Positions 1 to 28,034 of a stretch of 28,034 nt of DNA are shown piece after piece (within the stretch, counting starts at the first letter, position 1; each line of letters starts with the position of its first letter). Source of the stretch: a virus; IMG/VR virus record IMGVR_UViG_3300027899_000054, positions 1-28,034 of that record; one strand, written 5' to 3'. The position numbers and the translations under genes were made by a program. Under the pieces are notes generated by a model. That model was not told the DNA's origin. It saw nothing but the letters and a program-made list of their open reading frames with translations, and searched no databases.

Positions 1-57
1 CGGCATCAAGCAAAGTACTGGTAGGCGAACCATTTTCCGGTACTTTGCTTGATGCCG
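1..57. repeat. Perfect 18-bp inverted repeat at the window edge
   Basis: Positions 1-18 are the exact reverse complement of 40-57, with 21 bases between them. The stop codon of the neighbouring leftward gene lies inside the outer arm. The loop is too long for a normal terminator and no T-run is visible before the window ends. A fold-back assembly artefact at a contig end is as likely as a biological palindrome. Confidence 0.8.
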
Positions 58-368
58 ATGGTGGCATAGGTGCTGTCGGCTCCGGTGGCAGAGATGACCA
101 TCGCACCATCTGCGGACGGGAGAGCGCCGGAGAAATAAAACCAGACTTTCCCGACAATCACCCCCTGACCGTTGATCTGGGTATAGTTGATGAACCCATA
201 ATTGGAAGTGGTACAAACGATCTTCGCCGATTGCGGGACGGCGGAATCCTTGTATACACTTGTGTCAATGGTCAGCGTTGCGCTGCCACTGAACGCATTA
301 TAGATTCCGCCGCCATTTGCAGACGCGGTTCGATGGGGAAAACCAGTCAGGAAGTCAAGCGTTGGCAT
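6..368 (-). CDS. Putative tail or fibre protein, N-terminal part, possibly truncated
   Basis: This is a 120-residue reading frame downstream of the head genes. It is rich in Gly, Ser, Thr and aromatic residues, with alternating beta-strand-like stretches (for example VGKVWFYFSGALPS near residues 73-86) that resemble the first half of a LamG/jelly-roll fold, as found in phage fibres and cell-wall-binding tail proteins. Such domains are usually longer, so the frame looks cut short. The stop codon falls in the window-edge inverted repeat, so the end may be artificial. The start is an ATG without a strong Shine-Dalgarno (SD) sequence. The function is inferred from position and composition only. 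Confidence 0.5.
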   Translation of the reverse strand: MPTLDFLTGFPHRTASANGGGIYNAFSGSATLTIDTSVYKDSAVPQSAKIVCTTSNYGFINYTQINGQGVIVGKVWFYFSGALPSADGAMVISATGADSTYATIGIKQSTGKWFAYQYFA

Positions 369-416
369 GATAAAACTGCTTGGCGGTCAGCCAGTGCGTT
401 GTCTTTACATTCCCTT

Positions 417-860
417 TTACGGGAATGCGACTGGCGTGATGGTTCCGATTCCACCGGAAGCGAACGCGATGGAATAATTGCCGCCGTTCGTCGCCGTGGT
501 TCCCAGCACGATCAGCACCAGCAGCAGGTCGCTTGCGTGGGTATCGTCCCACACGATGGCATGGGACGGGGTGGCCGGGGAGAGCGGACCCAGGGCTGTC
601 CATGTGGCCGGGTCGTTGGCGTCGAACTTGATTGCCGCCGCCTTGGTCACGGTCGGGGATGCGCAGGCCTTGCCGCCTGCGGTATACCCGCTGGCCGTGC
701 CGTATTCCGTCGCCGAAACCGCCGCCCAGGCCTCGTGTGTCTGGCTCGGGGTGTATCCAGTATGCAGCGTGATCTTGATCGTATCGCTGGTCAGGTTGAT
801 CGCGCCCGAGAGAGCGGCGACGATTGCTCCTTGATACCAATAGCTGTTGCCTTCTGCCAT
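417..860 (-). CDS. Phage structural protein, head-tail or tail region
   Basis: The product has 147 residues and begins MAEGNSYWYQGAIVAALSGA. It contains NLTSDTIKITLHTGYTP (about residues 22-38), the pattern 'strands that state which small change the protein sees' common to a family of uncharacterised phage structural proteins encoded after the major capsid gene. An AAGGAG box 6-7 bases upstream fixes the ATG at 860. It follows the 93-residue gene and precedes the putative fibre gene in one leftward operon. It is probably a virion component. No enzymatic motif is visible, and I cannot say whether it is a connector or a tail protein. Confidence 0.6.
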   Translation of the reverse strand: MAEGNSYWYQGAIVAALSGAINLTSDTIKITLHTGYTPSQTHEAWAAVSATEYGTASGYTAGGKACASPTVTKAAAIKFDANDPATWTALGPLSPATPSHAIVWDDTHASDLLLVLIVLGTTATNGGNYSIAFASGGIGTITPVAFP

Positions 861-872
861 AGTGAACTCCTT

Positions 873-1154
873 TTAGATGCTTTCGCCCGTGGCGATCCCG
901 GTGGCCGTCTGGGCCACGATCGTCACGCCGCGGTCGGGATTGAGATTCCAGAGCGCATCGCCGATCAACTCGAGCTGTTCCTCGACCGACAGGCGCTCGT
1001 CGTCGAACTTTTGGTGCCAGTCGAGATGTTGCTTGTCCGCTTCCCGGATCAAAGATTCCACCAGGCTGCGGCGTGTGATCAGCTCCGTATGGATCATGCC
1101 AGCCAGGCTCTTGCGCGCCTGCTCGAGCGCCTGCTCATGGGTATCTTTTTTCAT
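873..1154 (-). CDS. Small helical protein of the head-gene operon
   Basis: This 93-residue protein is mostly charged alpha helix at the N-terminus (residues 1-60, many Glu/Arg/Lys/Leu). It ends in a short hydrophobic tail (VTIVAQTATGIATG). A GAAAGAGG Shine-Dalgarno sequence lies directly upstream of the ATG at 1154, immediately after a structured intergenic element. Its place between the major capsid protein and a structural protein suggests a head-completion or connector accessory role, but no family is recognised. Confidence 0.6.
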   Translation of the reverse strand: MKKDTHEQALEQARKSLAGMIHTELITRRSLVESLIREADKQHLDWHQKFDDERLSVEEQLELIGDALWNLNPDRGVTIVAQTATGIATGESI

Positions 1155-1168
1155 AATCTTCCTCTTTC

Positions 1169-1247
1169 ATACGGTGGGCGGCTCCTAGACGGAGCCAGGG
1201 GTTTGGCCGCTTCGGACTTGCGCCTTGCAACGGACCGCCCACCGTAT
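1169..1247 (-). other. Branched RNA structure in the capsid-to-93-residue gene gap
   Basis: A perfect 13-bp stem (1169-1181 with 1235-1247) closes a 53-base interval. That interval contains a 5-bp hairpin, GCTCC 1181-1185 with GGAGC 1191-1195, which shares its first base with the outer stem, and a possible CCG-CTT-CGG mini-hairpin at 1207-1215. In the leftward transcript the closed stem ends just before the GAAAGAGG ribosome site of the next gene. There is no T-run, so it is not an ordinary terminator. An RNA processing, stability or translation-tuning element downstream of the capsid gene is plausible. Confidence 0.55.
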
Positions 1248-1265
1248 CCTTTCAAAATTCACAGC

Positions 1266-2423
1266 TTACGCGCCACTTCCGTTGCTCGCCACGGTCATCT
1301 TGGGATCCATGCGGGATCCACCGAAGACGTGCCTCACTTTGTACTCAATCGAGTCCGTGTCGAAATCGCCGTTCATGGCATCCGCACCGCCGCCGATCTT
1401 GGCCGCATTCGGAGCCTTCATGAAGATCTCCGGCTGCTCGTGCCCGCGCAGGAAACCGATCTCCAGCGCCGGGTGTCCCGCACTCGGGTTTCCGAACAGG
1501 AACCACGATGTGTGCGTGTTCGTGCTGGTTGCCACCAGCGGGATCCACGCATTCACGTTCAGGCGGAACTTCGACTTGATCCAATTACTGACGTAGGTCG
1601 TGCGGGCGCTTGTGCCGCCCTTCTCCGTCATCTGGATCTGGATCGTGTTCAGGATGTTAAGCGCCGTCACTTCCAGCGCCGGGGGCACCACCAGTTCCAC
1701 CATATCCAGGAAGATCGGGTTGCCTTCCTGGTCGGTCTGCTTGCTCAACACCTCGAGCGCCGTCTGCAGCGCAGCCAGGGTCAAGACCGGGTTGCTGGTC
1801 ACGATGTTGGAATTCCCGCCCGTGTAGAACGAAGCGTGCGGGCCGTTGGCATCCACAAACAGGCCGGTCACGAACTTTTCCTCCGAATACCGGGCTGCCT
1901 TGCCGAACCGCTGCGGGATGTCCGTCAGCGCGTTCAGGTCGTCGTTGATGATCGTTTCCCAGGAGAACGGCATCTTGCGGCCGTACTTGCCCACTGCGTA
2001 GCTGTACGGGGTGTCCTCGCTGATTTTGCTCTCCGGGTACTCGTGCTGTTCCGGCACGGCATCCAGCACCGACTCCCCGCCGTACACGCCGTAGCGCTTT
2101 ACCGTGCGGAAGTCACGCACGCTGTTGCGCCGGGCGTAGTTCGGCCAGGTCTGCGGTGTCTCCGCATAGGCCGCCAAAAGCTGGCGGTCCAGGATGTCGC
2201 CGAACAGGTACGGGAAGTCACTGGTCGTCATCGCCTCGCGCAACAGGTGCGCTGGGCGTCGGCCGTTGATCACATCCGCCACCAACTGCGTGGCCTCCGC
2301 CAGTTTCTTCATGTACTGGGGGCTCTTGGTGCCCTGGTGGGCTCCCTGCCCCTCCGAACCGAAGAGCTTCTGCACACTGGCTTCCTCGGCCTTGATGGTT
2401 TCAAGTAACTGAAGCATTTCCAT
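1266..2423 (-). CDS. Major capsid protein, HK97-fold type
   Basis: This 385-residue protein forms the virion shell. The N-terminus (residues 1-45) is helical and charged, like a delta or scaffold arm. The body contains YGRKMPFSWETIINDDLNAL and IPQRFGKAARYSEEKFVTGLF, which are typical of the Mu gpT / HK97-like capsid superfamily. The C-terminal part holds VPPALEVTALNILNT and a final beta-rich stretch (FGNPSAGHPALEIGFLRGHE). A GAGGT ribosome site precedes the ATG at 2423. It directly follows the cement-protein gene and the protease-scaffold gene, the normal order for head genes. The assignment rests on family motifs and context. Confidence 0.88.
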   Translation of the reverse strand: MEMLQLLETIKAEEASVQKLFGSEGQGAHQGTKSPQYMKKLAEATQLVADVINGRRPAHLLREAMTTSDFPYLFGDILDRQLLAAYAETPQTWPNYARRNSVRDFRTVKRYGVYGGESVLDAVPEQHEYPESKISEDTPYSYAVGKYGRKMPFSWETIINDDLNALTDIPQRFGKAARYSEEKFVTGLFVDANGPHASFYTGGNSNIVTSNPVLTLAALQTALEVLSKQTDQEGNPIFLDMVELVVPPALEVTALNILNTIQIQMTEKGGTSARTTYVSNWIKSKFRLNVNAWIPLVATSTNTHTSWFLFGNPSAGHPALEIGFLRGHEQPEIFMKAPNAAKIGGGADAMNGDFDTDSIEYKVRHVFGGSRMDPKMTVASNGSGA

Positions 2424-2438
2424 ATTTACCTCACTCTC

Positions 2439-3347
2439 TTATGCAACCCGAATGCCGAGCACGAACACTGTGGCATCCGGTTGGCTTGCGCCGGTGGCGC
2501 TGGTCACGCGCAGGGTGCCGGTTCCGGCGATTTCCCAGTACGCATCGTTGATCGTTGCCGCACGGACAACTGCCGTATCGGACCCGCTGGCCGCCATCGC
2601 ATCCGTGATGGCATTCGAGCCGTTCTTGACTTGCAGCGTGGTGGTGGCAACACCCGCCCCGCGCAGCACCAGCCAGGCGTCGATCACGCGCGTCTTGTGG
2701 GTCAGCACCACATCGGTATTGCCCAAAGCCCCGGCCGTGATGTCGATCCGGTGCAGGACGGGAATGCCGCCGATCACATTGGCGTCCGCCACGAACTTGG
2801 CCACCTTGCCGGTTAAGCCCGCCCCGGCCGCACCCACTTCGATCTTCGCCTCGGTCACATTCGCGTCCAGGATCTTGGCGGTTTCCACTGCGTCGCTGGC
2901 CAGCTTGGCGGGGATCACCGCGCTCGAAGCCAGTTGCGTGCTGCCGATGGACCCGGCCGCCAGTGTGCCGCTCCCGGGGGCCGGGACGTGCATCACGTTG
3001 ATGGTCGCCGTTCCGGCGCTGTCCACAGTCTCCAGCGCGAAGCCGAAGAAATATCCGGCGGTCTTCTTGGAGATCTTCGGCGTGTCGCCGTCCACGTACC
3101 ACAGCGCATCCCCCACGGCCACGGCACTGTTGCCGTTGTCGTCCACGCCCTTCACGCTCAGGTCGGCCACGAACGGGCCGAAATCCACCGTGGTGTAACC
3201 GCTGGCATTGCCGCCTTCGGACTCATCCGTCAGCGCCAGGCCGGTCAAATTCCCGTACCGTACCGGGTCCCCGCTCGCCGGGGTGGTCGGGTTGCTGCAA
3301 ACCACAGAGAGTTTGTATCCCGGTTCATAAACAAGATTGGTTGGCAT
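2439..3347 (-). CDS. Capsid cement/decoration protein (DUF2190-like) with fibre-like extension
   Basis: The 302-residue product begins with a DUF2190-like domain of about 110 residues: NPTTPASGDPVRYGNLTGLA near residues 19-38 and later YVDGDTPKISKKTAGYFFGFALE. This is the fold of small trimeric proteins that sit on the capsid surface. DUF2190 proteins are usually only about 110 residues. Here a linker (GSTQLASSAVIPAKLASDAV, about residues 136-155, continuing with AxIxDANVTEAKI) of the kind seen in trimeric fibre shafts leads to a C-terminal beta-rich domain of roughly 110 residues. An AAGGAG site precedes the ATG. I infer capsid cement with an outward-facing head fibre. Confidence 0.75.
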   Translation of the reverse strand: MPTNLVYEPGYKLSVVCSNPTTPASGDPVRYGNLTGLALTDESEGGNASGYTTVDFGPFVADLSVKGVDDNGNSAVAVGDALWYVDGDTPKISKKTAGYFFGFALETVDSAGTATINVMHVPAPGSGTLAAGSIGSTQLASSAVIPAKLASDAVETAKILDANVTEAKIEVGAAGAGLTGKVAKFVADANVIGGIPVLHRIDITAGALGNTDVVLTHKTRVIDAWLVLRGAGVATTTLQVKNGSNAITDAMAASGSDTAVVRAATINDAYWEIAGTGTLRVTSATGASQPDATVFVLGIRVA

Positions 3348-3369
3348 ATTTAATTCTCCTTGTTATTCT

Positions 3370-3391
3370 CCCCTTCCCCTTGGGGAAGGGG
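3370..3391. repeat. CCCCTTCCCC-TT-GGGGAAGGGG palindrome
   Basis: Two perfect 10-bp arms with a TT loop sit in the 57-base gap between the protease-scaffold stop and the cement-protein start. The same core recurs at 4413-4465 and 14855-14876, so this is a dispersed palindromic repeat and not a one-off hairpin. No T-run follows on either strand. Confidence 0.85.
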
Positions 3392-3404
3392 TTGGGGGTT
3401 AGGT

Positions 3405-4673
3405 CTACCCTCGCCCTTGCGCGGCAACCTTGGCGGATGCCTTGCTCAGGCCCATGGACTTGAATGCCTCTTCCATGTTGGCACCGCTGTCCGTTGTCGG
3501 TTCTCCGTCGCCGGATTCACCCAGCCCGCGGATCTCGCCCAGTCCGGCCGCCTCGGTCAGGTACTTCACCTCGGCCTTCACTGCCTCGGCGATCTGCGTC
3601 GCAAAGGCGTCCTTGTCCAGGGCGTTGTCCTTCACCGGAGCCGCCTTCGTCAGGCTCTCCACCAGGCGCGTTTTGGTTGCATCGGGCAGGCTCGCCTTGC
3701 CCAGGACGGACCATGCCGCATCCCTGGCCTCGCGCAGGATCAGCGCCTCGCGCTGGCGGGCAGTCTCCGCCAGTACCTCGTCCAATTTCTGTTGGAGCGC
3801 GGCATTGGCATCCTGCAATTCTTGCAGTTTCTCCATATCTACCTCCGTATTCGAATTTGCCGGTTGCCCGGCATTGGGATTTGTAACGGGTTGGCCTTTC
3901 TGCCGCGCCGCCTCAAACAAAGTTAAGATCTGGCCGCCCGCTCCGGGGGCAGTCACAAAGTCCACACTCTTGGCCGCAGTTAACTCGGTAATGATCGGAC
4001 CGGATTTACCTTCCATTGTTCCGTTCTGGGCTTTGCCATACGCCCGGATGCTCACCCCGATGGATTTCGCCAGGTCGTCCACCGCCGGTTTATATCCCTC
4101 GAACACCTTGGCATCCGCATACAGCCCCGCCCCTGCCGGACCTGTGGCCTGCCACCGTGCATCCGTCACAAGTTCCGCTGCCAGGTCATTGAGATCTCGC
4201 TCCGGGCGTTCCGCTTCCTCGCTCGCCGTCGGATGGTTCCAGAACATCTTCAACCCTTTGGCAAAGATCTTCGGACCATCCCGCTCCAGCACCTCGGGCG
4301 GATAGAACCCGCTCGAACCCCATCCCGGCTGGATGATCTTGATCGGAACAATTCCATCGCTCCGTATCGCCTTCTCGATCAGCGGCACGTAATCGCCTAC
4401 CACCTCGTCACCCCCTTCCCCTAAATCCGATGTCATCCCCGTAGGGGAAGGATTTGGGGGAAGGGCAGGGGACATCGTGCCCGTAGGGTATGGGGGTTGG
4501 GCCGCCTCTGCCTCCGGTTCCACCTCCGCCGCCAAGTCCGACCATTTCTTCTGCAGTGCAGAGATCACACCCTCCACACCGTCTCGCAGGTCCTTCGGCA
4601 GATCCTTGTCTGCCAGAAGGTCTCGCAGCGCCTTCGCCGCGCCCTTTGCCTTAGCCTTGATTGTCACTGCCAT
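3405..4673 (-). CDS. Prohead protease fused to scaffold domain
   Basis: The product has 422 residues from the ATG at 4673, chosen because AGGAGG lies four bases upstream. An upstream GTG at 4703 lies in a heptamer repeat and is unlikely. Region order: a charged helical N-terminus; a repeat-coded Pro-rich insert (about residues 60-90); a protease-like domain with WGSSGFYPPEVLERDGP, FWNHPT, SIGVSIRAYGKA and SVDFVTAPGAGGQ (about 115-260), as in Mu gpI-type and S78-like capsid maturation proteases; then a long coiled coil (about 285-320) and an acidic tail, as in scaffolds. It would organise the prohead and then cleave itself and the capsid arms. The catalytic residues cannot be assigned with certainty. 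Confidence 0.75.
   Translation of the reverse strand: MAVTIKAKAKGAAKALRDLLADKDLPKDLRDGVEGVISALQKKWSDLAAEVEPEAEAAQPPYPTGTMSPALPPNPSPTGMTSDLGEGGDEVVGDYVPLIEKAIRSDGIVPIKIIQPGWGSSGFYPPEVLERDGPKIFAKGLKMFWNHPTASEEAERPERDLNDLAAELVTDARWQATGPAGAGLYADAKVFEGYKPAVDDLAKSIGVSIRAYGKAQNGTMEGKSGPIITELTAAKSVDFVTAPGAGGQILTLFEAARQKGQPVTNPNAGQPANSNTEVDMEKLQELQDANAALQQKLDEVLAETARQREALILREARDAAWSVLGKASLPDATKTRLVESLTKAAPVKDNALDKDAFATQIAEAVKAEVKYLTEAAGLGEIRGLGESGDGEPTTDSGANMEEAFKSMGLSKASAKVAAQGRG
4413..4465. repeat. Palindromic repeat inserted in frame in the protease gene
   Basis: Arms 4413-4428 and 4450-4465 pair at 15 of 16 positions, and an inner TCCCC-GTA-GGGGA hairpin (4436-4448) fills the loop. The copy shares the CCCTTCCCC core with the palindromes at 3370 and 14855. 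It keeps the reading frame open and encodes a Pro/Gly-rich insert of about 18-30 residues, between the N-terminal helix and the protease domain. Confidence 0.8.
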
Positions 4674-4687
4674 ACTGCCTCCTAAAA

Positions 4688-4729
4688 ACTGCTCACTGTT
4701 CACTGATTACTGATCACTGATCACTGTCT
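4688..4729. repeat. Heptamer repeat (ACTGNNN)x6
   Basis: Six perfect seven-base steps start with ACTG: ACTGCTC, ACTGTTC, ACTGATT, ACTGATC, ACTGATC, ACTGTCT. The array fills the space between the head-morphogenesis stop and the protease Shine-Dalgarno sequence and supplies the last residues and stop codon of the upstream gene. Related arrays lie at 24948-24982 and 27595-27650. Confidence 0.9.
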
Positions 4730-5586
4730 TTCACTCTCGTCATCAGATCGCACCGGCATCCCGGATGTCCCAGCGGTCGCTGGTGCCCACTCGGGAATGC
4801 CTGGTCAATTCCGATCCAGCCTGCATCCTCGTTCGGCTTGCATACCGTAGTAGAGACCTTGTCATCCCCCACCGTGCTCCATGATTTCTCCACTTCGATC
4901 CCGGCCGCCTGCAATTGTTGTGCAACGAGCATATTCCCCTCGCAGTACGCGTCGCCGATCTCCGTCACCGCCACCAGGTGTGCCCGGCTGTCGATATGCT
5001 CCAGCGGGCTGCCCACCGCGAACTGCTCGAACTTGGCCGTGATCGCTTCTGCCGCCCGGTCGTAGGACCAGCCGTTGCTGATGGCATCGTCCAGGATGGT
5101 GCGTAATTCCTTCTGCGTCTCATCCGCAATGCCTGCCACGCGCAGCGCACCATAATTCTGCAGGTATGTCACCGCCCGCGGGTTATCCAGGGTGAAAGAG
5201 ATCTTCATTCCGAATTCCGCAATGGACGTGATCGCGCCGGTCAGCAGCGCTCTCTGCACTGCCTGCTCGATCGGCTCCGAGAACATGGCCTCCGTCCCGG
5301 CAGCCACCTCGTACCAGATCAATATCCAGTCCGCCTCCGTGATCGACTCTTTCAACGGTGTGGTCAAAAAATCTACATGACCATCGAAGCCTTCGGTAAA
5401 CTTGCTGCGCAGGGCCGCCCGGAACTTCTTGATGAACCTCGTTCCTTGTTCCCAGAACGCCTTCTTCATGGACTGCTCCAACCTCCGCATCAATGGCTCC
5501 ACGCGCTTCTGGCCCTTCGCGGTCCGCAGCGCCTCATCGAACTCCATCAATGCCAGGGTCAAATCATCCACGGCTTCCCGCTCCAA
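4714..5586 (-). CDS. Phage head morphogenesis protein, SPP1 gp7 / Mu F-like
   Basis: This minor head protein of about 285-290 residues is packaged with or bound to the portal. The diagnostic C-terminal block runs AHLVAVTEIGDAYCEGN, then WSTVGDDKVSTTVC and GHPGCRCDL, which is the conserved Cys/His region of the SPP1 gp7/Mu gpF family. The N-terminal 150 residues are helical. The longest frame starts with TTG at 5586. A GTG at 5571 overlapping the portal stop is equally possible. The final residues and stop are formed by a heptamer repeat, so the extreme C-terminus (DSDQ) is probably not ancestral. It lies directly downstream of the portal gene, as in most such phages. Confidence 0.85.
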   Translation of the reverse strand: MEREAVDDLTLALMEFDEALRTAKGQKRVEPLMRRLEQSMKKAFWEQGTRFIKKFRAALRSKFTEGFDGHVDFLTTPLKESITEADWILIWYEVAAGTEAMFSEPIEQAVQRALLTGAITSIAEFGMKISFTLDNPRAVTYLQNYGALRVAGIADETQKELRTILDDAISNGWSYDRAAEAITAKFEQFAVGSPLEHIDSRAHLVAVTEIGDAYCEGNMLVAQQLQAAGIEVEKSWSTVGDDKVSTTVCKPNEDAGWIGIDQAFPSGHQRPLGHPGCRCDLMTRVKDSDQ

Positions 5587-7195
5587 TCTTTTCGATCAGC
5601 TTCTTCACCGCCTCGCGTACCCGCGCCTCGCTGGTGGTAGCACCGCTCGTCACGTCTGCCGTCTCATCCGGGTATAGGGCAGTCATGATCTCGTCGACAT
5701 CATCCTGCGCCAAGGCGGTCAATAGCAGCCTTGCCACCACCGGCTCGTCGAAGATCGCAATCTGCTGGCCGTTGAGCGTTGCCGCCGTCACGATCGCCTG
5801 CACCATCGCCTGCGTATCCCGTTCCAGGATGGGCGGGAAGTCGATATCCAGGTGGGGGTCCACATCCTGCGCCCAAATGATCTTCTCTTCGTTCTCGCCG
5901 TCATCCACCGTCTTTTCGACCGTAGCCACGCCGCTCAATTGGTTTGCCTTGGCCGCATGCAGGATCACAAAATTGATGATGTCCCGCAGCACATCCATCC
6001 ACATCGTCTGCCGGTTGCGCATCATCAACTCGGTTGGCCGGTCCAGTGTCTTGCCGGTCGCCAGCGTGCCAACGCTCACATCGCCATAATACGTCTCTGG
6101 CAGTCCTGCGCTGGCTGCCACCATCAACAACATCCTCCGCCCGTCCTCTGCCGCCACGTTCGCCCCGCGCAGCTGCATCGGTTCCAGGTCCACTCCCTCA
6201 GCGCCGATGAACGTCGAGCCGGTCACCGGCGGCGGGTTGGTTTCTCCCTCGCTTCCGCTGTTGGCCACCGTGGTGGAGAGCTTCGCCTTGGCCGCGGCCA
6301 CACCCTTCTTCCCGCCTTTGGTTGTCATCTTCCACGCAAAGCGCGAATAGGCACGCGTCAGGCTTGCCCAATCTTCCAGGAATTCCTTATAGGCTCGCGC
6401 CCAGTCGATCGCCGCATAGACTTCGCTCACCCCGAACTTCCACCCGCTCATCCCACCGGACTTGATGTGATACACCGGGCTGGACCATTGCACAGGCACA
6501 TTCCCAATCCTGTTCGGTTTCTGGACCGGGTTATAGTGCCAGTCCGGGTAATAGGCTTTGAGCGTCTGGGTATTCATGCGTCCGGTGGACGGGTTGATCT
6601 TCTTCTCCGTCCAGGAACGCACGTAATACCACGGGCATTTTGCATCCTCCGGGTTGCTGACGATGTCGGTAACTTCATCCACCGGGATCGTGCGCACCAG
6701 CACGCGCCCATCGGTGGGACGCACGAAAAAGACAAAGAAAATATTCCCTTCCACTGCCAGGTCGCAGTCCTTCAGGAAGCGTGCCTGGTGGCTCGTCAAT
6801 TCGGAGCGGTTCCGTTCTTCGTCCCAGAACGCTTGGATGACCGTATTGATCCGGGCATCCTTCGCCCGCACTGTAATTCCCTGGGCCCACACATACAAAG
6901 CCTGCACTAGCACGGACCGCTTGATCAGCGGGTTTTTGATGAACATGATCCGTGCCAGCTCGCAGATCTTCTGAAGCCCGTCCCGGCTGAATTCCTGCTC
7001 GTTGTTCAGCATCAGGCGCATCCAGTTGGCATCCTCGAGCGCCAGCTCCAGCTCCGCCATGCGCTCCTGCAGTACCTCGCCGTTGAACTCGCTCTGCCGC
7101 AGTTCCTGAACGAGAATATCCTGCATCTGGCCCACCTTACCGCCAAGCAGGAAATTTCCAATCCGTTCGCGCAACTTCAAATTCTCATTCATCAT
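5564..7195 (-). CDS. Phage portal protein
   Basis: This 543-residue protein forms the dodecameric DNA entry pore at one capsid vertex and docks the terminase. Family-like segments include FIKNPLIKRSVLVQALYVWAQ (about residues 78-98), the basic and aromatic stretch around PWYYVRSWTEKKINPSTGR, VSEVYAAIDWARAYKEFLED and YGDVSVGTLATGKTLDRPTE. The length fits SPP1/Mu-like portals. It sits between the large terminase and the gp7/F-like gene, the standard order. Two adjacent ATGs (7195 and 7192) follow a GAGAGAAG site, and either may start translation. A nine-base tandem repeat separates it from the terminase stop. Confidence 0.88.
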   Translation of the reverse strand: MMNENLKLRERIGNFLLGGKVGQMQDILVQELRQSEFNGEVLQERMAELELALEDANWMRLMLNNEQEFSRDGLQKICELARIMFIKNPLIKRSVLVQALYVWAQGITVRAKDARINTVIQAFWDEERNRSELTSHQARFLKDCDLAVEGNIFFVFFVRPTDGRVLVRTIPVDEVTDIVSNPEDAKCPWYYVRSWTEKKINPSTGRMNTQTLKAYYPDWHYNPVQKPNRIGNVPVQWSSPVYHIKSGGMSGWKFGVSEVYAAIDWARAYKEFLEDWASLTRAYSRFAWKMTTKGGKKGVAAAKAKLSTTVANSGSEGETNPPPVTGSTFIGAEGVDLEPMQLRGANVAAEDGRRMLLMVAASAGLPETYYGDVSVGTLATGKTLDRPTELMMRNRQTMWMDVLRDIINFVILHAAKANQLSGVATVEKTVDDGENEEKIIWAQDVDPHLDIDFPPILERDTQAMVQAIVTAATLNGQQIAIFDEPVVARLLLTALAQDDVDEIMTALYPDETADVTSGATTSEARVREAVKKLIEKIGAGSRG

Positions 7196-7206
7196 CTTCT
7201 TCTCTC

Positions 7207-7251
7207 GACCTGTTAGACCTATAAGACCTATTAGACCTATTAGACCTCTAC
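7207..7251. repeat. Nine-base tandem repeat, GACCTATTA-type, five units
   Basis: Units GACCTGTTA, GACCTATAA, GACCTATTA, GACCTATTA, GACCTCTAC follow one another without gaps and run into the terminase stop codon. It is unrelated in sequence to the seven-base arrays elsewhere in the window. It fills the whole terminase-portal gap. Confidence 0.9.
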
Positions 7252-8852
7252 ACGGGGCTGATGCTCACCCGCTCCTCATACGTAATGATCTGATCTGGGA
7301 CTGGTGGTAATATGGCTGCCATCTCGCGCACCGTGTTGTACGCATCCGCTGCCGAGTCCACCTGGTCCTTGTAGTGGCCTTTGGGAAAAGCGATCAGCTC
7401 ATCCAGGAATGCATTGTTCCAGGCACCGCGCACCAGCCGCACTTTTCCAGACTGCGCCGCGCTGCTGAGCGGACCCGCTCGTACTTCCTTGTCACCGGAG
7501 ATCGGCTCAAAGGTTCCCAACAACCCGGCCTCTGAAAGGATGGCATTGGTAGCCATCGCACTATCCACGCCTGCCGACCCCGGGTCCTGCGGATGATAGA
7601 TCCAGATCGGACCGCATTCCTCGTAATCCTCTTTCCCAATCCTCACCATCATCTCATCGCGCTTGCCGGGAGAGACCTGGTCCCGCGCAATATGCTCGAT
7701 GTAATAAAAGCCATCCTTGCCCTTGCTCACCCGCGCTCCGGACGTATACGCCCCGGCTCCCTGCGTGGATGCCTTGTCCCAATATCGCACCCTGGCCAGC
7801 ACACCCTTTCCCGGGCCGGAATCCACGAACATGAACCACTCCCGCTTGAAGAACCCGCCTTCCCGGCTGTAGGGAAGCTGCTGGTACAAAGCCTCGAACT
7901 CATACAGGTCGATGTTTGCCTTCTTATCCTCCAGCCATTTCTCGTCGAACCTGCCGGGCCACAATGCCGCCCCCGCCGGACGATGGAGTGGATCGGCCAG
8001 CGGAAGAAATACCCCGTCTCGCATCTTCTCCCGCTGCGCATCGAGACTGGCTGGATAATCCCCCAATGCCAGCGCCGGGAGAAATACCACATCCCATTGA
8101 TCCGTCGCCGCATCCTCGGCCATGCGCTTGATCAGTCTCCCTGCCTGATCGTCCGGGTGCCAGCGGGTAAAGAACAAAATAATCGCAGAATACTGCTCCA
8201 GGCGGGTATAAGCGCTGGACTTATACCAATCGTCCACGAACTCCCGTCTTCCTTCGCTCTCCGCTTCCTCGCGGTTCTTGAACAGGTCATCCAGGATCAA
8301 CAGGTCGGCTCCCAGGCCGGTGATACCGCCGCCCACGCCTACCGCCACCATTCCGCCCCGGTGTGGTGCTGCTACATCCCATGCTGCCACGGACCGGGAA
8401 TCAGCACTCAACTCCACCGGCTCATCCTTCGATGACAGGCCGCCAAAGAGAGCCTGGTAGCGCTGGCTCATGATCAAGTTGCGTACCTCGCGGCTGTGCT
8501 TCGAAGCCAGGTCTGCCCCGTAGGATGCCAGGATCACACGCGTGTCCGGTCTGCGCCCCATCAGCCACGCCGGGAACTTGCGGCTTGCCATTTCTGATTT
8601 CCCGTGCCGCGGGGGCATCTCGATCATCAACCGGCTGATCCCTTCCTGGCCCCTGCTCTCGATGAACAATGCCACCTGCTGCAGTTTCTCTGCAACATAC
8701 TGGATGTGTGCCGGGGTCTCATACCGTGGATCCACATACTGGCAGAAACGCAGGAAATTGCGCCGGGCCAGGACCCTGCGCGCTTTCTCTGCCTGTGCCA
8801 CTGCAGGCGATACCTGTGTCCGGGTGACAGGAGACCGAAGTCCAGCGACCAT
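7248..8852 (-). CDS. terL: Terminase large subunit
   Basis: This 534-residue DNA-packaging motor is an ATPase plus nuclease. The Walker A region reads MPPRHGKSE (residues 79-87). Walker B is LLILDD (184-189), followed by LFKNREEAES. A coupling motif, FFTRWHPDD, spans about 227-235. The C-terminal RNase H-like nuclease starts at YWDKAST with Asp359, continues with GFYYIEHI, and ends in KDQVDSAADAYN, which supplies the last acidic residues. The length is normal for the family. The start overlaps the small-subunit stop (TAATG), so the two are translationally coupled. It acts on the portal during packaging and detaches afterwards. Confidence 0.95.
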   Translation of the reverse strand: MVAGLRSPVTRTQVSPAVAQAEKARRVLARRNFLRFCQYVDPRYETPAHIQYVAEKLQQVALFIESRGQEGISRLMIEMPPRHGKSEMASRKFPAWLMGRRPDTRVILASYGADLASKHSREVRNLIMSQRYQALFGGLSSKDEPVELSADSRSVAAWDVAAPHRGGMVAVGVGGGITGLGADLLILDDLFKNREEAESEGRREFVDDWYKSSAYTRLEQYSAIILFFTRWHPDDQAGRLIKRMAEDAATDQWDVVFLPALALGDYPASLDAQREKMRDGVFLPLADPLHRPAGAALWPGRFDEKWLEDKKANIDLYEFEALYQQLPYSREGGFFKREWFMFVDSGPGKGVLARVRYWDKASTQGAGAYTSGARVSKGKDGFYYIEHIARDQVSPGKRDEMMVRIGKEDYEECGPIWIYHPQDPGSAGVDSAMATNAILSEAGLLGTFEPISGDKEVRAGPLSSAAQSGKVRLVRGAWNNAFLDELIAFPKGHYKDQVDSAADAYNTVREMAAILPPVPDQIITYEERVSISPV

Positions 8853-9487
8853 TATTCCTCGCCTCCATCAGCCTTCTGTTTCAACGCCGCCGAGATGGAA
8901 TCCAACTCCTCATCGCTCATCCCGTCCAGGTCATCCACCGTCAGCCCGCGCCGTTTCAATTCAGCCGAAATGCGCGGCGTATACACACCCGCCATCTCGA
9001 ACAACAGCTTCCGGTCGTTATGGCCCTTATACTCCGGGTTGGTGGCCACTGTGATCATCGCATCGTAGGCATCCGGGAGCGCATCGAAGATCATCGCACC
9101 CTGGAGCATTGCCACCGTATTGTCGATTGCCGGGTTGCGCTTGCGCCAGGTGCTGATCGCCCGGTCGCTCGTCAGTCCCAGGCATTGCTCCGCCAGTTCT
9201 TCCTGCGATTCAGGCCAGCGGTACTTCTTCGGCTGTGCCGCCCAGGCAATATAAACCGCCACCCGCCACGGCCACCCGCCCTCATGCAGCCGCTTATACA
9301 GGTCCATCCACCGCGGCGTTTTCATGAGACCGCCCTCGTCATTCATGCGCAATGCCGAAAGGGTAGACATGGCCGCCTCGGACCGGCTCCGCACTTCCTC
9401 CGCGCTTAAATGCAGATCGGCCTCGATCGCCTCTTCCACGCCTTCGAGTGGCAGCACCAATTGGTAAACTGGTTTCTCAAGAGCCAT
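8852..9487 (-). CDS. terS: Putative terminase small subunit
   Basis: This 211-residue protein is encoded immediately upstream of, and overlapping, the large terminase gene. An HTH-like segment, ESQEELAEQCLGLTSDRAISTWRKRNP (about residues 93-119), would bind DNA. The helical middle and the C-terminal DDLDGMSDEELDSISAALKQK tail could give oligomerisation and contact with the large subunit. This resembles the phBC6A51-type small subunits, which carry a DNA-binding helix pair and recognise the packaging site. Its start lies inside the end of the endolysin gene (11-base overlap). Confidence 0.72.
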   Translation of the reverse strand: MALEKPVYQLVLPLEGVEEAIEADLHLSAEEVRSRSEAAMSTLSALRMNDEGGLMKTPRWMDLYKRLHEGGWPWRVAVYIAWAAQPKKYRWPESQEELAEQCLGLTSDRAISTWRKRNPAIDNTVAMLQGAMIFDALPDAYDAMITVATNPEYKGHNDRKLLFEMAGVYTPRISAELKRRGLTVDDLDGMSDEELDSISAALKQKADGGEE

Positions 9488-10247
9488 TTTCGATCCAGCC
9501 GTGTTCCTTCAACAATTTCTCTATGATGGTCAGCCTGTCCTCGACCGATTTCGTTCCCGGTAGGGGAGTGATGCTCACCGTTCCTGGTATCTCCATCACC
9601 ATCACGAACTTCAGCGGCACCCATTCCGGCCGCAGTGACCGCAGCCGCATGAACTGCCCTGTGGCGTCCCTCTCCATCCCATCCACGCTATCGTGGAAAG
9701 ATAGTACACCGCAGCGACCGGTGCTCGGGTCGAAGAACATCGCCGGTTGGCAGCGCACGCTCACCCCCTGCGCAGTCGTCACCTGTACCCGGTACATCGC
9801 AGGCGGTATGAACTTTTCCAGCAGCCACGCCAACGGGTCCACCGCTCCGCCGTAGCCGTTGCTGGTCGGTTCGCCGCTGGGACGGACCTCGAAATGCAAA
9901 TGCGGACCGGTGCTCGAACCGCGGTACGGGTCTTCCAGGTCCCCGCCGCTGGTTCCGATCTTCTGCCCGCTGGTCACCTTGTCTCCAGCTCGCACCGCCA
10001 TCGTCTTTAGATGGCCATACACCGAGAGATACCCGTCATGCTGGAGATAGATCCTTCTCCCATACCCGCTCGTTTTCTCCGCCGCCTCGCTCACCGTCCC
10101 GGCGTCGCAGGCATACACCGGCGTGTGCAGCGGGCACAGCAGGTCCACCCCGTTGTGTCCCCGCAGCCCGAACTGCGTATACATCTCAGCCGGGATGCCG
10201 AACTTCTGACCGATGAAAATATGCGCTGCGGTAGGGAATGCGGTCAT
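9477..10247 (-). CDS. M23-family endolysin/peptidoglycan endopeptidase
   Basis: This 256-residue zinc metallopeptidase would cut peptide cross-bridges of the host wall. The M23 signature is complete: LRGHNGVDL gives His31 and Asp35, VYGHL gives His79, and TGPHLHFEVR gives His116 and His118. There is no signal peptide, so it needs the nearby holin to cross the membrane. The C-terminal 110 residues (after DPLAWLLEKFIPP) are not part of the peptidase. They include a beta-rich section like an SH3-type wall binder and a terminal helix. The start overlaps the HD-GYP stop (ATGA). The position between the lysis genes and the terminase supports an endolysin role rather than a virion-borne one. Confidence 0.85.
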   Translation of the reverse strand: MTAFPTAAHIFIGQKFGIPAEMYTQFGLRGHNGVDLLCPLHTPVYACDAGTVSEAAEKTSGYGRRIYLQHDGYLSVYGHLKTMAVRAGDKVTSGQKIGTSGGDLEDPYRGSSTGPHLHFEVRPSGEPTSNGYGGAVDPLAWLLEKFIPPAMYRVQVTTAQGVSVRCQPAMFFDPSTGRCGVLSFHDSVDGMERDATGQFMRLRSLRPEWVPLKFVMVMEIPGTVSITPLPGTKSVEDRLTIIEKLLKEHGWIENGS

Positions 10248-10837
10248 GCGGTCTTCCTCTTCTCGACCATCTTCACCAGCGCCTCCAGCAGGAACGGGTC
10301 ATACGCTGCCGGGTGCGCCTGCATCATATCCAGCGTCTCCGCCGGGGAATACTCATGGATCACCCGATAGTTGCGGTAAGCGGTCATGCTCTCGAACGTA
10401 TCCACCACGCGGATGATCCGCGCGATGAAGGGGATAGCTTCCCCTTTCAAGCCATCTGGATAGCCGGTCCCGTCGTAATTCTCATGGTGATACAGCACCA
10501 CCTCGGGGATCTCCAGCCACATGCCCAGTTCGCTGATCAGCCGGTAGCCCAGCCGGGTATGCTCCCGCATCATGGACCATTCCGCATCCGTCAACGCCTT
10601 GGACTTGTTCAATACGCTGTCATTGATGGAGATCTTCCCCACATCGTGCAGCAGGGCGCACCAGCCCAGGATCTGCATCCGTTCCTCTGTGAATGCGCCG
10701 AGCTCGTTCGCCAGGTCGATGGCCAGCCCGCGCACATTGACGCTGTGCGTCTTGGTTGTCGGGTCCCGGTACGAAACCGCCGAGAGCATCAGCTTGCAGA
10801 ATTGGTCCAGCAGGATAGGATCCTTCCAGGTAAACAT
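10244..10837 (-). CDS. HD-GYP domain phosphodiesterase
   Basis: This 197-residue protein is an almost bare HD-GYP domain, the type that hydrolyses cyclic di-GMP or related cyclic dinucleotides. The family metal and substrate residues are all visible: His31 (THSVNVRG), His64-Asp65 (LLHDVGKI), His93 (REHTRLGYRL), His117-His118 followed by Glu119 (HHENYDGTGYP), the GYP at 125-127, and Asp146 (VVDTFESMTAYRNYR). No receiver, PAS or membrane segment is present. It is coupled on both sides (TAATG upstream, ATGA downstream) to lysis genes, so it is made late in infection. It might alter host second-messenger levels before lysis, but the substrate is unknown. Confidence 0.88.
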   Translation of the reverse strand: MFTWKDPILLDQFCKLMLSAVSYRDPTTKTHSVNVRGLAIDLANELGAFTEERMQILGWCALLHDVGKISINDSVLNKSKALTDAEWSMMREHTRLGYRLISELGMWLEIPEVVLYHHENYDGTGYPDGLKGEAIPFIARIIRVVDTFESMTAYRNYRVIHEYSPAETLDMMQAHPAAYDPFLLEALVKMVEKRKTA

Positions 10838-11373
10838 TATTTTCTAATTTCCAATTCATCAGTGAGTCTTCGTTTTGGTTGTTCTTCCGCTTCTATCTCG
10901 CCTAGTTTTACCGGAGTTCCGCCCAGCTCCACCACTTGAGCGGATAGGCGCTCTACCCACAGTTGGATTTTTTTCATTTCATATTGCCATTGCTCACGCA
11001 GCGTTTCCATTTGGTCTACTAGGCGGTTGTTTGCGCGACGTAATAGGGTGTTTTCCTCATCCATTTGGTCAACTCGAACCTCCAGCGATGCGGTATATTC
11101 CCTTTCACTGGCAAATCGTTTTTCAAAACTCTGCATTTGCTTTTCGTAGTCAGAGCGCAGGATACCATCCGCCTCCAAAACCGCCCGCGCGCCCTCTGCA
11201 ATAAATTTTGTTTGTTCAGCAGTCAAGGTGTTCGTTTCTTGCTCGATCCGTTTCTTCTCCGGCTTCAGTTTGCGGAATCCGATAATAGCCAAAACGATCG
11301 CGGCAATCCCCCCCAGGCTTGCCCCGATGATCTCCAGCACGCGGAACAGAACTTCCTTATCGATATAGATCAC
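10837..11373 (-). CDS. Membrane-anchored coiled-coil protein, spanin-like
   Basis: The protein has 178 residues with one N-terminal transmembrane helix (about 12-33, IIGASLGGIAAIVLAIIGF). A long periplasmic or cytoplasmic coiled coil (about 38-145) and a charged tail follow. The topology is like an inner-membrane spanin (Rz) or a holin-associated protein, and it lies between the holin-like gene and the other lysis genes. The start is GTG at 11373 with no clear ribosome site. A second GTG at codon 12 has AAGGAAG upstream. The DNA is visibly richer in A and T than the neighbouring genes, which suggests recent exchange. If the host has a single membrane, the spanin reading fails. Confidence 0.6.
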   Translation of the reverse strand: MIYIDKEVLFRVLEIIGASLGGIAAIVLAIIGFRKLKPEKKRIEQETNTLTAEQTKFIAEGARAVLEADGILRSDYEKQMQSFEKRFASEREYTASLEVRVDQMDEENTLLRRANNRLVDQMETLREQWQYEMKKIQLWVERLSAQVVELGGTPVKLGEIEAEEQPKRRLTDELEIRK

Positions 11374-11479
11374 GTTGAAATCGTTTCAATGGGGAGACCG
11401 CATGGTCGTCTTGGCCGTCATTCCGGATAATTGGACCCTTACGACGCTGCGCGGCCTCCCCTTTCAAAAGGGTTTTATG

Positions 11480-11818
11480 TCACTTCGTGAGCGAGAAAGC
11501 CTTGACCTTCAGTCCGCGACTGTACAGCAAATGGAAGGCCTTCGTGCCCACGATCTGGATGATGTAAGCGAAGATCAGACCGGCAAATTTCACGATTTCA
11601 ACCAGACGTACATCCCATCCGGGGATGTCCACCTGCGGGAAGAAATTCACCAGCACCGCCACGGGGACCAGCACGATCACATTCAGCGCCGCGCTCACCT
11701 TCCCGGCATTTCCGTCCGTCACCCAGCCCGCCCATTTGCCGATGTCGATCAGCAGGGCGATCAAGGCAGGCACGCCCACCAGGGCAGCCACGATGGTCAA
11801 GATCAGTTCGAGATTCAT
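11480..11818 (-). CDS. Holin-like membrane protein
   Basis: The product has 112 residues with three hydrophobic stretches: about 3-23 (LELILTIVAALVGVPALIALL), 42-61 (ALNVIVLVPVAVLVNFF) and 74-92 (IVKFAGLIFAYIIQIVG). The C-terminus is short and basic. Small size, several helices and a place at the head of the lysis genes fit a holin, which forms the pores that release the endolysin. A strong AGAGGAG site precedes the ATG. It is the first gene after the strong terminator at 11890-11921, so its transcription needs read-through or antitermination. The 106 bases downstream hold no gene. Confidence 0.65.
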   Translation of the reverse strand: MNLELILTIVAALVGVPALIALLIDIGKWAGWVTDGNAGKVSAALNVIVLVPVAVLVNFFPQVDIPGWDVRLVEIVKFAGLIFAYIIQIVGTKAFHLLYSRGLKVKAFSLTK

Positions 11819-11844
11819 AGGTTCTCCTCTTCAATCTTCCCAGG

Positions 11845-11877
11845 TGGTCGAGTAGGCCGAAGGCCGTATCGAGACCA
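11845..11877. repeat. REP-like palindrome upstream of the holin gene
   Basis: Imperfect arms TGGTCGAG and its partner ending GAGACCA flank a perfect GGCC-GAA-GGCC hairpin (11855-11865). This is the widespread bacterial repeat type TGGTCGAGTAGGC...GTATCGAGACCA. It lies between the terminator and the holin ribosome site. Confidence 0.65.
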
Positions 11878-11888
11878 GGGGGCGACAA

Positions 11889-11977
11889 CAAAAAACCCCG
11901 TGCGCAAATTTGCGCACGGGGCTCAATCCGTTTTTGCTTGCCCCGCCGAATGCGGGGCTGCTGAAATATTTAGTTGC
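11889..11977 (-). ncRNA. Candidate late leader RNA (6S/pR'-like), about 88 nt
   Basis: The promoter at 11984-12012 would start near 11977 and the terminator ends near 11890. The transcript could pair CAAGCAAA/TTTGCTTG (11977-11984 with 11933-11940, the first part only if the start is slightly upstream). It contains a 6-7-bp GC hairpin (11941-11957) and ends with the terminator hairpin. It has no open frame. Place and design match lambda's 6S RNA between pR' and tR', upstream of the lysis genes. Start and existence are predicted, not shown. Confidence 0.55.
11890..11921 (-). terminator. Strong intrinsic terminator before the lysis genes
   Basis: A perfectly self-complementary 26-base hairpin (11896-11921) starts CCCCGTGCGC on either strand. 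In the leftward direction it is followed at once by six T residues (11895-11890). It would stop transcription that enters from the early genes or from the promoter at 11984-12012, just before the late genes. Confidence 0.93.
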
Positions 11978-11983
11978 AAGCAA

Positions 11984-12012
11984 ATCCTAACACCCATTTA
12001 AATACGCGTCAA
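11984..12012 (-). promoter_or_regulatory. Predicted late promoter, TTGACG-17-TAGGAT
   Basis: Leftward -35 TTGACG (12012-12007) and -10 TAGGAT (11989-11984) are 17 bases apart. The promoter begins just after the stop of the 69-residue gene. The only thing it can transcribe before the terminator at 11890 is a short RNA, so it probably serves the late genes by antitermination. Confidence 0.55.
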
Positions 12013-12016
12013 GAGT

Positions 12017-12226
12017 CTAGGACGCGTATTCTGTTATCAATTCTCCAACCTGCCTTGCTTCCTCTAACATGAACACCATCTGTCGCAGTATCTCTACCTG
12101 CCTCCATCCCACTTTATTCGGATCGCTCACTTCCTCGCCAATCCTGCTGATGTCTGAAAAACAACGCTGGAGCCTATCGAGCTCCAGCGTGTAAACTTCC
12201 TTCGGATCTGTGATGTACTTTATCAT
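12017..12226 (-). CDS. Small helical protein, unknown
   Basis: This 69-residue protein has mostly helical character (LDRLQRCFSDISRIGEEV; WRQVEILRQMVFMLEEARQVG) and no known motif. The ATG at 12226 has AGAGGTGG upstream and overlaps the TGA of the preceding alternate-frame reading (ATGA). It is the last gene before the late promoter and terminator. A regulatory role in late switching is possible from position alone. The base composition is AT-richer than the late genes. Confidence 0.6.
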   Translation of the reverse strand: MIKYITDPKEVYTLELDRLQRCFSDISRIGEEVSDPNKVGWRQVEILRQMVFMLEEARQVGELITEYAS

Positions 12227-12350
12227 CGCACCACCTCTTTAGCATATTCGCCCTTCTCATGTAGGCGGTCTCGGATATCACTTAGTTCGGAAGCGATATG
12301 TTTCAAATCGCCTACATGGCCCCAGTGGTGGCCGCCTCGCTTCTCACCTT
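12223..12350 (-). other. Alternate-frame coding continuation of the 40-residue gene
   Basis: In the -1 frame relative to the 40-residue gene, an open stretch from about 12350 ends at a TGA (12225-12223) that overlaps the next start. It encodes a protein-like helix: GEKRGGHHWGHVGDLKHI, then ASELSDIRDRLHEKGEYAKE. There is no ATG or GTG, and the only alternative start is TTG at 12306. Either the 40-residue gene continues into this frame by a frameshift (near AAGGTG, 12350-12345), or a one-base error or mutation splits one gene of about 70 residues. Confidence 0.5.
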
Positions 12351-12434
12351 GTCTGCTTCGACTGTTCCTGCATCCTCCGGTTCAGGCAAATCCAGCGCCA
12401 GCGGTAATTGATAGGTAATTCTTGGGATCGGCAT
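12312..12434 (-). CDS. Small protein of 40 residues, possibly split by a frameshift
   Basis: It begins MPIPRITYQLPLALDLPEPE from the ATG at 12434, with GGAGGT three bases upstream, which fixes the start over the longer open frame. The T-run of the terminator at 12447-12476 ends directly at this ribosome site, so expression depends on read-through. The YQLPLAL opening is echoed by YQLVLPL at the start of the putative small terminase, perhaps by chance. The better-looking coding sequence continues in the -1 frame. Function is unknown. Confidence 0.5.
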   Translation of the reverse strand: MPIPRITYQLPLALDLPEPEDAGTVEADKVRSEAATTGAM

Positions 12435-12446
12435 AGTACCTCCAAT

Positions 12447-12476
12447 AAAAATGCCCGGCACCGAATGGTGCCGGGC
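12447..12476 (-). terminator. Intrinsic terminator downstream of the ASCH-like gene
   Basis: A perfect 10-bp stem, GCCCGGCACC with GGTGCCGGGC (12453-12476), has a four-base loop and is followed leftward by ATTTTTATT. It ends right at the GGAGGT site of the 40-residue gene. Confidence 0.9.
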
Positions 12477-12519
12477 GCTCGTCTCCGGACGTTGCCCTGC
12501 CATCTGCAGGGCCGCGTCC
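12447..12519 (-). ncRNA. Candidate short structured RNA, about 70 nt
   Basis: The extended -10 promoter at 12522-12530 would start at about 12515-12519. The RNA has a 7-bp GCCCTGC/GCAGGGC hairpin (12494-12512), extended by GGACG/CGTCC flanks, and then the terminator hairpin, ending at about 12447. No open frame lies inside it. It may be a small RNA or the attenuated leader of the 40- and 69-residue genes. Confidence 0.5.
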
Positions 12520-12521
12520 AT

Positions 12522-12530
12522 ATTATAGCA
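12522..12530 (-). promoter_or_regulatory. Extended -10 promoter TGCTATAAT
   Basis: The leftward sequence TGCTATAAT is a perfect extended -10 element. The -35 region at 16-18 bases is poor, as is usual for this class. The box overlaps the stop codon of the ASCH-like gene and would drive the short RNA at 12447-12519. Confidence 0.6.
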
Positions 12531-13215
12531 CACTCGTTCTATTTATAACCTTGAACTCGATCACCCACACCCATGGATTTGCATCCCACCGAAAATTGCC
12601 TTCCCCATTGATCTTGTCCCATAATTCACCGTATCTATCGATATCCATCCAATCAGGGGGCTGGTGTAAATAACCATCGCGTACACCTTCAGCGAATGCA
12701 TCAGTTGCACTGATGTCTTGCACCCGCTCCACTCGAATATCCTTAATCTCCAGCATGATCCTCGCAGCAGATCGGGGCATGAATATCGATGGCCTTCTTC
12801 GCGGCGGTCCGTACATCCCCCAGGCATAATTCTCTGTGCCCGCAAAATGGACCACCTTGTGAAAGGTCCCATCTTTATCTTGATAATTTGGAAGATCCGT
12901 TTCGCAGCAATAAATGCCATCGTAAACACCCCATGTCTCCTTCACCCAGAGAAGATCACCTGGTTGCCCATACCGACATGGCAGCCACCGGTCCACGCGC
13001 TCACCATCCACATTGAACGTTGCATGGATGCAAAACCGATCATGTAGTTTCTTATCTTCATGACCTCGCGGAATGCCATATCCCCATATCGGGCTGATGC
13101 CGAATGAATGTGGATTATTGGGCTGCGGCTTGATCACTCGCCGCGTCTGCGTCTTGCGTCCATCCAGGATCGCTCGCACCATTTCATAAGAAAACAGAAT
13201 CGGTCTCTCTTTCAT
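12523..13215 (-). CDS. ASCH-like phage protein
   Basis: The product has 230 residues from the ATG at 13215, which overlaps the upstream stop (ATGA). It opens with MKERPILFSYEMVRAILDGR followed by KTQTRRVIKPQP. It contains GQPGDLLWVKETWG (about 87-100) and ARIMLEIKDIRVERVQDIS (about 153-171), and ends with NPWVWVIEFKVI. These are hallmarks of a common phage family with an ASC-1 homology (ASCH/PUA-like) fold, thought to bind RNA or modified nucleotides. In phages it often lies next to DUF5131 genes, as here. The role in infection is not known. Its end carries a promoter. Confidence 0.75.
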   Translation of the reverse strand: MKERPILFSYEMVRAILDGRKTQTRRVIKPQPNNPHSFGISPIWGYGIPRGHEDKKLHDRFCIHATFNVDGERVDRWLPCRYGQPGDLLWVKETWGVYDGIYCCETDLPNYQDKDGTFHKVVHFAGTENYAWGMYGPPRRRPSIFMPRSAARIMLEIKDIRVERVQDISATDAFAEGVRDGYLHQPPDWMDIDRYGELWDKINGEGNFRWDANPWVWVIEFKVINRTSVL

Positions 13216-14036
13216 AGCTCCACTCCGCATATCGCACCATCCAGCCTCCGCCCGGCCAATTTCCGTCCCACCCGGTACATCCTCTCATCCCCGAAGGTAG
13301 CCACCGCCAACTGGCTCTCCTCTCCATTTACCGGTGGGGTGGGGCCCCACTCTCCCCATTGCTTGAACCAGAAATCCACGCCGTGATCCTCGCACCACTT
13401 CCGGTCCGCCCGTGGCCACGCCGGGACCATCGGTCTCGCATACGGACCGCTTTCGCCGCCGGTGACCAGCATCTTCAAGAAAGCCCAGCCGCGCCAGTGG
13501 ATTGCCTCGAGCCGCGGCTCGCTGCTCACCCAGGTATTCCATCCCCATTGTGCGATCAAAGCCATGGAACTCCAGCGCTCATTCGCCGATCGCTGCGTGC
13601 CTGCTGTGGTGCCCAGCCAGATATTTGGAAGAGCGCCAAATACTCGGTTGATCCTCGTAATGACTTCCAACATCCGGTCCGGTCGTTTTGTCAGCACCAT
13701 GTACGTGTGTTGGTTGGCCTTTCCCATGATCCCAAATACCTGGCCGATGAAAGCATCCGGGATCTGCGGATGGAACAGGTCGCCCATCAGGTTGACAGCG
13801 ATCACATGCGGCGTCTTCAGTTTCAATGGATCCTCGAGCCGCCAATTCATCAGGTTCACCTTCCCGGTCCAGTTACCCTTGGCATCCACCAGCCCTTCAT
13901 AACCCGGCTTCTTCATCCCCTGCAGGCGCTTCGCCATTGTCAAAGCCCAGCAATGCGCGCATTCATCCGAGACCTTCGTGCATCCCGGCGCAACATTCCA
14001 ACTATAGTTCCACCACTCACCGTCCTTTGACTTCAT
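13212..14036 (-). CDS. Gp37/Gp68 family protein (DUF5131)
   Basis: This 274-residue product uses the ATG at 14036 with GGAGG six bases upstream. A longer open frame to 14135 lacks support. The N-terminal signature is WWNYSWNVAPGCTKVSDEC followed by AHCWA, so a CxxxxxxxCxxC cluster (about residues 19-29) replaces the usual WNPxxGCTKVSxGCxxCYA. Further family blocks are VNLMGDLFHPQIPD, YMVLTKRPDRM, NIWLGTTAGTQ and LVTGGESGPYARPM. The fold resembles radical-SAM TIM barrels and probably holds an iron-sulfur cluster, but the reaction is unknown. It overlaps the zinc-ribbon gene upstream by 20 bases and the ASCH-like gene downstream by three. Confidence 0.87.
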   Translation of the reverse strand: MKSKDGEWWNYSWNVAPGCTKVSDECAHCWALTMAKRLQGMKKPGYEGLVDAKGNWTGKVNLMNWRLEDPLKLKTPHVIAVNLMGDLFHPQIPDAFIGQVFGIMGKANQHTYMVLTKRPDRMLEVITRINRVFGALPNIWLGTTAGTQRSANERWSSMALIAQWGWNTWVSSEPRLEAIHWRGWAFLKMLVTGGESGPYARPMVPAWPRADRKWCEDHGVDFWFKQWGEWGPTPPVNGEESQLAVATFGDERMYRVGRKLAGRRLDGAICGVEL

Positions 14037-14340
14037 TGCCGCCTCCAATCGTCTCCTTGAATCGTTCCAGAGCGTCCTCGCCCTTGTGCCAGGATCGCAC
14101 CGCATTACATCCGGGCACCGAACACCGGATATCAAGCGTATTGCCTTCCACTACCGCGATCACATCCACGCTCTCCGGCACCTCCGCCGAACGGTCCACC
14201 GCCTGCCGGAAGAGCAGTAACCGCGAGACATGCGCCCGGCTGCCAGGCCGTTCCACATGGAATCGCTTGACCAATCCCAGCACTGCCCCGCATCTCGGGC
14301 ACTTGAATTCCTTCAAACCGGAAAATAGATCTCCATCCAT
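14017..14340 (-). CDS. Zinc-ribbon protein
   Basis: This protein has 107 residues from the ATG at 14340 (AGGTGA just upstream); an earlier in-frame ATG at 14370 overlaps the previous gene. A CPRC pair (FKCPRCGAVLGL, near residues 13-24) and a second Cys pair (IRCSVPGC, near 71-78) could bind one zinc. The middle, HVSRLLLFRQAVDRSAEVPE, is helical. It is probably a DNA- or RNA-binding accessory protein. It forms a coupled pair with the DUF5131 gene. No specific family is recognised. Confidence 0.6.
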   Translation of the reverse strand: MDGDLFSGLKEFKCPRCGAVLGLVKRFHVERPGSRAHVSRLLLFRQAVDRSAEVPESVDVIAVVEGNTLDIRCSVPGCNAVRSWHKGEDALERFKETIGGGNEVKGR

Positions 14341-14347
14341 GTTCACC

Positions 14348-14824
14348 TCACTGTAATGCGATAAACCCATGCGGCACCCATTCTGCGCCGAGCAACATCA
14401 CCCTCTCGATCATCAACCCCTCCTCGCCGTTCCTCGGGATCTGGCGGATGAACACATACCCCGGCTCCATCTTTCTGAACCTGGCATAATGTTCCGCCGC
14501 CGCAGCGATCTGCGGCCCCACCCGTTCACCCGGAGTCAGCGCCCACAAAAGCATCGCCCCCAGCCTCCTCACACAGTCCGGCCTGCAGGGACTGTGAAAC
14601 TGGCAGTACGCCCGCCCCTCGCGTCCCACCTGCCACGAACAATCCATGATCGTGAACTGGAACTCCACGAACTCCCGCATCCCCTCCGTCACCCGGATCC
14701 GCGTTCCCGCAGCATTGACCACCATCACCTCTACCATTTTGCCCCGCGCTCCCGGCTCGATCCATCCCAGCCCGAGCCAGTTCAGGAAATCTCCCTCTTC
14801 CTCGAAGCCGATAGCGTGTTTCAT
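14348..14824 (-). CDS. Uncharacterised phage accessory protein
   Basis: The product has 158 residues from the ATG at 14824, chosen because it overlaps the upstream TGA (ATGA). The longer open frame to 14914 is coded by a palindromic repeat (SPSPKGEG) and is not credible. It contains RVTEGMREFVEFQFTIMDCS, a cysteine-rich stretch (CQFHSPCRPDCVRRLG, about 70-85) and an end like FIRQIPRNGEEGLMIER. The clustered Cys/His residues might bind a metal. Function is unknown. Confidence 0.6.
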   Translation of the reverse strand: MKHAIGFEEEGDFLNWLGLGWIEPGARGKMVEVMVVNAAGTRIRVTEGMREFVEFQFTIMDCSWQVGREGRAYCQFHSPCRPDCVRRLGAMLLWALTPGERVGPQIAAAAEHYARFRKMEPGYVFIRQIPRNGEEGLMIERVMLLGAEWVPHGFIALQ

Positions 14825-15015
14825 CCCGCATCTGCCTTCACTTCTCTGCTCGCTCCCTTCCCCCTTGGGGGAAGGGCTGGGGATGGGGTAACCTTCTCCG
14901 CGCACCTCCCACACACCGCATACTTCCTGAACCCCTGCGGACCCATCATCAAGATCATCCGAAAACCGGAAGCAAGTTCCTTATGGCATTGAACGCATTT
15001 CTGTTTCAAGTTCAT
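14821..15015 (-). CDS. Small zinc-ribbon protein with a repeat-coded tail
   Basis: This 64-residue protein has two CxxC pairs: KCVQCHKEL (near 6-14) and VCGRCAEK (near 34-41). A classic zinc ribbon of about 42 residues results. The remaining C-terminus, TPSPALPPRGKGASREVK, is translated from a dispersed palindrome and so is probably a late addition. AAGGAGG six to seven bases before the ATG lies within the end of the upstream gene (one-base gap). The stop overlaps the next start. Confidence 0.6.
   Translation of the reverse strand: MNLKQKCVQCHKELASGFRMILMMGPQGFRKYAVCGRCAEKVTPSPALPPRGKGASREVKADAG
14855..14876. repeat. CCCTTCCCCC-TT-GGGGGAAGGG palindrome inside a gene end
   Basis: Perfect 10-bp arms with a TT loop form the third copy of the element found at 3370 and 4413. 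It lies within the 3' end of the 64-residue zinc-ribbon gene and encodes its Pro/Gly-rich tail (SPALPPRGKG). Confidence 0.85.
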
Positions 15016-15016
15016 C

Positions 15017-15823
15017 CTAAGCCTCCTTCAATTCTTCCTGGAACTGCGCCACCTCACCGACCAGGCCATGATCGCGCTTGGCATACTTCAACCAGTTGTA
15101 GGCCGTCCGCTCATCCACTCCATAGATATCGATCACTTGTTCCACTGTCATGCGCACCATCTTCATCTGTTCATCCTTCGGGACATTTGGCCAGCGTTCC
15201 CATTTTCCGAAAGTGTCAGGATGTTTGTCATCATTTCCTGAAACTTTCGCTGAAAGTTGCGGTAACTTTCCTTCCTGATTGGCGATTTTCTGCAATTTTC
15301 CAATCCTCCGATCCTCTCGTCGTTCTAAATATAATTCCTTCTTCTCGGCCATCCGCCTGGTGTGCTGTGACCGCAGCGCCAGCGTCACCGCCGCCGCCAC
15401 CGAGAGCGACGAGATCAATCCCTTCGCCGTCTTCTCAAGGATTGCCCCGCCGTCCAGCAGCACATTCACCGTGATCACCACGGCCACATAGAACGCCGCC
15501 ACCACGATGGCCACCCATGTGGGAGCGGCCTTGTCCGATTTATTCTTTTCCCGGTTCCAGGTCCAGAACGACAGCGCCGTGTTGATCGTACTGATCCCCA
15601 GCACCTCCACCGTCACCCCGATGGCACCTGCCACCCAGACCGGGAACAGGAGCACGGACCGCATTGCCTGGTACGCCAGGTATGCCGGAGCCAGCGGAGC
15701 CAGCCACGGAGCCGTGGCCGCCAGGTTATCCACCAGCGTCCGCTCCGCCTCCTGGGTCAACGCTCGCCATGCAGCCAGGAAGGCCACCACGCGTTCGACA
15801 AATCCTGCTTTTTGTTTTTCCAT
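15017..15823 (-). CDS. Four-helix membrane protein with C-terminal HTH, Spd/DUF2637-like
   Basis: The protein has 268 residues. Four hydrophobic segments (about 36-56, 59-85, 102-124 and 133-150) are followed by a basic, charged stretch (160-200). A C-terminal HTH-like segment follows (MTVEQVIDIYGVDERTAYNW then LKYAKRD, about 226-253). The topology and the location next to an FtsK-type translocase resemble the Spd or DUF2637 membrane proteins of actinomycete conjugative elements, which take part in DNA spread between cells. The link is by topology and context, not by a sequence signature. It may anchor the translocase or the element's DNA to the membrane. Confidence 0.6.
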   Translation of the reverse strand: MEKQKAGFVERVVAFLAAWRALTQEAERTLVDNLAATAPWLAPLAPAYLAYQAMRSVLLFPVWVAGAIGVTVEVLGISTINTALSFWTWNREKNKSDKAAPTWVAIVVAAFYVAVVITVNVLLDGGAILEKTAKGLISSLSVAAAVTLALRSQHTRRMAEKKELYLERREDRRIGKLQKIANQEGKLPQLSAKVSGNDDKHPDTFGKWERWPNVPKDEQMKMVRMTVEQVIDIYGVDERTAYNWLKYAKRDHGLVGEVAQFQEELKEA

Positions 15824-15837
15824 GTCGCTTCCTTCTT

Positions 15838-17121
15838 TTACCCAAGCATCTCTTGTACTTCTTCTTCCGCAAAAGGCCTGTTTTCGGCAGTTTTTTGACC
15901 GGAAGAGCCTATTTTGGAAGAAGAAGAAGTTTTTCTCATGGCCTCTACCTTGCTTTTCAACCGGTAATAGCTTGCTCCTCCAGATACGCCCCAGACCAGG
16001 CGCACGATGGCAGCATCGCTCTCCACATCCAGTTCGATCAACTTCCGCACCTGCTCATCGTCTGCATCTTTCTGCGTCGCTGGGGCAGGTATCCCGCTTT
16101 GCTCTGCCAGCATTTGACGCACCGCGTCGCTCGGCTTCGGATAAGAAATCAGATATCCCTGGAACTCGGTCAGCCCGCTGTGCAAGATCAATCCACGTCC
16201 GCGCACGTCTGGCAATTTTTCTGCGCTCGGATATCCGAGAATGGTGGAACTGTCATTGTGGGAAACGACCTTGAATGCAATGCGCGTCCCGATCTGGCTT
16301 TTCGCCACAACCGTCGCCTTGCCCGGGTTGTTCGTGGCAAAGATCGGATACACACCGCTGGCCCGGCACAGGCTTACTAGGTGCAATAGTTTCTCCTGAT
16401 CCTTTACTTCGGCAATTTCATCAATCACCAGTGCAATTGGATTGAAAGGATCGTCCTGATTTTCTACGTTCCAATCAACGATATTGGTCATGCCACTGGG
16501 AGCCATCTTGATCCGGCGTTCCTTGGCAATGTTGGCGATCTCGGAAAGTTTGTCTTGTAATCTGTGGACCGGGATCAGGGTGAAATGCGGGCAGTCCGCA
16601 TATCTGCCATATTCGAGATCGTCTTTCCCATCCCAGGCCCACACATCCGTCTTCTCTCCATGGAGCAGTGCCTGAACGAAACCATGCAGCATGGCGCTCT
16701 TTCCCTTCCCCGGCAAACCAGCAATCAGGAAGGAATATCGTTCGAGCAAAGAGACCCACAGATCGCCGTTCTTCGTCATCCCGATCGGCAGGGACCAGGG
16801 CGTGGGCTGTTTCGAGAGATCGAGCGCCACCGGCGTCCAGTCCATCTCCCGCGCTCGCTCCTTTCCCACCAGCAACCACAGTCCGCGCCCGTTCACCAGG
16901 ATCACCGGTCGTCCATATAACAAAGTTTGCAGTTCATGGGCAAACGTCTCATCGATCTTCTTCTGGATCAATTTCGATGGATTGCAGGTGATCGTGACGA
17001 ATTCGTCCTGTTCGTTGGAGCTCACCCGGAAATACGGTCCTTTTTGAGAGACGATAGCCCGGTGTTGCAGTAAGAGCTTCATCGTCATGGAAGCCACTGC
17101 CACAGTGAAGTGCTCGTTCAT
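15838..17121 (-). CDS. FtsK/SpoIIIE-type DNA translocase (TraB-like)
   Basis: This 427-residue protein uses the ATG at 17121 (AAGGAGG upstream, overlapping the previous stop). It is a hexameric motor that pumps double-stranded DNA using ATP. An N-terminal domain of about 110 residues precedes the motor. Walker A is AGLPGKGKSA (G135-S142) and Walker B is ALVIDEIAE (230-238). The family block CRASGVYPIFATNN then VAKSQIGTRIAFKVVSHNDS and GYPSAEKLPDVRGRGLIL (about 252-312) is typical of FtsK motors. There is no transmembrane region, and a C-terminal winged-helix-like part (IVRLVWGVSGGASYYRLKSK) may read DNA sequence. Such motors move conjugative DNA in actinomycetes and are uncommon in tailed phages. 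Confidence 0.87.
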   Translation of the reverse strand: MNEHFTVAVASMTMKLLLQHRAIVSQKGPYFRVSSNEQDEFVTITCNPSKLIQKKIDETFAHELQTLLYGRPVILVNGRGLWLLVGKERAREMDWTPVALDLSKQPTPWSLPIGMTKNGDLWVSLLERYSFLIAGLPGKGKSAMLHGFVQALLHGEKTDVWAWDGKDDLEYGRYADCPHFTLIPVHRLQDKLSEIANIAKERRIKMAPSGMTNIVDWNVENQDDPFNPIALVIDEIAEVKDQEKLLHLVSLCRASGVYPIFATNNPGKATVVAKSQIGTRIAFKVVSHNDSSTILGYPSAEKLPDVRGRGLILHSGLTEFQGYLISYPKPSDAVRQMLAEQSGIPAPATQKDADDEQVRKLIELDVESDAAIVRLVWGVSGGASYYRLKSKVEAMRKTSSSSKIGSSGQKTAENRPFAEEEVQEMLG

Positions 17122-18200
17122 TGCGCCTCCTTCCACTTTCCGTTCAGATATTCACTTGTCTCGGCATTCGCATCCGGACCGGCCTCCAGCAGGTATGGCG
17201 TTTGCGGACCTGCCATGATGTCGTTCGCCACGTTGAACGGCTCCTGCCGTGCCCCCAGCGCCGCCGCCCGGATCGCCTTCACCCGGTTCAACTGGTCCAC
17301 CACCATCGCCTGGTAATTGGAAGCACCCTGCGGCATAACATTGCCTCGACCTGCCAGTGTCAGCGCCGGATCTGTCATCAGTTCGCTCGATACCACCTGC
17401 TTCACGCCGCCCGCCTCGATCAGGTTGACCGCTCCATCCGGCGTCAGCTTGCGCACCTGGCTAAACTTCCATGCTGCGAACGCCACGATCGCCACGGAGA
17501 GCAGGATCACAAACCACATCAGTGGCGTGGTGATCCGTTGGCGTGCCACGGCATCGTTTGCGTTCTGTACGTTCAGCGCCACTAATGTTGCCTGCTGCAT
17601 CTCGTTATTCGCCTGCCGCGTGGCATAGAACGGAAGTGCTGTCTGCGTCCAACTGGCAGCCGTTGCCGTTCCTGGATAAGCCATTGCCGTGCTGTTCGCC
17701 ACCGCCGTCCCGGTCACTGCCCACACCGTCGCCGTCCAGGCAGCGTTCTGCGTAGCCTGCGCCTGTTCCAATTGGAGTTTTTCCTGTTGCAGCAAATACG
17801 CCTTCTCGGCCGCTTCTGCGATCTGCGTCGCCGATAAGTGCTGGGCATCTGCGGCCGCTTTGGCTGCCACATTGGCAGCATACGCAGCGGACGTGGCTGC
17901 CACTTCCGCCGCGTTCGGTCCGCTGGGGGTAGGTTGTGGCGTTAAGATCGCATCGGATACCTTTTGGCCGAGCGCATCCGCAACGCTCGCCTCAGCCGAG
18001 TCCACTGTGGCCTGTGCTTGCCTGGCGCTGTCTGTGTTGTCCTTTATCGCCTTGCTTGCATAGGATGAGACGGCGATACCCGCTGCCACAACCAGCATAA
18101 CCAGCACCAGGATCAGGATCAACTGCGGCGGAAGTAACATGGCATCTCGGTTCCGCAGTAAATCTATTGTCGGCTTAAAAAAGGATTGAAAGCGTTTCAT
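17118..18200 (-). CDS. Large membrane protein with Ala/Thr/Gln-rich coiled region
   Basis: The product has 360 residues. One transmembrane helix lies at about 24-45 (LPPQLILILVLVMLVVAAGI) and a second at about 228-246 (MWFVILLSVAIVAFAAW). Between them are about 180 residues rich in Ala, Gln and Thr, with short repeats such as AEVAATSAAYAANVAAKAAA and ATATQNAAWTATVWAVTGT, probably an extended extracytoplasmic rod. The C-terminus is soluble. It is coupled to the 139-residue membrane protein upstream (TAATG) and to the translocase downstream (ATGA), so it is likely part of one membrane complex with them. I do not recognise a named family. Confidence 0.6.
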   Translation of the reverse strand: MKRFQSFFKPTIDLLRNRDAMLLPPQLILILVLVMLVVAAGIAVSSYASKAIKDNTDSARQAQATVDSAEASVADALGQKVSDAILTPQPTPSGPNAAEVAATSAAYAANVAAKAAADAQHLSATQIAEAAEKAYLLQQEKLQLEQAQATQNAAWTATVWAVTGTAVANSTAMAYPGTATAASWTQTALPFYATRQANNEMQQATLVALNVQNANDAVARQRITTPLMWFVILLSVAIVAFAAWKFSQVRKLTPDGAVNLIEAGGVKQVVSSELMTDPALTLAGRGNVMPQGASNYQAMVVDQLNRVKAIRAAALGARQEPFNVANDIMAGPQTPYLLEAGPDANAETSEYLNGKWKEAQ

Positions 18201-18619
18201 TAGAACCTCGCCTTCTCACGCTCCGCCGGTAAGTCGTAGCTCGGCGGTGTTTGTTGTTTCATCTGCTGGAAAGCCTGGATCGTCAACAGATCCACCAGCG
18301 TCGGCTGCTTCGTCTGCGGCGCACGCTGCCACCGCGCATACGGACCGGATACCCATCCCCCCGACCGGCGCATCTGCACCCGTTCCCAGATCAGATATCC
18401 CAGCCCGGCGATGAGCAGGATGCCCACTAATCCCCCCAGCACCTTCCACAATCCTGAGATTGCCACACCGGTCGGGCTGGCCGTCACCGGTGCAGCCGCG
18501 ATCCCAGCCTGCGCCCGAGCCAAGGCCGCAGGCACCGGGTCCACATTCGCCGCCGTCACTGCCCCCACGATCACTACGGCCAGAACAAGGAACAAAATCA
18601 CAAGATGTTTACCTTCCAT
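18200..18619 (-). CDS. Two-helix membrane protein of the translocase operon
   Basis: The protein has 139 residues from the ATG at 18619, where GGAGG lies five bases upstream; an earlier in-frame ATG at 18646 has no such support. An N-terminal hydrophobic segment (residues 5-23, possibly a signal anchor) is followed by an Ala/Pro-rich external stretch. A second helix (about 60-78, GGLVGILLIAGLGYLIW) leads to a basic cytoplasmic tail. It overlaps the next gene by TAATG. It is presumably a component of the same membrane assembly as its neighbours. Confidence 0.6.
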   Translation of the reverse strand: MEGKHLVILFLVLAVVIVGAVTAANVDPVPAALARAQAGIAAAPVTASPTGVAISGLWKVLGGLVGILLIAGLGYLIWERVQMRRSGGWVSGPYARWQRAPQTKQPTLVDLLTIQAFQQMKQQTPPSYDLPAEREKARF

Positions 18620-18632
18620 ACCTACCTCCTCG

Positions 18633-18782
18633 CTAAAATAATGCAATCCAGATCCCGATCACCGCGCCGAGCACGGTGCCCAACGCCCCTATCAGGCCAT
18701 ACACGATCCAATACTCGCGCCTGGTCATCCCCTTTTCAGGGCAAACCACCCGCACCTTCCGCAAAACCACCTCACCTTTCAT
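18633..18782 (-). CDS. 49-residue single-helix membrane protein
   Basis: It starts at the ATG at 18782, with GGAGG three to four bases upstream. The longer open frame runs into the CCTCAT repeats and is not credible. A basic N-terminus (MKGEVVLRKVRVVCPEKGMT) leads into one hydrophobic helix, YWIVYGLIGALGTVLGAVIGIWIALF in two halves (about residues 24-49). It is the first gene after the repeat cluster and opens the translocase operon. Confidence 0.6.
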   Translation of the reverse strand: MKGEVVLRKVRVVCPEKGMTRREYWIVYGLIGALGTVLGAVIGIWIALF

Positions 18783-18793
18783 AGCACCTCCAT

Positions 18794-19091
18794 CCTCATG
18801 TATCCTCATACTTGCCTCATGTTTTTCGACGGGGCGTCCTGCCCCAAAATACAAGACAAATAAAAACCTTTAAATTACCTATCCTCATACATCCTCATAA
18901 GCCTCATGTTTTTGCCCATTGTCAGACAACCAAGGCGGGGTAAACCTGAAAACATGAGGATCATGAGGCAATATGAGGCAGTTTTTGCCAAAAAGACCAT
19001 CTAAAATTTGTTTTGTAACGCTCCGGCTCCACAAAACAAATGCAACCCCCCATACCCCGAAAAATGCCTCATACATCCTCATATGCCTCAT
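18794..19091. other. Iteron-like array, candidate replication origin
   Basis: Twelve CCTCAT boxes form four clusters of three. Direct clusters begin at 18794, 18804, 18815; at 18883, 18893, 18902; and at 19067, 19077, 19086. One inverted cluster has ATGAGG at 18954, 18963 and 18973. Steps are 9-11 bases, one helical turn, and every cluster ends in CCTCATGTTT. A strongly AT-rich stretch (18845-18882) lies between the first two clusters. The array sits between the primase-helicase stop and the translocase operon. Binding sites for a replication initiator are the best reading. An operator for the 49-residue gene's operon is the alternative. A 68-residue open frame across the array is not a credible gene. 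Confidence 0.75.
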
Positions 19092-19093
19092 GT

Positions 19094-22090
19094 TTACATC
19101 TCCAATTGCGTGGCCGCTGGCTCTACAGCCTTCGCTTCGATCCCAAAGCGGAATTTCCCGGCCATGATCTTTTCCTCATCCAGCACGATCCCTGCGCCTC
19201 CGCCTTTTGACCCGCTCCGCTCCACGGGCATGCGGAAAATGTCTCTGCAGATGCCCCCGATCGTTCTGCTCGTCACCCCCCCATCCTTTTTCTTTTGGCT
19301 CGGGTCAACAAAATTCTCGGCATCCATGATCTCATTTGCAACCACCGCCAGGTCCTTGGCCAGCACATAGCGGCAATGACCAAATTTTCCCAACTTCCCG
19401 TTCTGGACGTATTTGGCATACTCCTTATCCTCGTGCACTGCCAGCACCGCCCGGAAGATCGTCGCATCGAAACTGTCGCTCTCTCGCGTCTGTTCCGCAT
19501 CGTAGTTGATCTCCGCGATCATTTCGAGATCACCCATCAAATCCTTGTCTTCCAGCAGATGCGCCAGCACCTTCAACGGTCTCATGATCTGGTTCATCCG
19601 TGCACTGATCCGCCGGTCGGTCAAGATCACATTGTCATCCACTTCCAGGTTGGGTATCCATGTGGACAACCGGAAATACAATAGCTGGTTGGTCAATTGC
19701 AGGGCTTCGGGATCCATACTTCGGGGAATTCTCCCCGGCTCGATGGGCGGATGGTGCGCCAGCAGCTCGTCGGTGGATCTCCTGGCTAGGTCGAACGGCA
19801 GGCAGCGGCTCTCCGTGGCCGGGTCCGGGAAAGGCTTGTACCCCGTCATCAGGGTGGGACCGAACACGAACGTGGTGCTGGGCCGGAACGTATGCGTCCC
19901 ATCCGGTTTCAACACATCCATCATCGTGACAATTCGTGCCTGTTCCCGCATGGCACGCACGTTCAACAGCGCCTGCAATTCACCCCGTTCCTCTTGGCCG
20001 CCGCGCTTCAACGCCCGGTCCACCTCGTCGATCATCAGGGTACCCTTATACAGATGCGCCATGCCCTTCCAGCCTGCAATACTCGTCAGACCCGCCGTGA
20101 TCATCATCCGGTAGCAGATCCTTCCGATCAACAGCATCAACTCACTCTTCCCGCTTCCCGCCGGACCGCGGGCGTACAAAAATGAACTATAAGGAAATGC
20201 ATCGAACAGCCAGGTGAAAAGCACGTACAACCCCATCAGGATAATATGGACCTGGTCCTCGATCAGGAAATATCGATCAATGAACAGGCGGATCTCAGCC
20301 AACAATTCCCGGATGGGCTTCTTCGCCCCCAGCTCGCTCGCCAGCCGCACCGTTCCATATCGAATGTTGTCATCCATCCACGGCACATAACGGATCCCTT
20401 TGATGTCCATGAAATTGGCGGTCCCGATCTCCCGGATCACCTTCCCGTTCAGCCAGATGTGGGCGTAAGCAAAGCTGGCCTTCCCATTTTTAGGATCATA
20501 GATTTCCTCCAGCAAATACCCCTCCGTCCCCTCCTCGTTCAATGGATACCATCCCCCCAGGGTATCCACGATCTCAACTGGCTTCTCGTCGTCATCCTTG
20601 TTCTTCAGTTCAGCGCCGATCAGCTTCTCATACGGCCGTATCGGTGCCCCCTTGTATTCCGGGAACAGATCTTCGGGGAACAACGCCTTCGCCAGCCGCA
20701 GTCGGTAATCGTTGCGCGTATTGGTGGGCATCTTGGCGATCAGCGGCAGCACGATCTCCAGCAACTTCTGGCGATCCGCCCCTTGTTTCCTGCCTGCCCA
20801 TTCAGCAGCCAGCAGCGTGATCGGCGTTGCCTTGTCGAAAATCGCCTTGACGTTCTCTTCCTGGACCTTTGGCTCGATCTTCTCGTCGGCATGGTACATC
20901 GCCAGGTCGTTGGCATCCTTGCTCACCTTCTCATGCCCGTCCGGTCTCGTCCATTTGAACTTCGGCCACCGCGCCACCCACAGCATGGACCCGAAAGCAG
21001 TAGTCAGCGGGAACGTCCCCTCGTCCCGACCCGCACCCGTCACCACCGCCTCGCCCGGCGTATCTGCGTCCGTGGCGAAATAGATCGTCTCATGCTTCGG
21101 GTTGCCCTTACCGTCCTTCGCCGTCAGCAGCGCCACGTACTCATCCAATCCCTTCCAGGCCGAACCGCACAACGCCATGGCCGGGATACCCCACTGTCCC
21201 AGCGTGATCGCATCCCCCTGCCCCTCCACGATCACGATCCTGTCCCGGTCCCCTCGCTGATAGGCATGGTTGAAATACGGGACCTTCTCTCCAGCCAAAG
21301 TCGAATAAGGGTTGAATGATTTCCACTCACGTTCCTGGCCTGTATCATGATCCTTGATCACATCCCGACCCGGCAGTTGCCGCCGCGACAGGTAAACGAT
21401 CCTCCCGTTGAACTTGTGCGCGTACACCAGTCCCGGCGTATCCATCATTCCATGGATCCGGCTTTCCTTGAATGATTGTGGGTTCAGTCCGTGCTTTTGT
21501 GCCCATGCTGCCACATTCCCCTGGTAACCCAGCACGATCACCGCCTGCGGGCTGTCATGGGCAATGCCGTGCATATTGAACTCATCCCGCATTTCCTTTG
21601 CCTGAGCAGCAGTAGCCCGCCCGCTGAACCCCAGCCTGGATGCCGCAATCGTTTCATCCGACCATCCCCGGCTCCTGGCGTAGGCCAGCGCTTCCTCATC
21701 CTCCAGCAGCCATTTGGCGAAGATCCGTGCTGCAATCGTCAGCGCATCCTCCCGTGCCCTCGTTGCCAGGCGTTGCTGCAGTTCCGGACCATCTACATCG
21801 CCAAGCGGCAGGCTCGCCCGTCGCGCAAGGTCCCGAATGGCTTCCTTCACATCCCATCCCGGGTTCTGCTTCAACACCCAGTCGATTACAGTCCCGCCCT
21901 CGTTGCATGATCCAAAACAATGCCACGTGCCCGTATCCGGGAACACAATCAGCGCCCCCGTGTGGCTGTTCGGGTGGAATGGGCAGAACCCGGTCCAGTT
22001 CTTCCCCGACCGGCGCAGCTTGACCGATGCTGTCTCATTCACCAAGTCGATGATATTGACTTTATCCTTGATCTCATCGATGATCGTCAT
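19094..22090 (-). CDS. Primase-helicase (CHC2 zinc finger, Toprim, P-loop ATPase)
   Basis: This 998-residue replication protein uses the ATG at 22090 with GGAG six bases upstream; a GTG at 22108 is less likely. Domains in order: CHC2 zinc finger (CPFHPNSHTG from Cys36 and His39 to WHCFGSCNEGG, Cys58 and Cys62); Toprim primase catalytic core (IVIVEGQGDAITLG with Glu289 and Asp293, and FATDADTPGEA with Asp341 and Asp343); a linker of about 250 residues; then an ATPase with Walker A ARGPAGSGKSE (642-649) and Walker B TLMIDEVDRA (685-689). The C-terminus (750-998) is not assigned. It would prime and unwind phage DNA, and the iteron array follows it immediately. Confidence 0.9.
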   Translation of the reverse strand: MTIIDEIKDKVNIIDLVNETASVKLRRSGKNWTGFCPFHPNSHTGALIVFPDTGTWHCFGSCNEGGTVIDWVLKQNPGWDVKEAIRDLARRASLPLGDVDGPELQQRLATRAREDALTIAARIFAKWLLEDEEALAYARSRGWSDETIAASRLGFSGRATAAQAKEMRDEFNMHGIAHDSPQAVIVLGYQGNVAAWAQKHGLNPQSFKESRIHGMMDTPGLVYAHKFNGRIVYLSRRQLPGRDVIKDHDTGQEREWKSFNPYSTLAGEKVPYFNHAYQRGDRDRIVIVEGQGDAITLGQWGIPAMALCGSAWKGLDEYVALLTAKDGKGNPKHETIYFATDADTPGEAVVTGAGRDEGTFPLTTAFGSMLWVARWPKFKWTRPDGHEKVSKDANDLAMYHADEKIEPKVQEENVKAIFDKATPITLLAAEWAGRKQGADRQKLLEIVLPLIAKMPTNTRNDYRLRLAKALFPEDLFPEYKGAPIRPYEKLIGAELKNKDDDEKPVEIVDTLGGWYPLNEEGTEGYLLEEIYDPKNGKASFAYAHIWLNGKVIREIGTANFMDIKGIRYVPWMDDNIRYGTVRLASELGAKKPIRELLAEIRLFIDRYFLIEDQVHIILMGLYVLFTWLFDAFPYSSFLYARGPAGSGKSELMLLIGRICYRMMITAGLTSIAGWKGMAHLYKGTLMIDEVDRALKRGGQEERGELQALLNVRAMREQARIVTMMDVLKPDGTHTFRPSTTFVFGPTLMTGYKPFPDPATESRCLPFDLARRSTDELLAHHPPIEPGRIPRSMDPEALQLTNQLLYFRLSTWIPNLEVDDNVILTDRRISARMNQIMRPLKVLAHLLEDKDLMGDLEMIAEINYDAEQTRESDSFDATIFRAVLAVHEDKEYAKYVQNGKLGKFGHCRYVLAKDLAVVANEIMDAENFVDPSQKKKDGGVTSRTIGGICRDIFRMPVERSGSKGGGAGIVLDEEKIMAGKFRFGIEAKAVEPAATQLEM

Positions 22091-22183
22091 GCGTTTCTCC
22101 AAACTCACTCAGAATTTTCCAGCCACTAAGCCTTAGCCTAGCCAAATCTCCACTGGGAATTTCGGCCCCGCCCCCTCCCGCCC

Positions 22184-22218
22184 ATGCAACATAACCCCAT
22201 GTTCTGTTGCATTCTTTT
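22184..22218 (+). other. Hairpin with T-rich tail in a 225-base gene-free gap
   Basis: The arms ATGCAACA (22184-22191) and TGTTGCAT (22205-22212) pair around 13 bases, and TCTTTTTCC follows on the plus strand. No plus-strand gene runs into it, so a terminator role is unclear. The rest of 22109-22333 shows no credible gene, only a C-rich stretch near 22165-22183. Confidence 0.35.
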
Positions 22219-22333
22219 TCCTGTGCCCGAGGTCGTTTCTGGGACAAGCGTGCCCACGCCTGGCAAGGCAGCATAAATGGGAAGATTGCGATTCTTACTA
22301 CTACTGCATTAAAAAACGAACGCCACATCATTC

Positions 22334-22555
22334 CTACTCCATCAACGCAGCGGACTCTGCGCCCACGCTGCCACACTGACCAGGCAACGCAACCTGCATG
22401 TTGATGAACTCCTGCATCCGAAAGGGTTGGTTTGCATTGCAATCTTGTCTCATCCATTTATGCAATAGTAGTAGACCGGCGCACCAGGCTGGCACTCGCT
22501 CCGGGGGAAGCGGAGTGAATTCCACTTTCAGGTTTACGTCAGTCTGGCGCGCCAT
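22334..22555 (-). CDS. Small protein of 73 residues, unknown
   Basis: It begins MARQTDVNLKVEFTPLPPER and continues VPAWCAGLLLLHKWMRQ, which reads like a genuine short protein with one amphipathic helix. The ATG at 22555 lies five bases after the stop of the DUF6011-like gene, with GAAGAA upstream. It is the last gene before a 225-base gap and then the primase. No family is recognised. A competing 127-residue frame in the same DNA (22074-22457) overlaps the primase start and looks random. Confidence 0.5.
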   Translation of the reverse strand: MARQTDVNLKVEFTPLPPERVPAWCAGLLLLHKWMRQDCNANQPFRMQEFINMQVALPGQCGSVGAESAALME

Positions 22556-22560
22556 TCCGA

Positions 22561-23145
22561 TTATTCTTCTAATACATCATCATTGGATGAATAGATCTGT
22601 TTCATCTCTTCAGTGATATGTTCTTCAAACCAATGCTCGATCTCAACCCACGGAATAGTGATCCCTTGGTGCGGAGCGCATTCAATGAATGCCCTCTTGA
22701 ATTCCTGATGAAGAATAAACGCCAAGGAAAAACATATCCCATCGAAGCACTCTGTTTTCTCTCCGCGGTATCCAGTACTGACCAAATAAAACTGACAAAC
22801 ATTGAGAGCCAAATCAGCAGGCCCCGAACCGCCATAGCCAAACTCAAACCCATTTGGCGAATGATGAACCACCAAATGTGGAACATTGGTCAGGCACGTT
22901 CCAACTTCATCACGATCATCACTAGATCGCCCTAATACCAATGCTTGGCGAAGAGAGATAAAATCATCGATCTCGCCATCTGAAAATTTGTCTCGTTTGC
23001 ACGTGTTGTCCATATCATCTCCTCGATGGCCTCGACAAACAGGCCCCATTCCAGCATTAACAGAAATTGGATTGCTTAGTGGTTTCTTGCACCGTGAGCA
23101 ATAACTGACACGGCTCACACCGCCAAAAGCCAATTGCTGAAACAT
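22561..23145 (-). CDS. DUF6011/DUF6166-type protein
   Basis: This 194-residue protein has an N-terminal cysteine motif, SYCSRCKKPLSNPISVNAGM then GPVCRGH (residues 14-40), matching the DUF6011 zinc-knuckle pattern CSRCGRPLxxPxSxxxGxGPVC. The next domain holds VPHLVVHHSPNGFEFGYGGS then GPADLALNVCQF (about 88-119), matching DUF6166, a domain common in mobile elements. The C-terminal helix is acidic. Function is unknown. DNA or RNA binding is plausible for the zinc part. The DNA is AT-richer than the neighbouring genes. GAGGAG from the integrase end serves as ribosome site, with a two-base gap. Confidence 0.75.
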   Translation of the reverse strand: MFQQLAFGGVSRVSYCSRCKKPLSNPISVNAGMGPVCRGHRGDDMDNTCKRDKFSDGEIDDFISLRQALVLGRSSDDRDEVGTCLTNVPHLVVHHSPNGFEFGYGGSGPADLALNVCQFYLVSTGYRGEKTECFDGICFSLAFILHQEFKRAFIECAPHQGITIPWVEIEHWFEEHITEEMKQIYSSNDDVLEE

Positions 23146-23147
23146 CT

Positions 23148-24092
23148 CTACATCTCCTCGACCGCTGCGCGCATATCGCTCTCACGCGGACCGGTGTAAT
23201 ACTTCAACAGTACCGTCTCGTTGTCGCCTGTTTCCTGGCTGGCAGCCTTGAGCGCCGCCGGGAAACGGCTCGGATCGCCGCGCATGTAAGCCGCCATGTA
23301 GTTCATCACGAACTGATGACGCATGTAATGCGGAGTGGCTTTCACACCCGCAGCCTCAGCAATCAGCACAAATCGCCTCCATGCCGTTTCCCGCCCAATG
23401 GACAGACCGTGCTCATCGGTGATCAACGTCCCTTCCACAGAGACAGGCATCCGGCCTAGCCATGCATGGATGCGTTTCTCCAGGGTGCTCCTCACGTGCG
23501 GCCAGCGGTGCTTCATCCCCTTTCCAAGAAGGTGCATCTTCCCGCCTTCCAACTCATCCAAATCGGACAGGCTGAGCTCCACCACCTCGCTGATCCGTAG
23601 ACCGGCATCGAGCATCAAATGGAAGATAAGACTGTCGCGCAAGCCAAGCAGGGATCCATCCGCCTCGAGCGCATCCGCAGCCGCCTCGAGCCGGGACTGT
23701 TCCTCAGCCGTCACATCACGTGGTGCCTGGGGGACTGCCTCCACGTATGGGATCCGTGCCGTAGGATCGTCTTCCAGGATGCCCTCCTGGATGGCCCATT
23801 TGATCAGCAAACGGACCGATGCCAGCTTGCGTTTGTGCGTGGCGGGAGCGTTCTCGAATTGCGAAAAATACTCCCCAACATTGACCGGGTTCATGTGCTC
23901 CGGCTCGAACGCCACACCGTAGCGCTCCTCGAACCAGGTCGCCATCAATCGGATGTCGCGCTCATAGGCTTCCAGCGTCTTCACATCCCGGTCACGCCGC
24001 TTCTGGCTCGGCGTCTGTTTCAGCCACAGCGCAAAGGACTCGCTCCAGTGCAGCGTAGGCGTCACACGGACATTAGAAAGGCTGGTCAGCAT
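23148..24092 (-). CDS. int: Tyrosine recombinase/integrase
   Basis: The product has 314 residues from the ATG at 24092 (AAGGAAG upstream, 20-base overlap with the preceding gene). It would integrate and excise the element at an att site by strand exchange. An N-terminal SAM-like core-binding domain (about 12-115: ESFALWLKQTP, LEAYERDIRLMATWF, KRKLASVRLLIKWAI) precedes the catalytic domain. There DAGLRISEVVEL gives Arg166, GKGMKHRWP gives Lys191, PHYMRHQF gives His255 and Arg258, and VLLKYYTG gives the nucleophile Tyr298 or Tyr299. The usual LGH before the Tyr reads TGD, and an insert lies before it. It sits in the middle of the early operon rather than at an end. Confidence 0.9.
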   Translation of the reverse strand: MLTSLSNVRVTPTLHWSESFALWLKQTPSQKRRDRDVKTLEAYERDIRLMATWFEERYGVAFEPEHMNPVNVGEYFSQFENAPATHKRKLASVRLLIKWAIQEGILEDDPTARIPYVEAVPQAPRDVTAEEQSRLEAAADALEADGSLLGLRDSLIFHLMLDAGLRISEVVELSLSDLDELEGGKMHLLGKGMKHRWPHVRSTLEKRIHAWLGRMPVSVEGTLITDEHGLSIGRETAWRRFVLIAEAAGVKATPHYMRHQFVMNYMAAYMRGDPSRFPAALKAASQETGDNETVLLKYYTGPRESDMRAAVEEM

Positions 24093-24306
24093 ATTCCACT
24101 TCCTTTGGCATCGTATCCAGGAAAGACTGCGCCCGATCGGCCCACCGGATGGCATACTTCATGGCCGCGGTTGCCGTTTTGAAGGACAGCTTCCCTCGGT
24201 AGGCATAGCGCCGTTGGCCCTGGCGGTAGATGAACGGGTGATACCGCTTTGCGGAATGGTTCGTTATCTTTTGATAGCCTGGTTGAATTAACATGGACAT
24301 GTTCAT
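24073..24306 (-). CDS. Small basic protein upstream of the integrase
   Basis: This 77-residue, strongly basic protein contains SAKRYHPFIYRQGQRRYAYR then GKLSFKTATAAMKYAIRWAD. The beta-hairpin-plus-helix pattern is similar to AP2-type or Arm-type DNA-binding domains found at the front of integrases. The start overlaps the previous stop (ATGA), and a later ATG at 24300 has better spacing from GGAGG. The gene overlaps the integrase start by 20 bases. A role as a detached arm-binding domain or excisionase is a reasonable guess, not shown. Confidence 0.6.
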   Translation of the reverse strand: MNMSMLIQPGYQKITNHSAKRYHPFIYRQGQRRYAYRGKLSFKTATAAMKYAIRWADRAQSFLDTMPKEVEYADQPF

Positions 24307-24584
24307 GCCTCCATCTTGTAAAGAGCAAATGGGGTATAAACCTGCAAGCCCGATTTAAAAATCTTGGTCACACTGCCGGTCGTCCAATAGCCAGCGCCTT
24401 CTGTGTGTTCGATGCACTCTTCCAGTGTTGTTTCGAACCAACCAACTGGCTGCCCCTCCGCCGCCAGCTTTTCAGGCGTGTCTTTCCACTGTTTGAAAAT
24501 CCGCCTGGGCAGGCTTCGTGCCGTCGCGGCGAACAGGCTCGCCGGTCCGGCTGGATACTTGTCGCTCTGGATTGTGTCTGGCAT
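24303..24584 (-). CDS. Small protein of 93 residues, unknown
   Basis: A GGAGG site six bases upstream of the ATG at 24584 and a stop overlapping the next gene support it. It contains SLPRRIFKQWKDTPEKLAAE and a beta-rich end (GYWTTGSVTKIFKSGLQVYT). No family or catalytic motif is recognised. It belongs to the early leftward operon. Confidence 0.6.
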   Translation of the reverse strand: MPDTIQSDKYPAGPASLFAATARSLPRRIFKQWKDTPEKLAAEGQPVGWFETTLEECIEHTEGAGYWTTGSVTKIFKSGLQVYTPFALYKMEA

Positions 24585-24593
24585 GGCGTCCTC

Positions 24594-24932
24594 CTAAGCC
24601 TTGAAATATTTCCGCAGGATTTTGAACTGCTCTTCCGACCATGCCACGTGCGTGCCGTCCATCTCCCGCCACAAGATCAGTCCCATGGTCCGCATGATCT
24701 GGCCGAGCATCTTCGGCTCCAGGATCATGCTGCTCTCGTCCAGGATGTCCTTCAGCAGGGCTTCCCAATATTTCTTCCCATCCAGGTCGGTGTGACTTTC
24801 ACCCGTCTGCATGTACTGGCGCAGCGCCTTCACCCCGGCCTGCGCCGCATCGAACGGGATCGCCGTCACCTTGGGCGATGCCTGCATCAGTCGCGCCCGG
24901 GTATCCATATCGAGCAAATCAGAATTATTCAT
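24594..24932 (-). CDS. Small helical protein of 112 residues, unknown
   Basis: An AAGGAG ribosome site precedes the ATG at 24932. The protein is helical and mildly acidic: FDAAQAGVKALRQYMQTGES, then LLKDILDESSMILEPKMLG and a C-terminal EEQFKILRKYFK. No known domain is seen. Upstream of it lies a heptamer repeat and the tRNA-like element, so it may be the first gene of a sub-operon, although no promoter is evident there. Confidence 0.6.
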   Translation of the reverse strand: MNNSDLLDMDTRARLMQASPKVTAIPFDAAQAGVKALRQYMQTGESHTDLDGKKYWEALLKDILDESSMILEPKMLGQIMRTMGLILWREMDGTHVAWSEEQFKILRKYFKA

Positions 24933-24947
24933 GGCTTCTCCTTTTGA

Positions 24948-24982
24948 ACTGAAAACTGTTTACTGAACACTGATCACTGAAC
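24948..24982. repeat. Heptamer repeat (ACTGNNN)x5
   Basis: The units ACTGAAA, ACTGTTT, ACTGAAC, ACTGATC and ACTGAAC are contiguous. It lies between the 112-residue gene start and the tRNA-like element, with the same period and ACTG core as the arrays at 4688 and 27595. Confidence 0.9.
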
Positions 24983-24985
24983 CTG

Positions 24986-25105
24986 TGGGGCACCCGGGAT
25001 TCGGACCCGGCTTCGAGCCTGCGCACACTATTACCAGTAAAAAGGCTCTTTCCAAAATGGCTGCTTGACCCGAGTGCGCCGCCACTCCTCAAACTGCCTG
25101 CCCCA
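24986..25105 (-). tRNA. tRNA-like element, atypical, about 120 nt
   Basis: In the leftward strand the 5' end TGGGGCA (25105-25099) pairs exactly with the 3' end TGCCCCA (24992-24986), like an acceptor stem. Just before the 3' strand lies a T-arm: CCGGG, loop TCCGAAT, CCCGG. Preceding that is a GAGCC/GGCTC five-bp stem with a 24-base loop and a GAAG spacer, like an enlarged anticodon arm with a short variable loop. The D-arm region is too long (about 47 bases) and I cannot place a standard D-arm or an anticodon. There is no encoded CCA. It could be an odd viral tRNA, a tRNA remnant, or a tRNA-derived attachment site. Confidence 0.4.
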
Positions 25106-25111
25106 GTTTTT

Positions 25112-25204
25112 CTACCCGATCAAAAAATAAGCCAACAGTCCGAGACCGCAGCAAAGCAGTCCGACCAACACTATCGAAAGTTCGACCAGGGTGATTGTTT
25201 TCAT
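25112..25204 (-). CDS. 30-residue single-helix membrane peptide
   Basis: The ATG at 25204 has GAGAGG upstream and the stop is TAG at 25112. The peptide MKTITLVELSIVLVGLLCCG continues into a Leu/Tyr/Phe end, giving one hydrophobic helix over nearly its whole length. It follows the 171-residue membrane protein by nine bases. Small phage membrane peptides of this sort often act in lysis timing, exclusion or envelope stress, but nothing here is diagnostic. Confidence 0.5.
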   Translation of the reverse strand: MKTITLVELSIVLVGLLCCGLGLLAYFLIG

Positions 25205-25213
25205 ATTTACCTC

Positions 25214-25729
25214 TCACTTGTTGATCGTCTGAACTTCTGCCAGTTTCTTGTTCGCCTCGCCCACCCGCACGATTGCCCTGGCCGCCAGGCGTATCATCTC
25301 GTCCATCGTCATCTGCCGTTTCTCCACGATCTCCGCCAGGCAGCGGCTTGCTTCGGTTAACTCATCGAACGCATCTTTGACCAATCCATTGGCCGCGTAT
25401 GGCAGGCGCAGACGACGGTGCTTGTCGGCATGACGCACCTTCTCACTGCGGATCATGGCCCCGATCACCATTGGCAAGCCGGAGAAGACGAAGGCGAATA
25501 AGGCCAGCATCGCCGCCTTCCATGAAATGACCGCCACCGCTGCCAGCGTGACCAGCACCCCGCCCACCACATAAAAAGCAGTGTATCCATCGTTGACCTT
25601 GCGCCGGTTCATCAGGCCGTTGTAGAGCACTCCGAACAGCGCCAGCAGGATGGCAAGCGCCGATCCCAGCACCAACAGGATGGTCGGATTGGACGTGAAT
25701 TGATTGAGAAATGAACCGAAATTCGCCAT
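25214..25729 (-). CDS. Membrane protein with three helices, unknown
   Basis: The product has 171 residues. Hydrophobic segments lie at about 17-38 (ILLVLGSALAILLALFGVLY), 50-67 (TAFYVVGGVLVTLAAVAV) and 69-92 (WKAAMLALFAFVFSGLPMVIGA). A basic loop and a helical cytoplasmic tail follow (DAFDELTEASRCLAEIVEKR, then AARAIVRVGEANKKLAEV). It is the second gene of the leftward early operon. No family is recognised. Confidence 0.6.
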   Translation of the reverse strand: MANFGSFLNQFTSNPTILLVLGSALAILLALFGVLYNGLMNRRKVNDGYTAFYVVGGVLVTLAAVAVISWKAAMLALFAFVFSGLPMVIGAMIRSEKVRHADKHRRLRLPYAANGLVKDAFDELTEASRCLAEIVEKRQMTMDEMIRLAARAIVRVGEANKKLAEVQTINK

Positions 25730-25745
25730 CTCACTGTTTCCCGTG

Positions 25746-26078
25746 CTATGCTGAATGTGCGTCTTGCTGGCTGATGACTCGATTGGATAAAACGATCAGG
25801 TGCTTGTCGATCGTCGGACTGAACGCCTCCGGCAGTACCGCACACAGCATGTCCACTGCCCAGTCTGCCCGCCAGTCATCGTGGTTGATCAGGATGATCC
25901 ACAGGAATTCCATCTTCGGCTCCATCATGCCCTTTTCCCAGTTCTGGACCGATGCGTGCGAAACGCTGGTGTTGACCAGGTGCTCATTCAATGCGTCTGC
26001 GAATGCCCGGTAGGTGAGCCCTTGCTTCTCTCGATAATCTCTTGTCACAATTGCCGCTGGATTTTTCGTCTCGTTCAT
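25746..26078 (-). CDS. Xre-family HTH regulator, Cro-like
   Basis: The product has 110 residues with one HTH domain near the N-terminus: REKQGLTYRAFADALNEHLV then NTSVSHASVQNWEKGMMEP (about residues 16-54). The rest is a short helical part. It is the first gene of the leftward early operon and faces a second HTH regulator across a 122-base intergenic region, as Cro faces CI in lambdoid phages. Transcription from the promoter at 26132-26159 would give a leader of about 47 bases. The gene probably represses its own promoter and the lysogeny promoter. Confidence 0.8.
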   Translation of the reverse strand: MNETKNPAAIVTRDYREKQGLTYRAFADALNEHLVNTSVSHASVQNWEKGMMEPKMEFLWIILINHDDWRADWAVDMLCAVLPEAFSPTIDKHLIVLSNRVISQQDAHSA

Positions 26079-26118
26079 TCTCTCTCCAAGTTCTTTTGAA
26101 TTACTGTCAAGCGTTCTT

Positions 26119-26132
26119 TACAAGTGCTTGTA
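26119..26132. promoter_or_regulatory. Predicted repressor operator TACAAG-TG-CTTGTA
   Basis: Two perfect six-base half-sites are separated by two bases and overlap the edge of the leftward -10 box. Related CAAG/CTTG half-sites recur at about 26086-26095 (CAAGTTCTTT) and around 26144-26160, suggesting several operators as in lambdoid switches. Confidence 0.6.
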
Positions 26133-26159
26133 TTTTACACACTCTTGTGAATTTGTCAA
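26132..26159 (-). promoter_or_regulatory. Early leftward promoter, TTGACA-16-TAAAAT
   Basis: A consensus -35 TTGACA (26159-26154) and -10 TAAAAT (26137-26132) face the Cro-like gene. The operator palindrome abuts the -10. It would drive the whole early operon. Confidence 0.75.
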
Positions 26160-26164
26160 GGGTA

Positions 26165-26193
26165 TTTACCAAAGTCGATGAAAACCATATAAT
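26165..26193 (+). promoter_or_regulatory. Rightward lysogeny promoter, TTTACC-17-TATAAT, leaderless
   Basis: A perfect -10 TATAAT (26188-26193) with TTTACC 17 bases upstream would start transcription at about 26200, the base before or at the A of the ATG at 26201. The mRNA would be leaderless, as for lambda cI from pRM. Confidence 0.65.
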
Positions 26194-26200
26194 CAAAGGT

Positions 26201-26596
26201 ATGGCCGATATGAATTTCAGGGACAAGTTCTTTGAGACTTATCTGGAATTCCAGCGGGTATCTCGAAATTCCAAAGTCACTGCCTTCGCAAAATATCTTT
26301 CAGAGAAAAATCGTTATGGCATAGTGTTCTCTCAACAATTGGTTTCCGGGTGGCTCAATGGCGATTTCTCTCCAGGTCAAAAATATGCCCCCGCTTTGGC
26401 CAGCATTATGGGAGAAGAAATTTACAACATGCTCGATCTCCCCCAGCCCGATCCAGATCTGGAAGCCCTCACCTATCTTTGGCCTTCCCTGCCAGAAAAA
26501 AAGCGCCAGGCCATCCGCGAAGATGCTCAAAAATACGTTACCGAAAATGAAACCGGCACCCAACCCAAACGACGACCCTCTGAAAAACATTCGTGA
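26201..26596 (+). CDS. HTH repressor, CI-like
   Basis: The product has 131 residues if it starts at the ATG at 26201, or 128 from the ATG at 26210. An open frame extends back to 26042 but crosses the promoters and is not credible. The HTH region is SKVTAFAKYLSEKNRYGIVF followed by SQQLVSGWLNGDFSPGQKYA (about residues 24-63), with a short linker and a helical C-terminus (LPEKKRQAIREDAQKYV). There is no Ser-Lys self-cleavage domain, so induction would need another route. It opens the plus-strand operon opposite the Cro-like gene. Confidence 0.75.
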   Translation: MADMNFRDKFFETYLEFQRVSRNSKVTAFAKYLSEKNRYGIVFSQQLVSGWLNGDFSPGQKYAPALASIMGEEIYNMLDLPQPDPDLEALTYLWPSLPEKKRQAIREDAQKYVTENETGTQPKRRPSEKHS

Positions 26597-26849
26597 ACTC
26601 TGGCCGCGCCTGCATCCCTGGCAGCGCAAGAGCCTGGTGATCCGGGCATTCTTCTATTCCCTCCCCGCTCGCCTGCAAAACCTTCACCCCTCGCATGTCG
26701 TCATCCCGGCCACCCTCGCCCAGGCCGCCGTTTTCATCATTGCCCTGCTTCACCCATCCCAATCAATCTTCATCCTGGCCGTTGGCAACATCTCCATCGT
26801 TGCCCTGGCCATGCTCCCTTCATTGGCTCATGCCAAAATCAAGAACTAA
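26547..26849 (+). CDS. Small membrane protein of the lysogeny operon
   Basis: The product has 100 residues from the ATG at 26547, overlapping the end of the repressor gene by 50 bases. The N-terminal half is basic and helical (NIRELWPRLHPWQRKSLVIR). Two hydrophobic helices occupy the C-terminal half (about 53-72 and 76-93). The ribosome site is weak, so coupling to the repressor is likely. A role in superinfection exclusion or lysogen maintenance is inferred from position only. Confidence 0.55.
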   Translation: MKPAPNPNDDPLKNIRELWPRLHPWQRKSLVIRAFFYSLPARLQNLHPSHVVIPATLAQAAVFIIALLHPSQSIFILAVGNISIVALAMLPSLAHAKIKN

Positions 26850-26863
26850 GAAAGGGGAACGTC

Positions 26864-27595
26864 ATGAAAAATCTATTCGAAAAACTAGTCAACTTCTGGA
26901 AGACCGGCAAGAATGGCAAGGCCATCATCATCGTGGTCGCCGTCTTGTTGCTCGCCTGCATCTGCTGCGCAGGTACGCTTTTGTGGGGCAACAAACTGGC
27001 CTCCTCGCCCACCTATCAGGCAACCTCCACTGCCAAAGTGGCCATTACCCAAACTTGGGAAGCCCGGCCATCAGAGACACCCGTTCCATCTCAAACCCCA
27101 TCGCCAACCTTCACCCCCAGGCCAACCAACACACCGACATTAACATTTACTCCCATTCCTCCAGAAGTCCTTACCGCTCAGGCACTTGCGCTCACGCAAA
27201 CACGTACCGCCTTCGATGCCACCTCTACCCGCCAGGCCTATACCGATCGACAAACGGCCACTGCGCAAGCCCATGCCGCCCAGGCTACTTTAATGGCAGG
27301 ATACAAAGATATCTACTGGAAAGAATTGGTCAGCTATGCCGACAATCACATTGGCGAAACAGTAAAAATATCCATACGCGTGTTCAACATCATCTCCGAC
27401 ACGCAACTCCAGGGATACTTCAGCGGCACCTACGAAGCGGTCATTGTGGTCATGCGTGAACCATACACGGGAATTTATGAAAACGATGCCATCACTGTTT
27501 ATGGAACTGTTTATGGTTTGCAATGTGGAACGAACGCATTTGGTGGCACCGTCTGCCAGCCAATGCTGACTGATGCCTTCTACACCAAGCCCTAA
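26864..27595 (+). CDS. Membrane-anchored, Pro/Thr/Ser-rich exported protein with C-terminal OB-like domain
   Basis: The product has 243 residues, with AAGGGG upstream of the ATG. One transmembrane anchor lies at about 20-42 (AIIIVVAVLLLACICCAG). A Pro/Thr/Ser spacer follows (PSPTFTPRPTNTPTLTFTPI, about 80-99), then a Gln/Ala/Thr helix (LTAQALALTQTRTAFDATST). The C-terminal domain (about 145-243) is beta-rich, with HIGETVKISIRVFNII, DAITVYGTVYGLQ and two Cys, consistent with an OB-like fold. TPTPT-type spacers are common in Chloroflexota surface proteins. It is the last gene of the lysogeny operon, so it may alter the host surface or block other phages. Confidence 0.65.
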   Translation: MKNLFEKLVNFWKTGKNGKAIIIVVAVLLLACICCAGTLLWGNKLASSPTYQATSTAKVAITQTWEARPSETPVPSQTPSPTFTPRPTNTPTLTFTPIPPEVLTAQALALTQTRTAFDATSTRQAYTDRQTATAQAHAAQATLMAGYKDIYWKELVSYADNHIGETVKISIRVFNIISDTQLQGYFSGTYEAVIVVMREPYTGIYENDAITVYGTVYGLQCGTNAFGGTVCQPMLTDAFYTKP

Positions 27596-27650
27596 CTGAC
27601 CACTGAACACTGATTACTGTTCACTGATTACTGAACACTGTCCACTCACC
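27595..27650. repeat. Heptamer repeat (ACTGNNN)x7-8
   Basis: The units ACTGACC, ACTGAAC, ACTGATT, ACTGTTC, ACTGATT, ACTGAAC, ACTGTCC and a degenerate ACTCACC run from the stop codon of the exported-protein gene into the 5' end of the serine-recombinase frame. It is the longest of three such arrays in the window. Confidence 0.9.
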
Positions 27651-28034
27651 CCTTCCCTCCCGGCTCCCACATCTTCGCCTACCTGCGTGACAGCGGTCAC
27701 GAAGACCAGGAACTCTCCATTTCCCAACAGGAGAACGAGATCCGGATCTGGGCGCAGGCCAACGGTCTCATCCTCACCCACATCTACAAGGACGAAGCCC
27801 GCCGCGGCTCCACCGACGTAGGCCGCGACGATCTCCATGCCATGATGAAAACCTTCCGGCACGGCTGCCCCGAGCGCGGCGTCGTCGTCTGGAAGTACAA
27901 CCGTTTCGCCCGCAACATCGACAACGCCCAGTTCTACCGCGCCGAGATCCGCTCCCTCGGCTACACCTTCCACTCCCTCAACGATCAGATCCCCGAAGGT
28001 CCTGCCGGTCGCATCTTCGAAGCCCTCAGATCGG
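27638..28034 (+). CDS. Serine recombinase, N-terminal catalytic part, runs off the window
   Basis: The frame opens at 27635 and is still open at the window end. It encodes a resolvase catalytic domain: FAYLRDSGHEDQELSISQQE (the Ser of RDSG is the likely nucleophile, near 27690), then ENEIRIWAQANGLILTHIYK. Further on are DEARRGSTDVGRDDL, VVVWKYNRFARNIDNAQFY and LNDQIPEGPAGRIFEAL, all typical of the family. No ATG, GTG or TTG lies upstream in frame. A CTG at 27638, inside the heptamer repeat, is the only near-start. The 5' end may therefore have been replaced by the repeat. It could belong to this element or to a neighbour. Confidence 0.8.
   Translation, partial: MSTHPFPPGSHIFAYLRDSGHEDQELSISQQENEIRIWAQANGLILTHIYKDEARRGSTDVGRDDLHAMMKTFRHGCPERGVVVWKYNRFARNIDNAQFYRAEIRSLGYTFHSLNDQIPEGPAGRIFEALRS

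Follow-up and report, generated by a model that had tools for sequence, protein, structure and literature searches.

A probable phage replication origin of four iteron triplets directly behind a primase-helicase gene

Twelve copies of the hexamer CCTCAT, arranged as four triplets of which one is inverted, lie at positions 18794–19091 of a phage sequence, immediately 3′ of a primase-helicase gene. We interpret this region as the phage's own replication origin, placed right after the gene that encodes its initiator, with the primase-helicase binding the iterons, probably through its C-terminal winged helix; we give this reading a probability of about 0.78. The window analyzed, 28,034 bases long, is an entire IMG/VR record and may cover only part of the genome. 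It represents a tailed phage, with terminase (5.9e-97), portal (1.7e-90), and head protein (4e-51) genes, and the relatives of its primase in genome records are from Chloroflexota (HGW-Chloroflexi-6 and an Anaerolinea sp.).

A scan of the window placed CCTCAT at 18794, 18804, and 18815; at 18883, 18893, and 18902; on the minus strand at 18954, 18963, and 18973; and at 19067, 19077, and 19086, with repeat-to-repeat steps of 9–11 bp inside the triplets. All four triplets fit the pattern CCTCAT-N-CCTCAT-N-CCTCATGTTT exactly, and the reversed control pattern had no match in the window. The positions and pattern thus reproduce an earlier note on this DNA, which had described twelve identical hexamers in four triplets at 9–11-base steps, one inverted and each ending in CCTCATGTTT. 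The claim that such an arrangement is not due to chance also holds: there are 12 CCTCAT copies per 300 bp, whereas no hexamer exceeded 6 in 300 bp when the window was dinucleotide-shuffled 60 times (mean of the maxima, 4.8). Scattering of the motif through the host genome had been named as an argument against an origin; within the window, no such scattering is seen. Across its whole length CCTCAT shows no excess (19 observed, 20.4 expected), the seven copies outside the arrays are solitary and dispersed, and the 28-kb record, possibly not a complete one, holds a single cluster.

The arrays occupy the gap between the stop of the primase-helicase gene (19094) and the start of a small gene (~18782). 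This gap is intergenic and crossed by chance ORFs only; as the earlier note had stated, no gene explains the repeats. It had also pointed to an AT-rich stretch alongside, and the intervals between arrays 1 and 2 and between arrays 3 and 4 are 58% and 60% AT, respectively, versus 43% in the flanks. An Rfam scan found no RNA family in the window, and a promoter and terminator scan found neither a promoter-like site nor an intrinsic terminator in the array region; the inverted repeat described below is therefore not a standard terminator. The cumulative GC skew, suggested earlier as a check, falls steadily through the window without a turning point at the array, and is uninformative because nearly all genes of the window share one direction.

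Read along the direction of the primase gene, the region consists of array 1, an inverted repeat, array 2, a palindrome, array 3, an AT-rich element, and array 4. Array 1 (19067–19091, minus strand) begins a few bases past the primase stop codon and holds three ATGAGG iterons (CCTCAT on the opposite strand) at steps of 9 and 10 bp. The inverted repeat ATTTGTTTTGT / ACAAAACAAAT (19006–19041) is the AT-rich element that separates array 1 from array 2 (18954–18978, plus strand), whose three ATGAGG iterons have the inverted orientation, such that arrays 1 and 2 oppose each other with this element between them. The spacer of the inverted repeat is 14 bp in the window and 14–25 bp among close relatives, and its arms are almost invariant in an alignment of eight relatives. 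The palindrome TTGTCAGACAA (TTGTCTGACAA along the primase direction; 18919–18929), found with at most one mismatch in six of the eight aligned relatives, separates arrays 2 and 3. Array 3 (18883–18907, minus strand) again has three ATGAGG iterons at steps of 9 and 10 bp. It is followed by the AT-rich element GGTAATTTAAAGGTTTTTATTTGTCTTGTAT (18849–18879, minus strand), a candidate second melting site, the core of which is kept in all eight aligned relatives and which reaches a 25-bp maximum of 84% AT. This element contains ATTTGTCTTGT, which differs from one arm of the inverted repeat by a single mismatch; that arm may serve as a third site, bound by a second protein. Array 4 (18794–18820, minus strand; three ATGAGG, steps of 11 and 10 bp) stops ~12 bp short of the start codon of a small gene that follows (18633–18782, minus strand; 49 aa from ATG), whose GGAGG ribosome site is just past the array.

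The proposed initiator (19094–22108, minus strand; 1004 aa) comprises a DnaG-type zinc ribbon, a TOPRIM domain, an AAA+/SF3-like helicase, and a predicted C-terminal winged helix. Its N-terminal half is DnaG-like both by Pfam (PF01807, 2.9e-18; a weak Toprim match) and by fold (Foldseek match to DnaG, 2au3, 5.7e-14). In the AlphaFold2 model (pLDDT 81.7), the C-terminal half matched the NrS-1 CTR (8.6e-5), D5 (6.4e-4), and staphylococcal PriRep1 in its dsDNA-bound structure (7pds, 6.7e-4), as well as AAV Rep; TM-scores for the SF3/D5 matches were low, the model being multidomain. No Pfam helicase family was matched. As modeled, the protein fits the AAA+ SF3/D5 helicase fold of self-loading initiator helicases. 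Residues 905–991 (19136–19396, minus strand) are predicted to form strands, two helices, a beta wing, and a further helix, making up a winged helix that is the candidate iteron-binding domain. Searched in isolation, this domain gave no Foldseek match below an E value of 0.001, and the best plausible ones were winged-helix proteins.

Four known systems provide the closest comparisons. In phage P4, the C-terminal winged helix of the alpha protein binds repeats (PMC4234260). As in P4, primase and helicase are joined in one protein and short iterons lie directly 3′ of its gene; the cis-required region of P4, crr, spans ~300 bp behind alpha (record X51522). The P4 repeats are 8 bp long and occur in both orientations, many at 9–11-bp steps, with a triplet in ori at 10- and 11-bp steps, and their GTGAAC-type sequence resembles the iteron core seen most often in the phage family of the window. 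Unlike P4, whose ori is a second site over 2 kb distant, the window has one cluster, in a record that is possibly incomplete. Moreover, alpha is not detectably homologous to the primase-helicase save for short motif matches (hhalign probability 11%): alpha has D5_N and Pox_D5, whereas the window's protein matches neither, and by the alpha domain set of Zn_Ribbon_Prim, Toprim_3, D5_N, and Pox_D5 it is not identifiable as an alpha homolog. By comparison with alpha, the predicted C-terminal winged helix is the candidate for binding the iterons.

PICIs have a like organization, with the origin 3′ of the primase/rep gene (PMC6092414). This directly adjoining placement is shared by the rep-ori regions of SaPIbov1, SaPI5 (PriRep1), and the E. 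coli PICIs, and the helicase fold of the window's protein matches SaPI5 PriRep1. Unlike a PICI, the window phage has its own terminase, portal, and head genes and is not a satellite; it also has four triplets rather than two sets, with a DnaG-type primase fused in front. In SCCmec, short iterons 3′ of the cch2 gene are bound by the C-terminal domain of the helicase Cch2 (PMC7581432), although there the iterons are three AAGTG copies, the primase-polymerase is separate, and the element is not a phage. In pRN1, too, the replication protein is multidomain and ends in a winged helix, and the origin lies 3′ of it (PMC4234260), but that origin is a stem-loop without iterons, and the primase is archaeo-eukaryotic. 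Because P4, the PICIs, and SCCmec Cch2 share its organization, we take the primase-helicase to be the initiator, and we infer by analogy that it binds the arrays. The earlier note had offered the primase C-terminus as a candidate binder; this is likely, as named systems with a like layout use the primase-helicase, or the helicase itself, as initiator, acting via the C-terminal domain in those cases that have been studied. Judged by sequence, the region appears to work like the P4/PICI class, yet no homology of its initiator to alpha is detectable, and the phage does not qualify as a PICI. A limited literature search returned no description of this phage origin family.

In such an origin, the primase-helicase would bind the twelve iterons, contacting one helix face within each triplet. 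Arrays 1 and 2, facing each other over the AT-rich inverted repeat, would seat one helicase assembly, and arrays 3 and 4, around the second AT-rich element, would seat another. Each assembly would then presumably open the AT-rich DNA, after which the helicase would be loaded and synthesis primed by the fused primase. We speculate that the twelve sites fit two hexamers, one facing array pair per melting site.

Scans with primase alignments yielded ~80 relatives of the primase in viral contigs and Chloroflexota genomes. Absence of the motif from close relatives that keep the primase, raised earlier as a potential objection, is contradicted by seven phages with primases 69–75% identical, in all of which array, AT-rich/inverted repeat, inverted array, array, AT-rich element, and array follow in the same order. 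With few exceptions, the ATGAGG phages have steps of 9–10, 10–9, 9–10, and 11–10 bp, and the invariant columns of an eight-phage alignment are mainly the iterons, the inverted-repeat arms, and the AT-rich element. With primases 28–57% identical, the sequence of an array, an inverted array ~100–150 bp on, and two more arrays recurs in different letters. Of 67 testable loci, 47 have their strongest hexamer cluster, over the full locus, precisely at the 3′ side of the primase, a conserved layout that supports the probable replication origin proposed in the earlier note. In ~50 of 77 loci, the hexamer cluster behind the primase exceeded all of 100 shuffles; about one-third of the distant loci are without a clear cluster. 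A blind scan with the inverted-repeat pattern matched 32 contigs; in at least 12 of these the repeat follows the gene of a primase relative, the most distant of them 30% identical. The primase is the sole gene common to all 37 loci compared (antisense shadow ORFs aside). INPHARED and plasmid sequences contained no array DNA and no full-length primase relative (at most ~39% covered in INPHARED, in the primase half), and the 396 genomes from the class of a host genome contained one full-length relative.

The letters of the iterons differ among these phages. Cores include ATGAGG, ATGAAG, ATGAAC, GTGAAC, GTGTAC, ATGTAC, GTGAAT, GTAAAC, and others, and nearly all copies within one phage change together; in L162 and L173, nearly all copies are ATGAAG rather than ATGAGG, with constant geometry. 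On a primase tree of 41 rows built without the winged helix, the core changed at least 22 times, a count that is approximate since motifs were assigned by inspecting the top hexamers and the exact motif is not settled for L203, L209, L171, and L199. Core position 2 is T throughout this set; position 1 (A/G) accounts for ten changes. Columns of the winged helix covary with the motif slightly above other columns (p ~0.001–0.002; the columns are not independent). In a regression of domain identity on motif difference there was no effect, and phage pairs with differing motifs are not more diverged in the winged helix; the independent-pairs test was restricted to two motif positions and few pairs. 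Such frequent concerted iteron change at near-fixed geometry is an unusual feature in comparison with the known P4/PICI class. Tentatively, and with odds we place a little short of even, these phages form a large Chloroflexota phage origin family in which geometry stays constant while the iterons are repeatedly replaced in concert by matching initiator changes, the switching being under selection. Such selection could arise if co-infecting or co-resident phages thereby avoid sharing or titrating each other's initiator.

Apart from the primase itself, just one gene recurs beside it in almost every locus, that of the integrase (within ~4.5 kb in 34 of 37), and for this reason we examined whether the triplets are arm-type sites of a phage integrase, as part of an attP (ALTERNATIVES). 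In lambda, arm sites come in threes about 10 bp apart, a spacing that the triplets resemble. Nonetheless, this reading is highly improbable. The integrases checked consist of core-binding and catalytic domains with no arm-binding domain, and three loci with strong arrays (L191, L220, and L222) have no integrase in the locus. The inverted-repeat spacer varies over 14–25 bp, exceeding the 6–8-bp overlap of tyrosine recombinases. The chromosomal provirus of PHBU01000020 spans 13.1–45.8 kb of the 72-kb contig and has its repeats at 19.6 kb, well inside its ends, with other genes lying beyond them; being internal in an integrated provirus, the arrays are not attP. A search of two proviruses for attL/attR repeats found none. 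Hardly credible, too, is a parS-like partition site or a loading site for a DNA translocase such as the FtsK/SpoIIIE-like protein of the window (15838–17136; phrog_1358, 1.1e-34): ParA genes do occur, but in 8 of 37 loci, and the FtsK-like gene in 2 of 37, which is too rare for a binder of arrays present in most.

Operators at which a repressor, or the primase, controls the primase operon or the gene that follows array 4 would suit the position of array 4, just ahead of a start codon, and the window encodes an HTH_3 protein (25746–26078). We regard this as quite improbable, since the region is without a promoter-like site, arrays 1–3 are behind the primase gene and far from its promoter, and the HTH gene, unlike the arrays, is not shared by most loci. 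Autoregulation may be a secondary role of the arrays. It is unlikely, finally, that the region is an origin whose iterons are bound by another protein, either a host initiator or an unrecognized phage protein, that recruits the primase-helicase. The covariation, domain-divergence, and isolated-domain Foldseek results, which give weak direct evidence for the primase, leave room for such a protein; yet no further gene is common to all loci, a host protein is hard to square with letters that differ between close phages, and comparable named systems use a fused or linked helicase.

An origin has to fit its initiator, and still many of them must have swapped partners over evolutionary time, which raises the question of how every copy of a repeat shifts along with the protein. 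If the primase-helicase is the initiator, this phage family offers dozens of natural origin–initiator pairs in which the spacing hardly varies and the repeat has changed at least 22 times. The repeat differs even between primases ~80% identical: leaving out the winged helix, the primases of L161 (ATGAGG) and L173 (ATGAAG) share 82% identity, and domain swaps between them could reveal the specificity residues. The array could further serve as a physical marker for origins in uncultured Chloroflexota phages and supply candidate replicons for Chloroflexota, a phylum with few genetic tools.

A simple XerC/D-type integrase (23148–24155 in the window) is encoded shortly upstream of the primase, as in nearly all loci, forming an int-primase-ori module. 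ParA-like genes lie ~2 kb behind the primase in L223 and seven other loci, and some of these members may persist as plasmid-like prophages. A blind scan for CCTCAT triplets also found three unrelated contigs with repeats directly behind a primase or helicase gene. These CCTCAT-type clusters (L008:4435–4510, L052:1099–1329, and L060:4393–4655) follow Prim-Pol/AAA_25, D5_N/DUF5906, and BT4734-like/DUF5906 genes, respectively, with no relative of the window's primase detected in the three contigs: like letters in like places, beside other initiators. Most other loose matches of that scan were 9-bp periodic stretches, probably coding repeats. In L167, one in-frame stop (6831–6856) breaks the primase frame while the arrays are intact. 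In L193, an ATGAAC cluster is situated ~1.2 kb behind the assigned end of the primase, where the frame is probably broken; the cluster may sit at the true end of the gene.
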